Under the pieces are notes generated by a model, which saw only the letters and a program-made list of their open reading frames with translations, did not search any database and had not been told where the DNA came from. Shown here in pieces: positions 1 to 64,000 of a stretch of DNA of 64,000 bases; the first letter of the stretch is position 1; every line of letters starts with the position of its first letter. The translations under genes and the position numbers were made by a program. The stretch spans positions 1,116,001-1,180,000 of the forward strand of contig NZ_CP042828.1 of NCBI RefSeq assembly GCF_008000995.1, written 5' to 3'. This DNA comes from Ruania zhangjianzhongii. GTDB lineage: Bacteria > Actinomycetota > Actinomycetes > Actinomycetales > Beutenbergiaceae.

Positions 1-632
1 TGCTTCTCGATCAGCTCCGGCAGCTGCCCGCCCTGGCCGAGGACCGGCACCCCGAGTAACCGCAGGTGGCGTTTCGTGGGGCTGTCGTCCACGAGACCGA
101 TCACGTGGAAGGGGGAGTCCTCGTGCGTGTGGATCAGCCTGAGGAGCTGGTGCCCGGCATCACCGGCACCATAGATGAGGACCCGGTCGGTGCCGGTGAC
201 GTTGTGGTGCGACTGTCGATACCACAGTCGCCAGGTCAGGCGACCGGCGGCCATCGAGAGCAGCGCGATGGGTGGCGCGAGAATAGCGATTCCGCGGGGC
301 AGGGCATCCAGTCCCGCGGGCAGAAAAGCGACGGCGAGGCTCGCGCCCACGATCAGCGTGGTCAGTGCGACCGCGGGGACTTCGTCGAAGCTTGCCGTGC
401 GGTAGCGGCCCTGGTACAGCTTGAGCAGCAGTCCCACCACGAGCTGCAGGAAACACGCGGCCAGCAGGTAGAGCGCGATGGCGTTCCAACGCATCACTTC
501 GAGCTCGAACGTGTACCGCACCCCGGCCACAGCGACTATGGCGCAGAACCAACTGAAGCAGTCCCAGAGCGCTTTGAGCATCCTTCGCGTCAACGGCCGT
601 TCGAAAACGGTTCCGCGTTCCTCCGCTGTCAC
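1..632 (-). CDS. Polysaccharide biosynthesis membrane protein, CapD/FlaA1-like, N-terminal part (runs off window)
   Basis: The minus-strand frame is open from about 632 to the window edge, so only the first ~210 residues are present. They show a short basic N-terminus, about four hydrophobic segments, then a Rossmann start with the nucleotide-binding motif YGAGDAGHQLL and a following VDD. This is the layout of membrane-bound nucleoside-diphosphate-sugar epimerase/dehydratases (CapD/FlaA1) or of polyprenyl glycosylphosphotransferases that carry a CoA-binding-like domain; the C-terminus that would decide lies outside. An ATG at 641 abuts the GGGGGAG ribosome site, so the GTG at 632, nine bases downstream, is the better start. 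Likely role: sugar-nucleotide processing for cell-envelope polysaccharide (inference). Confidence 0.72.
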   Translation of the reverse strand, partial: MTAEERGTVFERPLTRRMLKALWDCFSWFCAIVAVAGVRYTFELEVMRWNAIALYLLAACFLQLVVGLLLKLYQGRYRTASFDEVPAVALTTLIVGASLAVAFLPAGLDALPRGIAILAPPIALLSMAAGRLTWRLWYRQSHHNVTGTDRVLIYGAGDAGHQLLRLIHTHEDSPFHVIGLVDDSPTKRHLRLLGVPVLGQGGQLPELIEK

Positions 633-870
633 CGTGATCATCTCCCCCGAGAGAGTCCGTGGTAGCCGTCACGCTAACAACTCCCCGGGATGCTCGCCTG
701 TTCGCACGTCTGGCCATCGACGCGGACCGGCGCGGGTGGCCGATGGGTGAGGTGAACAGCAGAGCACCCCGGGGAGCTGTGAAGCAGTGAACGCGGCCTG
801 CCGACTCCGGTGGGTCGTTCAGGGTGGTCGGCTCAGTGCATGACGGTGCCCGGCAGCACCCCTCGGGGGT

Positions 871-886
871 CTGCGCCTGGGCGCAG
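871..886 (-). terminator. Hairpin after the aldo/keto reductase gene
   Basis: CTGCGCCTGGGCGCAG is a perfect palindrome (6-bp stem, 4-nt loop) two bases beyond the minus-strand stop codon. There is no T tract, so termination is inferred. Confidence 0.4.
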
Positions 887-888
887 CC

Positions 889-1929
889 CTACCGAACGAA
901 GATCTCCTTCAGCGCAGCCACCTGCTCCTCGGTCAGCTCCAGAGTGCCGGCGGCGGCGTTGTCCTCGAGCTGAGCCACGCTGGAGGAGCTCGGGATCTGC
1001 GTGCCCATCCCGTCCAGGGTGAGGATGTAGGCGAGGGTCAGCGTGCTGACCTTGACCTCCCAGTCCCGGGCCAGCTCGCCGAGCTTGCGCACGGCAGCGA
1101 GCTTCTCCTCCGCGATACCGGCGAAGCTGCCCTCGTCGAAGAGCCGGTCGCCCGGGCCCACCTTGTCCGGGTCGAGGTAGCGCTCGGTGAGCAGACCTTG
1201 AGCCAGCGGGGAGTAGGGCACGAAGGAAACGCCCTCGCGGGCGCACAGGTCCAGCACCCCGGGCAGGCTCTCGCCGTTCAGCGGGTCGAACCTGTTCTGC
1301 ACCGCGATCGGCCGGGTCCGGCGGGACAGGGTCTCGCTGACCCGCAGGCACTCGCTCAGCTGCGCGGCGGTGAAGTTGGAGACGGCGAGGTAGCGCACCA
1401 CGCCCTGGCTGACCAGGTCCTCCACAGTCTCCAGGCTCTCCTCCAGCGGCACCTGCTCGTCGAACCGGTGGAACCAGAGCACATCCAGGTAGTCCGTCTG
1501 CAGCCGCTCCAGGGAGGCCTTCACCGACTCGACGATCTGCAGTCGGGACAGCCCCGCGTGGTTCGGCGTCCAGCCGTCCATCCCGCCGTGCGTCTTGGTG
1601 GCCAGCACCACGTCCCGGCGGCGCTCCGGGTGGTCGGCCAGCCAGCGGCCGATCAGCCGCTCGGAGTTACCCGAGGCCGCGTTGTACCGGTTCGCGGTGT
1701 CCCAGAACATCACGCCGAGCTCACAGGCGCGGTCCATGATCTCGGCGGCACCCTCGGGATCGATCCGGGCGCCGTCGCCGGTGTCCGGGAACCCGAACTT
1801 CCAGGTGCCCAGCCCGATCGCGGGGCCCTGCAGGCCACTGCGGCCCAGGTACCGGTAGGGCATCGACTGGTAGTCGTGCGCCTGATAGGTGACGTTGTAC
1901 AGATCGGTATTCGGGGTGAGAGGGTCCAT
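889..1929 (-). CDS. Aldo/keto reductase family oxidoreductase
   Basis: NAD(P)H-dependent carbonyl reductase of the TIM-barrel AKR family, about 346 residues. The catalytic tetrad is readable: Asp and Tyr in FWDTANRYN, Lys in LATKTHGG and His in LWFHRFD. The N-terminal MPYRYLGRSGLQGPAIGLGTW is the usual first strand of the family. Start: an in-frame ATG at 1947 exists, but the ATG at 1929 has an AGGA seven bases upstream and leaves a 32-bp gap to the upstream gene, so it is preferred. It lies downstream of the helicase-associated gene on the same strand and could be co-transcribed. The physiological substrate cannot be read from sequence. Confidence 0.9.
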   Translation of the reverse strand: MDPLTPNTDLYNVTYQAHDYQSMPYRYLGRSGLQGPAIGLGTWKFGFPDTGDGARIDPEGAAEIMDRACELGVMFWDTANRYNAASGNSERLIGRWLADHPERRRDVVLATKTHGGMDGWTPNHAGLSRLQIVESVKASLERLQTDYLDVLWFHRFDEQVPLEESLETVEDLVSQGVVRYLAVSNFTAAQLSECLRVSETLSRRTRPIAVQNRFDPLNGESLPGVLDLCAREGVSFVPYSPLAQGLLTERYLDPDKVGPGDRLFDEGSFAGIAEEKLAAVRKLGELARDWEVKVSTLTLAYILTLDGMGTQIPSSSSVAQLEDNAAAGTLELTEEQVAALKEIFVR

Positions 1930-1961
1930 GTCTCGATCCTGGCACACCAGAGAGCGGTTGC

Positions 1962-4217
1962 TCAGCCGGTAGCCACCGGCCGGACGGCGGCGATCCGGTG
2001 CGCGGCGACAGTGATCTCCGCGTCCCGGCGCACATCCAGGACCCGGATCCGTCCGGAGTCGACCGTCAGCGGGCGCACCACCCGGGACTGCACCCCACCC
2101 TGCGCACCGGCCATCACCAGCTCCACGCTGCCACCCCGGGAGGCCGCCAGCCGGAGCGCCTCCAGCGTGTCCGCCGGCGCTCCGGGCTCCTCGTTCCGGG
2201 ACCGGAGCAGGTCCTGGGCACGCCGTTCACCGGCACGCATCTGGGCGATCACCTGTTCTGCCGGTTCAGCTTCATCGCCGCGGGGCTGACCCGGGCGCAC
2301 CGCCCGGACCGCCGGCCGCACCGTGGCCGGGAGGGTCAGCGGCTGGCCGTCCGGCCCCTCGAGCACACCGGTCAGTCCGGCCTCCGCCAGCGCCTCGCTC
2401 ACCTCCCGCGCCCCGGCTCGGGCCACCAGCGCGGTGGGGGCGATCGCCTGCAGCCCCAGATGGGCCAGCCCCGGGTGAGCGACCACCCGGGCCAGCGCCG
2501 ACGGGTCCTCCGCTCGCAGATACGCCCCCACCCCGCCGATCCGGACCGCGCCGTGCGAGCGGGCCACGTCCCGCACCAGATACTCCAGCGGCTGCGGCAG
2601 TGGCGTGAGCGAGGCGGCACGGAGCCGGTCGAGCAGCTCGTCGGCGTCGGTGCCGCTGTCCAGCGCGCGGCGGACCGAGTCCGCCGAGAACCGCACGGTC
2701 ATCCCGGGACCGCGGCTCTCCACATCGGCCACCAGGTCCACGAGCTCACGCAGCTGCGCCGAAGGGCGCCCCGGCACGACGGCGGTGAGGTCACCTTGGA
2801 TGATCATCTCCGCCACTGCTGGGGGGATAGCCTCCGCCATCGCTGCGGCCAACGTGGCCGGGTCGGCATCCTGGAGCAGCAACCGTCCCGCCGGGGTGAG
2901 CCCGCCGGCGCCGGTCAGCCCCAGGGCAGCGGCCTCGGCGAGGATCGCCTGCACCGCCGGCAGCGGCGGCACCGCTTTGGCCGTGTACCAGCCGAGATGG
3001 GTGCGGACCTGTTCCGCACTGGGTGCGGAGTTCTCCGGCCAGGCGGCCAGCGCGGCCAGCACCCGGCGGCGCAGCACCGGCGCCCAGTGCCGCTCCAGGT
3101 CCGGTTCCAGCGCAGCACGGAGCACACCGCGCTCGGTGCGGGTGCCGGCCAGCCAGGGCGTACGCGCCCAGTCCGTCCAACCCAGCACCAGCTCCGCCCA
3201 GCGCTGCGCCAGGTCGGTCACCGCCCAGTCCTCGGCATCCACCGTGGCGGTCCACCAGGAGCCGTCCTCATCCATCCGGTGCCCGAGCAGCCCGCGCGCT
3301 GCGGTGAGCTCGACGACCAGGGCGAGCTCCGCCGTCGTGAGCTGGAAAGACGAGGCGAGCTGACGCAGCTCGCGTACCCCCACCCCGCCGGAGCGCAGCA
3401 CCGGAACGGGGCGGGTTCGCCAGCTGCGGACCAGCGCCTCGATCTGGTCCAGGATCTCCTCGGCGGCGCGCGCCGATTCCGCCAGGACGGTCTCGGGGGC
3501 CCGCACCGGCGCCTCCGGTAGAGGCGCCGCCGGCGGGACCGCCGGAGTCAGCCGGGCGCCGCGGGCGGCGAGCGCCACCTCGCGTGGCAGCACCAGCTCG
3601 GTGGCAGAGGTCCGCACCAGGAGGTGATTGTCCAGCAACCAGCGTGCACCGGGCGGGATGTCGTGGGAGACGGTGCCCACCGGCGGCCCCCAGGTGAGCG
3701 CTTCGAGCATTCGACGGGCGGGTTCGGGAGCCTTCGCCAGAGCCGAGCGTACGGCTCGCGGGGTGGTGGGCCACCCTTCCGCCGGTGGCACGCCCAGGTC
3801 CGCCAGGCGCGGTCCGAGTCCGAGCGGGTGCGGGCCCAGGGTCTCGCGCAGCACCGGAACCGGGGTCAGTTGGTCACCGGTCTCGAGCACCAGGGCGAGC
3901 TGGACGAGCTCGGCCACCTGCTCGGTCGGGTCCTGGCTACCAGCGGCCTCGACGTCGGCACGGGTCGGTGGCCGCGACTCGGCCAGCACCACGATCGTCT
4001 CCAGCACGCCCAGGGTGGGGGCGTCCAGGGTGGTCAGCGCCCGGGAGACCGAGGCCCGCGCTCCGGCGCGGGAGGCGAGCGCGGTCAACGACGACGGCGC
4101 CGGCCGGGCCAGGTCGGGGCGGCGGCGCAGCAGGTGGTCCAGCCGTTCGTCATCCCAGGTCCGCACCGCCTCGGCGAGATCGGGTGAGGACCCTGCGGTG
4201 GGAGTTCGGCTGGGCAT
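1962..4217 (-). CDS. Helicase-associated (XPB/Ssl2-like) domain protein
   Basis: Protein of ~751 residues matching the actinobacterial family annotated as 'helicase C-terminal domain XPB/Ssl2', whose mycobacterial member (Rv0862c) lies near the XPB helicase gene. It has many winged-helix-like, Leu/Ala/Arg-rich segments but no Walker motifs, so it is not itself a helicase. A role in DNA repair with XPB is inferred from the family; no XPB gene is visible here. Start: the longest frame begins at a GTG (4223), but a clear -10 (TAGACT) lies seven bases before the ATG at 4217, which suggests a leaderless mRNA. The divergent neighbour is a CspB-type gene, as in mycobacteria. Confidence 0.85.
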   Translation of the reverse strand: MPSRTPTAGSSPDLAEAVRTWDDERLDHLLRRRPDLARPAPSSLTALASRAGARASVSRALTTLDAPTLGVLETIVVLAESRPPTRADVEAAGSQDPTEQVAELVQLALVLETGDQLTPVPVLRETLGPHPLGLGPRLADLGVPPAEGWPTTPRAVRSALAKAPEPARRMLEALTWGPPVGTVSHDIPPGARWLLDNHLLVRTSATELVLPREVALAARGARLTPAVPPAAPLPEAPVRAPETVLAESARAAEEILDQIEALVRSWRTRPVPVLRSGGVGVRELRQLASSFQLTTAELALVVELTAARGLLGHRMDEDGSWWTATVDAEDWAVTDLAQRWAELVLGWTDWARTPWLAGTRTERGVLRAALEPDLERHWAPVLRRRVLAALAAWPENSAPSAEQVRTHLGWYTAKAVPPLPAVQAILAEAAALGLTGAGGLTPAGRLLLQDADPATLAAAMAEAIPPAVAEMIIQGDLTAVVPGRPSAQLRELVDLVADVESRGPGMTVRFSADSVRRALDSGTDADELLDRLRAASLTPLPQPLEYLVRDVARSHGAVRIGGVGAYLRAEDPSALARVVAHPGLAHLGLQAIAPTALVARAGAREVSEALAEAGLTGVLEGPDGQPLTLPATVRPAVRAVRPGQPRGDEAEPAEQVIAQMRAGERRAQDLLRSRNEEPGAPADTLEALRLAASRGGSVELVMAGAQGGVQSRVVRPLTVDSGRIRVLDVRRDAEITVAAHRIAAVRPVATG

Positions 4218-4224
4218 CCGCACT

Positions 4225-4252
4225 AGTCTACGACGGCGCCATCTGCAGTAAA
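4225..4252 (-). promoter_or_regulatory. Sigma-70-type promoter for the helicase-associated gene
   Basis: Read on the minus strand, TTTACT (-35) and TAGACT (-10) are separated by 16 bp, and the ATG of the gene at 4217 follows the -10 after seven bases. Transcription should start at or next to the start codon. Confidence 0.6.
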
Positions 4253-4318
4253 CTGGTGCGCAGGCGCACTGCGTGCGTCAGCGTTTCCCCTCCCCACGAC
4301 AGAAAGTCAGGAATCCTC

Positions 4319-4702
4319 GTGCCCACCGGCAAGGTCAAGTTCTTCGACGCCGACCGCGGCTTCGGGTTCATCGGCGCGGACGACGGCGGCGAAGTCTTCC
4401 TGCATGCCTCCGCGCTGCCAGAAGGATCACCCGCCCCGAGGCCGGGCACCCGGGTGGAGTTCGGTGTGGCCGACGGCCGCCGTGGCCCGCAAGCCCTGTC
4501 CGTGACGCTCCTCGACCCCGCACCGTCGGTGGTGCGCGCTCAGCGCCGCCCGGCCGAGGACATGGGACCGATCGTGGAAGACCTCATCCGTTTGCTCGAC
4601 CGCGCCGGTAACCGGCTGCGGGCCGGCCGCTACCCCGACCGCGAAGAGTCCGCCAAGCTGGCGCGGCTGCTGCGTGTGGTCGCCGACGAGTTCGACGCCT
4701 GA
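4319..4702 (+). CDS. Cold-shock domain protein with C-terminal extension (CspB type)
   Basis: 127-residue protein. Residues 1-65 form a cold-shock domain with both nucleic-acid-binding motifs, KFFDADRGFGFIG (RNP1) and EVFLHASAL (RNP2). A ~60-residue helical extension follows (MGPIVEDLIRLLDRAGNRL), as in the longer actinobacterial cold-shock protein (M. tuberculosis Rv0871, ~135 aa). It binds single-stranded RNA/DNA and probably acts as an RNA chaperone. The GTG start has AGGA seven bases upstream. It is divergent from the helicase-associated gene and 28 bp upstream of the DUF3027 gene, probably in one transcript. Confidence 0.92.
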   Translation: MPTGKVKFFDADRGFGFIGADDGGEVFLHASALPEGSPAPRPGTRVEFGVADGRRGPQALSVTLLDPAPSVVRAQRRPAEDMGPIVEDLIRLLDRAGNRLRAGRYPDREESAKLARLLRVVADEFDA

Positions 4703-4730
4703 CTATGAGTAAGAGCAAGGAGTGTGGTGC

Positions 4731-5807
4731 ATGAGCGCCGCTGCAGCTACCCGCCCGGCCGCCGGACGTAAGTTGACCGGTGACAGTGTGCTCGAGGGAG
4801 CCGTGGAGCTGGCGCGCGCCGCCCTGGGCGAGGAGCAGGTGGGCGAACACCTCGGCTTCGCCCTGGAGGCCGAACGCCTCGGCACCCACTACTTCGCTGC
4901 GACCGCACCCGGCTACCGGGGATGGCGCTGGTATGTGAGCCTGTCCCGGATCCCGCGCTCCCGGAACGCGACCGTGTGCGAGTCCGGGCTGCTGCCGGGG
5001 GATGAGTCGCTGACCGCTCCGGCCTGGCTGCCGTGGGCCGAACGGCTCGCACCGGGTGACCTCGGCCCCACGGACCGGCTGCCCTACGTGCCCGGCGACG
5101 ACCGGCTCGAGCCGGGGTGGGTCGCCGGTACCGGCGACGAGGAGACCGATCACCTGGCGCTGCGGGAGCTCGGCCTCGGCCGGGACCGGGTGCTCAACCG
5201 CAAGGCGATCGACGCCGCAGCCACCCGTTGGCACGAAGGCTCCCGTGGGCCGGACACGGCTGGAGCAAAGGCCGCGGGAGCGTCCTGCGCGAGCTGCGGT
5301 TTCATCGTGCCGCTCGCCGGATCGCTCGGCACCGTGTTCGGCGTCTGCGCGAACGAGTGGTCGCCCGACGATGGCAAAGTGGTCGCACTGGACCATGGCT
5401 GCGGTGCGCACTCCGAGACCGATGTGCCGGAGGACGGGCACGAGTGGGACCAGCCGGACCTGCACCTGAACGAGTTCGATCTCGAGGTGCTGGCGCAGCC
5501 GGAGCCTGAGTCGAGTGCGCAGCCGGAGGCGAGTGCCGCGCCGGAGGCTGAGCCGGAGCCGGAGCCGGGTGCGGCTGATGACGCGGGCAGCGGTGAGGAT
5601 GCCGCGGAGACGCCGGCCGCCGAAGGCGCTGAAGCTGACGCCGAGACGCCGGCCACGAACGATGCTGGGGGCACGGCGATCGACGCCGCCGCCGAGGGCA
5701 CCGCGGATGCTGCCGAGAGCACCGCGGACGCCGCCGAGACGCCGGCCGCAGACGCGCCCGCTGAGGCCGGTCACCCACCGGCTGAAGGTTCCTCGAATCA
5801 CTCCTGA
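4731..5807 (+). CDS. DUF3027 family protein with acidic Ala/Pro/Glu tail
   Basis: 358 residues. The N-terminal ~250 match DUF3027, a conserved actinobacterial family of unknown function (Rv0883c type): YRGWRWYVSLSR near residue 65, LPGDESLTAPAWLPWAERL, and a CASCGF...CANEW...DHGCGAH set of Cys/His that could bind metal. From about residue 255 the protein is a low-complexity acidic stretch rich in Ala, Pro and Glu (EPEPEPG, repeated ADAAE), probably disordered. The start at 4731 is set by AAGGAG eight bases upstream. It follows the cold-shock gene on the same strand. No function is proposed. Confidence 0.88.
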   Translation: MSAAAATRPAAGRKLTGDSVLEGAVELARAALGEEQVGEHLGFALEAERLGTHYFAATAPGYRGWRWYVSLSRIPRSRNATVCESGLLPGDESLTAPAWLPWAERLAPGDLGPTDRLPYVPGDDRLEPGWVAGTGDEETDHLALRELGLGRDRVLNRKAIDAAATRWHEGSRGPDTAGAKAAGASCASCGFIVPLAGSLGTVFGVCANEWSPDDGKVVALDHGCGAHSETDVPEDGHEWDQPDLHLNEFDLEVLAQPEPESSAQPEASAAPEAEPEPEPGAADDAGSGEDAAETPAAEGAEADAETPATNDAGGTAIDAAAEGTADAAESTADAAETPAADAPAEAGHPPAEGSSNHS

Positions 5808-5958
5808 TCGGCGCCATCTCGCCGTATAATCCCGAGTGCGTGGTACCTCCACGTATCGGCCGTAGAGCCGGATCCTGCACGGGCGGTCTGCGATGTGCTC
5901 CGCTACAGTGTGAAGGACCCGTCTCTCGGGGGACTACTGGCTAAGGAGCCGAGAGAAT

Positions 5959-6282
5959 ATGAGCGAAAAGATGACACGTCGGGCCCGATGGGCAGCGGTT
6001 GCCGGCGGTGCGGTGTGCGCGGTGCTACTGATGGCACCGGGAGCATCCGCATCCACCACAGCAGGGTGGGGTGACGAGCTCATCCAGCTCAACCCCGGCG
6101 GCTCGCAGGTTCAGGGTTGGGGCGACGAGCTGATCAACGGTGGTGGTGGCAACCAGGCACTGGGCTGGGGCGACGAGCTGATCAACGGTGGTGGTGGCAA
6201 CCAGGCACTGGGCTGGGGCGACGAGCTGATCAACGGCGGTGGCGGCTACCAGACCCTCGGTTGGGGCGACGAACTCATCTGA
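5959..6282 (+). CDS. Small secreted protein made of WGDELI tandem repeats
   Basis: 107 residues, family not recognised. Residues 1-31 are a Sec signal peptide: basic KMTRRARR-like start, hydrophobic core AAVAGGAVCAVLLMAP, and ASA before the likely cleavage site. The mature protein is almost only repeats: WGDELI occurs five times, at residues 37, 54, 70, 86 and 102, linked by Gly/Asn/Gln-rich spacers (NGGGGNQALG), and the chain ends exactly on the fifth WGDELI. The mature chain has no Cys, Lys, Arg or His and is acidic. AAGGAG lies ten bases before the ATG; a possible -10 (TACAGT, 5904-5909) lies upstream, and a 16-bp terminator hairpin follows, so it looks monocistronic. Secreted structural/binding peptide or precursor of repeated peptides are both possible. 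Confidence 0.82.
   Translation: MSEKMTRRARWAAVAGGAVCAVLLMAPGASASTTAGWGDELIQLNPGGSQVQGWGDELINGGGGNQALGWGDELINGGGGNQALGWGDELINGGGGYQTLGWGDELI
6067..6279 (+). repeat. Tandem 48-bp coding repeats (WGDELI units)
   Basis: Units begin at 6067 (51 bp, divergent), 6118, 6166 and 6214 (48 bp each) and 6262 (18 bp, partial). The units at 6118 and 6166 are almost identical at DNA level. The unit at 6214 differs mainly at third positions and in two residues, so the array probably expands by slippage while keeping the hexapeptide. Confidence 0.9.
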
Positions 6283-6315
6283 GTCCGGCTCGGCCGAGTT
6301 TCCCCGCAGCTGTCA

Positions 6316-6352
6316 CAGATGGCCGCGTCCGTGAGTCGGACGCGGCCATCTG
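6316..6352 (+). terminator. Strong hairpin terminator after the WGDELI gene
   Basis: CAGATGGCCGCGTCCG pairs perfectly with its reverse complement at 6337-6352: 16-bp stem, loop TGAGT. It starts 34 bp after the stop codon. It has no long U tract, which is usual in high-GC actinobacteria. Confidence 0.75.
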
Positions 6353-6394
6353 CCTGTCCAGGCCCTCTGGCATCATGGCGGCCGTGATGAGTCG

Positions 6395-7633
6395 GTGAGC
6401 GTGTCTGGGCAGTACACCTCACTACGCCCGCTGATCCCCGGGGTCTATCTGCCGTCGCTGCTGTTCAGCATCGGGATCGGTGCGATGACGCCGATGATCG
6501 CGGTCAGTGCTGTGGGGCTCGGTTCCGGTGCTGCTGGTGCAGCGCTCCTGGTGGCCCTCGTCCCGGTCGGCCAGATCATCGCCGATGTGCCCGCCGGGGT
6601 TCTCGCCGCGCGCCTGGGGGACCGGAGCGCGATGATCGCCTCCTCGCTGGTGGCGATGCTGGCCCTGGCCGGCTGTGCGCTCGCGCCCAACCTGGCCACG
6701 CTTGCCGTGGCGGTCCTGCTCACCGGAGCCACGAACTCGGTGTACGGCTTGGCCCGGCAGGCGCACCTGACCGAGGTGATCGCGCCGATGCGGCGGGCCC
6801 GGGCGATGTCCGCGCTCGGCGGGGTCGCCCGGATCGGCCTGTTCATCGGCCCGTTCGCCGGTGCCGCCCTGGTGCACGGGGCCGGTGGGCCGGCCCCGTC
6901 CTACTGGCTCGGCGTGGCCACCTCGCTGATCTCCGCGCTGGTGGTCTGGTTCGTGGTGCCGGCCGAGGGCAAGGACCACGACGGATCGGGCGCCACCCCG
7001 CGCCCGCGGATCTCCACGCTGCAGGTGCTGCGTGACTTTCGCGGCATCTTCACCACCCTGGGCATCGCCGTGCTGCTGGTGGGGGCGGTACGCGGCGCCC
7101 GGCAGACCGTGCTGCCGCTGTGGACCGAGCACCTCAACTACGCCCCGGCCACCACCAGCCTGGTGTTCGGCCTCGCCGGCGCGGTGGACATGCTGCTGTT
7201 CTACCCGGCCGGCAAGGTGATGGACCGGCTGGGCCGGCTGTGGGTGGCCGTGCCGTCGATGCTGGTGATGACCGTGGCGATGGTGCTGCTGCCGTTCACC
7301 CAGTCGCTGCCCGCTGTGATCACCGTGGCCCTCGTGCTGGGGATCGGCAACGGCATCGGGTCCGGGATCCTGATGACTCTCGGGGCTGATACCGCACCGG
7401 AGCACGCCCGCGCCCAGTACCTGGGCATCTGGCGACTGTTCGGCGATACCGGCAACGCCGGCGGCCCGCTGGGAGTCTCCCTCGGTGCCGCTCTCGGCTC
7501 GCTCGGGGCCGGGATCATGGCGATGGGCGGCATCGGCGTGCTCGCTGCTGCGGCGCTGTGGCGATGGGTGCCCCGCTGGACCGACCATGCCAACGCCACC
7601 ACCCGCCGTCGGGCTGGACTGACCGGACACTGA
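6395..7633 (+). CDS. Major facilitator superfamily transporter
   Basis: 412 residues with about twelve hydrophobic segments, consistent with a complete MFS carrier. The loop between TM2 and TM3 carries the family signature (GVLAARLGDRSAM), and a related copy starts the second half (PAGKVMDRLGRLW). TM5 has a glycine/proline-rich exporter-like motif (LGGVARIGLFIGPFAGA), which favours drug/metabolite efflux; the substrate is unknown. The start is uncertain: GTG at 6395 or GTG at 6401, both without a good ribosome site. It is preceded by the terminator hairpin, so it is a separate unit from the WGDELI gene. Confidence 0.88.
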   Translation: MSVSGQYTSLRPLIPGVYLPSLLFSIGIGAMTPMIAVSAVGLGSGAAGAALLVALVPVGQIIADVPAGVLAARLGDRSAMIASSLVAMLALAGCALAPNLATLAVAVLLTGATNSVYGLARQAHLTEVIAPMRRARAMSALGGVARIGLFIGPFAGAALVHGAGGPAPSYWLGVATSLISALVVWFVVPAEGKDHDGSGATPRPRISTLQVLRDFRGIFTTLGIAVLLVGAVRGARQTVLPLWTEHLNYAPATTSLVFGLAGAVDMLLFYPAGKVMDRLGRLWVAVPSMLVMTVAMVLLPFTQSLPAVITVALVLGIGNGIGSGILMTLGADTAPEHARAQYLGIWRLFGDTGNAGGPLGVSLGAALGSLGAGIMAMGGIGVLAAAALWRWVPRWTDHANATTRRRAGLTGH

Positions 7634-7666
7634 CTGGATACTGGCCGGGACGCGCGGCGAGCACCC

Positions 7667-8101
7667 TCACCGCCGAAAGTCGATGCGGCCACCGGTGTGT
7701 GCGCCGTCGATGCGCGTGTGGTTCACGATGAGGCCGACCCACGGCCGGGTGATCTCCGGTGCGCTGAGGTTGAGGTAGCGACCGACCAGCCACCGATCAC
7801 CGTTGTCTCGCGCCTCGATCAGCCCCTGGCACGCCCCGTCGTCCCAGTCGAACCAGAGGTAGATCGTGCGCGAGGCCACGCTGAGTCGGGCGTGACCCCG
7901 CCGCCAAGCCAGACGATCGCTGTACCACCGGCTGGACCACCTACCCGCGATGCTCCCGGGAGCATAGGTGATCGGATCGGCCCAGGTGGGTGCATTGTCG
8001 TCGGTGGCCGGCCCGGTCAGCCGGACGTTTCGGGCGAACTCCTTCACGTCGGCACCATCCGGGTCAGGGACGTCTTGCACGCCGAACGGGTTGCGAGTCA
8101 T
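7667..8101 (-). CDS. Hypothetical protein, 144 aa
   Basis: No family recognised. Soluble, Trp/Arg-rich (WSSRWYSDRLAWRRG, IYLWFDWDDGACQG), with no signal peptide or membrane segment. A strong AGGAGGAG sits three bases before the ATG, and the codon choice is normal for the window, so it is likely real. It converges with the MFS gene, 33 bp apart, and is divergent from the Vgb-like gene. Confidence 0.65.
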   Translation of the reverse strand: MTRNPFGVQDVPDPDGADVKEFARNVRLTGPATDDNAPTWADPITYAPGSIAGRWSSRWYSDRLAWRRGHARLSVASRTIYLWFDWDDGACQGLIEARDNGDRWLVGRYLNLSAPEITRPWVGLIVNHTRIDGAHTGGRIDFRR

Positions 8102-8284
8102 GGGCTCCTCCTGGGTACGGATCTGGTCTTCTGTCCGCTCCTATGGCAGACGGCGGACGGCCCCGTGGTGTGAGGTCAGATCGTGGGTCCGAGGGTGCTC
8201 GGCTGAAATCCCGTTGACCTGGGGCGCGCGGACCCCGATCTTGTCTGGGGTAGAAGGCGCGATCGGGCCGGAGAGGAAGTAGCC

Positions 8285-9145
8285 GTGCGAGTGACTGAAC
8301 ATGAGGTCGGACCGGGTGCGTACGGGGTCGGTATCGCAGCCGACGGCGCCGTGTGGACCAGTCTCGTTCCCGGCGGTGAGCTGGTGCGCCTGGACCCGGA
8401 CGGCCGCTCTGCCCGGATAGAGCTGGACTCGCCGCAGAGCCGGCCCATGGTGCTGACCAGCGGGACCGACGGCGACCTGTGGTTCAGCCGCGGAGACGGG
8501 TTCCTCGGCCACATCGATCACGCCGGCACGATTTCCTCGCATCCGCTCACCACCAGCGCGACGCCCTATGGCATCTGCGCCGGACCCGAGCAGACGCTCT
8601 GGTACACCCTTGTCGACGGGGACCGCGTCGGACGGATGACCGCCGATGGGCACGCGGAGGAGTTCCCGGTGCCCGCCGGCAGCATGCCTTCGCTCCTCTC
8701 CGCAGGTGCCGACGGCACGCTCTGGCTCACGCTGAACCAGGCCAACGCCGTGGGCACCCTCTCCCTGACCGGCGCGCTGACGACCTACGAGCTGCCCACC
8801 GCCGACGGCGCACCCGTCGGTATCTGCGCCAGCCCGGACGGCGCCTGGTTCGCTGAGATCGGAGCCGGCCAGATCGGGCACATCGGCATCGACGGAGCCA
8901 TCGAGGAGTTCCCGTTGCCCGACCGGTCCAGCAAGCCGCACGCCGTCGCCACCACCAGCGACGGCGGCTGCTGGGCCACGCTGTGGGCGAGCAGTTCCGC
9001 GGTCAGGCTCGACCGGCAGGGCCGCATCGTCGACGAGGTGCACTTCACTACCGGTGGCGAACCACACGGCGTGGCGATCGCGGCCGATGGGTCCGCCTGG
9101 GTCGCGCTCCAAGCCGGGTCTCTCGCGCACATCGCTGCTGGCTGA
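8285..9145 (+). CDS. Virginiamycin B lyase-like beta-propeller protein, altered active site
   Basis: 286 residues of repeated propeller blades (GLWFS, TLWYTL, TLWLTLN, GAWFAE, GCWATLW, SAWVALQ), the streptogramin lyase (Vgb) fold. Vgb linearises streptogramin B by a Mg-dependent elimination using H228, E268, H270 and E284. Here H219 (KPHAV) and E259/H261 (GEPHG) match the first three with a constant offset of nine, but the fourth position is Gln276, not Glu. It may be a weak or redirected lyase, or a non-enzymatic propeller related to SMP-30-type proteins. The GTG start follows GAGAGGAAG. Cytoplasmic, with no signal peptide. Resistance activity should not be assumed. Confidence 0.75.
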   Translation: MRVTEHEVGPGAYGVGIAADGAVWTSLVPGGELVRLDPDGRSARIELDSPQSRPMVLTSGTDGDLWFSRGDGFLGHIDHAGTISSHPLTTSATPYGICAGPEQTLWYTLVDGDRVGRMTADGHAEEFPVPAGSMPSLLSAGADGTLWLTLNQANAVGTLSLTGALTTYELPTADGAPVGICASPDGAWFAEIGAGQIGHIGIDGAIEEFPLPDRSSKPHAVATTSDGGCWATLWASSSAVRLDRQGRIVDEVHFTTGGEPHGVAIAADGSAWVALQAGSLAHIAAG

Positions 9146-9222
9146 CCAGGCCACCGCGCGCCCACCTGCACAGCTGTGTGTGACGTGGGACACTTCCGCT
9201 GAGGCCATCAGTGGAGGCAGAG

Positions 9223-9819
9223 ATGATTGCAACCAGTGACGCAGTGGCGCCCGACGGCCGCCCCAACGGCTCGCCGGCGTTCACGCGAGTGCTCGCCTAC
9301 GGGCGCAAAGTCGCCCGCGACCTCGCGCTCACCGGAGTCCCTGAGGACTCCTATGCCGTGCAGGAGGAGCGACAGCCTCCGCGCAAGGAGGAGTTCGGCT
9401 TCTACGGCTTCGGCGACGACATCCGGGTGCCCATCCGGGAGCGCCGGTTGAGCCTCGGCGGCTGGCGAGTGCACCACCGACTGCTGGACGAGACCATCCG
9501 GCTGGACGAGGTGGGCAGCCAGGTAGGTCCGGCCACTGCCCGCACGGTGCGGGAGATCTGGCTGTTGCGCAGCGGTGGGCTGCAGGAGGCGGTGCTGCAT
9601 ACCGAGGCCGACGGCGCTACGTCAGCGCAGTCGGCACCGTTGACCGAGGGGGTCGCGGCCTCGATCAACGACACCGAGCAGTGGCGTCAGGAACGGTCCA
9701 GTCACGCTGGTGTGCGGTTACTACGGCGTACGGCGATCCTCACCCCGGGTGCCGTGGATCCGGAGCTTGGCGCTTTGGAGGGGGCGCTTGACGAGTTGCG
9801 GGAGCGGATGAATCGCTGA
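9223..9819 (+). CDS. Hypothetical protein, 198 aa
   Basis: Family not recognised. Soluble and charged, with no signal peptide or membrane segment. The middle region is well ordered in composition (EFGFYGFGDDIRVPIRERRLSLGGWRVHHRLLDE), followed by REIWLLRSGGLQEAVLHTE and a helical C-terminus (GALEGALDELRERMN). GGAGG five bases before the ATG at 9223 sets the start; an in-frame GTG at 9211 overlaps that ribosome site and is less likely. It follows the Vgb-like gene by 77 bp on the same strand. Function unknown. Confidence 0.6.
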   Translation: MIATSDAVAPDGRPNGSPAFTRVLAYGRKVARDLALTGVPEDSYAVQEERQPPRKEEFGFYGFGDDIRVPIRERRLSLGGWRVHHRLLDETIRLDEVGSQVGPATARTVREIWLLRSGGLQEAVLHTEADGATSAQSAPLTEGVAASINDTEQWRQERSSHAGVRLLRRTAILTPGAVDPELGALEGALDELRERMNR

Positions 9820-9978
9820 GGGCGGGTGCGCGCCGAGTGGTCGCAGCTCGGCACGGTGGCGGTCTGCCTTCGTGGAGGGCACTGCGGTCCGCAGTGTGGC
9901 AGCGCCGCCGAGCAGCATTCGTCCACATTTCTGCTCGACCCTCTAGCGTACGGGTGTTCGAAATAGTACACTAGTTCT

Positions 9979-11817
9979 ATGGGCGGCGACATCGATATCT
10001 TCTCGGAGGGCTCCGGTGATGGGGGCTCCGGGCGGGGTGGTGCTGTGGGGGTGATGGCTCGGTTGTTGACTGAGTTCGAGGGTTTGGGCGTGGATGAGCA
10101 GCTGGTGCGGATGGGTACTGGTGGTGCGTTGTTGGAGCGGTTGCTGGCGTTGGATCTGGACGCGGTCGGGGATGGGGCGCTGGTGGAGGCGGTTGCTGCG
10201 GCGAACCGGATCTCGGCGTGTGCGGAGGCGGTGAGGGCGCAGGCGGCGGGGGTGCTTGCGGAGCGGGCGTCGATGAATCCGCCGGCGTTGGCGGTCGAGA
10301 GTGTTGATGCCGACACCGGTCGGGTTACTGCGATGGATGCGGAGAAGGGGTGTACTGCGCCGGAGGAGTTGGCGGTGCGGTTGGGGTGGACGCGGGGGCA
10401 GTGTCGGGATCTGGTGCGGCGGGGCCGGGCGTGGGGTACTCATCTGGTGAATACGGGTGAGGCGCTGCGATGGGGGTGGATCGATGCTGGGCGTGGGCGG
10501 GTGATCGCTGATGGGTTGGCGGATTCGTCTTGGCAGGTGGCGATGGCGGTGGAGGATGAGGTGTTGCCGGGGGCTTCGGGGCAGACTGCGGGGCAGTTGC
10601 GCCGTGATATTGCTCGGGCGTTGATCGCTGTGGATCCGGCTGAGGCTGAGGCTCGTGCGCAGCGGCGTCGGGCGCGGCGGCGGGTGAGTCGGCCGCGGGT
10701 GTTGGCTGATGAGGTGGCGGCGATGACGATCGAGGGTCCGGCTGCTGATGTGCTTGCGTTGGATCAGGCGTTGCATGCTCACGCGAAAGCGGCCAAGCGT
10801 GAAGGGGACTCGCGCACCATGGGCCAGCTGCGCTTCGATGCTCTCGCGGGGGTGGGTTCTCAGGCTTTGGTGAGTGGGCATCTGGGTCCGAAGCACTTGG
10901 GCCTGTCACTGGCTCAGAGCGAGGGGCGCAAGCCGGAGGTTCATGTCACGGTCCCGATCAGCCACCTGATCCCGGACACCCCGGCACAGGCCAACGCCGG
11001 AACCAGCACCAGTACCGGGGCCAGCACCGGTACCGGAGCCCGCGCCAACCCCGATCCCGATCTCGATCCAGGTGCGGGGGTTGATTGTGGTGATGAGGCG
11101 GGTGTGCTGCGCCGGATGCTGACCGCACCACCCGCACCCGCACCCGCACCCGCACCCGCGCCCGTGCCTGGCGCCGGGTCGACGTGTACGTGTGGTGGCC
11201 GCCGGATCGGACCGGCAGAACTGGCAGGATCGGCAGGATCGGCAGGACCGGCAGACCAGACCGGGTCGGGTGTGTCGGCTGGTCTGGAGGCGCCGTGGTA
11301 TATGCCGAGTGAGACTGTGATCGACGTGGGTCCCAGCATCAGCGGCGAGGCGGTGCCGTTCCTGAGTGGGTATGGGCCGATCACTCCTGCTACTGCTCGT
11401 GCGTTGGCTGCGGGTGGGATTTGGCGCCGGTTGGTGACCGACCCGGTCACCGATCAGTTGCTGGACCTGGGTCATACCCGGTATCGGCCCTCGAGTGCGT
11501 TGGCCGACCATGTCCGGGCCCGAGATGTCTCTTGTGTGCGGCCCGGGTGCTCCACCCCGGCGACCGAGTGCCAGCTCGATCACACCCAGGCGTGGGACCA
11601 CACCGACCCGGGCGAGGGTGGGGCGACGGCTCCGGCGAATCTGGGGCCGTTGTGCCAGCGGGACCACCAGGCCAAGACCCACGGCGATTTCGAGCTCGAG
11701 CAGACCGCTCCCGGGGTCTTCGAATGGACCACCCCCACCGGGCACCGCTACCGCCGCAACCCCGACGGCAGCACCACCCCACTGAGCCACCACCCCGACA
11801 CCCCACCCCCGTTCTAG
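9979..11817 (+). CDS. DUF222 / HNH endonuclease domain protein (13E12 repeat family)
   Basis: 612 residues. The N-terminal ~250 are the DUF222 helical domain (ANRISACAEAVRAQAAGVLAERA; LGWTRGQCRDLVRRGR). A low-complexity linker rich in Thr/Ser/Gly and Pro-Ala repeats (about residues 335-420) follows. The C-terminal HNH nuclease module is intact: RARDVSCVRPGCSTP, CQLDHTQAW (catalytic His), NLGPLCQRDHQAKTHGDF. The family has many members per actinobacterial genome; the biological role is unknown. TACACT lies six bases before the ATG, so translation is probably leaderless. Codon usage in the first ~1 kb (many TTG, GGT, GCT, GTG) differs from neighbours and from its own 3' part, a sign of mosaic origin or gene conversion. 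Confidence 0.9.
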   Translation: MGGDIDIFSEGSGDGGSGRGGAVGVMARLLTEFEGLGVDEQLVRMGTGGALLERLLALDLDAVGDGALVEAVAAANRISACAEAVRAQAAGVLAERASMNPPALAVESVDADTGRVTAMDAEKGCTAPEELAVRLGWTRGQCRDLVRRGRAWGTHLVNTGEALRWGWIDAGRGRVIADGLADSSWQVAMAVEDEVLPGASGQTAGQLRRDIARALIAVDPAEAEARAQRRRARRRVSRPRVLADEVAAMTIEGPAADVLALDQALHAHAKAAKREGDSRTMGQLRFDALAGVGSQALVSGHLGPKHLGLSLAQSEGRKPEVHVTVPISHLIPDTPAQANAGTSTSTGASTGTGARANPDPDLDPGAGVDCGDEAGVLRRMLTAPPAPAPAPAPAPVPGAGSTCTCGGRRIGPAELAGSAGSAGPADQTGSGVSAGLEAPWYMPSETVIDVGPSISGEAVPFLSGYGPITPATARALAAGGIWRRLVTDPVTDQLLDLGHTRYRPSSALADHVRARDVSCVRPGCSTPATECQLDHTQAWDHTDPGEGGATAPANLGPLCQRDHQAKTHGDFELEQTAPGVFEWTTPTGHRYRRNPDGSTTPLSHHPDTPPPF

Positions 11818-12036
11818 GGCCGAGGTGTTCGGCGGCGTGTCACGTTCTCCCGGGTGGACGGTGCACCCCGCGGTGCGGATCGCTCAGAGCACAGCGACCT
11901 TCCATCGGCTGCACGCAGGTGCGCCTGGCCGAGCTGGGCGTGTGGGCCGGGGCGCATGGAGCACTGCTGCAAGCGGCCGAGGTGGGGTGAGGCTGAGGCT
12001 GGGTGACGCCCTGGTGGCCGTGGTTAGGGTAGGTCG

Positions 12037-13026
12037 ATGACCACCCCGCCGTGCGCCGAGCTGCATCTGCACCTGGAAGGAACCCTCGAACCCGATCTGG
12101 TGTTTGCGCTCGCTGAGCGGAACAAGATCGAGCTGGACTACCGCGACCCTGATGAACTGCGTGCGGCGAAGGAGTTCACCGATCTGCAGTCATTCCTCGA
12201 CCTCTACTACTCCTGCATGCAGGTGTTGCGTACCGAGGAGGACTTCGCCGACCTGACCCGCGCGTATCTGCGCCGGGCCCGTGAAGCGGGGGTGTGGCAT
12301 GCGGAGATCATGGTGGACCCGCAGGCGCACATGGTCCGCGGTGTGCCGCTGCCGACGGTGATCGAAGGGGTAGGCGGCGCGCTCGCCGAGAGCGAGCGCG
12401 AGTTCGGGATCAGCACCGGCCTGATCGCCGCGTTCCTGCGGGACCGGCCCGCAGCCGAAGCGCTCGAGGTGCTCGACGATCTGCTCGTGATGGACGCACC
12501 ACTGCTGGGCATCGGCCTCGACTCGGCCGAGGTGGGCTACCCACCCTCGCTGTTCACGCACGTCTATGACCGCGCCCGCAGCGCCGGACTGCACCTGATC
12601 GCGCATGCGGGGGAGGAGGGGCCAGCGGAGTACGTCCGGGAGGCGCTGGACCTGCTCGGTGTCGAGCGGATCGACCACGGCATCCGGTCGATGGACGATC
12701 CGGACCTGGTGCAGCGGCTGGTCCGCGAGCAGGTCCCGCTGACCGGGTGCCCGCTCTCGAACGTGCGCCTGCGCGCTGTGCCCAGCCTGGCCGAGCACCC
12801 GCTCCCCGCGATGCTGGCGGCCGGGCTGCTGGTCACGATCAACTCCGACGACCCGGCGTACTTCGGCGGCTACGTGGACGACAACTACGCCGCTATCGCC
12901 GAGCAGTTCGGCCTCGGCCGCGACCAGCTCGCCGCGCTCGCAGAGAACTCGGTGCGTGCGTCGTTCGCGAGCGAGGCGCGCAAGACGGAGCTGCTGGGTG
13001 AGGTGGAGACCTGGCGGGTCGGCTAG
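12037..13026 (+). CDS. Adenine deaminase (adenosine deaminase superfamily)
   Basis: 329 residues, metal-dependent amidohydrolase. Zinc ligands and catalytic residues are visible: H10 and H12 (ELHLHLEGT), H190 and E193 (AHAGEEGP), His in ERIDHGIRS, D271-D272 (INSDDPAYFGGY). The HAGEEGP and NSDDPAYFGGY forms are characteristic of the adenine-deaminase branch (fungal Aah1, Pseudomonas PA0148) rather than true adenosine deaminases, so adenine to hypoxanthine in purine salvage is the favoured reaction. TAGGGT sits six bases before the ATG with no ribosome site, so the mRNA is probably leaderless. Monocistronic. Confidence 0.88.
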   Translation: MTTPPCAELHLHLEGTLEPDLVFALAERNKIELDYRDPDELRAAKEFTDLQSFLDLYYSCMQVLRTEEDFADLTRAYLRRAREAGVWHAEIMVDPQAHMVRGVPLPTVIEGVGGALAESEREFGISTGLIAAFLRDRPAAEALEVLDDLLVMDAPLLGIGLDSAEVGYPPSLFTHVYDRARSAGLHLIAHAGEEGPAEYVREALDLLGVERIDHGIRSMDDPDLVQRLVREQVPLTGCPLSNVRLRAVPSLAEHPLPAMLAAGLLVTINSDDPAYFGGYVDDNYAAIAEQFGLGRDQLAALAENSVRASFASEARKTELLGEVETWRVG

Positions 13027-13075
13027 GTTCGCCGGTCAGCCATTGCATAGAGCTCGAAGAGATCGCGGCTGGTCG

Positions 13076-13678
13076 TTAGCCATAGTGACCGGCTCGGCAG
13101 CGGAACCCCACGGTCTCGAGTACCGCTTCGATGTAGGACTTCGGGTCGGTATCCGGAGCAAGGTCGCCCCAGAGTAGCAGTCGTTGGATCAGGGCACCGG
13201 CGAGCAGGTCCTGCATGAGCTCGGGATCGAGGGCGGGATCGATCTGGCCGTCGTCTTGTGCCTCTCTGATCCTGGCGGCGAAGGCCCCGCGCCTGGGAGC
13301 GAACATCTCCACGAGGTAGGTCTGGGTGATCGCGCTGCCGTCGGGGCCGAGCGCCACCAGCTGACGTAGAAGGTTTCGAGCGAACTCATCCTCGAGAGCT
13401 GTGGCGGCACGGGCGACGAACAGATCGAGGATCTCCTCGAGCGTCCCGTCAGCCCAGTCTTCCAGGCCTGCTTCGGACTCGGCGCGAAAGGCCAGCAGGG
13501 CGGAGGCGACCAGTTCCTCGCGGGTGTCCCATCGCCGGTAGATCGCGGTACGGCTGGCCCCCGCCCGTCGGGCCACCTGGTCGAAGCTCACCGCCGCTCG
13601 CCCGCCCTCCGCGAAGAGCGACAGGGCTGCGCGCTGAAGTCGGCGATCGACGTCTGCACTACGCGGTCGGCCAGCCAT
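13076..13678 (-). CDS. TetR family transcriptional regulator
   Basis: 200 residues. N-terminal helix-turn-helix: RAALSLFAEGGRAAVSFDQVARRAGASRTAIYRRWDTREELVASAL; the C-terminal ligand domain is typical (LLRQLVALGPDGSAITQTYLVEMF). The start ATG at 13678 precedes the conserved GRPRSADVD entry; the frame upstream is open but lacks family sequence. Divergent from an SDR/EthD pair across a 96-bp region with inverted repeats, so it most likely represses that pair and itself, with a ligand that the SDR or EthD protein metabolises (inference). Confidence 0.9.
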   Translation of the reverse strand: MAGRPRSADVDRRLQRAALSLFAEGGRAAVSFDQVARRAGASRTAIYRRWDTREELVASALLAFRAESEAGLEDWADGTLEEILDLFVARAATALEDEFARNLLRQLVALGPDGSAITQTYLVEMFAPRRGAFAARIREAQDDGQIDPALDPELMQDLLAGALIQRLLLWGDLAPDTDPKSYIEAVLETVGFRCRAGHYG

Positions 13679-13684
13679 GACGCC

Positions 13685-13730
13685 TACCGTCTCACACCCC
13701 TTTACGGTTTCGCTACACCTCTGTACCGTA
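13685..13730. promoter_or_regulatory. TetR operator region and overlapping SDR promoter
   Basis: Three TACCGT-type boxes lie between the divergent genes: TACCGT at 13685, TACGGT at 13703 and TACCGTA at 13724. The last two form an inverted repeat (6-bp arms, 16 bp apart). A promoter toward the SDR gene, TTTACG - 17 bp - TACCGT (13701-13729), coincides with that repeat, so repressor binding would block polymerase. Confidence 0.5.
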
Positions 13731-13774
13731 ATCGCGGGGCACCCACCCGCGACCTCGACGCGAGGAGAAGTCCG

Positions 13775-14656
13775 ATGCGGACAGTTTCTGACAGCACGGC
13801 GTTCATCACAGGCGGAGCCAGTGGTATCGGGCTCGGCATGGCACGCGCCTTCGCGGCCGAGGGAGCGAGGCTCGCCTTGGTCGACCTCGATGCCGCTGCC
13901 CTCCGTGAGGCCCAACGCGAGCTTGCTGACGTGACCGAGGTCATCACGATCACCCTCGATGTCCGTGACCGCGAGGCGATGGCGGCAGCTGCCGATCGCA
14001 CCGAGAGCGAGCTCGGTTCCGTCCGGGTCCTCTGCAACAACGCCGGTGTCGGTAGCGGGATGGGTGGTATGAATCTCGAGACGATGAAGTACGAGCACTG
14101 GGACCATACCCTGGGGGTGAACCTCGGCGGTGTGGTGAACGGCGTGCAGACGTTCGTGCCGCGAATGGTCGAGCGGGGTGGGCCGGCGCATGTCGTCAAC
14201 ACCTCGTCGGGCTCCGGGCTCGCCGTGACCGGCGGGGCGCAATTCATGTACTGCGCGTCGAAGTACGCGGTGACCGGCCTTTCCGAGGCGATCGTCAACC
14301 TGCTGAAGCGGTACGGCATCGGTCTGACTTTGGTGAGCCCGGGGTTCGTCGACACCCGGATCGCGGAGACGACCCGTCGGCTCGACCCAGCTGCAGCCGA
14401 GGCCGACGCCATGGATTCGGACTATCGAGAGAAGCTGGAGCGATTCGAGGCCCTCTTCGAACCGTTGGGGCAGGACCCCGACGACGTCGGTGCCATGGTG
14501 CTGGACGCCATCCACCATGACCGGCTCTACTGCCAGCCGGATCGACTGATGGCAGAACCGGTCCGGGCGCGCTGCAGCGCCCTGCTCGAGGCCATGCCCC
14601 CGGAGACCGAGCGGGATCGACAGATGGTCGAGATGATCCAGAAGGTTCGTCAGTAG
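13775..14656 (+). CDS. SDR family NAD(P)-dependent oxidoreductase
   Basis: 293 residues. Cofactor motif TGGASGIGLG near the N-terminus, Asp in LVDLD (favours NAD), NNAG, Ser in NTSSGSG and YxxxK in MYCASK: a complete classical short-chain dehydrogenase. The C-terminal extension (PLGQDPDDVGAMVLDAIHHDRLYCQPD) is typical of SDRs acting on bulky alcohols or ketones. First gene after the TetR operator; the EthD-domain gene follows 43 bp later. Substrate not determinable. Confidence 0.9.
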   Translation: MRTVSDSTAFITGGASGIGLGMARAFAAEGARLALVDLDAAALREAQRELADVTEVITITLDVRDREAMAAAADRTESELGSVRVLCNNAGVGSGMGGMNLETMKYEHWDHTLGVNLGGVVNGVQTFVPRMVERGGPAHVVNTSSGSGLAVTGGAQFMYCASKYAVTGLSEAIVNLLKRYGIGLTLVSPGFVDTRIAETTRRLDPAAAEADAMDSDYREKLERFEALFEPLGQDPDDVGAMVLDAIHHDRLYCQPDRLMAEPVRARCSALLEAMPPETERDRQMVEMIQKVRQ

Positions 14657-14699
14657 CGTGGGGTGACGGCCGGCCCGATCAGCATGCGACACTCGGCGA

Positions 14700-14990
14700 A
14701 TGATCCGGGTGACTTTTCTCTATCCCAAGACCGACGTGTCGACATTCGACATGAACTACTACACGTCGACGCACATGCCGATGCTCGCCGCCGCCCTCGG
14801 CGACGACTGTCAGAGCTGGGGCGCCGACAGGATCACCAGCGGCCCATACGAGGCGATCGGTTGGGCGCTCGTCTCGAGCGCCGAGGCGTTCGGCGCAGCG
14901 ATGACCGAGAAGGGTGCCGAGATCAGGGCTGATGTCGCCAACTACACCAACATGCGCCCCGACGTCGTCATGGGAGACGTTGTCAGATAG
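14700..14990 (+). CDS. EthD domain protein
   Basis: 96-residue ferredoxin-like (dimeric alpha/beta barrel) protein of the EthD family: MIRVTFLYPK, FDMNYYTSTHMPML (the conserved Y..HxP.. element), WALVSSAEAFGAAM and C-terminal NYTNMRPDVVMGDV. EthD proteins accompany oxidation systems for xenobiotics; some relatives are decarboxylating or ring-cleaving enzymes. Here it is the last gene of the TetR-controlled unit with the SDR. There is no ribosome site before the ATG; GACACT six bases upstream is a weak leaderless signal. Confidence 0.82.
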   Translation: MIRVTFLYPKTDVSTFDMNYYTSTHMPMLAAALGDDCQSWGADRITSGPYEAIGWALVSSAEAFGAAMTEKGAEIRADVANYTNMRPDVVMGDVVR

Positions 14991-15021
14991 GGGTGACGGC
15001 TGCTGGCGCAGCTGATCTGAC
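14982..15021 (+). terminator. Hairpin at the end of the SDR/EthD unit
   Basis: GTCAGAT (14982-14988) pairs with ATCTGAC (15015-15021), with a further CTGC/GCAG pairing inside the loop. It overlaps the EthD stop codon. Termination is inferred. Confidence 0.4.
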
Positions 15022-15112
15022 ATCTCGACGATCGCCACGCGGACAGCGCCCTCATGACCGGATCCTGAGCAGGTCCGCCTCGAAGTCTGCTAGGTACCGT
15101 CGACGTTGAATC

Positions 15113-15164
15113 TTGACACCGTAAACGACTTGCGGCACTGTCGGTCAGCAGGTAGGTAGTTTAC
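15113..15164 (+). promoter_or_regulatory. Promoter/operator region of the NamZ-type gene
   Basis: TTGACA at 15113-15118 is a perfect -35; CACTGT 17 bp later is a weak -10. GTAAAC (15121-15126) and GTTTAC (15159-15164) form an inverted repeat flanking the start region, which could be a repressor site. Functional assignment is inference. Confidence 0.4.
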
Positions 15165-15229
15165 ATCGCAGAGGGGCGATGGAGCCGGTCGCAGCCGACC
15201 GGGTCCCGCCGGACGAGGAGCAGTTGATC

Positions 15230-16543
15230 ATGAATCCTTCAGTTTCCCGCCGCGGCATGCTGGCCGCCGCCGGCATCGGCGCGGTCGCGACAGCCGCCAC
15301 CGTGCTGCCAGGCACTAGCAGCGCCCACGCCGCTCCGCCCATCGGCCGGGGCCCGACGGTGCTGCCCGGCGCCGATGTCGCTCATGCCGATGACTGGCAG
15401 GTCTTCAACGGTCGCCGGATCGGCATCATCACCAACCCCACCGGCGTCGTCCGAGACGGACTGAGAAGCATCGTGGACGCCATGCACGAATCCGGCAGGG
15501 TGGACATCGGCGCGGTGTTCGGTCCGGAGCACGGCTTCCGTGGCACTGCCCAGGCCGGCGAATCGGAAGGTACCTACGTCGATGAGCGCACCGGCGTCAC
15601 GGTCTACGACGCCTACGGTGCGGACTCCGCCAAGTTCGAGCAGTTCTTCAACGACTCCGGGGTCGACACGATCGTCTTCGACATCCAGGACGTCGGGGTG
15701 CGCTTCTACACCTACATCTGGACGATGTACGAGGCGATGATCGCCGCGGCCAGGACCGGCAAGGATTTCATCGTGCTCGACCGGCCCAACCCCGTCGGTG
15801 GCACGCCCCACGGCACGATGATGACCGACGGCTACACCTCCGGTGTCGGCAAGGACAAGATCCTGCAGGCACACGGGATGACGGTCGGCGAGGTCGCCCG
15901 CTTCTTCAACGGCGAACTGCTGGAGGAAGCCGGGGGAGCGACGCTCGACGAGGTGCAGGTGGTCCAGATCGAGCGCTGGAAACCCGAGCAGTTGTTCGCC
16001 GAGACCGAGCTGCCGTTTGTGATGCCCAGCCCGAACATGCCGACGGCGGACACGGCGTTGCTCTACTACGGCACCGGGATGTTCGAGGCCACCAACATGT
16101 CGGAGGGCCGCGGCACCACCCGTCCGTTCGAGCTGATCGGTGCGCCGTATGCGGACCACCGCTGGGCTGCCACGCTGAACGAGCGGGAGATCCCTGGGGT
16201 GGAGTTCCGCGAGGCATATTTCAACCCGACGTTCTCCAAGCACCAGGGGGAGATCTGCGCTGGCGTCCAGGTGCACATCACCGACCCCCGCGAGGTCTCA
16301 TCGATCAATGTCGCGACGCACATGATGACCGCGGCCCGGGACCTGTACGACGACTTCGGATGGCGTGCACTCGATGGAGACAACCCGGGGCGCTGGATCG
16401 GTCTTCTCACCGGGTCCAGCCGCTTCCAGAGCCTGCTCGAGGGCGGCGCATCGGCTGAGTCGATGATCCGGTCCTGGATGGCTGACGAGCGTACCTTCGA
16501 GCGGCAGCGTCGCCCGTACCTGATCTACCGGCGCGCGCGCTGA
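15230..16543 (+). CDS. Secreted DUF1343 / NamZ-type exo-beta-N-acetylmuramidase
   Basis: 437 residues. The N-terminus carries a twin-arginine signal (SRRGMLAAAG, hydrophobic AVATAATVLPG, SSAHAA cleavage region), so export by Tat is likely. The mature part matches DUF1343, whose characterised member NamZ (Bacillus) removes terminal MurNAc from peptidoglycan fragments. Conserved elements: GRRIGIITNPTGV, VFGPEHGFRGTAQAG (Glu/His pair in the active-site region), FDIQDVGVRFYTYIWTMYEAM, DRPNPVGG, PSPNMPT. GAGGAG ten bases upstream supports the ATG at 15230; an earlier in-frame ATG (15179) lacks the signal context. Probable role: cell-wall recycling or scavenging. It overlaps the convergent membrane gene by 19 bp. 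Confidence 0.88.
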   Translation: MNPSVSRRGMLAAAGIGAVATAATVLPGTSSAHAAPPIGRGPTVLPGADVAHADDWQVFNGRRIGIITNPTGVVRDGLRSIVDAMHESGRVDIGAVFGPEHGFRGTAQAGESEGTYVDERTGVTVYDAYGADSAKFEQFFNDSGVDTIVFDIQDVGVRFYTYIWTMYEAMIAAARTGKDFIVLDRPNPVGGTPHGTMMTDGYTSGVGKDKILQAHGMTVGEVARFFNGELLEEAGGATLDEVQVVQIERWKPEQLFAETELPFVMPSPNMPTADTALLYYGTGMFEATNMSEGRGTTRPFELIGAPYADHRWAATLNEREIPGVEFREAYFNPTFSKHQGEICAGVQVHITDPREVSSINVATHMMTAARDLYDDFGWRALDGDNPGRWIGLLTGSSRFQSLLEGGASAESMIRSWMADERTFERQRRPYLIYRRAR

Positions 16544-17571
16544 CCCTGCTCACCGGGTCCGGGCGCTCTGGGCGCTGGGGCCCCGTGACCGTCACCGGGC
16601 TCAGCCCGCCGGTGGACCACGACCAGTAGGACCACAGCAAGGGTGAGAAGTACGCCGCTGTGGGTGAACTTTGCTGCGTGCGTGACGCCGTCGGGTACAG
16701 GGGTGGCGAAGCCGGTGAGCGTCCCTGCCAGGACGACCCCCGCGCCGAGCAGGCCGATCTCTCGCGCGCCCCATCGGCCTTGGCGGACGCACCAGCCGAG
16801 GGTAGCCCCGCTGATCGCGACGATGGCGGCCAGGCTCACCGTTCCGGCCCAGGTTGGCGGCAACAGGTCCGTGGTTCCCTTGAGCACCATCGCCCCCAGG
16901 ACCACCGCAGCCGCTGGGACGCGGCGGCCAGTCGACGCGCTCGTCACCGGGCCGCCGAGTCGGGTGAACGTGAGTGCCGCGATGACTGTCACGACGGCGA
17001 GGACGGTGACCACCTGGACGACCGATGGCGTGTATCCGTACGTCTGTCGGCCATCCTGATGCACCGCCACCACGACCAGAGCCGCTGCGGCGACCGTGAG
17101 CGGCAGGCCGACCTTACCGAGGAGCGGGCGGCCGCGATGGGCCGGCGCCAACGCGTACAGCAGGGCGAGTGGAGCACCGATGCTCATCATGACGTGGCCG
17201 AGTGTCCAGCTCAGTGCAGGGAAGACGCTGAACCCTAGTGAGGGGACCAGTGTGGGTTCGCGCAGCTCCGACCAGAACGCCACATCGGCCCGATCCTCAC
17301 CGAACAGCGCGAGGTCGATCACGCCGGGCATAGCCAGGCCGAACGCTGCGGCGAGCACGAGGGTCCCGGCCCAGCCGCACCCGGTGCGCACGGAGGCCTC
17401 CCGGATCAGCAACGCCGCCCCGCCATAGAGGGGTGCGAAGAAGAGCAGGGTGGCTAGTGACGTCCAGAGGTCACCGGTGAAGGAGAGGTAGGCGGACAGG
17501 TACTCCGCAGTGATCGGCGCGACCAGGAACACGCTCAGCACTGGTACGAGGCGACGCCGCAGAGGGAGCAT
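16525..17571 (-). CDS. Polytopic membrane protein, unknown function
   Basis: About 348 residues with roughly nine hydrophobic segments (VLSVFLVAPITAEYLSAYL, LATLLFFAPLYGGAALLI, VVTVLAVVTVIAALTF, GVLLTLAVVLLVVV) and a Pro/Gly-rich cytoplasmic tail. The early motif APLYGGAALLIREASVRTG recurs in uncharacterised actinobacterial membrane proteins. Start: GTG at 17577 or ATG at 17571; TAATTT six bases before the ATG suggests a leaderless start there. Convergent with the NamZ gene. Transport or envelope function is possible, but nothing specific is visible. Confidence 0.75.
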   Translation of the reverse strand: MLPLRRRLVPVLSVFLVAPITAEYLSAYLSFTGDLWTSLATLLFFAPLYGGAALLIREASVRTGCGWAGTLVLAAAFGLAMPGVIDLALFGEDRADVAFWSELREPTLVPSLGFSVFPALSWTLGHVMMSIGAPLALLYALAPAHRGRPLLGKVGLPLTVAAAALVVVAVHQDGRQTYGYTPSVVQVVTVLAVVTVIAALTFTRLGGPVTSASTGRRVPAAAVVLGAMVLKGTTDLLPPTWAGTVSLAAIVAISGATLGWCVRQGRWGAREIGLLGAGVVLAGTLTGFATPVPDGVTHAAKFTHSGVLLTLAVVLLVVVHRRAEPGDGHGAPAPRAPGPGEQGQRARR

Positions 17572-17585
17572 GCTCACAAATTACC

Positions 17586-17599
17586 AGAGTGGCTACTCT
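17586..17599. promoter_or_regulatory. Small inverted repeat upstream of the membrane protein gene
   Basis: AGAGTGGCTACTCT: 5-bp arms around four bases, placed between the expected -35 and -10 of the minus-strand gene. Possible operator; short enough to be chance. Confidence 0.3.
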
Positions 17600-17673
17600 A
17601 TTAATCGCGAATAGGGCCGCGCAAGGCGGACGCAGAATGACCAGCAGTGCATGTGTGGGCCACCTGGCCCTGG

Positions 17674-18609
17674 TCAGACCAGGTTCGCCAGCTCCTCACC
17701 GGCGAGCAGCCGACGCAGGTTCTCCTCGATCAACGCCTCCGGTGCCTGCGGCCGGCCTCCGGCGCAGTGCGGGGTGAGGATGGCGTTCGGCGCGTGCCAC
17801 AGCGGCGAGGACTCCGGCAGCGGCTCGGTGGCGAACACGTCCAGTGCGGCACCGGCGATCGAGCCGGTAGCCAGGGCCTCGATCAGATCGCCCTCCACGA
17901 CCGTGGCGCCCCGGCCCACGTTCACCAGCCAGGCCCGCTCGGGCAGCGCAGCTAGCACGGCGGCGTCCACGATCCCCTCGGTGTGCGCCGTCGCCGGCAA
18001 GATGTTCACCAGCACGTCCGCCGTGGGCAGTACCCGGTCCAGCTCGGCCTCGGTGACCACCGGGTACCCGTCGCGCTCGCCGGCGGACCGGGCCACCCCG
18101 GTCACCCGGGCGCCGAGCATGCTCAGGTATCCGGCCAGCCGGGTACCGATCCCGCCGAAGCCCCAGATCACCACCTGCGCGCCGGTGAGCGTGGTGAACG
18201 CCTCCGGTGAGCCGAACGGAAGATTCGCGTCCTGGGACGGGTGCCAACCGCCGTCGGCCTGGGCTGCCACCGTGCGGTCCAGGCGGCGGGCCGCCGCCAG
18301 GATGAGTGCCAGCGTGTGCTCGGCGACCGGTGCATCATGCAGGCCTCGGCCGGAGGTCAGCTGCACCCCAGGATCGAAGCCGGCCGCCTCGATCGCATCG
18401 GTGCCGGCCATCAGCGACTGGATCCACCGCAGCCGGGGCAGCTCGCCAGGCATCGTGGCCAACCGCTGCGCGGGAGACTGCCAGATCACCACCACCTCGG
18501 CGTCGCGATGCTCGGGCGGGATCGGCCGGTGCACGTCGTAGACCACGGAGGTGATGCCGTCGGGCAGGTGAACGGACAACGGGATGGAACTGGGCAGCAG
18601 CACCTTCAC
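17674..18609 (-). CDS. D-isomer-specific 2-hydroxyacid dehydrogenase
   Basis: 311 residues. NAD-binding motif GFGGIGTRLAGYL; catalytic Arg in NVGRGA, Glu in ATEPLPESSPLW, His in TPHCAGG; substrate loop Arg in TSGRGLHDAPVAEH. This is the complete set of the formate/glycerate dehydrogenase family. It reduces a 2-keto acid or oxidises a D-2-hydroxyacid; the exact substrate is unknown. The GTG start overlaps the stop of the upstream DUF2530 gene by four bases (GTGA), so the two are translationally coupled. Confidence 0.9.
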   Translation of the reverse strand: MKVLLPSSIPLSVHLPDGITSVVYDVHRPIPPEHRDAEVVVIWQSPAQRLATMPGELPRLRWIQSLMAGTDAIEAAGFDPGVQLTSGRGLHDAPVAEHTLALILAAARRLDRTVAAQADGGWHPSQDANLPFGSPEAFTTLTGAQVVIWGFGGIGTRLAGYLSMLGARVTGVARSAGERDGYPVVTEAELDRVLPTADVLVNILPATAHTEGIVDAAVLAALPERAWLVNVGRGATVVEGDLIEALATGSIAGAALDVFATEPLPESSPLWHAPNAILTPHCAGGRPQAPEALIEENLRRLLAGEELANLV

Positions 18610-18854
18610 TCGCTCATCCCCTCATCATCGATCAGGTGCGCCTTGTGTGCCCACCAGTAGCCCGTGGCGCCCAACAGGATCCCGGCGACGCACACCCAGC
18701 CGAGGCGACCATCCGGGGAGCGGCCGGCCAAGAACGCCACACCGACGCCGAGCAGCCCGGCCAGCCAGGCGATCGTGCCGATCAGGAACAGCGCCTTGGC
18801 GTTCACCTTGGCCGCACGGAGCGGGGGCGGGCTTTCAGGTTGCGGATCGGGCAC
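18606..18854 (-). CDS. DUF2530 small membrane protein
   Basis: 82 residues with two transmembrane helices (ALFLIGTIAWLAGLLGVGVAF; GWVCVAGILLGATGYWW) and a charged C-terminus, matching actinobacterial DUF2530. The longer frame upstream to 19097 reads through an 18-bp tandem repeat and is not family sequence. TACGAT sits six bases before the GTG at 18854 with no ribosome site, supporting a leaderless start. First gene of a two-gene unit with the hydroxyacid dehydrogenase. Function unknown. Confidence 0.8.
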   Translation of the reverse strand: MPDPQPESPPPLRAAKVNAKALFLIGTIAWLAGLLGVGVAFLAGRSPDGRLGWVCVAGILLGATGYWWAHKAHLIDDEGMSE

Positions 18855-19040
18855 ACGGCGATCGTAGTCATCTGCCGGACGGAACGGCGCATCCGCCCGC
18901 GAGGCGGACCGTCCACAGCCGCTCCCAGACGTGCCACCTTGACGCCGGTATCGTGCGAATCCTGGCCTCGCTCGCCACCCCGTGGAGCGCGGCGTGCGGG
19001 GCTCGCCGGCCGGTTGGTCGACGCTGGGGTTCGTGGTTCG

Positions 19041-19122
19041 CATCCGCCAGGGCGTGCGGACCCGCCAGGGCGTGCGGACCCGCCAGGGCGTGCGCATCCA
19101 CCAGGGTGTCCGGACCCACCAG
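19041..19122 (+). repeat. 18-bp tandem repeat, about 4.5 copies
   Basis: Units start at 19041, 19059, 19077 and 19095, with a 10-bp partial at 19113. The core GACCCGCCAGGGCGTGCG is exact in units two and three; units one and four vary at two to five positions. It is intergenic, between the DUF2530 and MarR genes, and may be a variable-number repeat. Confidence 0.85.
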
Positions 19123-19140
19123 ACGCGCCCGGTCGCTATC

Positions 19141-19169
19141 TTTACTTAGGCTAAGTAATAGTCTAGGAT
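19141..19169 (+). promoter_or_regulatory. MarR promoter with embedded 17-bp palindromic operator
   Basis: TTTACT (19141-19146) and TAGGAT (19164-19169) are separated by 17 bp. TTACTTAGGCTAAGTAA (19142-19158) is a perfect palindrome with a one-base centre, covering the -35 and most of the spacer. MarR autorepression is the natural reading. The TTAGGCTAA core resembles the iron box, but only about 12 of 19 positions match. Confidence 0.7.
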
Positions 19170-19178
19170 GGCGTATCG

Positions 19179-19703
19179 ATGGCTTCCGAGCGCGATGATT
19201 CCGCAGCTGGAGGCGATCCTGTAGGGGTCCGGCGAGTTCGATCCGGTGGTCGCGAGGGACAGCCTCGCCCCGGAAAGGGTGCGCCCCGACCACCCGGGGG
19301 ATTGGCCTCCAGGCTTCGACTGACCCTGCTCCGCACGGCGCGCAAGCTACGCGCCGAACGGGCGGGCCGACTGTCCGAGACGCAGCACGCGGTGATCAGC
19401 GCAGTGGTGGCCCACGGCCCGTTCACCCCCAGTGCGCTGGCCGCGCGCGAGCACGTCCAGCCGCCGTCGATGACCCGGACCATCCAGGCCCTGGAGAGCG
19501 AAGGCCTGCTGAAGCGCACCGCGCACCCCACCGACCGCCGTCAGGTACTGGTGACCAGCACCGAAGCCGGCCGGGAGTACGTGGCCGAGACCCGCCGTCG
19601 CCGGGACAAGTGGTTGTCCCGCCGGCTGGCCGCCCTCACCCCTGAAGAGCGACAGATCCTGTCCCAGGCAGAGGAGATCTTGAGGAGGATCACCACCCAG
19701 TGA
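19179..19703 (+). CDS. MarR family transcriptional regulator
   Basis: 174 residues. Winged helix: SETQHAVISAVVAHGPFTPSALAAREHVQPPSMTRTIQALESEGLLKRTAHPTDRRQVLVTSTEAG. An unusual basic, Gly/Pro-rich N-terminal extension of ~38 residues precedes it. The ATG at 19179 lies ten bases after the -10, with no ribosome site; the ATG at 19168 is out of frame. It overlaps the MFS gene by four bases (GTGA), so regulator and transporter are one operon, the usual MarR-efflux arrangement in which a toxic ligand releases repression. Confidence 0.9.
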   Translation: MASERDDSAAGGDPVGVRRVRSGGREGQPRPGKGAPRPPGGLASRLRLTLLRTARKLRAERAGRLSETQHAVISAVVAHGPFTPSALAAREHVQPPSMTRTIQALESEGLLKRTAHPTDRRQVLVTSTEAGREYVAETRRRRDKWLSRRLAALTPEERQILSQAEEILRRITTQ

Positions 19704-21031
19704 GCACCATGTTCGCGTCGCTACGCCAGTTCAACTATCGCCTGTGGTTCGGCGGGGCCCTGGTGGCGAACGTTGGTACCTGGATGCAGCGTGTCGCACA
19801 GGACTGGCTGGTGCTCGCCTATCTCTCCGACGATTCCGGCACCGCCGTGGGGATCGTGACCGCTCTGCAGTTCGTCCCCTCGTTGCTGCTCAGCCCGTTC
19901 GCGGGAGTGCTCGCCGACCGGGTGGACCAGCGCAAGCTACTGATGATCACCCAGGGGCTGATGGGTGTGCTGGCGGCCGGGCTGGGCATCCTGGTGCTCG
20001 GTGGCCATGCCGAGCTGTGGCAGGTGTACGTCTTCGCGGTGCTGCTCGGGATCGCGACGGCGATCGATGCACCGGCCCGGCAGACGTTCGTGGCCGAGTT
20101 GGTGCCCGCCGATGGCCTGGCCAACGCTGTGGCGCTGAACAGCGCGTCGTTCAACGCGGCCCGGCTGATCGGCCCGGGCCTGGCCGGTCTGCTGATCGCC
20201 GTGGTCGGCCCGGGCTGGGTGTTCATCATCAATGCGGTCTCGTTCGCCGGGACCATCGGCGCGGTCCTGGCGATGCGCACCGGCGAGCTGCGGCGCGTAC
20301 CGCGCACGAAGAAGGCCAAGGGGCAGCTGCGCGAAGGGCTGTCCTATGTCCGGCACCGCCGGGACATCATCTTGATCATGGCGGTGGTGTTCCTGGTCGG
20401 CGGCATTGGCCTGAAGTTCCAGCTCACCTCCGCGGTGATGGCGCGGGTGGAGTTCGGTAAGGATGCGGGGGAGTACGGGGTGCTTGGCTCGATCCTGGCG
20501 ATCGGCTCGCTGGCCGGAGCGCTGATGGCGGCCCGGCGCAAGCAGCCGCGGGTGCGTACCGTGATCATCGCCGCAGGAGGCTTCGCCGCATCCACCACGC
20601 TGCTCGCTCTGGCGCCCACCTATGAGCTGTTCGCCCTCGCATGCATCCCGGTCGGGTTCACCTCGCTGACCATGCTCACTTCGGCCAACGCCGCGATCCA
20701 GATCAGCACCGATCCGGCGATGCGGGGGCGGGTGATGAGCTTGTACATGATGGTGCTGTTCGCCGGGAACCCGATCGGCGCGCCGCTGGTCGGCTGGGTG
20801 GCCGACGCCTGGGGACCGCGCTGGTCGATCGGCATCGGCGCGATTGTCGCTGCCGTGGTGGTCACCGTGGCCGCCCTGTGGGCGCGCAAGCACTGGCAGG
20901 TGCAGGTGCGGTATTCGCTGCGCCAGCGTCCGCACATGATGCTCACGAATGCGGAGGAGCGCGCCGCGCGCCGGGCAGCGAAGGTCGATGCTGCCGTGCA
21001 GGAAGGCTCGGACGCTACGAACGCTGCCTGA
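19700..21031 (+). CDS. MFS exporter (EntS/MFS_3 type)
   Basis: 443 residues, about twelve transmembrane helices. Opens with FASLRQFNYRLWFGGALVANVGTWMQRVAQDWLVL, the hallmark of the MFS_3/EntS-like exporter family; A-motif GVLADRVDQRKLLM; exporter motif near LNSASFNAARLIGPGLAG. The C-terminal ~60 residues are a basic cytoplasmic tail. Second gene of the MarR operon with a GTG start overlapping the marR stop. Probably drug or siderophore-like metabolite efflux; the substrate is unknown. Confidence 0.9.
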   Translation: MSTMFASLRQFNYRLWFGGALVANVGTWMQRVAQDWLVLAYLSDDSGTAVGIVTALQFVPSLLLSPFAGVLADRVDQRKLLMITQGLMGVLAAGLGILVLGGHAELWQVYVFAVLLGIATAIDAPARQTFVAELVPADGLANAVALNSASFNAARLIGPGLAGLLIAVVGPGWVFIINAVSFAGTIGAVLAMRTGELRRVPRTKKAKGQLREGLSYVRHRRDIILIMAVVFLVGGIGLKFQLTSAVMARVEFGKDAGEYGVLGSILAIGSLAGALMAARRKQPRVRTVIIAAGGFAASTTLLALAPTYELFALACIPVGFTSLTMLTSANAAIQISTDPAMRGRVMSLYMMVLFAGNPIGAPLVGWVADAWGPRWSIGIGAIVAAVVVTVAALWARKHWQVQVRYSLRQRPHMMLTNAEERAARRAAKVDAAVQEGSDATNAA

Positions 21032-21074
21032 GTGTGCGGCTTGGTGCGGCCCGGCCAGGCCCGCCGGTGCTGCG

Positions 21075-21141
21075 ATCTGAGGTAGGTCCCGCGATCGGAG
21101 GTAGTCCGCACTTACCTCCGATCGCGGGAGCTACCTCCGAT
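21075..21141. repeat. Palindromic repeat element, copy 1
   Basis: Left arm 21075-21103 pairs with right arm 21113-21141 (29 bp, two mismatches; the inner 16 bp are perfect) around the loop GTCCGCACT. Each arm contains two GAGGTA boxes (CGGAGGTA in three of the four). It lies between the ends of convergent genes. The same architecture recurs at 25896-25959. Dispersed palindrome or bidirectional terminator. Confidence 0.85.
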
Positions 21142-21176
21142 GGTGGGCTGGGCTCGGGTGACTTCCGGTGACGGGT

Positions 21177-21692
21177 TCAGGCCGGCCCGCCCGCGCCGAA
21201 CACCTCCGACTGCAGCCGGTCCAAGGCCTTCTCGCAGGTGCGCTGCTTGATCATGCCCTCTCGCGCGTGCGCCACGACCTGCAGTCCGGAGGGATCCCAG
21301 AGTGCCTCGACGACGCACGGGTTCAGGTTCATCGAGCCGGAGCCGACGATCGCGGACAGCCCGACCACCGGGGAACCATCGGGTGCGCTGAGCTGTCGCT
21401 GCTGTGGGCCCCGGAGGAACTGCTGCAGCCGATGGAGGTGCACCGGAGTGCTCGGCTGCGGCCAGTAACGCCGCTGACTGTCCAGCTTGGTGAACCGGGC
21501 GCCGAGCCGCCCGCCGAATCTTCCGCCGCTCGCCCCACCGGCGGCACCGGCCGCCCCAGCAGCCGGTCCGGCACCGAGGGCGCCACCGAGCCCACCGCCG
21601 AATGCCCCGCCCGCGGCTCCTAGGTCGCCCAGCCGGCCTTCCAGCGCCGCAGCGATCTCTGCGGCGGACAGGAACAGTGATGCCTCGGACAC
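21177..21692 (-). CDS. Hypothetical protein with Gly/Ala-rich linker, 171 aa
   Basis: No family recognised. An N-terminal helix (LSAAEIAAALEGRLGDL) is followed by a Gly/Ala-rich low-complexity linker (residues ~25-65) and a C-terminal folded-looking part with GSPVVGLSAIVGSGSMNLNPCVVEALWDPSGLQVVAHAREGMIKQRTCEKALDRL. No signal peptide. The longer upstream frame (to 22016) runs antisense through the TPP riboswitch and is rejected; GTG at 21692 with TACGCT six bases before it fits a leaderless start. Convergent with the MFS gene. Confidence 0.6.
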   Translation of the reverse strand: MSEASLFLSAAEIAAALEGRLGDLGAAGGAFGGGLGGALGAGPAAGAAGAAGGASGGRFGGRLGARFTKLDSQRRYWPQPSTPVHLHRLQQFLRGPQQRQLSAPDGSPVVGLSAIVGSGSMNLNPCVVEALWDPSGLQVVAHAREGMIKQRTCEKALDRLQSEVFGAGGPA

Positions 21693-21875
21693 ACGGCCAG
21701 CGTAACGGCCGGCTCTTGCGGCGCGGGCCGAGCGCTCCGCGGAAGTCGCATTCCGACGCGGAGGCCCCTGTGGCACCTCCGCGTTCGGAAAGTGCCTCCG
21801 CGGCTCGCGCGTTCCGCCACCAGGTGGACGCCCGTGGCCACCAGGCCGCGCCCCGCGGTACGGTGGCCGGGACAA

Positions 21876-21968
21876 AGCCCCCGGGGAGCGCGTAGGCGCT
21901 GAGAGTGCGGTCGGTACACCGGCCGCAGACCCGAGGAACCTGACCTGGTTAGCACCAGCGTAGGGAGA
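21876..21968 (+). promoter_or_regulatory. TPP (THI-box) riboswitch
   Basis: Contains the conserved THI elements in order: GGGGAGCG, GCTGAGAGTGCGG, CAGACCC, GAGGAACCTGACCTGG, TTAGCACCAGCGTAGGGA. It ends ~84 bp before ykoF. Thiamine pyrophosphate binding should reduce expression of the downstream transporter operon. Confidence 0.95.
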
Positions 21969-22051
21969 TGGGCAGCAGAGTCCGCCGCGTGCACCCGTGC
22001 GTGGCGGTGCCTGCACGCGGCGCCCGGGGGCCTTCGATACCAGGAGGCCCT

Positions 22052-22687
22052 ATGCCCACCCCACCCACCACCGTATTCACCGCCACGTCCTACGGTGTCG
22101 GCGCACGCTTCAGCCTGCACCCGATGACCGACGGCTTCGCCGATCTCATCCTGACCGCACTGCGGGAGACCGACTCCCGCGGCCTGCAGATCAGCACCGA
22201 CGAGGTCTCCACGTTCCTGCGCGGCCCCGAGGATGACCTGCTCGCCTACTTGGCGGACACGATCGGCGCCGTCGCCCGCACCGGGGTGCACACCGCCGCG
22301 CACGTGCTGTTCTCCCGAGGCTGCCCCGGTGAGGTGGAGTGCACTGTGGCCGACGGCACCGCCCAGGCACCCGCGGCGCTCACACGCCCGGCCCCGGCCC
22401 ACGTCCAGGCGGCCGCGCACTGGGCGCTCTATCCGCTGGAAGACAGCCCCACAGCGGATCACATGGCCGCCATCTACGCGGCGATCGAGCATGCCCGCGA
22501 CCTCGGCGTGCTCACCGGCTCCGAGCACTACGTCACCCGGCTGGACGGCGATCTGGCCGACGTGCTCTACGCCGTCACCGACGGCTGGCGGGAGGTCGGC
22601 ACACAGGTGCGGCATGTGGCCAGCCACCTGAGCCTGTCGCTGAACTCACCCACCACCACGCACTCACCCGCGGCAGGTGCCCGATGA
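22052..22687 (+). CDS. ykoF: YkoF: thiamine/HMP-binding protein of the ECF transporter locus
   Basis: 211 residues with two repeated ferredoxin-like halves: the first begins VGARFSLHPMTDGFADLILTALRE, the second AHWALYPLEDSPTADHMAAIYAAIE. B. subtilis YkoF has this duplicated fold and binds thiamine and its pyrimidine moiety HMP. AGGAGG four bases before the ATG sets the start. First gene after the TPP riboswitch; its stop overlaps the ykoE start (ATGA). Cytoplasmic; proposed to hand on or sense thiamine precursors. Confidence 0.93.
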   Translation: MPTPPTTVFTATSYGVGARFSLHPMTDGFADLILTALRETDSRGLQISTDEVSTFLRGPEDDLLAYLADTIGAVARTGVHTAAHVLFSRGCPGEVECTVADGTAQAPAALTRPAPAHVQAAAHWALYPLEDSPTADHMAAIYAAIEHARDLGVLTGSEHYVTRLDGDLADVLYAVTDGWREVGTQVRHVASHLSLSLNSPTTTHSPAAGAR

Positions 22688-23337
22688 CGGCACGCACCGA
22701 GGCCACTGGCCGCCGCCCGATCACCCTGCACGATCTGGTGCTTCTCGCCGTGCTCGCCGTGGTGTTCGGCTTCCTCTACTGGGCGCTGGTGCAGGTGTGG
22801 GGCTGGCTGCAGGTGGTGATGGGCCCCTTCGGCGATCTGGCTCAGAACGTGCTCGTCGGCGGCTGGATGGTGGTCGCCCCGCTCGCCCTCTACATCGTCC
22901 GCAAGCCCGGTGTGGGCATCCTGGTGGAGATCATCGCCTCGATCGTGGAGGTGGTCTTCCTCGCCTCCCCAGTGGGGCCGATGCTCATCCTCGTCGGCTT
23001 CATCCAGGGGGCCGGGGCGGAGGTGGCGTTCGCCGTCACCCGGTACCGCCGCTATGGCTGGGCCGTGTTCGTTGCCTCCGGGGCGACGGCGGCACTCGCC
23101 AACCTCGTACTCGGCATGGTGCGTATGGGCTGGGCCGGGCAGGAGCTGTTCGAGCTCCGGGTGGTCTTCCAGCTCGCCTCCGGTGTGCTGCTCTGCGGGC
23201 TGCTCGCGAAGGTGATCGGGGATGCGTTGCTGCGCACCGGGGTGCTGGACAACTACGCGATCGGCCGCGCGGCCCGGGCCAACCAGGCCGCTCGTTCCAG
23301 CAGTGCAGCCGGCAGCGGTCAGGCCAGCGATGGCTGA
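22684..23337 (+). CDS. ykoE: YkoE: substrate-specific membrane component, thiamine-precursor ECF transporter
   Basis: 217 residues with six hydrophobic segments, the ECF S-component layout: LHDLVLLAVLAVVFGFLYWAL, MVVAPLALYIV, EIIASIVEVVFLA, AEVAFAVTRYRRYGWAVFVASG, LCGLLAKVIGDAL. The ENV-type element IIASIVEVV and GAGAEVAFA match the YkoE family. The start overlaps ykoF (ATGA) and the stop overlaps the ykoD start. It binds HMP/thiamine-related substrate in the membrane and couples to YkoC/YkoD. Confidence 0.93.
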   Translation: MTARTEATGRRPITLHDLVLLAVLAVVFGFLYWALVQVWGWLQVVMGPFGDLAQNVLVGGWMVVAPLALYIVRKPGVGILVEIIASIVEVVFLASPVGPMLILVGFIQGAGAEVAFAVTRYRRYGWAVFVASGATAALANLVLGMVRMGWAGQELFELRVVFQLASGVLLCGLLAKVIGDALLRTGVLDNYAIGRAARANQAARSSSAAGSGQASDG

Positions 23338-24938
23338 CCTGGTCCGCACCGAGCAGCTCACCGTGACCTACCCCGGCGCCCGGGCGCCGCACCTACGGCA
23401 GGTCAGCATCGCCGTCGGGCAGGACGAACGAGTGCTGCTGCTCGGACCCTCCGGAGCCGGCAAGTCCACCCTGCTGCGCACGCTCGCCGGGGTGGTGCCG
23501 CAGACCGTGGACGCCGAGGTGACCGGCCAGGTCAGCGTGTGTGCCAGCGATCCGCGCAGCACCCCGGTGCCGCAGCTGGCCGGGCAGGTCGCCACGCTCA
23601 TGCAGGACCCAGCCGATCAGCTCTGCCTGCCCACTGTGGCCGAGGAGGTGGCCTTCGCCTTGGAGAATCGGGCGGTGCCGGCCGAGCAGATGCCGCCGCG
23701 GGTCACCGCCGCACTGCAGGCGGTGGGGGCCGGGCACCTGGGTGGGCGGCGTACCAGTGAGCTCTCCGGTGGGGAGGGGCAGCGGGTCGCGCTCGCCGCT
23801 GCTCTGGTGGCCGGCCCGCGGCTGCTGCTCCTGGACGAGCCCACTGCGCTGCTCGATCCGGCCGGTGCCCGCTCGATCGGTGCTCTGCTGGCCGGCCTGG
23901 ACGGGGCGAGCCTGTTGATCGAGCACCGGTTGGACGAGCTCGGCCCGCTACCCACGCGCTGTGTGGTGTTCGACCGCTGCGGCAGCGTGGTGGCGGATGG
24001 GCCGAGCGCGGCCGTGCTCACCTCAGGTGAGGTGGCCGCCACGGGCTCCTGGTTACCGGCGACGGCGGAGCTCACCCGGGTACTGCGGCGTCCGGTCTCC
24101 CCGGCTCAGCTAGGTGGCGCACTCACCGAGCTCGCCGGTCGCGCGCCGCGGCCGGCTCCGCGTCCGGCCGGTCCGGTGCTGCTCGCCGCCAGGGACGCCG
24201 AGGTGCGGCGCGGGGAGTCCGTGGCGGTGGCCGGGGTGGACCTGGAGCTGCGGGCCGGGCAGATCACCGCAGTGCTCGGGGTGAACGGTTCCGGGAAGAG
24301 CTCGCTGCTGCTCGGCCTGGCGGGGTTGCTGCCGGCTGCTGGTGTGCGTGGGCTGGCGCGGGTCGGGATGGTGTTCCAGAACCCCGAGCACCAGTTCCTC
24401 ACCCGCACCGTCGCCGACGAGATCGGCTACGGGCTGCCGGCCGGTGCTGGTGCTCCTGCTGGTGCTGGTCCCGGTGCTGCGGTCGGGTCGGTGCTGGAGC
24501 GCTACCAGCTGACCGGGCTCGCCGCTGCGGACCCGTTCCGGCTCTCCGGCGGTCAGCAACGCCGGCTCTCCCTGGCGGCGATGACCGTGATGGCCGATGA
24601 CGTGCTGCTCGCCGACGAGCCGACCTTCGGTCAGGACCGGCGCACCGCCGCCGGGATCGGCGCCGAGCTCGCCCGGCTCGCCGGGGAGGGCCGCGCAGTG
24701 GTCCTGGCCAGCCACGACCTGCGCCTGGTGGCCGCGCTCGCCGACCAGGTGCTGCTGCTCGCCGGTGGCCGCCCGGTCGCCGTCGGCACTGTGGACGAGG
24801 TGCTCACCCCCCGTGCTCGCCCGCGCCGGACTGCACCTGCCGCCGCTGCTGGCCGCCTGGCCTGGCCCGCTCGGTGCGGCCCGGGATGCGCTCGCCCTGC
24901 TGGAGCGCGAGGCAGCGCCGGTGGGGGTGGCGGCATGA
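23330..24938 (+). CDS. ykoD: YkoD: double ABC ATPase of the ECF transporter, apparent C-terminal frameshift
   Basis: Two ABC domains in one chain. Domain 1: Walker A GPSGAGKST (about residue 39), signature LSGGEGQRVALA, Walker B LLLLDEPTALLD, His loop LIEHRL. Domain 2: GVNGSGKSS (about residue 318), LSGGQQRRLSLA, VLLADEPTFGQD, LASHDLRL. It powers uptake through YkoE/YkoC. Start overlaps ykoE. After VDEVLT (~24806) the frame turns into unlikely Arg/Gly/Pro sequence and continues straight into ykoC, while the next frame reads a sensible ending (PVLARAGLHLPPLLAAW to VGVAA, stop 24936-24938, ATGA overlap with ykoC). Removing one C from the C6 run 24807-24812 restores it. As printed, a YkoD-YkoC fusion to 25813 would result. 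Confidence 0.85.
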
Positions 24939-25813
24939 GTGGCGGCGTCGAGGCGCGACCGCAGCCGGCCGCGAGGGCAAGGGGCAGTGCCAGGGTGCGG
25001 GGCAGTGCCCGGCCCGCTTTCGGACGACCGTTGCCGGGGGACTCGGTGCTGCACCGCCGCGATCCCGTGGTCAAGCTCGCTGTGCTGCTGGTGATCTGCC
25101 TGGTGCTGACCGCGGTGACCGATCCGGTGACCCCCGCTGTGCTTTACCTGCTCACCTGGCCGGTCGCCCTGGCCGCCGGGCGGATTCCGGCGGGCACCCT
25201 GTTGCGCGCCCACCTGCTGTTCGTCGCCTTCGCGTTCAGCCTGCTGATGGTGAACGCGTTCACCCGGCCCGGGCAGGCGGTGGCGCACGTGGGGCCGGCG
25301 GCGATCAGCGCCGAGGGCCTGAGCATCGGTGCCGGGCTGGCGATCCGGACCCTGTTCATCGGCGTCGCCTCGGTGACCTTCGTGTTCACCACCGACGGCG
25401 CCCGGCTGATGACCAGCCTGCACCAGCACCTGCGTCTGGACGGACGCTTCGCCTACGCGGTGCTGGCTGGCTACCGGCTGCTCGAACAGCTACCGGAGAC
25501 CTGGGCCACGATCCGGGCGGCCCAGGCGGTCCGCGACCCGCGCCGCCGCGGGATATCCCGGTCGCCGCGGGCACTGACCCGGGCGGCGTTCACTCTGCTG
25601 GTCACCTCGCTGCGCCGCGCCGAACGGATGTCGATCGCCCTGGAGACCCGTGGCCTGGGCGCCGGCCGCCGCACGATCGCCGCACCCAGCCCGCTCGGGC
25701 GCGCCGATGCCCTGCTGGCCGGGACAGCTCTGGTGAGCACCGCCGTCGTGCTCTATGCCTCCTGGCAGGCCGGCACGCTCCGCGGGCTGGGTGCGCTTGG
25801 GGTGTTCGGCTGA
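24935..25813 (+). CDS. ykoC: YkoC: ECF transporter transmembrane (T) component
   Basis: 292 residues. After a basic Ala/Arg/Gly-rich N-terminus come hydrophobic segments (VVKLAVLLVICLVLTAV, VLYLLTWPVALAAG, LRAHLLFVAFAFSLLMV, AIRTLFIGVASVTFVF, ALLAGTALVSTAVVLY) and the two ECF-T coupling elements that touch the ATPase: AAQAVRDPRRRG and ALETRGLGAGRRT. ATG at 24935 fits the ATGA overlap with the frame-corrected ykoD stop. Last gene of the TPP-controlled operon. Confidence 0.9.
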   Translation: MSGGVEARPQPAARARGSARVRGSARPAFGRPLPGDSVLHRRDPVVKLAVLLVICLVLTAVTDPVTPAVLYLLTWPVALAAGRIPAGTLLRAHLLFVAFAFSLLMVNAFTRPGQAVAHVGPAAISAEGLSIGAGLAIRTLFIGVASVTFVFTTDGARLMTSLHQHLRLDGRFAYAVLAGYRLLEQLPETWATIRAAQAVRDPRRRGISRSPRALTRAAFTLLVTSLRRAERMSIALETRGLGAGRRTIAAPSPLGRADALLAGTALVSTAVVLYASWQAGTLRGLGALGVFG

Positions 25814-25830
25814 CGCCGCCACCCCACTAC

Positions 25831-25894
25831 ACCGCCACCACCACCACCACCACCGTCGCCACCACCGTCGCCACCGCCACCACCACCACCACCA
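25831..25894 (+). repeat. CCACCA/CGTCGC simple-sequence tract
   Basis: About 64 bp of CAC triplets interrupted by GTCGC, directly between the ykoC stop and the palindromic element. Low complexity, non-coding, prone to slippage. Confidence 0.85.
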
Positions 25895-25895
25895 A

Positions 25896-25959
25896 CGGAG
25901 GTAGGTACGGCGATCGGAGGTACGTTTGTACTTACCTCCGATCGCCGTACCTACCTCCG
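25896..25959. repeat. Palindromic repeat element, copy 2 (27-bp perfect stem)
   Basis: Left arm 25896-25922 is the exact reverse complement of 25933-25959, around the loop CGTTTGTACT. Each arm holds two CGGAGGTA boxes, as in copy 1 at 21075-21141, and the loop likewise ends in ACT. It sits between the ends of the convergent ykoC and serC genes. Confidence 0.9.
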
Positions 25960-26030
25960 ATCGGCGCGGGGACGGTGGAAACTCGGGTGCGGGTGCGGGT
26001 GCGGGTGCCGGGGGTTGAGCGGGGTCTAGC

Positions 26031-27236
<1,206 letters not shown>

Positions 27237-27280
27237 TTAGGGTGGAGTCGGCATTGGCTGGCATGAAGGGGAAGGGCCCC

Positions 27281-27964
27281 GTGAGCGATCTCATCGATAC
27301 GACGGAGATGTACCTGAAGACGGTCTTCGAGCTGCTCGAGGACGGGATCGTGCCGCTGCGGGCCCGGATCGCCGAGCGTCTGGGACACTCCGGGCCGACG
27401 GTCTCCCAGACCGTGGCGCGACTGGAGCGGGACGGTCTGATGGTGGTGACCGGGGACCGGCACCTGGAGCTCACCGACGAGGGGCTGGCCCGCGCCACCC
27501 GGGTGATGCGCAAGCACCGGCTGGCCGAGCGGCTGCTCACCGATGTGATCGGCCTGGACTGGCCGCATGTGCACGAAGAGGCCTGCCGCTGGGAGCACGT
27601 GATGAGCGATCAGGTGGAACAGCGCTTGATCGGCCTGCTCGATCACCCCCAGCGAGACCCGTACGGCAACTCGATCCCCGGGCTGGAAGAGCTCGGGGAG
27701 CAGTCGCTGGACGCCGCCTACGGCGCGGCGCTCGCCGATCTGCTGCCGACCGGTGCGGCCACCTACCGGATCACCCGGATCGGGGAGCCGCTGCAGGTGG
27801 ATGTGGCCCTGCTGCGGCAGCTGCAGGAAGCGGGCCTGGCGCCAGGGGCCACGATCCAGGCGACCCGCGGCAAGGACACCTTCGCCGTGCAGGTCTCCGG
27901 CGTCGAGACCGTGCTGGACCTGCCGGAGGACACCGCCCGGCACGTGTTCGTCACCACCGACTGA
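27281..27964 (+). CDS. DtxR/IdeR family metal-dependent repressor
   Basis: 227 residues, the usual length for IdeR. Winged helix DTTEMYLKTVFELLEDGIVPLRARIAERLGHSGPTVSQTVARLERDGL; metal-binding/dimer domain with HVHEEACRWEHVMSDQVEQRL (His, Glu, Cys, Glu, His ligands); C-terminal SH3-like domain (GEPLQVDVALLRQLQEAGLAPG). Probably the iron-responsive global regulator; Mn specificity cannot be excluded. The GTG at 27281 gives the canonical N-terminus SDLIDTTEMYL and has AAGG upstream; earlier in-frame starts add non-family residues. Divergent from serC. Confidence 0.92.
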   Translation: MSDLIDTTEMYLKTVFELLEDGIVPLRARIAERLGHSGPTVSQTVARLERDGLMVVTGDRHLELTDEGLARATRVMRKHRLAERLLTDVIGLDWPHVHEEACRWEHVMSDQVEQRLIGLLDHPQRDPYGNSIPGLEELGEQSLDAAYGAALADLLPTGAATYRITRIGEPLQVDVALLRQLQEAGLAPGATIQATRGKDTFAVQVSGVETVLDLPEDTARHVFVTTD

Positions 27965-28113
27965 CCGAATCCGACGGGATCGCGACACGCCGCAGATTCG
28001 TGCCACCAGTCACATCCGGGACCGAATTGTGACCGGAACGTGACAATCGGCCCAGTGCTGAGGTAGCGTCTGTTCCGCTCGCAGAAACCCTCCTTCAGCG
28101 AGTACCCCGGACA

Positions 28114-28279
28114 GACGCCGAACCCTGTCACTGCCCGAGGTCAGATCGAACCCGTGACAGGGGCGGGGGACCCAAATCTTGCGGTGCTGTGAAGCACCTT
28201 GGGGTGAAGTCCACCGGCCGAGCGGCAGGCGGACCGGGTGCTACCTCCACCCGAACCCGACAGCTCACCTCGTAGGCGG
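28114..28279 (+). promoter_or_regulatory. ydaO/yuaA-type c-di-AMP riboswitch
   Basis: Ordered consensus blocks: GACGCCGAACCCTG, ACAGGGGCGGGGGACCCA, TTGGGGTGAA, GGGTGCTACCTC, CCCGAACCCGACAGCT, ACCTCGTAGGC. This class binds cyclic di-AMP and commonly precedes cell-wall hydrolase genes in actinobacteria, as here. It ends just before the ribosome site of the NlpC/P60 gene, so ligand binding would switch the hydrolase off (family knowledge). Confidence 0.92.
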
Positions 28280-28295
28280 CAGGAGAGGCAATACT

Positions 28296-29132
28296 TTGAC
28301 CGACATCAAAAATGGGCGGCACCGCGCAGCATGCCGCCCGGTAACCCCGCTGAGCACCTTCGGCCAGGCCGTCACCGGGACCGTGGGCAAGCGGACCGCC
28401 GTCGCGCTGGCCACATCGGGAGCGCTTCTGGCGCTCAGCGCCCCCGGCGCTCTCGCCGCCCCGACCACCGCCGACGCCCCCGTTCGCACCGCGAACCTCG
28501 CGTCGGCTATCGCCCCAGACACGGCGAACGAGGATGCCGTGGGCACCTCCGCCACCGTCAGCGTCGACGCTGACGTGAGCTGGAACCTGGGCACGAACGT
28601 CGAGGTGGAGTCTGAGGCTCCGCCGCCGCCCCCGGAGCCAGAGCCAGAGCCGGAGCCGGAGCCGACCTACGAGCGGACCACTACCGAGACCTCGCGCAGC
28701 AACGACCGCACCGAGGCCGCGACCGAGTCTAGCGACTCGGACGAGGGTGAGTCCGAGGAGTCCAGCGAGCCCGCCTCCACCACCAGCGCCAGCGGAATCG
28801 GCGCGCAGATCGTGGAGATCGCCCATCGCTACGTGGGTACTCCGTACGTGCACGGTGGTTCGACCCCGGCCGGGTTCGACTGCTCCGGCTTCACCGCCTA
28901 CGTGTACGCCCAGGTGGGCATCAGCCTGCCGCGTTCCTCCGGTGCCCAGGCCGGTGCCGGTCAGCAGGTGTCCGCCTCCGAGGCGCGCCCCGGTGACCTG
29001 GTCTGGTGGCCTGGACACGTGGGCATCTACCTCGGTGGCGACCAGCACATTGCTGCCCGTAACCCCAGCAGCCCGCTGCACGCCAGCCAGATGTGGCGGT
29101 CCAACCCGACGTTCATCCGCGTCACCGGCTGA
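28296..29132 (+). CDS. Secreted NlpC/P60 peptidoglycan endopeptidase
   Basis: 278 residues. Signal peptide near residues 25-50 (KRTAVALATSGALLALSAPGALAA), a disordered middle with PPPPEPEPEPEPEP and Ser/Glu/Thr-rich linker, then the C-terminal NlpC/P60 domain (from ~residue 170). Catalytic Cys196 in FDCSGFTAYVYAQ and His241 in WWPGHVGIYLG; third residue in DQHIAARN. It cleaves D-Glu-DAP-type stem peptide bonds. The TTG start is chosen because AGGAGAGG lies seven bases upstream, directly after the c-di-AMP riboswitch; the longer frame would translate through the riboswitch. Confidence 0.92.
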   Translation: MTDIKNGRHRAACRPVTPLSTFGQAVTGTVGKRTAVALATSGALLALSAPGALAAPTTADAPVRTANLASAIAPDTANEDAVGTSATVSVDADVSWNLGTNVEVESEAPPPPPEPEPEPEPEPTYERTTTETSRSNDRTEAATESSDSDEGESEESSEPASTTSASGIGAQIVEIAHRYVGTPYVHGGSTPAGFDCSGFTAYVYAQVGISLPRSSGAQAGAGQQVSASEARPGDLVWWPGHVGIYLGGDQHIAARNPSSPLHASQMWRSNPTFIRVTG

Positions 29133-29152
29133 GCCTCATCGCGTCAGCACAG

Positions 29153-29184
29153 TGGCCCGTCTCTGCATCGGCAGAGGCGGGCCA
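29153..29184 (+). terminator. Terminator of the NlpC/P60 gene
   Basis: TGGCCCGTCTCTGC pairs with GCAGAGGCGGGCCA (14 bp, one G-U) around ATCG, followed by a T-rich TTGTCGTTGTC. Starts 20 bp after the stop. Confidence 0.8.
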
Positions 29185-29341
29185 TTGTCGTTGTCTGGCC
29201 CCGACGGTACAGCGAGTGCTGCCCGGGTAGTACGCGAGTGCTGCCCGGCGCACAGTTGATTCGCGTTTTGGTGCGCAGCATCGCCTCCGACAGGGCACAC
29301 TTGAGGCCAAGAGATCACCAACGACCGGGGGTGTACTGGTC

Positions 29342-30286
29342 ATGGAGCACGAACAGGTCGTTCTGGTAGGGGTCGATGGATCACCGGCCAGCCTGAACGC
29401 ACTGGAATGGGCCGTCGCCCAGGCGCGGCAGGTGGGCTGGCGGCTGCACCTGGTGTGCGCCTACGCCGTGCCCACGTTCGCTGCTGCCTCCCTGGACGGT
29501 GGCTACGCCGCACTGGACGACACCGCCATCCGCGAAGGTGCGCAGGCAGTGCTGGACGAGGCGGTCGCGCGGGTCTCGCAACGTGACGTGGAGGTGACCA
29601 GCGCCCTGGAGACCGGTGACCCGGCCGGGGTGCTGGTGGACCTGAGCAAGCAGGTCTGCCTGGTGGTGGTCGGGACCCGGGGGCGCAGCGGCTTCGCCGA
29701 GCGTGTCCTGGGCACCGTTTCCTCGGCCCTGCCGGCCCACGCGCACTGCCCGACCGTGGTGGTGCCCCTGCTGGACGGTGAGGACGATGACACCACTCCG
29801 CCGCTGCCGATCAACCGGATCGTGGTGGGTGTGGACGGGTCCGATTCGGCGAAGGTGGCGCTGAACCGGGCGATCGAGCAGGCCGAGGTCTGGCAGGCCG
29901 AGCTCACCGCTGTGGTGGCGGTGCCGATCGGCGCCGGTGCCGGCGTGCTCGGCTGGCTGCCGGCCGCGGTGGACCGGGAGAGCGTGCTCGCCGACGTCAA
30001 GGAGGGCCTGAACGTCACGGTCGACCGGGCGTTGGAAGGCCGCGAGCTGGTGGTGCGCCGGCACGCGCTGGACGGTAACGGAGCGGCCCTGCTCTCGGAG
30101 TTCTCCACCGCGGTGGACCTCGTGGTGGTCGGCTCCCGCGGGCGTGGCGGGTTCGCCGGCATGCTGCTCGGGTCCACCTCGCAGCAGGTGCTGCACCACA
30201 CCGCATGCCCGGTGATGGTGGTGCCCAGCCGGATCCAGGATGAGGGCCTGCCGCCGATGGAGCGTGGCTGGAGGCGGCGCAAGTAG
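29342..30286 (+). CDS. Universal stress protein, tandem Usp domains
   Basis: 314 residues with two Usp domains. Domain 1 begins VVLVGVDGSPASLNALEWAV and ends VVVGTRGRSGFAERVLGTVSSALPAHAHCPTVVV; domain 2 begins RIVVGVDGSDSAKVALNRAI and ends VVVGSRGRGGFAGMLLGSTSQQVLHHTACPVMVV. Both carry the ATP-binding G-2x-G-9x-G-(S/T) pattern. Cytoplasmic stress/dormancy protein typical of actinobacteria. Monocistronic, ending 16 bp from the convergent ECF41 gene. The substrate or partner is not evident. Confidence 0.93.
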   Translation: MEHEQVVLVGVDGSPASLNALEWAVAQARQVGWRLHLVCAYAVPTFAAASLDGGYAALDDTAIREGAQAVLDEAVARVSQRDVEVTSALETGDPAGVLVDLSKQVCLVVVGTRGRSGFAERVLGTVSSALPAHAHCPTVVVPLLDGEDDDTTPPLPINRIVVGVDGSDSAKVALNRAIEQAEVWQAELTAVVAVPIGAGAGVLGWLPAAVDRESVLADVKEGLNVTVDRALEGRELVVRRHALDGNGAALLSEFSTAVDLVVVGSRGRGGFAGMLLGSTSQQVLHHTACPVMVVPSRIQDEGLPPMERGWRRRK

Positions 30287-30302
30287 CCGGCTTTCCCCGT
30301 GC

Positions 30303-31199
30303 TCAGCCCAGGCGCACGGGCACCCCGCGGGCGATCCGGGCGAGCTTCTCCGGGTTGCGCACGTAGTAGATCCCGGTGATCTTCCCCTCGCGTACGGCGA
30401 TCGACACCACGCCGTCGAGCTCACCGCCCACGTACGCGATCAGCGCCGGGTCCCCATTGATCGAGGTGAGGGTCATCTCGATCGTGCCGGCGGCCTTGGT
30501 CGCGACCCCCTGGACGTAGCGCAGCACCCGCTCCGCGCCCACGATCGGGTGTCGTGCGGCCGTGCGCACCCCACCGCCGTCCGCGAGGCACACCACATCC
30601 GGGGCGAGCACATCCACCAGGTGCTGCAGGTCACCGGTCTGCAGCGCATGCTGGAAGCTCTCGACGGCGGAGCGCGCCTCGGTCGGTGAGGTCGCCTGCC
30701 GAGGGCGCCGGGCGTGCACGTGCTGGCGCGCCCGGTGGGCGATCTGACGCACCGCGGCCGGGGTCTTGTCCACGGCCGCGGCGATCTCGGCGTAGTCGAA
30801 GCCGAACGCCTCCCGGAGCACGAACACGGCTCGCTCGGTGGGGGAGAGGGTCTCCAGCACCAGCATGAGCGCCATCGAGACGGTGTCGGCGCGCTCGACG
30901 TCCTCGGCCACGTCCGGTGTGGTGAGCAACGGCTCGGGCAGCCACGGGCCCACGTAGGTCTCCCGGCGCCGGCTCATCGTCCGCAGCCGGTTCAACGCCT
31001 GCCGGGTGGTGATCCGGACCAGGTAGGCGCGCGGTTCCTGCACCTGCTCCAGGTCCACGCCTACCCAGCGCAGCCACGTCTCCTGGAGCACATCCTCGGC
31101 GTCGGCCGTCGAGCCGAGCACCTCATAGGCCACGGTGAACAGCAGGTTGCGGTGGGCCATGAACGTGACGGTGGCCGCCTCCACAGCTGGTTCGGTCAC
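30303..31199 (-). CDS. ECF41-type sigma factor with SnoaL-like C-terminal domain, copy A
   Basis: 298 residues. Sigma region 2: HRNLLFTVAYEVLGSTADAEDVLQETWLRW; region 4: SPTERAVFVLREAFGFDYAEIAAAVDKTPAAVRQIAHRAR. The linker WLPEP motif and the C-terminal NTF2/SnoaL-like domain with DGGG (LADGGGV) and NPEKL (YVRNPEKLARI) are the ECF41 hallmarks; this extension controls sigma activity without a membrane anti-sigma. The GTG at 31199 follows AGAGGAG; a longer frame starts at 31271. It follows oxidoreductase A by 77 bp. Its module has a near-identical arrangement at 32.7-34.9 kb. Confidence 0.93.
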   Translation of the reverse strand: MTEPAVEAATVTFMAHRNLLFTVAYEVLGSTADAEDVLQETWLRWVGVDLEQVQEPRAYLVRITTRQALNRLRTMSRRRETYVGPWLPEPLLTTPDVAEDVERADTVSMALMLVLETLSPTERAVFVLREAFGFDYAEIAAAVDKTPAAVRQIAHRARQHVHARRPRQATSPTEARSAVESFQHALQTGDLQHLVDVLAPDVVCLADGGGVRTAARHPIVGAERVLRYVQGVATKAAGTIEMTLTSINGDPALIAYVGGELDGVVSIAVREGKITGIYYVRNPEKLARIARGVPVRLG

Positions 31200-31276
31200 G
31201 ATGATCTCCTCTGCCTGGTGCCCCGGTTGCTGCTGCCGGCGGCCCGGGCGTGCTGACTCCACGGTACGCACCGCCG

Positions 31277-32527
31277 TCAGCGCGCTTCCTCGGCGGTGAC
31301 CCGTGCGGCTGGTGCGCCGGCAACCGGTGGGACTGATGCGCCGGCGGCGGCCAGCCGGCGGCGCCGGGCCGGGTCGGTGAGGCGCATCGTGACTCGGCCC
31401 GGGAAGCGGGCCTCGAGCTTGAGCTGCCAGATGATCCCGGAGCAGATCAGCTCCTTGATCGCCGCACCCGGCCGGCCGGCCAGGTAGGTGCGCCGCGCCG
31501 TGTCGTTCAGGTGGGTCAGCTGCAGCAGGCCGTCACGTCGGCCCAGGCTGACGCACTGGCTGACGAAGGCGAGGCTGAGCCGGTCCGGCTGCTTGCCGGC
31601 GATCAGGGCGAGTACAGTCTCGGCCGCCTGCGGGCCTACCTGCACCGCCGCCTGGCAGCTCATCCGCGCCGGTAGGTCGGACGGGGCAGCGGCGTCGCCG
31701 GTGGCCACGATCCGCTCATCGTCCAGACTGACCCAGCTCTCATCGGTGCGCAGCCGGCCGAGGGCGTCGGTGGACAGCCCGCTGTCCCTGGCCAGGGCAG
31801 GCACGCTGAAGCCCGCCGTCCAGATGGTCAGGGCACTGTCCAGGCGGCGCCCGGCGGCCAGCAGCACCGCGTCCGGCTCCACAGCGCGCACCCGGGAGGG
31901 AACACCGTCCAGCAGCTCCACCCCGAGCGCGGCCAGTCGCTGCGCCGCCGACCGCCGGCCGCGCTCGTGCAGGGTCGCGGCGAGCACGCCGCCGGTGAGC
32001 AGCCGCACCTGCCGGCCGGACTCGGCGAGCTCGGCAGCGGTCTCGATCCCGGTCAGGCCACCACCGACCACGGTCACCGGGGCGTGGTCCGGCAGCTCGG
32101 TCAGCGCGGCCTGCAGGCGCTGGGCCTCCTCCAGGGTGCCGATCGGGTAGGTGTGCTCGGCGCCGGGCACGTCCGAGGCGGCGCTGTGGCTGCCGACGGC
32201 GTAGATGAGGTAGTCGTAGGCGAGGCTGCCTCCGCCGGCCAGCTCGATGCTGCGAGTGGCGGCATCGATCCTGGTGGCGGTGTCGACCACCAGGTGCACT
32301 CGCTCGGCGAGCACGTCGCGTAGGTCGTGGGTGGCGCTGTGCGAGCCGCCGACCAGCTGGTGCAGCCGGATCCGTTCCACGAACGTGGGCCGCGGGTTGA
32401 TCAGCGTCACGGTGACGTTCTCGCCCTGGGTCAGGCGGTTGGCCGCCATCACGCCGGCGTAGCCGCCACCGATCACGACGGCGTTCCGTGGCTGGCTCCG
32501 TGTGGTCTCGGGGCGTTGGTCTCGCAT
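31277..32527 (-). CDS. FAD-dependent NDH-2-like oxidoreductase, copy A
   Basis: 416 residues. N-terminal FAD site VVIGGGYAGVMAANRL; NAD(P)H site VVGGGLTGIETAAELAESGR; C-terminal FAD motif ERIVATGDAAAPSDLPAR. It resembles type II NADH dehydrogenases and disulfide-reductase relatives; partner oxidoreductases are typical of ECF41 loci and are usual targets of the adjacent sigma. ATG at 32527 has GGAGGAG upstream. An ECF41-type promoter lies 70 bp upstream and three 17-bp repeats fill the leader. No C-terminal membrane helix is obvious, so it may be soluble. Confidence 0.9.
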   Translation of the reverse strand: MRDQRPETTRSQPRNAVVIGGGYAGVMAANRLTQGENVTVTLINPRPTFVERIRLHQLVGGSHSATHDLRDVLAERVHLVVDTATRIDAATRSIELAGGGSLAYDYLIYAVGSHSAASDVPGAEHTYPIGTLEEAQRLQAALTELPDHAPVTVVGGGLTGIETAAELAESGRQVRLLTGGVLAATLHERGRRSAAQRLAALGVELLDGVPSRVRAVEPDAVLLAAGRRLDSALTIWTAGFSVPALARDSGLSTDALGRLRTDESWVSLDDERIVATGDAAAPSDLPARMSCQAAVQVGPQAAETVLALIAGKQPDRLSLAFVSQCVSLGRRDGLLQLTHLNDTARRTYLAGRPGAAIKELICSGIIWQLKLEARFPGRVTMRLTDPARRRRLAAAGASVPPVAGAPAARVTAEEAR

Positions 32528-32543
32528 CGGGTGCTCCTCCGCA

Positions 32544-32594
32544 GTTGTTGGGTGACCCATGTCGTTCGGTGACCCATGTCGTTCGGTTACCCAT
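32544..32594 (-). repeat. Three 17-bp leader repeats upstream of oxidoreductase A
   Basis: On the plus strand units start at 32544, 32561 and 32578 with core GTCGTTCGGTGACCCAT; each contains GGGTNACCC or GGTNACCC, a short palindrome. They lie between the ECF41 promoter and the ribosome site, so in the transcript they may form hairpins or bind a regulator. Copy B has two units. Confidence 0.85.
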
Positions 32595-32596
32595 GG

Positions 32597-32623
32597 GACA
32601 CCGGTGCACCCGGATCTGTGACA
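32597..32623 (-). promoter_or_regulatory. ECF41-type promoter of module A
   Basis: Minus strand: TGTCACA (32623-32617), 16 bp, TGTC (32600-32597). The published ECF41 consensus is TGTCACA-N16-CGTC, so only one base differs. Supports autoregulation of the oxidoreductase-sigma operon. Confidence 0.78.
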
Positions 32624-32709
32624 CCCCTACGGCAGAAGAGCTTTGCTCACCCCGGCGAGCTCCGCCGTCGGCGGCTGAGCGTATGGCCTGGCCGGCGGTG
32701 AGTGGCCGG
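32624..32709. repeat. Duplication scar copied from the rocD 3' junction
   Basis: From the promoter box onward, about 80 bp (32600-32680) is nearly identical to 34919-34996, which runs into the rocD stop codon. Here the similarity fades after GCGGCTGAGCG, where rocD coding would begin, leaving a relic of the copied junction upstream of ECF41 copy B. Confidence 0.6.
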
Positions 32710-33606
32710 TCAGGATCGGCTGAGCGGAGTCTCAGCGCTGATCCGGGAGAGCTTCTCCGGATTGCGCATGTAGTACATGCGAGCGATCCGTGCGTCGTGC
32801 ACGGCCACGGCGAAAATGCCGTCCAGCTCGTCGTCCATCGTGATCAGCAGCGCTGGGGAGCCATTGATCGTGGTGAGCCGCGCCGACAGGACTCCGGGCG
32901 CCTTGCGCAGGCCGCCGAGGAACAGCCGCGCGACCGGGTCGGCACCACGGACCGGGTTGGGGACGGCCTGCTTGAGGCCGCCGCCGTCGGAGAGGACCAC
33001 GACATCCGGAGCCAGCACGTCCATGAGTGCGCGCAGATCGCCGGTCTCGATCGAGACCACGAACGCCTCGAGCACCTCCCGGGTCTCGGCCGCACTGGCC
33101 GGTCGGCGGGGACGGCGGGACTCGACGTGGCTGCGGGCGCGATGCGCGATCTGGCGCACGGCGGCGGGGGACTTCTCAACCGCGTCCGCTATCTCGGCAT
33201 AGTCGAAGCCGAACGACTCGCGCAGGACGAACACCGCGCGCTCGGTGGGGGAGAGAGTTTCCAGCACCACCATCAGCGCCATCGAGACGCTCTCTGCCAG
33301 CAGGACGTCCTCGGCGACATCGGGGGAGGTCAGCAGGGGCTCGGGCAGCCACTGCCCGACGTAGTCCTCCCGGCGCCGCTGCAACGTCCGCAGCCGGTTG
33401 AGGGCCTGTCGAGTGGTGATGCGGACCAGGTAGGCACGCCGGTCCCACACCTCGGCGAGGTCGACGCCCACCCAGCGCAGCCAGGTCTCCTGCAGGACGT
33501 CCTCGGCGTCGGCGCCCGAGCCGAGAATCTCATACGCCACGGTGAAGAGCAGGTTGCGGTGGGCGACGAAGGTCTCGGTCGCGGTCTCCGCGGGCTCGTC
33601 GGTCAT
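32710..33606 (-). CDS. ECF41-type sigma factor with SnoaL-like C-terminal domain, copy B
   Basis: 298 residues, the same length as copy A and clearly paralogous throughout (HRNLLFTVAYEILGSGADAEDVLQETWLRW; QWLPEPLLTSPDVAEDV; SPTERAVFVLRESFGFDYAEIADAVEKSPAAVRQIAHRAR). C-terminal domain keeps DGGG (LSDGGGL) and NPEKL (MRNPEKLSRI). The most divergent part is the C-terminal domain, which may set different control. ATG at 33606 has GAGAGG six bases upstream; the frame upstream is antisense-like sequence over oxidoreductase B and is ignored. It lies 23 bp after oxidoreductase B, so the two are co-transcribed. Confidence 0.93.
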   Translation of the reverse strand: MTDEPAETATETFVAHRNLLFTVAYEILGSGADAEDVLQETWLRWVGVDLAEVWDRRAYLVRITTRQALNRLRTLQRRREDYVGQWLPEPLLTSPDVAEDVLLAESVSMALMVVLETLSPTERAVFVLRESFGFDYAEIADAVEKSPAAVRQIAHRARSHVESRRPRRPASAAETREVLEAFVVSIETGDLRALMDVLAPDVVVLSDGGGLKQAVPNPVRGADPVARLFLGGLRKAPGVLSARLTTINGSPALLITMDDELDGIFAVAVHDARIARMYYMRNPEKLSRISAETPLSRS

Positions 33607-33629
33607 GATCGACCTCTCGGGTGGGGGAC

Positions 33630-34862
33630 CTACTCTGCCAGCGACTGGCGGCTCTCGACAGAGGTTTTTGCTGTGCTGAGCAGCTGCGCACGCCGAGGGT
33701 CCTGGACCATGGTGAGGCTGGAGATGAGGTGGGGGCGGCGCGACATCGTGTGCAGCCCCTTGACGGTGCCCGCGCAGACGGCTTCCTTGACACCGGCGCC
33801 GATCCGGCCGCCGACGAAGACGCCGATCGCGGAGTCGTCGCGCCGGGCGAACTGGAGTACGCCTGCCTTCCGGCCCAGACTCAGGCACTGTCCCGGAATC
33901 GGCACCGAGAACGGCGCCGGGTCCCGCCCCGCGATGCGCCGGAGCACCGTCGCGGCAGCATGCGCGCCGAGCGGCTGCGCGGCGGCGCAGCACATCCGGT
34001 AGGGCACGTCGGACGGAGCGGCCGCGTCCCCACCGGCGAAGATGCGCTCGTCGTCGATACTGGTCAGCGTCTCGTCGGTGACGAGGCGGCCGAGGGCGTC
34101 GGTGGTGAGCCCGCTGCGGGACGCGAGGTCCGGCACACCGAACCCGGCGGTCCAGACGGTGACGGCGCTCGGCAGCGTGCGACCGTCGGCGAGGTGTACG
34201 GCACCGGGGCCTACCTCCGTCACCCGTGCGCCCACGCCCGCCAGGACGGTGACGCCGAGCCGGGCCAGCTGCTTCGCGACCTCGCGCCGCGCTCGCGGGT
34301 GCAGGTAGGGTCCGAGCTGCTCGCCGCAGACCAGCGTGACTGGGTGGCCGAGCTCGGCGAGCTCGGCGGCGGTCTCGATCCCGGTCGCCCCGCCGCCGAC
34401 GACGGTGACTGGCGCCGACGGTCCCGCGGTGGCGAGCCGCCGGCGGAGGGCGTCGGCCTGCTCGAGGGTGCTCAGTGGGTGGGCGTGCTCGGTGGTGCCC
34501 GGCACGACCGGCGGCGCGTCGTGGCTGCCGACCGTGTAGACCAGGTAGTCGTAGTGCACTGCCTGGCCGGAGGCGAGTTCGAGCGTGCGGGAGGGGGCAT
34601 CGATCCGCCTCACCGTGTCGACGGTGAGGCGGACGGTCGGTGCCAGCACCTGCGCGAAGTCGGTCGCCGCTTCGTGGGAGCCGCCGACCCGCTGGTGCAG
34701 CCGGATCCGCTCGACGAATGTGGGCCGCGGGTTGATCAGCGTGACGGTGAGGTCCTCGCGCCGGGTGAGGTGATTGGCGGCAACCACGCCGGCGTAGCCG
34801 CCACCGATCACGACGGCGTGGCTCGCCTGGGTCTGTGTGGTCTCGGGGCGTTGGTCTCGCAT
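33630..34862 (-). CDS. FAD-dependent NDH-2-like oxidoreductase, copy B
   Basis: 410 residues, paralogue of copy A: VVIGGGYAGVVAANHL, LINPRPTFVERIRLHQRVGGSH, VVGGGATGIETAAELAELGHPV, ERIFAGGDAAAPSDVPYRMCCAAAQP. Both FAD motifs and the NAD(P)H motif are intact. ATG at 34862 follows GGAGGAG in the same context as copy A. It has its own ECF41-type promoter 54 bp upstream and two 17-bp leader repeats. C-terminal 40 residues differ from copy A. Probably reduces a quinone or redox partner under sigma copy B control (inference). Confidence 0.9.
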   Translation of the reverse strand: MRDQRPETTQTQASHAVVIGGGYAGVVAANHLTRREDLTVTLINPRPTFVERIRLHQRVGGSHEAATDFAQVLAPTVRLTVDTVRRIDAPSRTLELASGQAVHYDYLVYTVGSHDAPPVVPGTTEHAHPLSTLEQADALRRRLATAGPSAPVTVVGGGATGIETAAELAELGHPVTLVCGEQLGPYLHPRARREVAKQLARLGVTVLAGVGARVTEVGPGAVHLADGRTLPSAVTVWTAGFGVPDLASRSGLTTDALGRLVTDETLTSIDDERIFAGGDAAAPSDVPYRMCCAAAQPLGAHAAATVLRRIAGRDPAPFSVPIPGQCLSLGRKAGVLQFARRDDSAIGVFVGGRIGAGVKEAVCAGTVKGLHTMSRRPHLISSLTMVQDPRRAQLLSTAKTSVESRQSLAE

Positions 34863-34878
34863 CGGGTGCTCCTCCGCA

Positions 34879-34912
34879 GTGGTTCGGTGACCCAGGTTGT
34901 TCGGTTACCCAT
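34879..34912 (-). repeat. Two 17-bp leader repeats upstream of oxidoreductase B
   Basis: Units at 34879 and 34896 (core GTTGTTCGGTTACCCAT), homologous to the three units at 32544-32594. The unit number differs between the duplicated modules. Confidence 0.8.
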
Positions 34913-34915
34913 GAA

Positions 34916-34942
34916 GACACCGGTGCACCCGGATCTGTGACA
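34916..34942 (-). promoter_or_regulatory. ECF41-type promoter of module B
   Basis: Minus strand TGTCACA (34942-34936), 16 bp, TGTC (34919-34916); the 16-bp spacer is identical to that of module A. Confidence 0.78.
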
Positions 34943-34994
34943 CCCCTACGGCGCGGGAGCTCTGCTCGCCCCGGCGAGCTCCGCCGTCGGCGGC

Positions 34995-36170
34995 CTAGCG
35001 CACCGCCTGGGCGAGGGCGTCCATCACCTGGTGCAGCTCCGCCTCGGTGATGGTCAGCGGTGGCGCGAGCCGGATCGTGTTCCCGTGCGTCTCCTTGGCG
35101 ATCACGCCGTGGGTGGCCATCCGCTCGCTCACCTCACGGCCGGAGCGGTGGGCCACGTCCACGCCCAGCCAGAGCCCCAGGCAACGCACCTCGCCGACCA
35201 GGCCCGCCTCGGCCAGCTCGCCGGCACGTCCGGCCAGGATCGGGTGCAGGGTGCGGGCCCGCTCCTGGTACTCACCGGTGGCCAGCAGCTCGGTGACCGC
35301 CAGGCCCACCGCGCAGGCCATCGGGTTCCCACCGAACGTGGACCCGTGGGTGCCGGGGGTGAGCACGCCGAGCACGTCCGCGCGGCCGATCACCCCGGAG
35401 GAGGGCAGGATGCCGCCGCCGAGGGCCTTGCCGAGCATGGTCAGATCGGCCTCGACGCCGGCCAGGTCCTGGGCGAGGGTGGCGCCGGTGCGGCCGAGCC
35501 CGGACTGGATCTCGTCGAGCAGCAGCAGGGCACCGGCCTGCGTGCACAGCCGGCGCAGCTCGGGCAGGTACCCCGTGGAGGGGATGATCACCCCGGACTC
35601 GCCCTGAACGGGTTCGACCAGTACGGCGACGGTGGTGTCGTCGATCGCCTCGGCGACCGCCGCGGCATCGTCGTAGGGCACCACCCGGAAGCCGGGAGCG
35701 TAGGGGCCGAAGCCGGTGCGGGCCTCCGGGTCGGTGGACATCGAGACGATCGTGGTGGTGCGGCCGTGGAAGGCGCCGGCAGCGACCACGATGGTGGCCT
35801 GGTCGGCGGGCACACCCTTGACCTCGTAGCCCCACTTGCGGGCCGCCTTGATCGCCGTCTCCACGGCTTCGGCGCCAGTGTTCATCGGCAGGAACATCTC
35901 GGTGTGGGTGAGCACGGTGATCGCCTCGGCGAACGGCTCGAGGAGGTCGTGCTGGAGGGCGCGGGAGGTGAGCGTGAGCCGGTCCAGCTGGCGGTGGGCG
36001 GCGGCGATGAGGTCCGGGTGCCGGTGGCCGAAGTTCAGCGCGGAGTAGCCAGCCAGGCAGTCCAGGTAACGCCGGCCGGCGGTATCGGTGACCCAGCAGC
36101 CCTCGGCGGCGGTGATCTCGATAGGCAAGGGGGCGTAGTTGGCGGCGAGAGCGGTCACGGGCACGGTCAC
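34995..36170 (-). CDS. rocD: Ornithine aminotransferase
   Basis: 391 residues, class III PLP aminotransferase. YLDCLAGYSALNFGHRHPDL, MNTGAEAVETAIKAARKWGY, GAFHGRTTTIVSMSTD, LLLDEIQSGLGRTG and the PLP lysine in TMLGKALGGGILPSSG match ornithine-oxo-acid transaminases (ornithine to glutamate semialdehyde). Start: AGGAGG five bases before the GTG at 36170; an upstream in-frame ATG (36203) overlaps an operator-like palindrome and is less likely. Its stop lies 53 bp from the ECF41 promoter of module B. No arginase gene is nearby in the window. Confidence 0.9.
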   Translation of the reverse strand: MTVPVTALAANYAPLPIEITAAEGCWVTDTAGRRYLDCLAGYSALNFGHRHPDLIAAAHRQLDRLTLTSRALQHDLLEPFAEAITVLTHTEMFLPMNTGAEAVETAIKAARKWGYEVKGVPADQATIVVAAGAFHGRTTTIVSMSTDPEARTGFGPYAPGFRVVPYDDAAAVAEAIDDTTVAVLVEPVQGESGVIIPSTGYLPELRRLCTQAGALLLLDEIQSGLGRTGATLAQDLAGVEADLTMLGKALGGGILPSSGVIGRADVLGVLTPGTHGSTFGGNPMACAVGLAVTELLATGEYQERARTLHPILAGRAGELAEAGLVGEVRCLGLWLGVDVAHRSGREVSERMATHGVIAKETHGNTIRLAPPLTITEAELHQVMDALAQAVR

Positions 36171-36203
36171 GGGCACCTCCTGGGTCGGGTCGATGCCGTC
36201 CAT

Positions 36204-36218
36204 TCTCACATCGTGAGA
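36204..36218. promoter_or_regulatory. Palindromic operator upstream of rocD
   Basis: TCTCACATCGTGAGA: 6-bp arms around three bases, 34 bp upstream of the rocD start. A regulator of arginine/ornithine catabolism is a plausible user; none is encoded next to it. Confidence 0.5.
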
Positions 36219-36283
36219 CGCGCTCTGCTGGCAATCCGCACCCGGACCGCGCCAGTCTGCACCCAGAACACGAGGGTGGGCTG

Positions 36284-36318
36284 ATGGTTGCGATTTCGCT
36301 GGATCCGATCGCAACCAT
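36284..36318 (-). terminator. Terminator after the SRPBCC gene
   Basis: ATGGTTGCGAT (36284-36294) is the exact reverse complement of 36308-36318; 11-bp stem, 13-nt loop, five bases beyond the SRPBCC stop on the minus strand. Confidence 0.6.
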
Positions 36319-36322
36319 GAGG

Positions 36323-36775
36323 TCACCTTGGTGAGGGTGGATCAGTGCGCAGGTGCAGGTCGAACAGGCGCAGCGCGCGCCGGGTCATGGCGGCGAGCAC
36401 CCGGTCCACGAGTGGGTCGGCCCAGCGCAGCGGGGGAGCGAGGTGCACGTCCTCGGTCCAGTCCACCCGGCAGGTGCTCGCGCCGAGCGGCGTGACGGCG
36501 ATCCGCGCCTGGCCGAGCAGGATCGGCCCAGCCTTGGCGAAGGTCACGACGCCTCGCTGGTTGTTGCCGGGTGGCCGGGCGAACGTCACCAGCATGGTGT
36601 CCCGGAGCAGACCGAGGGAGGTGGCCACGATCCGGTCCCCGCGGCGTACCGGAGGAGGGGGCGCGTCCACCTGGGTGAACGGGATGAGGTCGCGGTGGAA
36701 CTCCAGGGCGGTGATCGCCGCGAAGACCTGCTCGGCGTCGGAGTCGATCACTCGGGACGCCCAGCTGCTGGTCAC
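36323..36775 (-). CDS. SRPBCC family protein
   Basis: About 150 residues from the GTG at 36775. START-like helix-grip fold: SSWASRVIDSDAEQVFAAITALEFHRDLIPFTQVD at the N-terminus, GDRIVATSLGLLRDTMLVTFARPP in the sheet and the long C-terminal helix WADPLVDRVLAAMTRRALRLFDLHL. Ligand-binding pocket protein of unknown substrate. A longer frame begins at a GTG at 36868 but adds a non-conserved Arg/Pro/Ala-rich segment and comes within five bases of the opposite-strand tRNA. The start is uncertain; the stop is firm. Confidence 0.75.
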   Translation of the reverse strand: MTSSWASRVIDSDAEQVFAAITALEFHRDLIPFTQVDAPPPPVRRGDRIVATSLGLLRDTMLVTFARPPGNNQRGVVTFAKAGPILLGQARIAVTPLGASTCRVDWTEDVHLAPPLRWADPLVDRVLAAMTRRALRLFDLHLRTDPPSPR

Positions 36776-36872
36776 CAGCGCAGCGTCCCACACTGGGGCG
36801 GCGGGGGCGAGTGCCCGGACGGTCGGTACCCGATTCCGACGGCGGGGGTCAGCAACGATAGGCTGCACCCCG

Positions 36873-36948
36873 GGCCCCCGTAGCTCAGGGGATAGAGCAA
36901 CCGCCTCCTAAGCGGTAGGTCGCCAGTTCGAATCTGGCCGGGGGCGCC
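36873..36948 (+). tRNA. tRNA-Arg (anticodon CCU)
   Basis: Complete cloverleaf: acceptor GCCCCCG/CGGGGGC, D arm AGCTCAGGGGATAGAGC, anticodon stem ACCGC/GCGGT with loop CTCCTAA (anticodon CCT at 36906-36908), T arm CCAGTTCGAATCTGG, encoded CCA end. Reads AGG codons, rare in such genomes. Confidence 0.96.
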
Positions 36949-37036
36949 ACGGTGTGCGCCACTGTCGTCGACTCGAAGCCTGGACCTCAGCAAAACTCTG
37001 TTGACGACAGGCAGAGCGACGCGGGACAGTTCCACG

Positions 37037-37570
37037 GTGTTGATCCGACGCGAGCACTCCGAGGACGTTGAGGCGATCCGGTCAGTCACGGGTGCCGCAT
37101 TCCGAAGTGCCGCTTACAGCGCTCCACCGGTGGAACCAGGCGGCGACCCTGGCGAAGTGACGCTGCTGTCGTGGCTGCGAGCCGACGTCGGGCGGATCCC
37201 CGAGCTGTCCTTCGTGGCCGCCGAGGACGGGCTGGTGGTTGGTCATGTGGTCGCTTCGCGCGCCCGCGTCGAGGACCGGCCTGCCCTGGGCCTCGGGCCG
37301 CTGAGTGTTCTCCCGCACCGGCAGAGATCTGGAATCGGCGCTGCCCTGATGCAGGCTGTTCTTGGTGCGGCCGATGCCTTGGACGAGCCCTTGGTGGGGC
37401 TGCTCGGCGACCCGGCCTACTACCGCCGGTTCGGCTTCGTACCAGCACAGACGACCGGGATAACCGCACCGGATCCCTCATGGGGCGACTATTTCCAGGT
37501 CCGCACCCTTACCCGGTACGACGGCCAGAGCGGGCGCTTCCACTACGCCGCACCGTTCGACGGGTTCTGA
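37037..37570 (+). CDS. GNAT family N-acetyltransferase
   Basis: About 177 residues. N-terminal LIRREHSEDVEAIRSVTGAAF; acetyl-CoA pyrophosphate loop in LGLGPLSVLPHRQRSGIGAALMQAVL; C-terminal GLLGDPAYYRRFGFVPAQTTGI, the layout of the YhbS-like group. Transfers acetyl to an unknown amine or protein. GTG at 37037 gives the standard N-terminus; an earlier TTG (37001) lies in frame. It follows the tRNA gene by 88 bp. No ribosome site is obvious. Confidence 0.87.
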   Translation: MLIRREHSEDVEAIRSVTGAAFRSAAYSAPPVEPGGDPGEVTLLSWLRADVGRIPELSFVAAEDGLVVGHVVASRARVEDRPALGLGPLSVLPHRQRSGIGAALMQAVLGAADALDEPLVGLLGDPAYYRRFGFVPAQTTGITAPDPSWGDYFQVRTLTRYDGQSGRFHYAAPFDGF

Positions 37571-37875
37571 ACAACACCACATGCGCGCGGCGCATCTGTG
37601 CCCGCCACGGTCACCGACCTGCGACGAATCGCCGTTCCTGTAGGGCTCTTCTTCCTGACCGCCGCATCATTCGGGCGGTCACCACCTTCCTTCCCCTCTC
37701 CGGACCAAGCGCCGGGCAGGCTTCGGTGCGTGCCAGAACGTGTCCTTCGTCGGACGGTCCAGCGACTTGTCCCTACTCGGACCGCTACCGCCAGCACGGT
37801 GTGGAATATGGCCTGCGACGGCGGCCCCGGGTGTGGCGCATGTACCGGTCATCCCGCCGCGCGTGGACTGACCTC

Positions 37876-38091
37876 TCAAGGTCGCGAGCGATCGGGCAGC
37901 CGTCGGGGTCGGCTGCGGACACCGTGCCCCGGGGCAACGGAGAAGGCGCTCACTCGCCGAGCGACCTGACGGATGCGGCTCCACACGGTGCGGCGCCGGC
38001 GTCGGTGGGGTTGGGTGGCGTCCACAGGGTGCAGGGACGCCGGGTCGCTGGTCTTGAGCATCTGCTGAGCGAGGAAGTCGTCGATGTGCAT
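37876..38091 (-). CDS. Possible small basic protein, 71 aa
   Basis: Starts MHIDDFLAQQMLKTSD, which has normal protein composition, then becomes very Arg-rich. GAGG lies seven bases before the ATG, and the gene is divergent from the GlxA-type regulator, 73 bp away. No family recognised; the C-terminal half could be read-through of a degraded gene. Confidence 0.35.
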   Translation of the reverse strand: MHIDDFLAQQMLKTSDPASLHPVDATQPHRRRRRTVWSRIRQVARRVSAFSVAPGHGVRSRPRRLPDRSRP

Positions 38092-38126
38092 GTCTCGAGC
38101 CTCGCAACCAACGCCGCGCTACGGGA

Positions 38127-38163
38127 GTGGCAAGAATGACACAAACTGTTAGAATTTTGCCAC
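38127..38163. promoter_or_regulatory. Inverted repeat and promoter before the GlxA-type regulator
   Basis: GTGGCAA (38127-38133) and TTGCCAC (38157-38163) flank an AT-rich stretch containing the -10-like TAGAAT (38149-38154), nine bases before which no good -35 is seen. The ATG at 38165 follows directly, so the message would be nearly leaderless and the repeat could be an autoregulatory operator. Confidence 0.45.
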
Positions 38164-38164
38164 T

Positions 38165-39136
38165 ATGGTTCACCGGCGCCCGACGATCGCGATCCCGGTC
38201 ATTGACGGGATGACCCTCTTCGAGATCGGCATGCCGCTGGAGGCCTTGGGCTATGACTGGGACCCCGAGCATGGTCCGCTCTATGACGTGGTGCTGTGCG
38301 GGGACTTGCGCGGGGTGCGCACGCACACGGGGGTCCGGCTGAGCCCGGAGCGGCCGCTCAGCGCGATAGCGGAGAGCGACACAGTGCTCGTGCCCGCAGT
38401 GCCACCAGGGCGGTCCGTCGGCTCCGGGCTGGTCCGTGAGCTGCGGCGCGCGGCCAACCGTGGCGCCCGCATAGTGGCCCTGTGCAGCGGCGCGTTCGCC
38501 CTCGCCGAGGCCGGCCTGCTCGATGGCCGCCGGGCCGCCACCCACTGGCGGCACGCCCCGCTGCTGCAGCGGATGTATCCCGAGATCGACGTGGACGCGC
38601 GCGCGATCTACGTGGAGGACGATGGCGTCTTCACCAGCGCCGGCTCAGCCGCGGGCCTCGACCTCTGCCTGCACCTGATCCGGCGCGACCACGGGGTGCG
38701 CGCCGCGAATGCCACCGCGCGTTACCTCGTGATCGCCTCCCACCGCGACGGTGATCAGGCGCAGTACGTCCGCGCGGAACCGCTGGAGGAGAGTGCCACC
38801 TGGTTGGACGACCTCCGCGGCTGGCTGCTGGAGAACCTGCGCCTCCCGGTGACGTTGGCCGAGCTGGGGCGGGCAGCGCACCTTTCGCCGCGCACCCTCG
38901 CTCGCCGGTTCGAGCTGGACGTCGGCACCACACCGATGCGCTGGGTCGCCAGCGAACGGATCGCGGTGGCCAAGGAGCTCCTCGAGGCCACCACCCTGAC
39001 CGTCGACCGAATCTCGTCCGAGGTGGGCTTCGGATCGCCGGTCACGTTCCGAACCGCCTTCACCCAGGAGGTCGGCATCTCCCCGGGGCGTTACCGCTCG
39101 CGGTTCGCTGCCGGGCTCGGCGTCCCTGCCGGGTGA
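38165..39136 (+). CDS. GlxA family transcriptional regulator (DJ-1/PfpI + AraC domains)
   Basis: 323 residues. The N-terminal ~190 form a DJ-1/PfpI-like sensor domain (IAIPVIDGMTLFEIGMPLEALG; IVALCSGAFALAEAGLLDGRRAATHW, with the nucleophile-elbow Cys retained). The C-terminal AraC-type DNA-binding domain has two helix-turn-helix units: VTLAELGRAAHLSPRTLARRFELDVGTTPMRWV and LTVDRISSEVGFGSPVTFRTAFTQEVGISPGRYRSRF. GlxA-type activators control amine, nitrogen or aromatic catabolism; the target is not evident. It stands alone beside the toxin/defence cluster. Confidence 0.92.
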   Translation: MVHRRPTIAIPVIDGMTLFEIGMPLEALGYDWDPEHGPLYDVVLCGDLRGVRTHTGVRLSPERPLSAIAESDTVLVPAVPPGRSVGSGLVRELRRAANRGARIVALCSGAFALAEAGLLDGRRAATHWRHAPLLQRMYPEIDVDARAIYVEDDGVFTSAGSAAGLDLCLHLIRRDHGVRAANATARYLVIASHRDGDQAQYVRAEPLEESATWLDDLRGWLLENLRLPVTLAELGRAAHLSPRTLARRFELDVGTTPMRWVASERIAVAKELLEATTLTVDRISSEVGFGSPVTFRTAFTQEVGISPGRYRSRFAAGLGVPAG

Positions 39137-39230
39137 CGCCGCAGAGTCAGGTTGGTAGCGCCGCCTTACCCATCGGCGCGTGCGGCATGGCAGTCCACAG
39201 GCCCGATGGCACAAATTGTCGGTGGAGGTG

Positions 39231-39340
39231 GTGAGCCTGCCGACCCGCAACGCCGTCCTCACCGATCATCAGCAGGAATTCATCGAGGCCCTGGTGGCCT
39301 CGGGGCGCTACCAGAACCCCAGTGCGGTCTTGCGGGAGTG
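39231..39340 (+). pseudogene. parD-like antitoxin remnant
   Basis: Reads VSLPTRNAVLTDHQQEFIEA then LVASGRYQNPSAVLRE, which is the N-terminal ribbon-helix-helix half of ParD/CopG-type antitoxins. After this the frame becomes PRGGRGCASLAP, unrelated to the family, so the gene is truncated. A parE-like C-terminus in the same orientation 85 bp downstream indicates an internal deletion. Confidence 0.65.
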
Positions 39341-39424
39341 CCCCCGAGGCGGGCGAGGGTGTGCGTCGTTGGCGCCTGCGGCAGAGCCGCCACCACGCCC
39401 ATAGACCTATGGTGCGCCGCCCCG

Positions 39425-39544
39425 CGGCATGTCGTGTTCTACACCTTCAACTAGGGTGTAGTCCTCATTGTGCGCGTCCTGCACGACGCCATGGAACCCA
39501 GCCAGCGTCTCGGACCCGACAGGCCCGACAGACCGGACGAATGA
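39425..39544 (+). pseudogene. parE-like toxin C-terminal remnant
   Basis: In frame with 39425 the DNA reads RHVVFYTFN, stop (TAG 39452-39454), GVVLIVRVLHDAMEPSQRLG. The HVVFY...VVLIVRVLHxxMEP pattern is the conserved end of RelE/ParE toxins. The internal stop and missing N-terminus make it non-functional. Confidence 0.6.
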
Positions 39545-39724
39545 TTCGAGGGATCGCCTGCCCGTGGTGCTGACGGACGGCAGCCTCTCGTCCTGCGGGT
39601 GCCTAGCGCCGCCGCATCCCGCCGCCTCGCCGCGGTAAGGCGCGACCATCCGGAGTCAAGCGGGGCCATGGTGGTCGAAGCAGGGAATTGCGCTGCGGTT
39701 CTCGTCGTCGTGTCCAGGCGAAGC

Positions 39725-39757
39725 CAACTATAGTTGACTCATACCAATAATAGTTGG
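39725..39757. promoter_or_regulatory. Paired operator palindromes before the MNT/HEPN pair
   Basis: CAACTATAGTTG (39725-39736, perfect 12-bp palindrome) and CCAATAATAGTTGG (39744-39757, imperfect copy) are spaced 19 bp apart in an AT-rich patch that also provides -10-like TATAGT and TAATAG hexamers. Typical of autoregulated toxin-antitoxin operons; the winged helix in the first protein is the likely binder. Confidence 0.6.
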
Positions 39758-39768
39758 ATGATAACGAT

Positions 39769-40392
39769 GTGGACCTCTCCTTCCCGCTTGCGGCCATCAC
39801 GCCTACCCTCGATGCCGGGGTGCTGCAGGTGCTGGCGGCCACAACCACAGGATGTACAGCGGCTGAGGTTCATCGTCGCCTCGGCCGCGGCAGCGATGAG
39901 GGAGTCCGCAAAGTGTTGGCCCGCCTGGTGAGGCAGGGGGTGGTGCTCGTCGAGACGCCTGCCCGTTACCCGGTGTATCGACTGAACCGCGACCACGTGG
40001 CCGTGCGTCACATTGAGGCGCTGACCCGGGTCAGGGACGAGATCGTGGGCAACATCCAGACGGAGGTGGCGGGCTGGGAGGTCGCGCCGAGTCACGCCGG
40101 CCTGTTCGGGTCCTTCGCGAGGGGGGACGCTGATAACGGCAGCGATATCGACGTTCTACTCGTGCGCCCAGAGCCGCCGGCCGAGCTTGACGAGGACGCT
40201 TGGCTCGAACAACTCGACCGCCTTGACCGCCGGGTCCGAGCCTGGACGGGCAATGCCGCACAGATCTTCGATCTCGCCCCCGCCACATTAGGCCTGATGG
40301 CTCGCCAGAGGGACCCCCTGGTCGGCTCGTGGCGTGCCGAGATCATTCACGTCCACGGCGAGAACCTTCGAGATCTGCTCCGGAGACTGTGA
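39769..40392 (+). CDS. Nucleotidyltransferase (MNT-like) with N-terminal winged helix; putative antitoxin
   Basis: About 207 residues. Residues ~15-65 form a winged helix (GVLQVLAATTTGCTAAEVHRRLGRGSDEGVRKVLARLVRQGVVLVE). The C-terminal half is a minimal nucleotidyltransferase with LFGSFARGDADNGSDIDVLLV, which holds the catalytic Gly-Ser and the two metal-binding Asp. Such MNT proteins neutralise partner HEPN toxins, in studied cases by adding AMP to them. Start: GTG 39769 or TTG 39754, neither with a ribosome site. It overlaps the HEPN gene by one base (TGATG). Confidence 0.8.
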   Translation: MDLSFPLAAITPTLDAGVLQVLAATTTGCTAAEVHRRLGRGSDEGVRKVLARLVRQGVVLVETPARYPVYRLNRDHVAVRHIEALTRVRDEIVGNIQTEVAGWEVAPSHAGLFGSFARGDADNGSDIDVLLVRPEPPAELDEDAWLEQLDRLDRRVRAWTGNAAQIFDLAPATLGLMARQRDPLVGSWRAEIIHVHGENLRDLLRRL

Positions 40393-40796
40393 TGAACCCT
40401 CGTCACTCCGGTCGCATCGTCACGTGCACGGCCGCGGAGTGCCGTGCGCGCCGCGACCAAGCGCGAGCGTTTCTCGAGGTTGCCGAACTGGTCCTGACCG
40501 AAGACCGCCGCGAGGCTCACGTCGCGGCCGCGCTTGCCGTCCTGGCCGGCATTGCGGCCACCGATGCCATCTGCGGGCTCAGCCTCGGCAAATGGAGCCG
40601 CGGCCAGGACCACAACCAGGCAGCGGATCTGCTGGGGGAAGTTGCGTTGCGTGAGACCACACTGCCAGCCAAACTCAGGCGCTTGCTCGCGGACAAGGAC
40701 GCGGCGCATTACTCCCCGAACCTCATCACTGTCGACAAGGCCACAAGCATGGTGCGCCAAGCCACCGCACTACTGGCCGAAGCTGAGGCGCGATGA
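40392..40796 (+). CDS. HEPN-like domain protein; putative toxin partner
   Basis: 134 residues, all-helical: ARRDQARAFLEVAELVLTEDRREAHVAAALAVLAGIAATDAICGLSLG, LPAKLRRLLADKDAAHYSPNLITVDKATSMVRQATALLAEAEA. The overall pattern and the gene order match HEPN proteins paired with MNT antitoxins. The canonical RNase motif R-x4-6-H is not obvious: the conserved His sits in DKDAAHY, where Arg is nine residues away. It may therefore be a non-nuclease or divergent HEPN. ATG start overlaps the upstream stop. Confidence 0.65.
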   Translation: MNPRHSGRIVTCTAAECRARRDQARAFLEVAELVLTEDRREAHVAAALAVLAGIAATDAICGLSLGKWSRGQDHNQAADLLGEVALRETTLPAKLRRLLADKDAAHYSPNLITVDKATSMVRQATALLAEAEAR

Positions 40797-41078
40797 ACCA
40801 GCTCGCGACTGCGTGCGCGACGACGGATCGCGGGCCCTCGCAAGGGCCGACTCGCGGCTAGGTCAAGCAGTCGCTTTGCGGCGAAATGACGCATACCCTC
40901 GATGTTGCTGATCCTGGCATTGCCGCGTGTTCACGATTAGCTCAAGCGCGACATCTAGCCGCATCTGGGCCGAACTGGACGGCGACGGATTTCGGTCAGC
41001 GTCTTCTCGGCGGCTGACGGGCACGGGGCCAAGTTGCGTCGACGATCCGGTGTCGGCGCGGTGGGAGAGAATGTGCGC
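40797..41078. other. 282-bp gap between HEPN and AbiTii genes
   Basis: No gene or clear regulatory element is seen; GGGAGAG near 41065 is the ribosome site of the next gene. Confidence 0.5.
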
Positions 41079-42021
41079 GTGTCCAACTACCTTGCTCGGG
41101 CCATCGAAGGACTATCAACGCCCGGCGTCGAACTCCCTGACGCGCTGCGCGGGCTCTACGTGGTGTCTCGCAGGCTTCGCGCCGACGACCTTACGGCCTG
41201 GCTCCGCGCAGAGCTCGACGGTTACCCGGACGACCGGCCAGCGCCGCCGTACCGGACCGCGGAGCAGTTGCCCATCGAGCTCCACTTCGACGGAATGATG
41301 CGCACCTCGGACACCATGCGAGTCGCCGGCAACGACCTTCCTGAGGGCCTCGGAGCCGCGCTGCGAGAGCGGCCGATGCGGCAGCCAGTTGCCGAGCTCG
41401 CGGCGCTCGCGGCGAGTGACCGTGAGGTCGGAAGTGATCTGCCCCCGACGTGGGTCGATCTGTACCGACAGCACATCGAGACCGGCAGCATCCCGCACAT
41501 TCAGATGATGGTGCTGAACCGGGCCCGCGTCCTGGTGCCACACACCTACCTACTCGGCATTCTGGACCGGGTGAAGTCCAACGCCCTCGACCTGGCGCTT
41601 GACCTCGAGCAGGTCGCGGTGGACGCCGGTGACGCCGGCGGCCCCACGATCAACGACGAGCCAACGCTGGCGGAGGTGGTCACCCAGCACATGACGACGT
41701 TGTTTGCACCAAGCGCGACCATCGTGCTCCGGGGGAAATGCGGCCATCGCATCTGGCGCCGGAGGTGCCGCGGTCCAGACAGTCGGCGCCGACCTAGAGG
41801 GCCTGCTGAAGGCTGTCGAGGAACTGCTCGACCAGCAAGGACGCAACGACCTCCAGGCTGCGCTGCAGAGCGACGGCGGTGAGCCGGCCGAGAAGACTCG
41901 AGGGTTTCTGGAGAAGGTGAAGGGCGGCGCATACGTTCTCGCGGGTGGCCTAACGACTAACGGGGCGTATGACGGTCTTGTTGCGCTAATCAAGTCCGTG
42001 TTCGGCGGCTTCACCGGCTGA
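41079..42021 (+). pseudogene. AbiTii-domain abortive-infection protein, frameshifted
   Basis: The first part (41079 to ~41735) reads SNYLARAIEGLSTPGVELPD, then LRGLYVVSRRLRADDLTAWL and ELDGYPDDRPAPPYR, which match the AbiTii domain of phage-exclusion proteins. After TIVLRG the frame breaks into Arg-rich nonsense, while the next frame continues sensibly: NAAIASGAGGAAVQTVGADL, GLLKAVEELLDQQGRNDLQ, FLEKVKGGAYVLAGGL and GLVALIKSVFGGF to the stop at 42021. Removing one base in CGGGGGAAATG (about 41731-41738) restores a ~313-residue protein of family length. GTG start has GGGAGAG upstream. Genuine mutation, programmed frameshift or sequencing error are all possible. Confidence 0.7.
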
Positions 42022-42301
42022 GCGCTCCGGCCTGTCGCTCTGCATGCTCGGTGCCAGCCACCCTGTGCAGACATCCTGATGCCCGGGTACTGACGGCACA
42101 AATCTCGACGTGGCGGAGTGCGGCATGAGCGGATGGTCGTCGAAGCCAAGCTCTGAGCGGAAAGTTCACGTCGCACGCGGCTACGCGCCAGCAGTGTCAC
42201 AGGCCACCGAAGGCCAGGATCTGTCGTCACCAATCGATGCAGCAGTCCCGATATTCCAAGTAACGCCGCGCAGTGTCGGCGATGGCAACTAGGTTCTAAC
42301 C
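42022..42301. other. 280-bp gap between AbiTii and RloC-like genes
   Basis: A 60-codon frame (42110-42292) has no family character and no ribosome site. Nothing else is seen. Confidence 0.45.
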
Positions 42302-44590
42302 ATGCTGCGCAGACTCGATGTCAAGGCCCCTTGGCGGTCACTGGATAGCGGTTTCTGGCCCGAAGATCTCCCAGCTGGCTGCAAGACGGTCGTCTACGGC
42401 CACAATGGCAGCGGCAAGTCCACCTTGTCGGAGCTACTCCTGAGCCTCGCCGAGGGATCCTCGGCGACCGGCGTCGTGTGGGAAGACGACCACAAGCAGC
42501 GCACCAATGTCACGACGGGTGCTTCGAGTCCGTCTCCGGCCATGGCGGTCTTCACCCGCAAGTGGGTCGGAGAGAACCTGTCGGCGTTCCTCGACGGCGC
42601 CAACGCTTCGGCGATCGTGACGCTGGGTCGCGAGGCGATCGATGCCAAGGAGGAGGAGGAGCGTCTGGTTGGTGAAATCGAGACGCTCCACGAGCAGGCG
42701 GGCGAGGCCGAGAAGCAACGCAGCACGGCCACCGCCAAGGTGGAGGCGTTGGTGCGCAGCGTGCAAGACCAGATCGTTTCCCAACTCAGGGCGTTCGACT
42801 ACAACCACTTCACGAGGAACCGCTACAGCGTGCCTAAGGTCCAGGAGGATCTCCGGTCGTATCAGGGCGAGTTCCCCGACAGCGACGCCCACGCCGAGGC
42901 CTTGAAGCGACTCGGCGAAGGTGCGCCCGCACTGGCCGATGACGTCCCTCCGCCTCCCAGTGGCATTGCCGCGAGGCTCGCTGGCTTGTCGGAGCTTCTC
43001 GCAGAGACGCCGACACGGGTGGCGATCGCGACGCTCGACGGCAACCCGACAGCTCAGGCATGGGTCGAGCATGGACTCGCGCTGCACGAAGGAGTCGACC
43101 GCTGCCGCTTCTGCGACGGCGAGATCACGAAGGAACGGCGGGCGCAACTGGCACGGCACTTCGATGAGAGTTGGCTCCAGATCCGCGGTAAGGCCAAGGA
43201 TCTGCTCGGCGCCGTGACGCGCGAGAAGCAGACGCTCGGAGGCTGGCTCGCCTCATTGCCGGCGACCACGAGTCTCGCTGGCGAACTTCAGCCGGTGTAC
43301 GAGCAGGCCCTCAAGCAGGCCAAGGACGAGATCGACACGCGCGTAACCACGCTTGAAGCCGTGGAGTTTGCGCTCGACGCCAAAGCCACCGATCCCAGCG
43401 ACGCTCCGGGGGCACCGCATTGGTCGGTACTCTCCACGGCGTTGACCGCCACGGTGCTTGCTCAGGCGGTCAGCGAACACAATGACCAGGCGCGTCGCCA
43501 CGAAGAGGTGACGGCTGAGCGAAAGCAGGCCGTCCTCGACCACCTCATCGGGTCCCAGAGCCAGGCCATCCGAACGCTTGAGCAGCAGGCCAAGGACCTC
43601 ACTGACAAAAGCACGACGAGTAAAAAGGCGGCGGTTCTGGCCGAACGCAGTCTGGACAAGGTTCGCCAGGCGCAGTTCACCACCAAGGACATGGCCGACA
43701 CGCTCACCCGCGATCTCGCCCGTGTCTACGGCAAGGACCACCTCAGCGTGGCGGTCACCGACGACGGCAAGTCGTACGCCTGTCGACGCGGAGACAAGCC
43801 CGGTACCGACCTCAGCGAGGGAGAGCGAACCACTCTCTCGCTGCTCTATTTCCTACGGAATCTGGAAGATGAGCAGCAGCCTGGCTGTGACCCGTCTCAG
43901 CGGATCGTGGTCATCGATGACCCGTCGAGTTCCCTCGACCGGGAGGCCCTATTCGCCACACACCAATGGCTCATCGACACGCTCAACGGATTCGGGCAGT
44001 ACATCGTGCTGACGCACGATTTCAGCCTGCTCCGGCTGTTCATCAAGTCACAGAACAACGCCTGGGGCAAGTCCATGAAGCGGATCACCCAGGGTGATGC
44101 CGACGAGGTCCGCTTCCCCAAGGTGTCGTTCTTGGAGATGTACGCAGCATCAGCGAACAGCGAGCGTCGAGCCAAGGTGGGGAAGCTCCCGCGGCTGCTG
44201 CTCAACAGCACCTCGGAGTACGCCTACCTCTTCGCCATGGTGATGTCCGGCGTGTCCGACTCTGAGGACCACGAGCGCCTCTTCCTGCTACCGAACGCAA
44301 CACGACGAGTTCTGGAGGTGTTCGCTAGCTATAAGGCACCGCACCTAACGGACTTCTTGCCAGCACTGGAGGTAATGGTGAAGGAGCAGGATGGCGAGCC
44401 CTTCCGCGACGTCTACGACTTCTGTAACCGCTACTCCCATGGTGAGGGAAGCGAGACCGTGGATGTCCTTGATGCCCGCGCAGTTCACGGCCAGATCCGA
44501 CGCTGCATGGAGTTCCTACGAGCGGTCGATGCCGAACACTTCCAACGCATGTGTAAGGCGACCGGAGTTGACCCGACGACGCTTGGCTAG
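42302..44590 (+). CDS. RloC-like ABC/AAA_13 ATPase with zinc hook; candidate anticodon nuclease
   Basis: 762 residues. Walker A GHNGSGKST (33-41), ABC signature LSEGERTTLSLLYFL (504-518), Walker B IVVIDDPSSSLD (535-546) and His loop VLTHDF. Between them lie long charged helices, probably coiled coil, interrupted by CRFCDG (Cys268, Cys271), the CxxCxG zinc-hook pattern of RloC. The C-terminus has R668-x3-E672 (PNATRRVLEVF) and H713 (NRYSHGEG), the order of the PrrC/RloC tRNase triad. RloC cleaves and excises the tRNA wobble base after DNA damage or phage attack. No restriction-modification genes are adjacent, unlike PrrC loci, so RloC is the closer model. Function is inferred from motifs. Confidence 0.8.
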   Translation: MLRRLDVKAPWRSLDSGFWPEDLPAGCKTVVYGHNGSGKSTLSELLLSLAEGSSATGVVWEDDHKQRTNVTTGASSPSPAMAVFTRKWVGENLSAFLDGANASAIVTLGREAIDAKEEEERLVGEIETLHEQAGEAEKQRSTATAKVEALVRSVQDQIVSQLRAFDYNHFTRNRYSVPKVQEDLRSYQGEFPDSDAHAEALKRLGEGAPALADDVPPPPSGIAARLAGLSELLAETPTRVAIATLDGNPTAQAWVEHGLALHEGVDRCRFCDGEITKERRAQLARHFDESWLQIRGKAKDLLGAVTREKQTLGGWLASLPATTSLAGELQPVYEQALKQAKDEIDTRVTTLEAVEFALDAKATDPSDAPGAPHWSVLSTALTATVLAQAVSEHNDQARRHEEVTAERKQAVLDHLIGSQSQAIRTLEQQAKDLTDKSTTSKKAAVLAERSLDKVRQAQFTTKDMADTLTRDLARVYGKDHLSVAVTDDGKSYACRRGDKPGTDLSEGERTTLSLLYFLRNLEDEQQPGCDPSQRIVVIDDPSSSLDREALFATHQWLIDTLNGFGQYIVLTHDFSLLRLFIKSQNNAWGKSMKRITQGDADEVRFPKVSFLEMYAASANSERRAKVGKLPRLLLNSTSEYAYLFAMVMSGVSDSEDHERLFLLPNATRRVLEVFASYKAPHLTDFLPALEVMVKEQDGEPFRDVYDFCNRYSHGEGSETVDVLDARAVHGQIRRCMEFLRAVDAEHFQRMCKATGVDPTTLG

Positions 44591-44599
44591 CGCCGTCTC

Positions 44600-44764
44600 A
44601 TGCCGCTGAACTTCTGGCCGGTCGCCGAGTTCGATCCATTGCTATTCCGCCGGTGTCTGGACGGCAACGACACGGTTGACAGGTTCGTCGTTCTAGATGG
44701 GGAGGCGGAAGTGACCAGGGAGATCAGAGACCGATCTCGATCTCTATTCGCTCCGTCGAGCTGA
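44600..44764 (+). CDS. Possible short protein, 54 aa
   Basis: Nine bases after the RloC-like gene an ATG opens MPLNFWPVAEFDPLLF, followed by a charged C-terminus. Protein-like start, but no ribosome site and no recognised family; it could be a relic. Confidence 0.25.
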   Translation: MPLNFWPVAEFDPLLFRRCLDGNDTVDRFVVLDGEAEVTREIRDRSRSLFAPSS

Positions 44765-44951
44765 CCCGTCCCGGCGTGTCCGGAGACGCGGTGGGGCTGC
44801 ACGTGCGTCTTTGTGGGCGGAATGCAGCTGGTCTGGGTCCCGCGTGCGTCGAACTATCACGCGACCCGATCAGCGTGCTCGAAGGCGCACCGGCGCCCGT
44901 GGGGGCTGCCCTGGGCACCCCGCCCGCCCACCGCGCGGCTATGATCTGCAT

Positions 44952-45956
44952 GTGCGTGCAGCGTTGCGGGTGCGATACGGCGGCCCCGAGGCCATTAGCT
45001 TCGGCAATGTCCCCGAGCCAGTTCCCAGCCGAGGCGAGATCTTGGTGCGCGTGGCCGCCACCACTGTGAACCGCACCGACTGTGCGTACCGGTCCGGGCG
45101 CCCGTGGATCAACCGGGTGGTCTGTGGGTGGCCGCGTCCCCGAGTCCAGGTGTTGGGGTCGGAGTACGCCGGCGTGGTGGTCGGCCTCGGGGAGGGCGTC
45201 GAGGCCTTCGCCGTGGGCGACCGTGTGTTCGGGTTCGTCGACGGCCGTCCCGGCGCCCATGCCGAACTGGTCACTGTTCCCGTGAACGGGTTGGTCGCCC
45301 CGGTGCCCGGGAACTGGGAGCTGGCTGACGCCGCGCCAGGTATGGAGGGCGCGCACTACGCACATGCCTGTCTCCGGGTGACGAACATCGGCCCGGGTGA
45401 TCGGGCTCTGGTCCACGGTGCCACCGGGGCCATTGGTACCGCACTCGTCCAGCTGCTTCACGCCGAGGGAGTGCAGGTCACTGCGGTATGCGACCGGCTT
45501 CCCCCGGGCCGGCCGGACCTGCTGACCGAGCTTGGCGCCGCACACGTCGTCCAGCTGCGCGATGCAGCCGGGCGGACCTCGTTCGGGAGCGGGTTCGATG
45601 CCGTCTTCGACGCTACCGGGCACTTTTCGTTCGCTGCTGCTCGCCCGCTACTCCGACCCGGAGGCAGCTACAGCTCCTCCGACCTGGGGCGTGGCGGTCA
45701 GAACATCCTGCTCGCCACAGCGGGACCGATGGCCCGGGCGCTGGGCCGCCGCCAGGTGCTGTTCCCGTTGCCTCAAGGCAACGCTGCCCTGGCACGGCAC
45801 CTGGGCCAGCTGATGGACCGCGGCGCCTACCGTCCAGTGGTGGACCGCACCTTCGACTTCGACGAGCTGCGAGAGGCGTACACCTATGTCGACGCGGGCC
45901 GGAAGGTGGGCAACGTCGTGGTCACCATGCCCGCGGCCGGCCGCAACCTGGGCTGA
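44952..45956 (+). CDS. Medium-chain dehydrogenase/reductase, quinone-oxidoreductase type
   Basis: 334 residues. GroES-like half: GGPEAISFGNVPEPVPSRGEILVRVAATTVNRTD, GSEYAGVVVGLGEGVEAFAVGDRVFGF; Rossmann half: RALVHGATGAIGTALVQLL, VFDATGHFSFAAARPLLRPGG. No zinc-ligand Cys set, so it is the zinc-independent NAD(P)H quinone oxidoreductase group. TATGAT lies exactly six bases before the GTG at 44952, giving a leaderless start; longer frames upstream are noise. The MerR gene follows 79 bp later. Confidence 0.88.
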   Translation: MRAALRVRYGGPEAISFGNVPEPVPSRGEILVRVAATTVNRTDCAYRSGRPWINRVVCGWPRPRVQVLGSEYAGVVVGLGEGVEAFAVGDRVFGFVDGRPGAHAELVTVPVNGLVAPVPGNWELADAAPGMEGAHYAHACLRVTNIGPGDRALVHGATGAIGTALVQLLHAEGVQVTAVCDRLPPGRPDLLTELGAAHVVQLRDAAGRTSFGSGFDAVFDATGHFSFAAARPLLRPGGSYSSSDLGRGGQNILLATAGPMARALGRRQVLFPLPQGNAALARHLGQLMDRGAYRPVVDRTFDFDELREAYTYVDAGRKVGNVVVTMPAAGRNLG

Positions 45957-46035
45957 ACTTCCCGCCCCGGTACGGCGAGGCACTGCAGTGTTAAGATTCG
46001 TGCAGACAACGGGATATCGCACCAGGGAGCACACG

Positions 46036-46788
46036 ATGGCGTGGAGCACGCGCGAACTTGCCGAACTGGCGGGGACGACCGTGAACACGGTGCGGCACTA
46101 TCACCGGCTCGGTCTGATGAAGGAGCCCGAGCGCCGCTACAACGGCTACAAGCAGTACTCGGTGCCCGATCTCGTGCGGCTGCTCCGAATCCGGCGGCTC
46201 GCCGAGCTCGGCGTCCCGCTCTCGCAGATCGCGGAGGTTGAGGCCGCCGGCGATGCCACCCCGGAGGCGCTGCAGGCGGTCGACGCGGAACTCGCCGCGA
46301 ACGTCGAGAAGCTCCGTCAGGCGCGGGCGGACATCGCGGCCATCCTGCGCGACCAGGCACCGGCGGATGTCCCGCCGGGCTTCGAGGCCGTCGCGAACCG
46401 TCTGTCGGAGGCTGATAGCTCGATCCTGCACATCTACCGAAAGCTCTATGACGAAGACGCGATGGCGGACATGCGGCGCATGGTCGAGGCCGACTCCGAC
46501 GAAGTCAGCAAGGAACTCGACGCGTTGTCGGAGGACGCCGATGAAGAGACGCGGCAGCGCCTGGCGGAGGAGCTCGCGACGAGCCTCGCGCAGAACATGC
46601 GGGCCTACCCGTGGCTGACTGACCCGGTCGGCCACCTGTCGAAGAGTGCGCGCGTGACGCAGCAGACCTTCATCGAAGCGATCGTCGAGCTCTACAACCC
46701 CGCTCAGCGGGACGTCATGGCACGAGCAGGAATCCTCGCGAGGGAGCAGGTCAGTGCCGAGCAGGGGATTGCCGAGACCCCGGAATGA
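46036..46788 (+). CDS. MerR family transcriptional regulator
   Basis: 250 residues. N-terminal MerR helix-turn-helix STRELAELAGTTVNTVRHYHRLGLM, wing YNGYKQYSVPDLVRLLRIRRLAELGVPLSQIAEV, dimer helix ELAANVEKLRQARADIAAIL. The C-terminal ~120 residues are an uncharacterised helical effector domain without the Cys pattern of metal sensors. ATG at 46036 follows CAGGGAG by six bases. It could regulate the adjacent quinone-oxidoreductase gene or the efflux gene downstream (inference). Confidence 0.9.
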   Translation: MAWSTRELAELAGTTVNTVRHYHRLGLMKEPERRYNGYKQYSVPDLVRLLRIRRLAELGVPLSQIAEVEAAGDATPEALQAVDAELAANVEKLRQARADIAAILRDQAPADVPPGFEAVANRLSEADSSILHIYRKLYDEDAMADMRRMVEADSDEVSKELDALSEDADEETRQRLAEELATSLAQNMRAYPWLTDPVGHLSKSARVTQQTFIEAIVELYNPAQRDVMARAGILAREQVSAEQGIAETPE

Positions 46789-46893
46789 GAGTCCTGTCAC
46801 ACCGGGCTTGACCCTGTTCTAAGAACACAGACTCTACTGGCGGTCCGAGCCCAGAAGGACTCGGATTTCGCTGCAGAACAAGGAGTCTTTCCC

Positions 46894-47412
46894 GTGAATC
46901 CCATCGCGGACCTCATCCAGAACTTCCAGGAACTGATGGCCCAGGTGCCAGAGTTCCTCCAGCCGTTCATCGTCCTGCTCGGCGGCATGATCCCCTTCAT
47001 CGAGGGTGACGCCGGCGGCGTCATCGGGGTGCTGGGCGGTATCAATCCCTTCGTCGCCGGGGCCGCCGCAGCCGCCGGGAACCTCATCGCCGTCAGCGCC
47101 GTGGTGTACCTCAGCTCGCGAGCCCGTACGGCAGTTGTGGCCAGCCGCTCGGGAGGAGTGCAGACCCTCGAGGAGCCCAAACCCGAGTCGAAGGGAAGAC
47201 AGCGCGTCCAGAGGTGGCTAGTCCGCTTCGGCGTTCCGGGAGCGAGCCTTCTGGCGCCGGTCGCGATCCCGTCGCACTTCACCGCCGCCCTGTTCGTCGC
47301 CTCGGGGGCGCCGCGCCGCTGGGTCTTACTGTGGCAAGCCGTGGCGATCGTGGCCTGGACCGCCCTGACGACGACCCTTATCTGGGTCGGGCTGAACACG
47401 GTGCTGATGTGA
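46894..47412 (+). CDS. Small multidrug-efflux-type membrane protein
   Basis: 172 residues with about four hydrophobic segments (PFIVLLGGMIPFIEGDAGGVIGVLGG, FVAGAAAAAGNLIAVSAVVYL, VPGASLLAPVAIPSHFTAALFVASG, WVLLWQAVAIVAWTALTTTLIWVGL). It resembles the actinobacterial proteins annotated as small multidrug efflux proteins; evidence for drug transport in that family is thin. GTG start with AAGGAG eight bases upstream. It overlaps the GPP34 gene by four bases (GTGA). Confidence 0.75.
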   Translation: MNPIADLIQNFQELMAQVPEFLQPFIVLLGGMIPFIEGDAGGVIGVLGGINPFVAGAAAAAGNLIAVSAVVYLSSRARTAVVASRSGGVQTLEEPKPESKGRQRVQRWLVRFGVPGASLLAPVAIPSHFTAALFVASGAPRRWVLLWQAVAIVAWTALTTTLIWVGLNTVLM

Positions 47413-48110
47413 CAGGGCGCCCCGCACAACCCAGCCTCGCCGAGGACCTCCTGCTCCTGCTCTTCCAGCCGAACTCCGGGTCCCAGGGCGCAGGGACCAT
47501 CGCTGGCGAGAACACGCTGTTCTACATCCTCGCCGGCGCGGCCCTGGCCGACCTCGGGCTCGGTGAGCACGTGCGAACCACCAGCCGCCGGTTCGCCGGC
47601 ACACTCGTGGAGGCGATCGAAGGCCGTCCGCCCGGCGACGACATCCTGCGCTCGGTGTGGGACTACGTCGCCAAGAAGCCCCGCGGCGTGCAGACGATCC
47701 TCGCCGCGGTCGGCCCACGACTGCGCGAACCGCTGCTCGACCGGCTCATCCACCGCGGCGACATTCAGCGCAGCACCCACAGAACCCTCGGCCTGTTCGA
47801 CACGCAGGTCCTCGAGGGCAGCGGCGGTGAACGACGGGAGAGCCTCATCGCGGCCGTGCGCGCGGTGCTCGTCGACGGTGCGGAGCCCACCCCGCGGGTC
47901 GCCGCCCTCGCCGCACTGATCTCGGGCAGCGGGACGCTTCCGCAGTTCCACAAGGAGATCCCCTGGACCTCCGCTGTCATCACCAGGGCCAAGGAACTTG
48001 AGCAAGGCAACTGGGGAGCCGAGGCTGCCGCCGAGGCCGTGGCTCGTACCGTCACCGCGGTGATCGTCAACAACGTGATCATCGCTGCGGCAGTACAGCC
48101 GAGGACGTAA
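47409..48110 (+). CDS. GPP34 family phosphoprotein
   Basis: 233 residues, related to the GPP34/GOLPH3 fold: SLAEDLLLLLFQPNSGSQGAGTIAGENTLFYILAGAALADLGL at the N-terminus, then DYVAKKPRGVQTILAAVGPRLREPLLDRLIHRGDI and a helical end with AVARTVTAVIVNNVI. Eukaryotic homologues bind phosphoinositides; in actinobacteria a role at the membrane is assumed only by homology. GTG start overlaps the efflux-type gene, so the pair is translationally coupled. Confidence 0.88.
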   Translation: MTGRPAQPSLAEDLLLLLFQPNSGSQGAGTIAGENTLFYILAGAALADLGLGEHVRTTSRRFAGTLVEAIEGRPPGDDILRSVWDYVAKKPRGVQTILAAVGPRLREPLLDRLIHRGDIQRSTHRTLGLFDTQVLEGSGGERRESLIAAVRAVLVDGAEPTPRVAALAALISGSGTLPQFHKEIPWTSAVITRAKELEQGNWGAEAAAEAVARTVTAVIVNNVIIAAAVQPRT

Positions 48111-48140
48111 GAGCCCGGCGGATGCCTGCGGACGCCCCCA

Positions 48141-48959
48141 TCAGACGCGCTCGGCCAGCTTCTCGGCCAGCGCCTCCATCCGGCCGAACGTCCCGGAGTA
48201 CTCGCCAAAGTGCACCGCCACTTGCGCCGCACCCGCCTCGCGGTAGGCGAGGACGGAGTCCGCGATCTGCTCGACCGGCTCGTCGTTGTCCCACCCGATC
48301 CGCAACGACGGCGTGATCGTGCGTTCCGAGGCCAGCTCGGCCAACGCCGTCGCCCGCTCGGCGAACCGCTCCGGACTGGCCGGCAGGCCCTGCCAGATGT
48401 CCCCGTAGCGCGCCGCCCGGCGCAGTGCGGCGTCGCTGTTCCCACCGATCATGATCGGCGGCTGCTCGGCCGGCACCGGCGCGAACACCCCCTGCTCGTA
48501 GCCGAACCGCCGCCCGCGGTACGGGGCCTGGCCACCAGCGAACAGATGGCGCAGCAGCGCCAGGACATCGTCGGTGACCGCGCCGCGACGAGAGATGTCC
48601 GCGCCCAGAGCCTTGAACTCCGGCGCGCTCCAGCCCACGCCGAGTCCGAGAATCACCCGCCCGCCGGAGAGCTCGTGCAGCGTGACCACCTGCTTCGCCA
48701 GGACGAACGGGTTCCGCAGCGGCGCCACCAGCACCGACGTGCCGAAGCGCAGGTGCTCGGTCACCGCACTCAGGTGCCCGATCGTCACCAGTGGTTCGTA
48801 GACGCCCCCGAAGGTCGGCCCGTACTCGGCCGGCGGCAGAATATGCTCCGGGAGCCACGCCGTCGCGTAGCCCAACTGTTCTGCAGCCCGCGCCAGATCC
48901 ACCAGAGTTCGTGCCGGCATCTGCGGGGATTCATCGGGCAGGATCACCTGGAGCTCCAT
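48141..48959 (-). CDS. LLM class F420-dependent oxidoreductase
   Basis: About 272 residues, luciferase-like TIM barrel: LVDLARAAEQLGYATAWLPEHIL, TEHLRFGTSVLVAPLRNPFVLAKQVVTLHELSGGRVILGLGVGWSAPEF, PPIMIGGNSDAALRRAARYGDIWQ. These are the standard features of flavin/F420-dependent LLM enzymes; most actinobacterial relatives use F420. Start at ATG 48959 gives the usual N-terminus (MELQVILPDES); an in-frame ATG at 48992 is an alternative. Divergent from the alpha/beta hydrolase. Substrate unknown. Confidence 0.88.
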   Translation of the reverse strand: MELQVILPDESPQMPARTLVDLARAAEQLGYATAWLPEHILPPAEYGPTFGGVYEPLVTIGHLSAVTEHLRFGTSVLVAPLRNPFVLAKQVVTLHELSGGRVILGLGVGWSAPEFKALGADISRRGAVTDDVLALLRHLFAGGQAPYRGRRFGYEQGVFAPVPAEQPPIMIGGNSDAALRRAARYGDIWQGLPASPERFAERATALAELASERTITPSLRIGWDNDEPVEQIADSVLAYREAGAAQVAVHFGEYSGTFGRMEALAEKLAERV

Positions 48960-49064
48960 ACCCGGGCCGAACCACCAATCGGCCACGGACATTCCCACGG
49001 AACGACGCCCGGGCACCGAGAAAAAGGATGCGGCCGGCCGACGCCGCCCGGCTACCCTCACCGC

Positions 49065-49913
49065 ATGTCTCCCACCTTCGTGCTCGTCCACGGTGCCTTC
49101 AGCAGTTCGTTCACCTTCGCGCCCCTACAGGCCGAACTGGCCCTACAGGGACACCGCTCCCTCGCCGTCGACCTGCCGGGCCACGGCTTCGAGGCGACGT
49201 ACTCCGCGCACTACCAGGCCCCGCAGGACCTCGAAAAGCTGGCCACGGTGCCGAGCAGCATCGCCGGCGTCACTCTCGCCGACAACGCCGCCCGCGTGAT
49301 CGAGGTACTCGAACGCGTCAAGGAGCATGGCCCGGTGATCCTGGTCGGCCACAGCCGCGGCGGCATCACGATCACCGCCGTCGCCAACGCCCGGCCCGAT
49401 CTGATCGACCGGATCGTCTACATCTGCGCATGGGCGCCGGTCGAGCTGGACGTCGGCGACTACTACAACGAGCCGGAGATGGCCGACTCCGACGCCGCCG
49501 CCCTCGCCGGCGCCATGATCGCCAACCCGGCCGAGCTCGGTGCGCTGCGGTCCAACTTCCGCACCGCGGACGCCGACGTGCTCGCTGGCTTCAAGCACGC
49601 CTTCCTCGCCGACGGCACCGACGAGGAGTTCCTCGCCTTCATGAACACCTTCCAGCCGGACGAGAACCTCGACGTCGGCGGCAGCGCAGACCGCGCCCAA
49701 GCCGACACCTGGGGCACGATCCCGAAAACCTACGTGCGTCTCAGCGAAGACACCAGCTGTCCACCGGCGATGCAGGATCGGATGATCCGGGAAGGTAACG
49801 CGCTCACCCCGGACAACCCGTACCAGGTGCACACGCTCACCTCGAGCCACCTACGCTGGCTGGTCCACCCCCGCCCCGCCGCCGAGCTGCTCGCCGGGAT
49901 CGCTTCGGACTGA
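49065..49913 (+). CDS. Alpha/beta hydrolase (esterase-like)
   Basis: 282 residues. FVLVHGAFSSSFTFAPL gives the oxyanion-hole strand; nucleophile Ser in VGHSRGGITI; the His is in TLTSSHLRWLVHP; the acid is probably in the YVRLSEDTSCP segment (Glu or Asp). Similar to EstC/methylesterase-type hydrolases. TACCCT six bases before the ATG with no ribosome site indicates a leaderless transcript. Divergent from the LLM gene; convergent with the TetR gene. Confidence 0.88.
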   Translation: MSPTFVLVHGAFSSSFTFAPLQAELALQGHRSLAVDLPGHGFEATYSAHYQAPQDLEKLATVPSSIAGVTLADNAARVIEVLERVKEHGPVILVGHSRGGITITAVANARPDLIDRIVYICAWAPVELDVGDYYNEPEMADSDAAALAGAMIANPAELGALRSNFRTADADVLAGFKHAFLADGTDEEFLAFMNTFQPDENLDVGGSADRAQADTWGTIPKTYVRLSEDTSCPPAMQDRMIREGNALTPDNPYQVHTLTSSHLRWLVHPRPAAELLAGIASD

Positions 49914-49936
49914 GGGTGCGGGGCGCTCCGGCCGGG

Positions 49937-50542
49937 TCAGCCCTCCAGTGCCACGGCGGCGACGAGTCGACGGGCGAGCGATGCGGGCTCGGCGATCGCT
50001 TCACCCGCATAGGTGGCCAGGAACGCTTCGTGCAGGGCAGCTCCCGTGAGCAGACGCGCGACAGCGTCGGTGTCGATCTCGGGCAGCCGGCCGAGGCCCA
50101 CCTCCTCATCGAGGTACCGGTGCACGATCTGTGCGGGGCCGTGCGGTCCCACGCCACGTGCCGCCATCACCTCCCGGTGCGCGGTGAGCAGCTCCGCACT
50201 GCTGAAGATCGAGACGGCGATGGTGAAGCCTTGTGCGTAGAACGCCAGCAGGTTCGCCACCAGGTGCTCGAGATTGCCGGCCACAGCGCCGGAACCGGGC
50301 GATCCGCCGGCCAGATCGAGACGAGGCGAACGCTCGGTCAGGACCTGCACGAAAATGTCGTGCTTGTCCGGGAAGTGCTTGTACAGCAGTGCCTCCGAAC
50401 ATCCGGCCTCGCGGGCGATCTCCTTGGTGGTGGCGTGCACCAGTCCGTCACGGCGCATGATCACTGCCGCGGCGTCGAGAATTCGCTCTCGCGCCGGCGG
50501 CGTCCTCGTGTGGTCGGCAGGGGTTGACGCAGGCGTGACCAT
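49937..50542 (-). CDS. TetR family transcriptional regulator
   Basis: About 201 residues. Helix-turn-helix RERILDAAAVIMRRDGLVHATTKEIAREAGCSEALLYKHFPDKHDIFVQVL. The C-terminal domain is of the AcrR-like type. TACGAT six bases before the ATG at 50542 supports a leaderless start; the frame extends to 50569 but that would overlap the operator. A 16-bp palindrome just upstream is the expected binding site. On the other side lie only a 30-codon frame and a truncated sensor kinase, so the original target gene may be lost. Confidence 0.88.
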   Translation of the reverse strand: MVTPASTPADHTRTPPARERILDAAAVIMRRDGLVHATTKEIAREAGCSEALLYKHFPDKHDIFVQVLTERSPRLDLAGGSPGSGAVAGNLEHLVANLLAFYAQGFTIAVSIFSSAELLTAHREVMAARGVGPHGPAQIVHRYLDEEVGLGRLPEIDTDAVARLLTGAALHEAFLATYAGEAIAEPASLARRLVAAVALEG

Positions 50543-50548
50543 ACTGCC

Positions 50549-50573
50549 ATCGTAGGGGTGAGTGAACACTCAC
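50549..50573. promoter_or_regulatory. TetR -10 and palindromic operator
   Basis: Minus strand -10 TACGAT (50554-50549); immediately upstream GTGAGTGAACACTCAC (50558-50573) is a perfect palindrome of 7-bp arms and AA centre, a common TetR operator form (TGAGTGAACACTCA). It also controls the plus-strand side. Confidence 0.7.
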
Positions 50574-50592
50574 TCACCCATGATGGAGGATC

Positions 50593-50685
50593 ATGCTGAC
50601 TGCAGAGCGCGTGAGCGTCCCGTTACCGAACGCTTCCTGTGACCGGCTCGTCCCGACGGACGGCGGCGCATGGGTGAGCACGTGA
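50593..50685 (+). CDS. 30-codon frame, possible gene relic
   Basis: GGAGG four bases before the ATG, placed right after the TetR operator. Starts MLTAERVSVPL, similar to the first residues of many ABC ATPases, and stops inside the next frame. It could be the stump of a TetR-controlled ABC gene joined to the kinase fragment by deletion. Confidence 0.25.
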   Translation: MLTAERVSVPLPNASCDRLVPTDGGAWVST

Positions 50686-51236
50686 CGCGCCGCAGGTTCC
50701 TCTGGCCGGCGGTCGCGCTCGCGGTCCTGGTGATCGAGTTGGGCGCGACCCTCGGCACCGTCAACGGCGAGCCGTTCTCACCGGTCGCCGGTTGGGGGCC
50801 GACCCGCCCCGCCGATGCCCTCGCCTTCGCGGCCGTGGTACTCGGCTGTGGCGCCCTCGCGCTCATCGACCGCTTCCCGCGCACCGTCGCGGTCGTCGCC
50901 ACCGGCTCGTACGTCGTCTTCGCCCTCCGTGACCATGAGCTCGGGATGTTCTTGCCGCCGATGGTGGCCACCTTCGCCCTCGCGGCACTGACTCGGCACC
51001 GCCGTACTGCGATCGTGTCCGCTCTGACCAGCCTGGCTGCCGCGATGATCTGGGTGGCCGGCCGAACCGGGACGATCGCGGATTCGGGGGTCGCGCTGCT
51101 CGGCTGGGTGGCGTTCGCCGCCGTGCTCGCTGTGTTCTTCCTGGTGCCGCTGCTGATCGGTGAGATCGTCCGCACTCGGTCACTGCTCCGGGCAGCTCGA
51201 AGCCGGCCAGTAGCAGTACTGCCGCCTCTGGGCTGA
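50670..51236 (+). CDS. Truncated sensor histidine kinase: membrane domain only
   Basis: 188 residues. Basic start (MGEHVTRRRFLWPAV) and about five hydrophobic segments (ALAVLVIELGATLGTV, ALAFAAVVLGCGALALI, VAVVATGSYVVFAL, GVALLGWVAFAAVLAVFFLVPLLIGEIV) match the N-terminal sensor of NarL-type actinobacterial kinases. The family continues with a coiled coil and ERLRIARELHD phospho-acceptor region; here the frame ends shortly after GEIVRTRSLLRAARS. No dimerisation, His or ATPase region follows before the S9 peptidase gene. Probably a remnant; a free membrane protein is less likely. Confidence 0.6.
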   Translation: MGEHVTRRRFLWPAVALAVLVIELGATLGTVNGEPFSPVAGWGPTRPADALAFAAVVLGCGALALIDRFPRTVAVVATGSYVVFALRDHELGMFLPPMVATFALAALTRHRRTAIVSALTSLAAAMIWVAGRTGTIADSGVALLGWVAFAAVLAVFFLVPLLIGEIVRTRSLLRAARSRPVAVLPPLG

Positions 51237-51263
51237 CTCGGTGGCCGCAGGTAGTGTGCTGGC

Positions 51264-53279
51264 GTGCCGGAAACCACCACGCCCGCAGCGCCCGCCAGTT
51301 TCGCCGACTTCACCGACGTCGACGCCTTTCTCCGCATCCCGCGGCTGACCGCCCTCGCGGCCGGACCTCGGGGCCGAGCCGTCGCCGTGATCGCCGAGTG
51401 CGACGAGCACGGGTCGAAGCTTCTCTCCTCACTCTGGGAGCTCGATCCGGCCGGCGAGCAGCCCGCGCGCCGGCTCACCTTCTCCGCGAAGGGGGAGTCC
51501 GCGCCGCTGTTCGCCCCGGACGGCAGCCTGCTGTTCACCTCGGCCCGACCGGACCCGCAGGGCGAGGACGATGACGAGACTGCCGCGATCTGGCGGCTGC
51601 CGGTCACCGGGGAGGCCAGCGTGGTCGCCACTGCCCCCGGCGGGCTGAACCTGGTCGCGGTCGCCGACGACGGCACCATCCTGGCCACCACCACCATCCT
51701 GCCCGGCACCAGCATCGACGAGGACGCCGAGGCCCGCAAGGCGCGCAAGGACGCCGGCCGCACCACCATCTGGCACACGGGGATGCCGGTGCGGTTCTGG
51801 GACCACGAGGTCGACGACCTCAGCACCCGACTGGTGCTCATCGCCCCGGACGGCAACCTGCGAGACCTGACCTCCGCCGTCGGCACGGTGGAGCTGCGCA
51901 ATGCCAGCGCCGACCTCTCCCCGGACGGGCGGACCGTGGCGACCACCTGGATCGAGCGCATCCGCGGCGGCGAGACCCGCACCTCGCTGGTGCTGATCGA
52001 CACTGCGACGGGGGAGCGGACCCCGTTCCTGACCGCCGACCAGTCCAACCAGTACTCCGGTCCGAGGTTCTCCCCGGACGGCAACCGGATTGCGGTCACC
52101 CGCAGCACGATCGGCACCCCCACCGACACCACGTACTCCTTCCTGGAGATCCATCCGGTCGGCAGCGGTGAGAAGGTCAGCGTGGACGTCGGCGATCTCA
52201 CCGCCAGCGAGTACGTCTGGACCGAGGCCGGCACCCTCCTGGTCACCGGGGACCTGCACTCCTCCGGTGCGATCCTCGCCGTGGATCCGGCCACCGGGGC
52301 GGTCAGCACGATTGCCGACGGCGGCGTCTACTCGTCTCTGAGCACGTCCGGTTCCGCAGTGCTCGCCCTGCGAAACGACATGGCCACCCCGGCCCGGCCG
52401 GTGCGCCTCGAGGGCAGCGTCGTGACCGAGCTGGCGGCACCGGGCGCGGTCAACACCCTTCCGGGCTCGCTGGAGTGGGTGAGTACAGAGGTGGACGGCG
52501 TGGCCCTGGGCGGCTGGCTGTGCGTGCCCGCCGGTGCGAGCGCCGACGATCCCGCACCCGTGATGCTCTGGATCCACGGCGGCCCGCACGGCTCCTACAA
52601 CGCCTGGAGCTGGCGCTGGTGCCCCTGGCTGGCTGTCGCTCGCGGCTACGCCGTGCTGCTGCCGGACCCGGCGATGTCCACCGGCTACGGCCACGCCGGG
52701 CTGAACCGCGGCTGGCCGCGCCTCCCGGATGTGGTCTACCGCGAGTGCGAGACGCTGTTCGACCAGGTGCTCGCCCGCGCGGAGCTGGACGAACGGCGGA
52801 CCGCGATGCTCGGTGCCTCCTTCGGCGGCTTCATGGCGAACTGGATCGCCGGGCACACCGACCGGTTCGACGCGATCGTCACCCACGCCGGCCTGTGGGC
52901 CCTGGACCAGCAGCACCGCACCACCGACGCCGCCGCCGGCAAGATGCGAGTGCACGGCCACGAGGAGACGAACGCGGACTGGTACCGGGCGTACTCTCCG
53001 CACCACGCCGCTGGTGAGATCCGGACGCCGGTGCTGATCACCCACGGCAACCGGGACTACCGGGTGCCGATCAGCGAGGCGCTGCGGATGTGGTGGGACC
53101 TGGTCTCCGGCTGGGACGGGGAGCCGGAGACGATGCCGCACCGGTTCCTGCAGCTGACCAGCGAGAACCACTGGGTGCTCACCCCCGCCAACGCCCGCAC
53201 CTGGAACGAGACCGTGCTCGCGTTCTGCGACCAGCACGTGCGCGGCGGGGAGCCGGTGCCGGACGTGCTGGGCTGGTAG
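51264..53279 (+). CDS. S9 family (prolyl oligopeptidase-type) peptidase
   Basis: 671 residues. The N-terminal ~410 form a beta-propeller (repeated FSPDGNRIAV, LSPDGRTVAT); the C-terminal alpha/beta hydrolase has Ser in MLGASFGGFMANW, Asp in THGNRDYRVPISEAL and His in TSENHWVL. The GGPHGSYNAWSW segment is the oxyanion loop. Acyl-peptide hydrolase/dipeptidyl-peptidase-like, cytoplasmic (no signal peptide). TAGTGT six bases before the GTG points to a leaderless mRNA. Monocistronic. Confidence 0.92.
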   Translation: MPETTTPAAPASFADFTDVDAFLRIPRLTALAAGPRGRAVAVIAECDEHGSKLLSSLWELDPAGEQPARRLTFSAKGESAPLFAPDGSLLFTSARPDPQGEDDDETAAIWRLPVTGEASVVATAPGGLNLVAVADDGTILATTTILPGTSIDEDAEARKARKDAGRTTIWHTGMPVRFWDHEVDDLSTRLVLIAPDGNLRDLTSAVGTVELRNASADLSPDGRTVATTWIERIRGGETRTSLVLIDTATGERTPFLTADQSNQYSGPRFSPDGNRIAVTRSTIGTPTDTTYSFLEIHPVGSGEKVSVDVGDLTASEYVWTEAGTLLVTGDLHSSGAILAVDPATGAVSTIADGGVYSSLSTSGSAVLALRNDMATPARPVRLEGSVVTELAAPGAVNTLPGSLEWVSTEVDGVALGGWLCVPAGASADDPAPVMLWIHGGPHGSYNAWSWRWCPWLAVARGYAVLLPDPAMSTGYGHAGLNRGWPRLPDVVYRECETLFDQVLARAELDERRTAMLGASFGGFMANWIAGHTDRFDAIVTHAGLWALDQQHRTTDAAAGKMRVHGHEETNADWYRAYSPHHAAGEIRTPVLITHGNRDYRVPISEALRMWWDLVSGWDGEPETMPHRFLQLTSENHWVLTPANARTWNETVLAFCDQHVRGGEPVPDVLGW

Positions 53280-53342
53280 GACCTATCGCTGCGCTGGGAC
53301 GGTGAGGCTCGCGCTCAGCTGGACGCGGAGTCGATTCAATGG

Positions 53343-53354
53343 CGAACCGGTTCT
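53343..53354. promoter_or_regulatory. Imperfect LacI-type operator
   Basis: CGAACCGGTTCT, one base from the palindrome CGAACCGGTTCG found three more times in this locus. It lies 75 bp upstream of the main lacI operator and could support looping. Confidence 0.5.
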
Positions 53355-53398
53355 CTGACATCCGACGTCACTGGCCGTATATCAACACAATCTGAGTC

Positions 53399-53440
53399 TT
53401 GCACCGCCTGTACCTCGACAGATAGAGTCGAACCGGTTCG
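53399..53440 (+). promoter_or_regulatory. lacI-type gene promoter with operator
   Basis: TTGCAC (53399-53404), 18 bp, TAGAGT (53423-53428), immediately followed by CGAACCGGTTCG (53429-53440). The operator covers the transcription start, a classical autorepression layout. Confidence 0.75.
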
Positions 53441-53463
53441 CAGGATCTACGTGAGGAGGCGCT

Positions 53464-54486
53464 ATGGTCACCATCGGTGATGTCGCCTCGACTGCACGAG
53501 TTTCGCGGAGTACGGCGTCGTACGCGTTGTCGGGAAAGCGTTCGGTCTCGACCGAGGTGCGCAGTCGGGTGGAAGCCGCGGTCCGCGAGCTCGGATACAC
53601 GCCGAACGCGGGTGCGCGTGCTCTGGCTACCTCGCAGACCCATGTGATCGGCTTGCTGGCACAGTTCCTCGCTGACGAGTTCGCTCCCGCGATGCTCCAG
53701 TACATGCTGGGCGTCTCGAACACGGCACGCGAGCTCGGCTACGACATCCTCCTCGCCACGGAGGAGGATGGTCGCAACGCACTGCGGCGGATGACCGATT
53801 CGCGCATGGTCGACGGCATCGTCTTGTTGAACGTCGCCGAACATGACGACCGCTTGCCGATCCTCCGCAGCGCGGCACAACCGGGAGCGCTCGTCGGGCT
53901 CCCGGCCGACTGCTCCGGGGTCGACGTCTTCGACCTCGACTTCGAAGAGGCCGGCCGGCTGATGGTCGAGCATCTACGCACTCTCGGTCACCGGGAACTG
54001 ATCCTGGTCTCCCAGCCGGAGCACGTCGTCGACCGCGGTGGCGCCTATGTCTGGCGTCTGCAGAACGCGGCCATCGCGGCAGCCCGGCGATCCGGTGTGC
54101 ACCTGCACGCGGCGTTCGCACCGTCGCGCCAGCCTGAGGTCGGACGTGACCTGAATGCCTTGCTCGATGCACACCCGGGTGCGACCGGGCTGCTGATCAA
54201 CAACGAGGCCGCCGCGGCTGCACTGCCTTCTGTCCTGCATGAGCGCAGTGTCAGCGCACCGGCGGACCTCTCCGTCATCGGGCGTTACTCCGACGAGTTC
54301 GCCCGCACGTTCTCCCTGCCGTACTCCTCGATCGAGAGCGCTCCCGACCGACTCGGTCGGATGGCCGTCCGTGAACTCGTTCGCCGGATCGAGGGCGAGG
54401 TGGGACACGACGATTCGCACGTGGTGCGGTTCGTCACGCCCGAACTGGTCGACCGCGGTAGCACCGCGTCCCCACCGGAGGTCTGA
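53464..54486 (+). CDS. LacI family transcriptional regulator of the glycoside locus
   Basis: 340 residues. HTH: TIGDVASTARVSRSTASYAL, hinge YTPNAGARALATSQTHVIGLL, then a periplasmic-binding-type domain (ELGYDILLATEEDG; VDGIVLLNV; LGHRELILVSQP; DLSVIGRYSDEFARTFSLPYSSIES). AGGAGG four bases before the ATG. It should bind CGAACCGGTTCG, which occurs before itself, before the solute-binding gene and before the secreted glycosidase. Effector probably an arabinose- or xylose-containing sugar (inference). Confidence 0.92.
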   Translation: MVTIGDVASTARVSRSTASYALSGKRSVSTEVRSRVEAAVRELGYTPNAGARALATSQTHVIGLLAQFLADEFAPAMLQYMLGVSNTARELGYDILLATEEDGRNALRRMTDSRMVDGIVLLNVAEHDDRLPILRSAAQPGALVGLPADCSGVDVFDLDFEEAGRLMVEHLRTLGHRELILVSQPEHVVDRGGAYVWRLQNAAIAAARRSGVHLHAAFAPSRQPEVGRDLNALLDAHPGATGLLINNEAAAAALPSVLHERSVSAPADLSVIGRYSDEFARTFSLPYSSIESAPDRLGRMAVRELVRRIEGEVGHDDSHVVRFVTPELVDRGSTASPPEV

Positions 54487-54528
54487 TTTCCACGTCCGAT
54501 CGATTCGGACTTGTGCCAGCACGTCGAG

Positions 54529-54540
54529 CGAACCGGTTCG
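54529..54540. promoter_or_regulatory. LacI operator before the ABC transporter operon
   Basis: CGAACCGGTTCG, perfect 12-bp palindrome, 77 bp upstream of the solute-binding protein start. Confidence 0.75.
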
Positions 54541-54616
54541 ACAGGCGCTCGCCCGACAGCTCGAACACTTCTCGCGGTCCCGAAGCCCTCGGCGGCCATC
54601 GTTCAAGGAGGAACTC

Positions 54617-55882
54617 ATGCAACAGCCCACGCGCAGATCAACCGTCCTCACCGCCACGGCGGCTCTGGCCGCCGCCAGCATGGCTGTGCTCGGCGCCTGT
54701 TCATCAGCCGGCAGCAGCTCCGGTGGCGAATCGGCCGCCGACGGAACGTACACCTGGTGGGATCCCTACCCCCAGCACGACGGGTCTTCGGACTGGGAAG
54801 CCCGCGTCCAGACTTGTGGCGAGGAAGCGGGTGTCAGCATCGAGCGCACCGCTTACGACACCACTGCACTGACCAACCAGGCACTCCTCTCGGCGCAGGA
54901 AGGGTCCTCGCCGGATGTCATCCTTATTGACAACCCAGCAGTGTCGACACTCGCTGAGACCGGGATGCTGACCACGGTCAGCGAGTTCGGGCTGGACACC
55001 TCCTCGATCGAGGAGAACCTGCTCGACGCCGGTGTGGTCGACGGTGAGGCCTACGGCATCCCGATCGGCGCGAACACCCTGTCTCTCTACTACAACGCCG
55101 ACGTGCTCGAGAACGCCGGCGTGGACCCGACCTCAGTCACTGACTGGGAGTCGCTGACTGCAGCTCTGGCCCAGATCACCGATGCCGGCGACAAGGGAAT
55201 CACCTTCGCCGCGATCGGGACCGAGGAAGGCACGTTCCAGTTCCTCCCCTGGTTCTGGGGCGCGGGCGCCGACCTGGAGGACCTGGACTCGCCCGAGGGC
55301 GTTGCCGCACTCGAGTTGTGGAAGGGCTGGCTCGACGAGGGATACGCACCGAACTCGATCATCAACAACTCGCAGAACACCACCTGGGAGGAGTTCCTCA
55401 CCGGTGACTTCGGGTTCGCCGAGAACGGCACCTGGCAGGTCAACAGCGCCGCAGAGGCTGAGTTCGAGACCGGGATCATCCAGCTGCCGGCCCGAGACGG
55501 GGGAGTTGCCCCGGCGCCCACCGGCGGCGAGTTCATCGTCGCCCCGGTGCAGTCGAATACCGCTCGCTACGACGTGACTCGCCAGATCGTCGAGTGCATG
55601 ACCACACCGGAGGGCTTCGTCGAGACTGCGACGACGTTCGCGTACTACATCCCGCCAACGGCCGAGGGCCAGGAACAGCTGCTGACGCAGAATCCGGAGC
55701 TCGAGCCCTGGGTCGAGGCCGTCAACAACGCTCAGGGTCGCACCGGTAACGGACTGGGCACCGACTATCCGCTGATCTCCGAGGCGCTGTGGACCGCCGT
55801 GCAGAACGCGCTCTCCGGTGTGTCCACACCGCAAGAAGCGCTGGAGACCGCACAGGCCGACGCCGAGGCCGCGACCAGCTAG
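54617..55882 (+). CDS. Sugar ABC transporter solute-binding lipoprotein
   Basis: 421 residues. Lipoprotein signal with lipobox VLGAC (Cys28) after the hydrophobic AALAAASMA. Family 1 solute-binding fold: TYTWWDPYPQHDGSSDWEARV, SSPDVILIDNPAVSTLAETGML, GEAYGIPIGANTLSLYYNADVLENAGVDPTSVTDWESL, and aromatic residues (FLPWFWGAGADL) expected in a sugar site. AAGGAGG before the ATG. First gene of an operon with two permeases, GH127 and GH31; no ATPase is present, so a shared MsiK-type ATPase elsewhere is expected. Confidence 0.93.
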   Translation: MQQPTRRSTVLTATAALAAASMAVLGACSSAGSSSGGESAADGTYTWWDPYPQHDGSSDWEARVQTCGEEAGVSIERTAYDTTALTNQALLSAQEGSSPDVILIDNPAVSTLAETGMLTTVSEFGLDTSSIEENLLDAGVVDGEAYGIPIGANTLSLYYNADVLENAGVDPTSVTDWESLTAALAQITDAGDKGITFAAIGTEEGTFQFLPWFWGAGADLEDLDSPEGVAALELWKGWLDEGYAPNSIINNSQNTTWEEFLTGDFGFAENGTWQVNSAAEAEFETGIIQLPARDGGVAPAPTGGEFIVAPVQSNTARYDVTRQIVECMTTPEGFVETATTFAYYIPPTAEGQEQLLTQNPELEPWVEAVNNAQGRTGNGLGTDYPLISEALWTAVQNALSGVSTPQEALETAQADAEAATS

Positions 55883-55944
55883 TTCCCCGACCGCCGGTGC
55901 TGAACGGTGTGCCCTCGGGCGCGCCAATCAGCAGGAAGAGGATC

Positions 55945-56925
55945 ATGACGAGCATCTCTCCCACCGCTCGCCCCGGCGCGGGTGAGCATGGTGCGGCGGG
56001 TGGCGAACCCGCCGCACCACGTCGCCGCCGGCGCCGCAGCACACTGAACCCGAGCCAGTGGTCCGCCGTAGCCTTCGCCGCACCGCTGTTGATATATCTC
56101 GTGCTGTTCTACGCCTACCCGTTGTGGCGCAACATCGACCTGTCGGTCCACGACTACACCGTCCGCGCGTTCGTGCAGGGCGACGCCGAGTTCGTCGGGT
56201 GGCAGAACTACGTCGAGGTGATCCGGTCTCCGACCTTCCCGACGGCGCTGAGGAACACCGCGCTGTTCACTCTGGGGTCGATCGCCGTGCAGTTCACGCT
56301 CGGGCTAGGTTTGGCGGTGTTCTTCCGGGCCAACTTCCGGCTCTCCGGCGTGCTGCGCGCACTGTTCCTGGTGCCCTGGCTGCTGCCGCTGATCGTGTCG
56401 GCATCGACCTGGGCGTGGATGCTCAACAGTGACAACGGCATCGTGAACTCGGTACTGACCGCGTTCGGGTTCGACCCGGTCAACTGGCTCACCTCTCCGG
56501 GGATGTCGCTGCTGTCGGTGACCTTGGCCAACATCTGGTTGGGCATCCCGTTCAACCTGGTGATCCTCTACTCCGGTCTGCAGAACATCCCGGACGACAT
56601 GTACGAGGCGGCGGCACTGGACGGCGCGGGTGCGTGGCGCCGCTTCCGCAGCATCACCCTGCCGTTGCTGCGCGCAGTCTCGGCGATCACTCTCCTGCTC
56701 GGGCTGATCTACACGCTGAAGGTCGTGGACGTGATCTGGGTGATGACCACGGGTGGGCCAGGCGACACCTCGACGACGCTTGCCATCTGGTCCTACCGCG
56801 AGGCATTCGGTACCGGACAGCCCGACTTCTCCCCAGCCGCTGCTGTGGGTAGCCTGCTCATCCTCATCGCTCTGGTGTTCGGATTCCTCCACCTGCAGCT
56901 TCAACGGCGACAGGAGGACTCATGA
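55945..56925 (+). CDS. Sugar ABC transporter permease (MalF/UgpA type)
   Basis: 326 residues with six transmembrane segments after a basic, disordered N-terminus. Opens FAAPLLIYLVLFYAYPLWRNIDLS; the EAA loop MYEAAALDGAGAWRRFRSITLPLL contacts the ATPase. Pairs with the next permease. Ribosome site AGGAAGAG before the ATG; its stop overlaps the next start (ATGA). Confidence 0.94.
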   Translation: MTSISPTARPGAGEHGAAGGEPAAPRRRRRRSTLNPSQWSAVAFAAPLLIYLVLFYAYPLWRNIDLSVHDYTVRAFVQGDAEFVGWQNYVEVIRSPTFPTALRNTALFTLGSIAVQFTLGLGLAVFFRANFRLSGVLRALFLVPWLLPLIVSASTWAWMLNSDNGIVNSVLTAFGFDPVNWLTSPGMSLLSVTLANIWLGIPFNLVILYSGLQNIPDDMYEAAALDGAGAWRRFRSITLPLLRAVSAITLLLGLIYTLKVVDVIWVMTTGGPGDTSTTLAIWSYREAFGTGQPDFSPAAAVGSLLILIALVFGFLHLQLQRRQEDS

Positions 56926-57752
56926 CACCCCGACGCCGACTGCCGAAGAACTGGTGGAAGACGGCACTCGGCCTGCTGTTCACGGCCATCATGCTCTTCC
57001 CCGCCTACTGGATGCTGAACGTCTCCCTCACCCGCACCGGTGACCTGCGTGCAGATCCGCCGCACTGGTTCCCGTGGGACCCCACGCTCGAGGGCTACCA
57101 GGCGGTCTTCGACCAGCAGATCCCGGCACTGGGCACGTCGTTGTTCGTCGGCCTCGGCAGTGTGCTGCTCACCGTGGTGATCGCAGCCCCGGCCGGCTAC
57201 GCACTGGCCCTGCTGCACCTGCGTGGCGGCCGAACCCTGAACTTTCTCCTGCTCGTGGCGCAGATGATCCCGGCAGTGGTGATGGCGATGGGCTTCTACG
57301 CCGTCTACAACAACCTCGGGCTGCTGAACAGCATCGGCGGGCTGATCATTGCCGACACCACGATCGCCGTACCGTTCGGCGTGCTGCTGTTCACCGCATT
57401 CATGTCGGGGATCCCGCGCGAGCTGCTCCAGGCCGCCCGGGTGGACGGTGCCGGAACGTGGCGCACCTTCCGCTCGATCGTGCTCCCGGTGAGCCGGAAC
57501 TCGGTCCTGACCGTCTCGCTGTTCGCCTTCCTCTGGGCGTGGTCGGACTTCATCTTCGCCTCGACGCTCAGCCGCAACGCCGACTTCATCCCGATCACGC
57601 TGAGCATCTACAACTACATCGGCAACAACACCACGCAATGGAACGCCATCATGGCGACCGCCGTCGTCGCCTCGGTGCCGGCAGCGGTCCTGCTGGTGGT
57701 CGCGCAACGCTATGTGGCCGCTGGCGTGACCGCCGGTGCTGTCAAGGACTGA
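56922..57752 (+). CDS. Sugar ABC transporter permease (MalG/UgpE type)
   Basis: 276 residues, six transmembrane segments. TALGLLFTAIMLFPAYWMLNVSL start and EAA loop LLQAARVDGAGTWRTFRSIVLPVSRN. Forms the import channel with the previous permease; ATGA overlap shows coupling. GH127 follows 15 bp later, so imported product is processed by the same operon. Confidence 0.94.
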   Translation: MTPRRRLPKNWWKTALGLLFTAIMLFPAYWMLNVSLTRTGDLRADPPHWFPWDPTLEGYQAVFDQQIPALGTSLFVGLGSVLLTVVIAAPAGYALALLHLRGGRTLNFLLLVAQMIPAVVMAMGFYAVYNNLGLLNSIGGLIIADTTIAVPFGVLLFTAFMSGIPRELLQAARVDGAGTWRTFRSIVLPVSRNSVLTVSLFAFLWAWSDFIFASTLSRNADFIPITLSIYNYIGNNTTQWNAIMATAVVASVPAAVLLVVAQRYVAAGVTAGAVKD

Positions 57753-57767
57753 CGAAGGGCAACTGAA

Positions 57768-59741
57768 GTGACTAACCTGACCCGCCGCCCCCACCGCGCA
57801 CGCCCGGTCGCCCCTCCGGGTGCCCGTCGCGGTCTCGGGATCGGTGAGTTCCGCCTCGATGGCGGATTTTGGGGGACGCGTCAGGCGACGAACGCTCGTG
57901 CCACCCTGCAGCACTGCCACGACTGGATGGAGCAGCTCGGTTGGCTGGCGAACTTTGACCGGGTCGCGAATGGCACGACCGGTGCCGACCGTCCCGGTTG
58001 GCCGTTCTCGGACTCAGAGGTGTACAAGCTCCTGGAGGCGATCGCCTGGGAGATCGGGCGCTCCGGCGACCCGGGCGCGGAATGGATGTGGGACTCGCTC
58101 GTCGATCGCGTTGCCGCTGCACAGGACGAGGACGGCTACCTCAGCACCTGCTTCGGGCATCCCGGCCGCCCCGGCCGCTACACCGACCTCTCCAACGGGC
58201 ACGAGCTGTACTGCCTAGGACACCTGTTCCAAGCGGCAGTCGCACGATTGCGTTCCTACGGCCCGGACCGCCTGGTCGAGGTGGCCCGCCGTGCTGCCGA
58301 CCACGTCTGCCAGGAGTTCGGACCCGAGGGGCGCGCCGACCTCTGCGGGCACCCCGGGATCGAGGTAGGCCTGGCCGAGCTCGGCCGCGCCCTGAACGAA
58401 CCCCGCTACCTCGAGCAGGCCCGGCTGTTCGTGGAGCGCCGCGGGCACGGCACCCTCCCGCTGATCCCACTGCGCGGGTCTGCCTACTTCCAGGATGACG
58501 TCCCGGTGCGGCAGGCGAGCGTGTTGCGCGGGCATGCGGTGCGTGCCCTCTACCTCGCTGCGGGAGCTGTGGACATCGCGGTCGACACTGGTGACCGGGA
58601 GTTGCAGGACGCGATTGAGCGGCAGTGGGCCGCCACCGTGGAACGGCGCACCTACATCACGGGCGGGATGGGTTCGCGCCACCAGGACGAGGCCTTCGGC
58701 GACGACTGGGAGCTGCCGCCGGACCGGGCCTACTGCGAGACCTGTGCCGGTGTGGCCTCGGTGATGCTGTCCTGGCGGCTGCTGCTGGCGACCGATGATG
58801 TCCGGTACGCCGACTTGACCGAACGTACCCTCTTCAACGTCGTTGCCACATCCCTGCGGTCCGACGGTCGAGGCTTCTTCTACGCCAACCCGTTGCAGCA
58901 GCGCGAGCCGGGCACCGAGGTGCGACCGGATGCGGTCAATCCGCGTGCCGAAGGAGGGGTACGGGCGCCGTGGTTCGACGTCTCATGCTGTCCCACCAAC
59001 GTCGCCCGCACCCTCTCGTCCTGGCACACCTACGCTGCGACGATCGAGCAGACCGGGGCACAGGTGCTGGTCACTATCAGCCAGTATGCCGCCGGCGACC
59101 TGCGGATCACCCTGGACGACGGTCAGACGGTGGTGCTGCGAGTGGACACCGCCTATCCCGACGAGGGTACGGTGCGCGTCGAGGTGGCGCAGGTCCCGGC
59201 ATCGGTACAGCTCGCCGTCCGGCTGCGGGTTCCGGACTGGGCCGACGGCGCCACTCTGGTTGGCACCGATGGTCACCCGGATCCGGTCGAGCCGGGGTGG
59301 GTCACCGGTCCTGACCGGTTGCCCGCCGGGGCTGTAGTCACCCTGGAGATTCCCCTGCCGCCACGACTGACTCGCCCGGACCCGCGCCTGGACGCCACCC
59401 GCGGCACTGTGGCGGTCGAGCGTGGCCCGTTGGTGCTGTGCCTGGAGTCCGTGGACCTCCCTGACGGGACCGTGCTGGAGCAGGTGCGACTGCCTACCCG
59501 GGCCGAGATCGGTGCGGCGGGGGACGGCGCGCGCGTCAACGCCCGCGCCGTCGCCCTGCCCGGGACCGGTGACGGCACGCTGCCCTTCTATCCCGTCGGC
59601 GCCGAACCCCGGCGGCAGGAGGACGTCCTCGCGCAGGCACCCGCAGACGATGAGGCTGGCCTGGAACTGACTCTGGTGCCCTACCACAGGTGGGCAGAAC
59701 GCGGCCCCTCGACCATGCGAGTGTTCCTGCCCACCGACTGA
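57768..59741 (+). CDS. GH127 beta-L-arabinofuranosidase-like enzyme
   Basis: 657 residues, (alpha/alpha)6 barrel family GH127. Compared with Bifidobacterium HypBA1 (acid/base Glu322, zinc ligands Glu338, Cys340, Cys417, Cys418, with Cys417 the nucleophile), the equivalents are all present: Glu308 (RHQDEAFGDDW), Glu324 and Cys326 (YCETCAG), Cys407 and Cys408 (DVSCCPTN). It should release terminal beta-L-arabinofuranose by the unusual cysteine-nucleophile mechanism. No signal peptide: acts on imported oligosaccharides. GTG start with GAAGGG upstream; same operon as the ABC importer. Confidence 0.92.
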   Translation: MTNLTRRPHRARPVAPPGARRGLGIGEFRLDGGFWGTRQATNARATLQHCHDWMEQLGWLANFDRVANGTTGADRPGWPFSDSEVYKLLEAIAWEIGRSGDPGAEWMWDSLVDRVAAAQDEDGYLSTCFGHPGRPGRYTDLSNGHELYCLGHLFQAAVARLRSYGPDRLVEVARRAADHVCQEFGPEGRADLCGHPGIEVGLAELGRALNEPRYLEQARLFVERRGHGTLPLIPLRGSAYFQDDVPVRQASVLRGHAVRALYLAAGAVDIAVDTGDRELQDAIERQWAATVERRTYITGGMGSRHQDEAFGDDWELPPDRAYCETCAGVASVMLSWRLLLATDDVRYADLTERTLFNVVATSLRSDGRGFFYANPLQQREPGTEVRPDAVNPRAEGGVRAPWFDVSCCPTNVARTLSSWHTYAATIEQTGAQVLVTISQYAAGDLRITLDDGQTVVLRVDTAYPDEGTVRVEVAQVPASVQLAVRLRVPDWADGATLVGTDGHPDPVEPGWVTGPDRLPAGAVVTLEIPLPPRLTRPDPRLDATRGTVAVERGPLVLCLESVDLPDGTVLEQVRLPTRAEIGAAGDGARVNARAVALPGTGDGTLPFYPVGAEPRRQEDVLAQAPADDEAGLELTLVPYHRWAERGPSTMRVFLPTD

Positions 59742-59779
59742 CCCACACGCCCCACCCCGCCCGAGTCGAAGGAGACCCG

Positions 59780-61867
59780 ATGATCGAGTCGACTATGAGT
59801 CCGATCCACGTCGATGGCCACGTGCTGACTTGGCGCGGTGGAGGGGAGACCATCGTCATCGAACCCTGGGGACGGGACAGTCTCCGAGTGCGGGCCACGG
59901 TGATGGGCGACGTCGTCGACACGGACTGGGCACTGCTGCCACCGGATGCGGACGCACACGCGGATATCCAGGTGGAGGTCCGTGACGGCGGTGCCTCGTT
60001 GCGTAACGGTGCGATCCGCGTCGAAGTGGAGACCTCGTGCTGGTTCCACGAACCGGTGGGCTATGAGGTGTTCTGGTGCACGCTGGCGTTCTACGACGCC
60101 AGCGACCGGCTGCTGTTCCGAGAGCTTGGCCGTGGCGGCTCGCTCGATCTGCGGGCCCGGAACTTCCGGCCCCACTTGGGCAGTGATGGGTACGCCCTCA
60201 CCGCCGCGTTCGAGGCAGACCCGGCGGAGCACCTCGCCGGGATGGGGCAGTACCAGCAGCACCTGCTCGACCTGAAGGGCGCCACCTTCGAGCTGGCGCA
60301 CCGCAACTCCCAGGCGAGCGTGCCGTTCGTGGTCTCCAGCGCCGGATACGGGTTCCTCTGGCACAACCCAGGTATCGGGCGGGCGACCTTCGCGCGCAAC
60401 CGCACCGAGTGGCACGCCGAGTCCACCGACCAGCTCGACTACTGGGTGACGGCCGGGTCCACGCCGGCACGAATCTCCGCCAACTATGCCCGCGCCACTG
60501 GGCATGCGCCGATGATGCCGGAACGCGGGCTGGGGTTCTGGCAGTGCAAGCTGCGCTACTGGAACGCCGACCAGCTGCTCGAAGTGGCCCGGGAGCACCG
60601 CCGCCGGGGTCTGCCCTTGGACGTCATCGTGGCGGACTTCTTCCACTGGCCACGGATGGGTGACTACCGGTTCGAGGAAGAGTTCTGGCCGGACCCGGCT
60701 GCCATGGTGGCCGAGCTGCGCGACCTCGGCGTGGAGCTGATGGTCTCTGTGTGGCCTCAGGTGTCGATGACCTCGGAGAACATCCGGCACCTGCGATCGA
60801 ACAATCTGCTCCTGCGGGCCGAGCGTGGCCTCGACATCCAGATGGCGTTCGAGGGCCCGAGTGCTTTCCTCGACGTGCTGAACCCTCGGAGCCGCGCGTG
60901 GCTGGCGGACCAGCTCCGGGAAAACTACGGGACCCACGGGATCCGCACCTTCTGGCTCGACGAGGCGGAACCGGAGTTCGGTGTGTACGACCACGACGGG
61001 TACCGCACCCACCTGGGTCCGTACCAGCGGGTCGGAAACCTTTATCCGCAGTCCTTCGCCCGTGCCGTCTTCGACGGACAGCGCAGCGCTGGTGAGACCG
61101 AGATCGTCAATCTGGTCCGCTGCGCCTGGGCGGGCAGCCAGCGCTACGGGGCGCTTGCCTGGTCCGGTGATATCTCCTCCACCTTCGAGGACATGGCCCG
61201 GCAGATCACCGCCGGAATCCACATGGGCGTGGCCGGGATCCCCTGGTTCACCACAGATATCGGCGGCTTCCACCACGGAGATGTCACCGACCCCGACTTC
61301 CACGAGCTCCTGGTCCGCTGGTTCCAGCTCGGCACATTCAGCCCAGTCATGCGGCTGCACGGTGACCGGCTGCCGTATGAAGAGGTGACCGCCGCGGACG
61401 GCACCCGGCGGCTGCGCTCGGGCGGGCCGAACGAACTATGGAGCTTCGGCGAGGAGATCTACCTGATCCTGGAACGCTACGTGCACCTGCGGGAGGCCCT
61501 ACGGCCCTACCTGCGCGAGGTCATGCGCGCGGCGCACACCGACGGACAGCCGGTGATGCGTGGGCTGTTCCACGAGTTCCCGAACGACCCGCACGCCTGG
61601 CAGGTGGACGATCAGTACCTGCTCGGCCCGGACATTCTGATCGCCCCGGTGGTGACCGCCGGGGCCCGGGAACGGGGCGTGTACCTGCCACTCGGGGAGT
61701 GCTGGACCGACGCCTCCACCGGCGAGGTGCACCAGGGCGGCACCACCGTCCAGGCGTCCGCCCCGCTGGAGATCGTGCCCGTCTTCCTGCGAGCGGAGGC
61801 ACTCCGGCACCTCGTCGGGTGGACGTCCGCACGGCGCGCGGAGCTGGAAACCCCAGCCCCGAGCTGA
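59780..61867 (+). CDS. GH31 family glycoside hydrolase (alpha-xylosidase-like)
   Basis: 695 residues. GH31 barrel: GLGFWQCKLRYWNADQLLEVAREHRRRGLPLDVIVADFFHW; nucleophile Asp394 in TFWLDEAEPEFG; acid/base Asp464 in LAWSGDISSTF; WFTTDIGGFHHG and PVMRLHGDRLP complete the site. The KLRYWN/DVIVADFFHWPRMGD pattern is typical of alpha-xylosidases and related intracellular GH31 enzymes, though alpha-glucosidase or other activity is possible. GGAG before the ATG; 38 bp after GH127. The end of the operon lies before the operator at 61908. Confidence 0.9.
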   Translation: MIESTMSPIHVDGHVLTWRGGGETIVIEPWGRDSLRVRATVMGDVVDTDWALLPPDADAHADIQVEVRDGGASLRNGAIRVEVETSCWFHEPVGYEVFWCTLAFYDASDRLLFRELGRGGSLDLRARNFRPHLGSDGYALTAAFEADPAEHLAGMGQYQQHLLDLKGATFELAHRNSQASVPFVVSSAGYGFLWHNPGIGRATFARNRTEWHAESTDQLDYWVTAGSTPARISANYARATGHAPMMPERGLGFWQCKLRYWNADQLLEVAREHRRRGLPLDVIVADFFHWPRMGDYRFEEEFWPDPAAMVAELRDLGVELMVSVWPQVSMTSENIRHLRSNNLLLRAERGLDIQMAFEGPSAFLDVLNPRSRAWLADQLRENYGTHGIRTFWLDEAEPEFGVYDHDGYRTHLGPYQRVGNLYPQSFARAVFDGQRSAGETEIVNLVRCAWAGSQRYGALAWSGDISSTFEDMARQITAGIHMGVAGIPWFTTDIGGFHHGDVTDPDFHELLVRWFQLGTFSPVMRLHGDRLPYEEVTAADGTRRLRSGGPNELWSFGEEIYLILERYVHLREALRPYLREVMRAAHTDGQPVMRGLFHEFPNDPHAWQVDDQYLLGPDILIAPVVTAGARERGVYLPLGECWTDASTGEVHQGGTTVQASAPLEIVPVFLRAEALRHLVGWTSARRAELETPAPS

Positions 61868-61907
61868 TCCGGCAGCCGGCCCAGCGGTGCCGTCCCACCG
61901 CCACTAG

Positions 61908-61919
61908 CGAACCGGTTCG
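61908..61919. promoter_or_regulatory. LacI operator before the secreted glycosidase
   Basis: Perfect CGAACCGGTTCG, 41 bp after the GH31 stop and 160 bp before the next large gene. It shows that the secreted enzyme is controlled as a separate transcript of the same regulon, or by internal repression. Confidence 0.75.
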
Positions 61920-61948
61920 ACAGCACAACCGAACGGAGAGGATCAGCG

Positions 61949-62074
61949 ATGAGAGCCGCAGCACGGAGTCCACCCCACACCCACCGGAGTTCGGCCCATG
62001 CCCGCGCCAGCGCCGGCGTCGACGAACGGCCGCACGCCGTTCCTCCTCTGCACCCACCCTCGAGAACGGAGTAG
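61949..62074 (+). CDS. Possible 41-aa leader peptide
   Basis: GGAGAGG seven bases before an ATG opens MRAAARSPPHTHRSSAHARA and ends with TAG at 62072, four bases before the next start. Composition is Arg/His/Pro/Ala-rich with no family. It may be a translated leader coupling to the glycosidase, or chance. Confidence 0.3.
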   Translation: MRAAARSPPHTHRSSAHARASAGVDERPHAVPPLHPPSRTE

Positions 62075-62078
62075 GACG

Positions 62079-64000
62079 ATGACCCTCAGACCTATCCCTG
62101 CGGCGTCGCACGCGCGGCGTCGCCCCACCCCTGCAGCGAGTGCCTCGGTACTGGCTGCGCTGGCGATGACCGCCGCGGCCGTCATCGTCCCGGCGAGCAC
62201 TGCCGGGGCGGAACCGGACGCAGAAGACACCCTGCTGGTTTCCGCCGACCAACCGTTTCGAACCGTCACCCACCTGGCGAGCGGTTCGCTCTATGGCATT
62301 GCCGACGAGGGAGTGCCTTCGGACGATCTGATCGCGCCGATCGATCCGCACACCTTCGTGCAGATGCCGCCGCACGGAACTCAGCAGCCGACCGGTGACG
62401 TCCTCGACGTCTGGCAAACGGCAGCGCGACACGACGCCGGGATCGTGGTGCGGATCGTGGACTACTACCCGGGCTGGCCCTACCAGTTCTCCTGGGAGAA
62501 CACCGAAGACCGCAAGGCTTGGGAAGACGTCATCCGGGATGTCGTCGCCGACGTCGAGGCATCCGGGGCGACGAACATCGTCGCCTGGGCGCCGTGGAAC
62601 GAGTCCGACCAGACCTGGCTCGAGGAGAACGGGACTTTCGAGGAGTTGTGGGAGTTCAGCTACCGCGTCCTGCGTGAGGAGCTCGGCCCGGACGCGGTGA
62701 TCCAGGGACCGAGCTTCTCGGACAACATCACCGATATGCGCCAGTTCCTGGAGTTCGCCAAGGAGACCGGCACGATGCCGGACGTGCTGGAGTGGCACGA
62801 GCTCATTCGCGACGACAAGATCCAAGGCGACGTCGAGCAGGTACGCGCGATCCTCGACGATCTTGACCTGGGCGATATGCCCATCGACATTGCCGAGTAC
62901 GGCCATCCCCAGGAGGTCGGTATCCCCGGCGCCCTGGTCGGCTACATCGCCAAGTTCGAACGCTTCGGGATCGACCGCGCCGAACTCGCGTTCTGGAATC
63001 AGTCGGGCACCCTCGGCGATCTCCTCGTCGAGCGCGGCGGTGAACCGAACGGCGCCTACTGGCTCTACACCTGGTACGCAGACATGACCGGTCAGATGGT
63101 GACCACTACCCCGCCCTCGAACGAGAGCCCGCTCGACGGGGCCGCGTCGGTCAACGATGCACAGGACGAGGTCCAGGTCATCACCGGCGGCAATAGCGGT
63201 CCGACCACCGTGCGGGTGGAAGGCCTCGAGGCCCTGGACCTCGGCGACGAGGTGACCGTAGAGGTGCAGGTGTCCCCGTCGTACGGCCGCACGACGCCGA
63301 CTGAAGGACCCATCTCCATCTCGACCACCACGTACGAGGTGGGTGAGGACGGCACCATCGACGTCCCGATCGTGATGAACCCCGCCTACGGCTACCGCGT
63401 GCTGGTCACCGATGGCGGCGAAGCGGAGAGCCTGGCCGGGGCCTACACGGTAGACAACGCCAACAGCGGTCTCGCTCTGGACATTGCGGACGGCGCTGTT
63501 GTGCAGTCGGATGCCGCAGGATCGGACCTCTCCACCTGGGAGCTGGTCGAGGCAGGTTCCGGGCTGTATCGGATCGTCGACACCGAGAGCGGTCTGCTCC
63601 TCGGTGTGGACGGCGGGGCCAGTCAGAATGGTGCACCGGCCACCGTCCGTGCGGATGACGGGGCGGACGATCTGCTCTGGCAGCTCGTGCCGGACGGGCA
63701 CGGGAACGTGCGCCTGGCGAACTACGGCACCGGAATGACTCTCGGTGTGGACGAGATGAGCACCGAGAGCGGCGCGGCCATCATCCAGTGGACAGACGGT
63801 TCGCCCACGTCCAACTGCACTGCGGACGGAGAGCGGCAGCCCGGCAGGATCGGAACCGCGCTGGACTTCTGCCACAGTGCCTCCCACGTGACCGTCCCGG
63901 ACGGCACGTTGAGCAACCTCGACGGCGACTGGTCGATCTCTACCTGGATCCAGCCGGCGGCGCTGGAGACCTGGTCGCGGGTGTTCGATCTCGGGGCAGG
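62079..64000 (+). CDS. Secreted multidomain glycoside hydrolase, N-terminal part (runs off window)
   Basis: At least 640 residues, open at the window end. Signal peptide residues 1-44 (SVLAALAMTAAAVIVPASTAGA). Residues ~55-345 form a clan GH-A-type catalytic domain: Asn174-Glu175 (WAPWNESDQTW) as acid/base and Glu273 (DIAEYGHPQEV) as nucleophile. A short beta domain follows, then a ricin-type beta-trefoil (AYTVDNANSGLALDIADG; GLYRIVDTESGLLLGVDGG; NVRLANYGTGMTLGVDE) and the start of a LamG-like domain (ALDFCHSASHVTVPDGTLSNLDGDWSISTWI). Binding domains suggest polymeric plant substrate. Exact family (GH39-like or other) unsettled. GGAG before ATG. Confidence 0.85.
   Translation, partial: MTLRPIPAASHARRRPTPAASASVLAALAMTAAAVIVPASTAGAEPDAEDTLLVSADQPFRTVTHLASGSLYGIADEGVPSDDLIAPIDPHTFVQMPPHGTQQPTGDVLDVWQTAARHDAGIVVRIVDYYPGWPYQFSWENTEDRKAWEDVIRDVVADVEASGATNIVAWAPWNESDQTWLEENGTFEELWEFSYRVLREELGPDAVIQGPSFSDNITDMRQFLEFAKETGTMPDVLEWHELIRDDKIQGDVEQVRAILDDLDLGDMPIDIAEYGHPQEVGIPGALVGYIAKFERFGIDRAELAFWNQSGTLGDLLVERGGEPNGAYWLYTWYADMTGQMVTTTPPSNESPLDGAASVNDAQDEVQVITGGNSGPTTVRVEGLEALDLGDEVTVEVQVSPSYGRTTPTEGPISISTTTYEVGEDGTIDVPIVMNPAYGYRVLVTDGGEAESLAGAYTVDNANSGLALDIADGAVVQSDAAGSDLSTWELVEAGSGLYRIVDTESGLLLGVDGGASQNGAPATVRADDGADDLLWQLVPDGHGNVRLANYGTGMTLGVDEMSTESGAAIIQWTDGSPTSNCTADGERQPGRIGTALDFCHSASHVTVPDGTLSNLDGDWSISTWIQPAALETWSRVFDLGA

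Follow-up and report, generated by a model that had tools for sequence, protein, structure and literature searches.

Introduction

The closest described systems to the gene reported here are the Rap-Phr pairs of the RRNPPA family, which occur in Bacillota and their phages. Phr propeptides have been described that carry tandem identical pheromones in up to 8 copies, that are processed by extracellular proteases and that are found in phages too (PMC11343458). RRNPPA propeptides start with a Sec leader and have the pheromone at their C-terminus; the peptides of Rgg systems (SHP) are described as very short, hydrophobic and exported without Sec, via PptAB (PMC9765709). In one account, encoded propeptides are the way of the Bacillota and the signals of Actinomycetota are typically small molecules made by enzymes (PMC10075063); what is in print disagrees on which signals Actinomycetota use.

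Here we describe a gene of Ruania zhangjianzhongii (Ruaniaceae, Micrococcales; genome of 5.1 Mb) that encodes five copies of the heptapeptide GWGDELI. It lies in a window of 64,000 nucleotides, the whole stretch of DNA that was analysed (contig NZ_CP042828.1, positions 1,116,001 to 1,180,000), and coordinates below are those of the window unless a contig is named. We put the odds at about even (roughly 0.5) that the gene is the precursor of a short, pheromone-like peptide ligand in several identical copies, and that two Occultella prophages carry a leaderless copy of it. In the literature, GWGDELI and WGDELI appeared in no paper and GDEELI only in papers that were off-topic by title; titles and abstract openings among the matches listed held nothing on this gene.

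Results

The array gene of the window

The gene (5959..6282, + strand) encodes 107 residues and, judging from its sequence and its orthologues, is a small and probably exported precursor. A predicted Sec signal peptide covers residues 1-31 (5959..6051, +), with cleavage after ASA; it was judged by eye from a positive n-region, a hydrophobic core and the AxA site, as were signal peptides and cleavage sites throughout, and its layout is similar in the Ruania and Occultella orthologues. The five GWGDELI units lie at 6064..6084, 6115..6135, 6163..6183, 6211..6231 and 6259..6279, all on the + strand, and a TGA follows the fifth immediately. They start at residues 36, 53, 69, 85 and 101, a spacing of 17, 16, 16 and 16 residues.

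A sequence-only reading of this DNA had claimed an exported 107-residue protein with five WGDELI copies, spaced by 16-17 residues and ending on the last of them. The ORF and the residue positions bear this out, with export resting on the by-eye leader. The same reading held that Cys, Lys, Arg and His are absent after the signal peptide, which is true of the 76-residue chain that follows the predicted AxA site, and that two 48-bp units are nearly identical as DNA; Tandem Repeats Finder independently recovered the tandem repeat (period 48 bp, 3.5 copies, 91% match, 6114-6279). It was also right that the gene has a ribosome-binding site of its own: CTAAGGAG lies upstream of the ORF at 5941..5948 (+) and is identical in Ruania albidiflava. 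Its strong terminator stands only in part. A 15-bp hairpin (6317..6351, +) 3' of the stop is indeed strong and terminator-like, and the 83-nt stretch around it has a stable fold (-45.2 kcal/mol, z -3.95), but the hairpin lacks a T-run and a simple terminator scan scored 0.

Upstream of the gene, TACAGT (5904..5909, +) is a putative -10 element of what may be the gene's own promoter. It was proposed from a CG[CAT]TAC..T block seen by eye upstream of several orthologues, and a sigma-70 consensus scan gave no match. Hairpins in the 5' leader were rejected as regulators, as in the five leaders examined 46, 10, 32, 178 and 72 of 200 shuffles folded equally well.

For the window protein, a Pfam search gave no family up to E 1 and NCBIfam gave a single match far below the cut-off (11 vs 281 bits); against PDB sequences the best E was 0.51, confined to the signal-peptide region. 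The earlier verdict of an unrecognised family thus holds for this protein, with no Pfam or NCBIfam match above cut-off. Two resemblances were set aside: that to EF-hands or lanthanide tags, as the units are not long enough and have no loop, and a curli-like look of GGGNQAL, which is superficial. When the five units were compared pairwise, 22 synonymous and 0 non-synonymous codon differences were found in 70 codon comparisons, and we therefore do not regard the repeat as a product of chance.

The gene is flanked by a DUF3027 gene (4722..5807, +), which is the positional anchor of the family and probably lies outside the system, and by an MFS transporter gene (6395..7633, +), which is probably an ancestral neighbour. 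Because these two genes are directly adjacent in one relative (G009), with nothing between them, both are probably background neighbours, and we rejected them as functional partners. The DUF3027 protein has a long, low-complexity tail rich in Pro, Ala and Glu, with short tandem repeats (5470-5807). About 2 kb downstream of the array gene lies a gene for a virginiamycin B lyase family protein (PF24684; 8285-9145).

A family of arrays at one locus

Of the 24 family genomes, 15 have an array or motif gene, at a fixed locus by DUF3027. It lies beside the DUF3027 gene in 14 of these carriers, and in the fifteenth (G007) the locus is cut by a contig end. The place after DUF3027 could be inspected at 22 loci, of which 18 were scanned for small ORFs and the other four were known arrays. 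Eight of the nine non-carriers (G009, G011, G012, G013, G015, G016, G019 and G022) had no array over the ~0.35-1.4 kb after DUF3027, and the ninth (G008) gave no DUF3027 match.

The carriers differ in the unit that they encode. GWGDELI is present in four to eight copies in seven genomes, including R. albidiflava (G005), Candidatus Ruania gallistercoris, Occultella aeris, O. gossypii (G023) and O. glacieicola (G010). The Ruania arrays of this type have 4-5 units at a spacing of 15-17 residues (with G007 cut by the contig end), and those of Occultella have 6-8 units at a strict spacing of 9 residues. Across the 24 genomes the WGDELI pattern gave 41 matches, 39 of them inside the arrays of these seven. 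Five further Ruania genomes have, after DUF3027, a small ORF with a Sec-type leader that ends DEE[LV]I-stop: GGDEELI in four units in G002 and three in G004, and a single C-terminal DEEVI unit in G001, G003 and G006. The DEE[LV]I-stop pattern found exactly these five genes among the 24 genomes. Lastly, the arrays of three genomes of a third genus, g8 (G014, G018 and G021), lie in the interval from DUF3027 to the MFS gene and repeat GGKDGDEFI or GPKDGSEFI 16, 22 and 15 times; all 52 KDGxEFI matches in the 24 genomes fall within these arrays. The g8 arrays have no obvious Sec signal, and one extra residue (C, G or L) follows their last unit. What the units share is either G-[DS]-E-[LF]-I or D-E-E-[LV]-I.

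Two of the g8 array proteins matched Pfam as whole proteins: that of G021 reached 36.4 bits for SH3_2 (cut-off 21.8) and that of G018 21 bits for DUF3924, at the cut-off. No single stretch passes, the best being 17-18 residues, and we read both as chance similarity summed over a repetitive chain rather than as identities. In three Occultella genomes (L016, L017 and L019) the array and the MFS gene are separated by a ~1.8-kb gene that, by eye, probably encodes an epimerase of polysaccharide biosynthesis; O. glacieicola lacks it at the array locus.

Altogether, the array genes are a fast-evolving family at one fixed locus. Copy number changes among relatives: the comparison of repeat numbers that the sequence-only reading had proposed, once run, gave 1 to 22 units at the same locus. 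Orthologues were found and no described family matched, so on these two points that reading was not refuted; its interpretation is partly supported.

Beyond the family, the searches drew on two overlapping samples, one of 396 genomes from the order and one of 394 from the class; the contig scan used an exact two-unit WGDELI pattern, which diverged units outside the family would escape. A profile search of the 396 genomes gave 54 at E<=0.01, of which 12 were the alignment's own members (E<=1.4e-14) and the other 42 had a best E of 1.1e-6 or weaker. In a protein search, 10 of 59 genomes matched, seven of them through arrays. The weak matches in G024, G050 and G006 were dropped, as a small-ORF scan of those loci showed no WG[DN] repeat; the DEEVI gene of G006 lies elsewhere than its match. 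A later search of the 396 genomes matched eight, of which three were the g8 arrays. The matches in G017 and G023 were dropped for stops inside them, and those in G129 and G246 as no array was seen. Relaxed WGDE..WGDE repeats, sought in the 394 genomes of the class, occurred only in G000 and G010, both already known carriers.

The eighth match of the later search, in a genome of another family of the order (G144), is a look-alike in layout. Its contig C29 (L147) encodes, at 1458-1919 on the - strand, a small protein with a Sec-type leader (by eye) and nine R[AS]DAHRWE units at a period of 13-14 residues. Like the window gene, it has a leader and near-identical units and ends on the last unit; unlike it, it has an unrelated motif and locus, and it was found through layout alone. 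The layout of a leader followed by tandem units and ending on a unit thus exists elsewhere in the order around an unrelated motif. By eye, the gene that comes next resembles one for a secreted hydrolase of the tripeptidyl-aminopeptidase type, and no phage copy of the R[AS]DAHRWE unit was found in IMG/VR (stop pattern TGA only).

Prophage micro-ORFs that end on the host motif

Outside the arrays, the WGDELI matches in the 24 genomes of the family come down to two ORFs of 16 codons, MFGFFFGLFGWGDELI and MFRFFFGFLGWGDELI (O. glacieicola, G010:C21:158926-158976, and O. gossypii, G023:C35:145004-145054). Their consensus is MF[GR]FFFG[LF][FL]GWGDELI; they are leaderless and end with the host's exact seven residues. 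In each, an AGGAGG ribosome site lies 7-8 bases 5' of the ATG; one of these sites reads GTAAGGAGGTGATCC and matches the anti-SD end of the 16S rRNA. Each also has a strong hairpin 3' of the stop.

Both micro-ORFs lie in prophages (L131 and L130). In O. glacieicola, tRNA-Arg is followed by the gene of a small HTH protein, an ORF that by eye is excisionase-like, the micro-ORF and then terminase, portal, tape measure and integrase. This prophage is compact, with ~15 kb from tRNA-Arg to integrase, yet terminase, portal and tape measure are present. In the O. gossypii prophage, integrase and then HTH genes precede terminase, portal, head protein, tape measure, endolysin and a beta-helix tail protein; the micro-ORF follows 36 nt after the tail protein gene, and then comes tRNA-Thr. 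By BLAST at the thresholds used, the two prophages share a 68-bp block around the micro-ORF at 91% identity and a small ORF with 48% protein identity and a 101-bp DNA match at 77%; all other matches are <=28 bases. Each of the three differences between the micro-ORFs changes an amino acid N-terminal of the core, and the last 24 bases are the same in both, which makes selection on the phage peptide unprovable from these two copies.

Could the micro-ORFs be there by chance, or as functionless host sequence captured recently, with the host gene just an orphan repeat gene? Only these two prophages were found to carry one. Searches of IMG/VR and of phage records found no micro-ORF-like match in other phages: the one WGDELI-stop match in IMG/VR is the O. 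glacieicola prophage itself, and 128 weak partial matches of the micro-ORF DNA among 50,697 phage records include none that covers 80%. The shared 68-bp block and the other small ORF make exchange between phages possible. Against this, WGDELI-stop gave nine matches in the 396 genomes of the order, namely the seven arrays and the two micro-ORFs, with 0 for a reversed-pattern control; both copies have their ribosome site, start codon and hairpin; and the DNA version of the phage core is absent from all 39 host units. We consider coincidence or capture very improbable. Viral scans for GGDEELI-stop and G-x-KDGxEFI-TGA gave 0, and four other viral matches (L124, L142, L143 and L157) were discarded as chance.

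An invariant unit between variable spacers

At the DNA level the 39 host GWGDELI units of the seven genomes come in 26 versions, yet not one amino acid changes, and the peptide is therefore under strong selection. GGKDGDEFI is likewise identical in 31 of 31 units of G014 and G021, as counted with the pattern itself, and in G018 GPKDGSEFI is kept in 20 of 22 units, with one KEG and one DGT variant. The spacers, in contrast to the units, vary in sequence and in length (1-10 residues). Unit spacing runs from 9 to 20 residues overall and is irregular in G018 (10, 12, 14, 16, 17). An invariant unit among such spacers is the behaviour of a linear motif or an excised peptide, not of a stacked fold.

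This bears on the two readings that had been offered from the sequence. One was a functional repeat, for self-assembly among other roles; we weighed it as a structural or self-assembling surface protein with an amyloid- or solenoid-like repeat. Gly-rich repeats in Ruania and the constant 9-residue period in Occultella would suit it, but the irregular period of G018 and the one-copy orthologues weaken it, and a 16-residue phage copy makes no structural sense; we regard it as improbable. The other, a precursor of repeated peptides, came out better supported: one-copy orthologues keep the C-terminal motif, the spacers are of 1-10 residues, and the prophage micro-ORFs have one bare copy.

The main rival to the ligand precursor is a multivalent array of linear motifs, in which an intact, flexible chain docks many times on a partner (a surface protein, an enzyme or a matrix) and the phage peptide is a monovalent competitor. 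Irregular spacers around an invariant motif suit such an array as well, it needs no protease, it accommodates the g8 arrays, which have 15-22 units and no obvious Sec signal, and the phage copy would act as a blocker. Three Ruania species, however, have a single copy and hence no multivalency. In addition, the protein ends exactly on the motif in 12 of 12 Ruania and Occultella genes, the three one-copy genes included. This points to a role for a free carboxylate (g8 has one residue beyond the motif). On balance, docking is a serious possibility, albeit one that we think is more probably wrong than right.

Related motifs stand behind three unrelated N-termini: the Sec-type leader, the g8 leader and the Phe-rich 9-mer of the phages. 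A leader-dependent maturation enzyme would hardly tolerate this, and it counts against a RiPP precursor, in which the repeats would be cores that undergo modification or cyclisation, each unit opening with Gly and closing with Ile. Many identical cores behind a leader, with short spacers, do give a multi-core-like layout, and multi-core precursors are known among graspetides; in those of cluster 13, a leader is followed by repeated cores (PMC8939145). The core composition there is unrelated, however, Cys, Ser, Thr and Lys are all absent from GWGDELI, and no maturation enzyme was recognised beside the array gene (window neighbours on Pfam, other loci as ORF lists). We therefore find a RiPP precursor doubtful. 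What stays constant is a short peptide, which except in g8 forms the very end of the chain, and the simplest account of this is a ligand that the host makes in tandem and the phage singly.

Discussion

The likeness to Rap-Phr lies in the Sec-type leader, the short linear unit at the C-terminus, the identical tandem units and the presence of bacterial and phage copies (PMC11343458, PMC9765709). The differences are that the present family is in Actinomycetota, has up to 22 units and has a leaderless 16-mer as its phage form. The propeptide layout of RRNPPA fits the 12 Ruania and Occultella genes (the leader is whole, by eye, in 11 of them, and G007 lacks the start) and not the three g8 genomes. 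An adjacent TPR-type receptor gene, as in RRNPPA systems, was not seen: the neighbours are DUF3027 and MFS genes, and none of the 24 family genomes matched RNPP_C (PF18768) at E<=0.01. No receptor gene was recognised among the neighbours, some of which were run against family models, and the prophages showed HTH proteins only. With no RNPP_C match and no receptor gene recognised beside the array, formal RRNPPA membership fails, and a likeness in function has about even odds; similarity to Phr in sequence was compared through Pfam and NCBIfam.

In SHP peptides, the ligand is C-terminal. The phage micro-ORF resembles the SHP of streptococcal Rgg systems in its very short product without a Sec signal and its hydrophobic N-terminal part (PMC9765709). 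It differs in that it sits in an actinobacterial prophage with no Rgg-type regulator recognised beside it, and its export is putative.

For the ligand precursor, then, we propose the following. The unit in the window species is GWGDELI, and the conserved locus, the invariance of the unit, the change in copy number, the C-terminal position in Ruania and Occultella and the identical prophage motif are all directly observed. The precursor would leave the cell by Sec, and proteases outside would free the units, the last of which already has a free C-terminus. A putative receptor would read the C-terminal G-D-E-x-I part, as a pheromone or a similar ligand between cells. Unit duplication would change the copy number and so set the dose, and the spacers would drift. 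In the Occultella prophages, the 16-residue leaderless micro-ORF, if translated, would allow the phage to supply or imitate the host ligand. Two points go against parts of this scheme: no protease site was seen for the internal units, whose release would require a cut after Ile, and the g8 arrays, with no obvious Sec signal and a further residue behind their final unit, speak against a uniform export route.

A tandem linear-peptide gene whose unit is identical in host and prophage has as its candidate ligand a synthetic peptide of seven residues, which makes for a concrete and cheap test. If the unit is a docking motif instead, the identity of host and phage copies indicates a host protein as the target of a 16-residue phage peptide. 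The exact seven-residue identity itself suggests a peptide signal that may be used by both bacterium and phage. More broadly, and tentatively, the family might be a linear ribosomal peptide signal in Actinomycetota, with 1 to 22 tandem copies in the host and a leaderless 16-residue copy in temperate phages, which would join or jam the peptide conversation of their hosts, and its units (GWGDELI, GGDEELI, DEEVI and KDG[DS]EFI) might diversify by species as pheromone-receptor pairs do.
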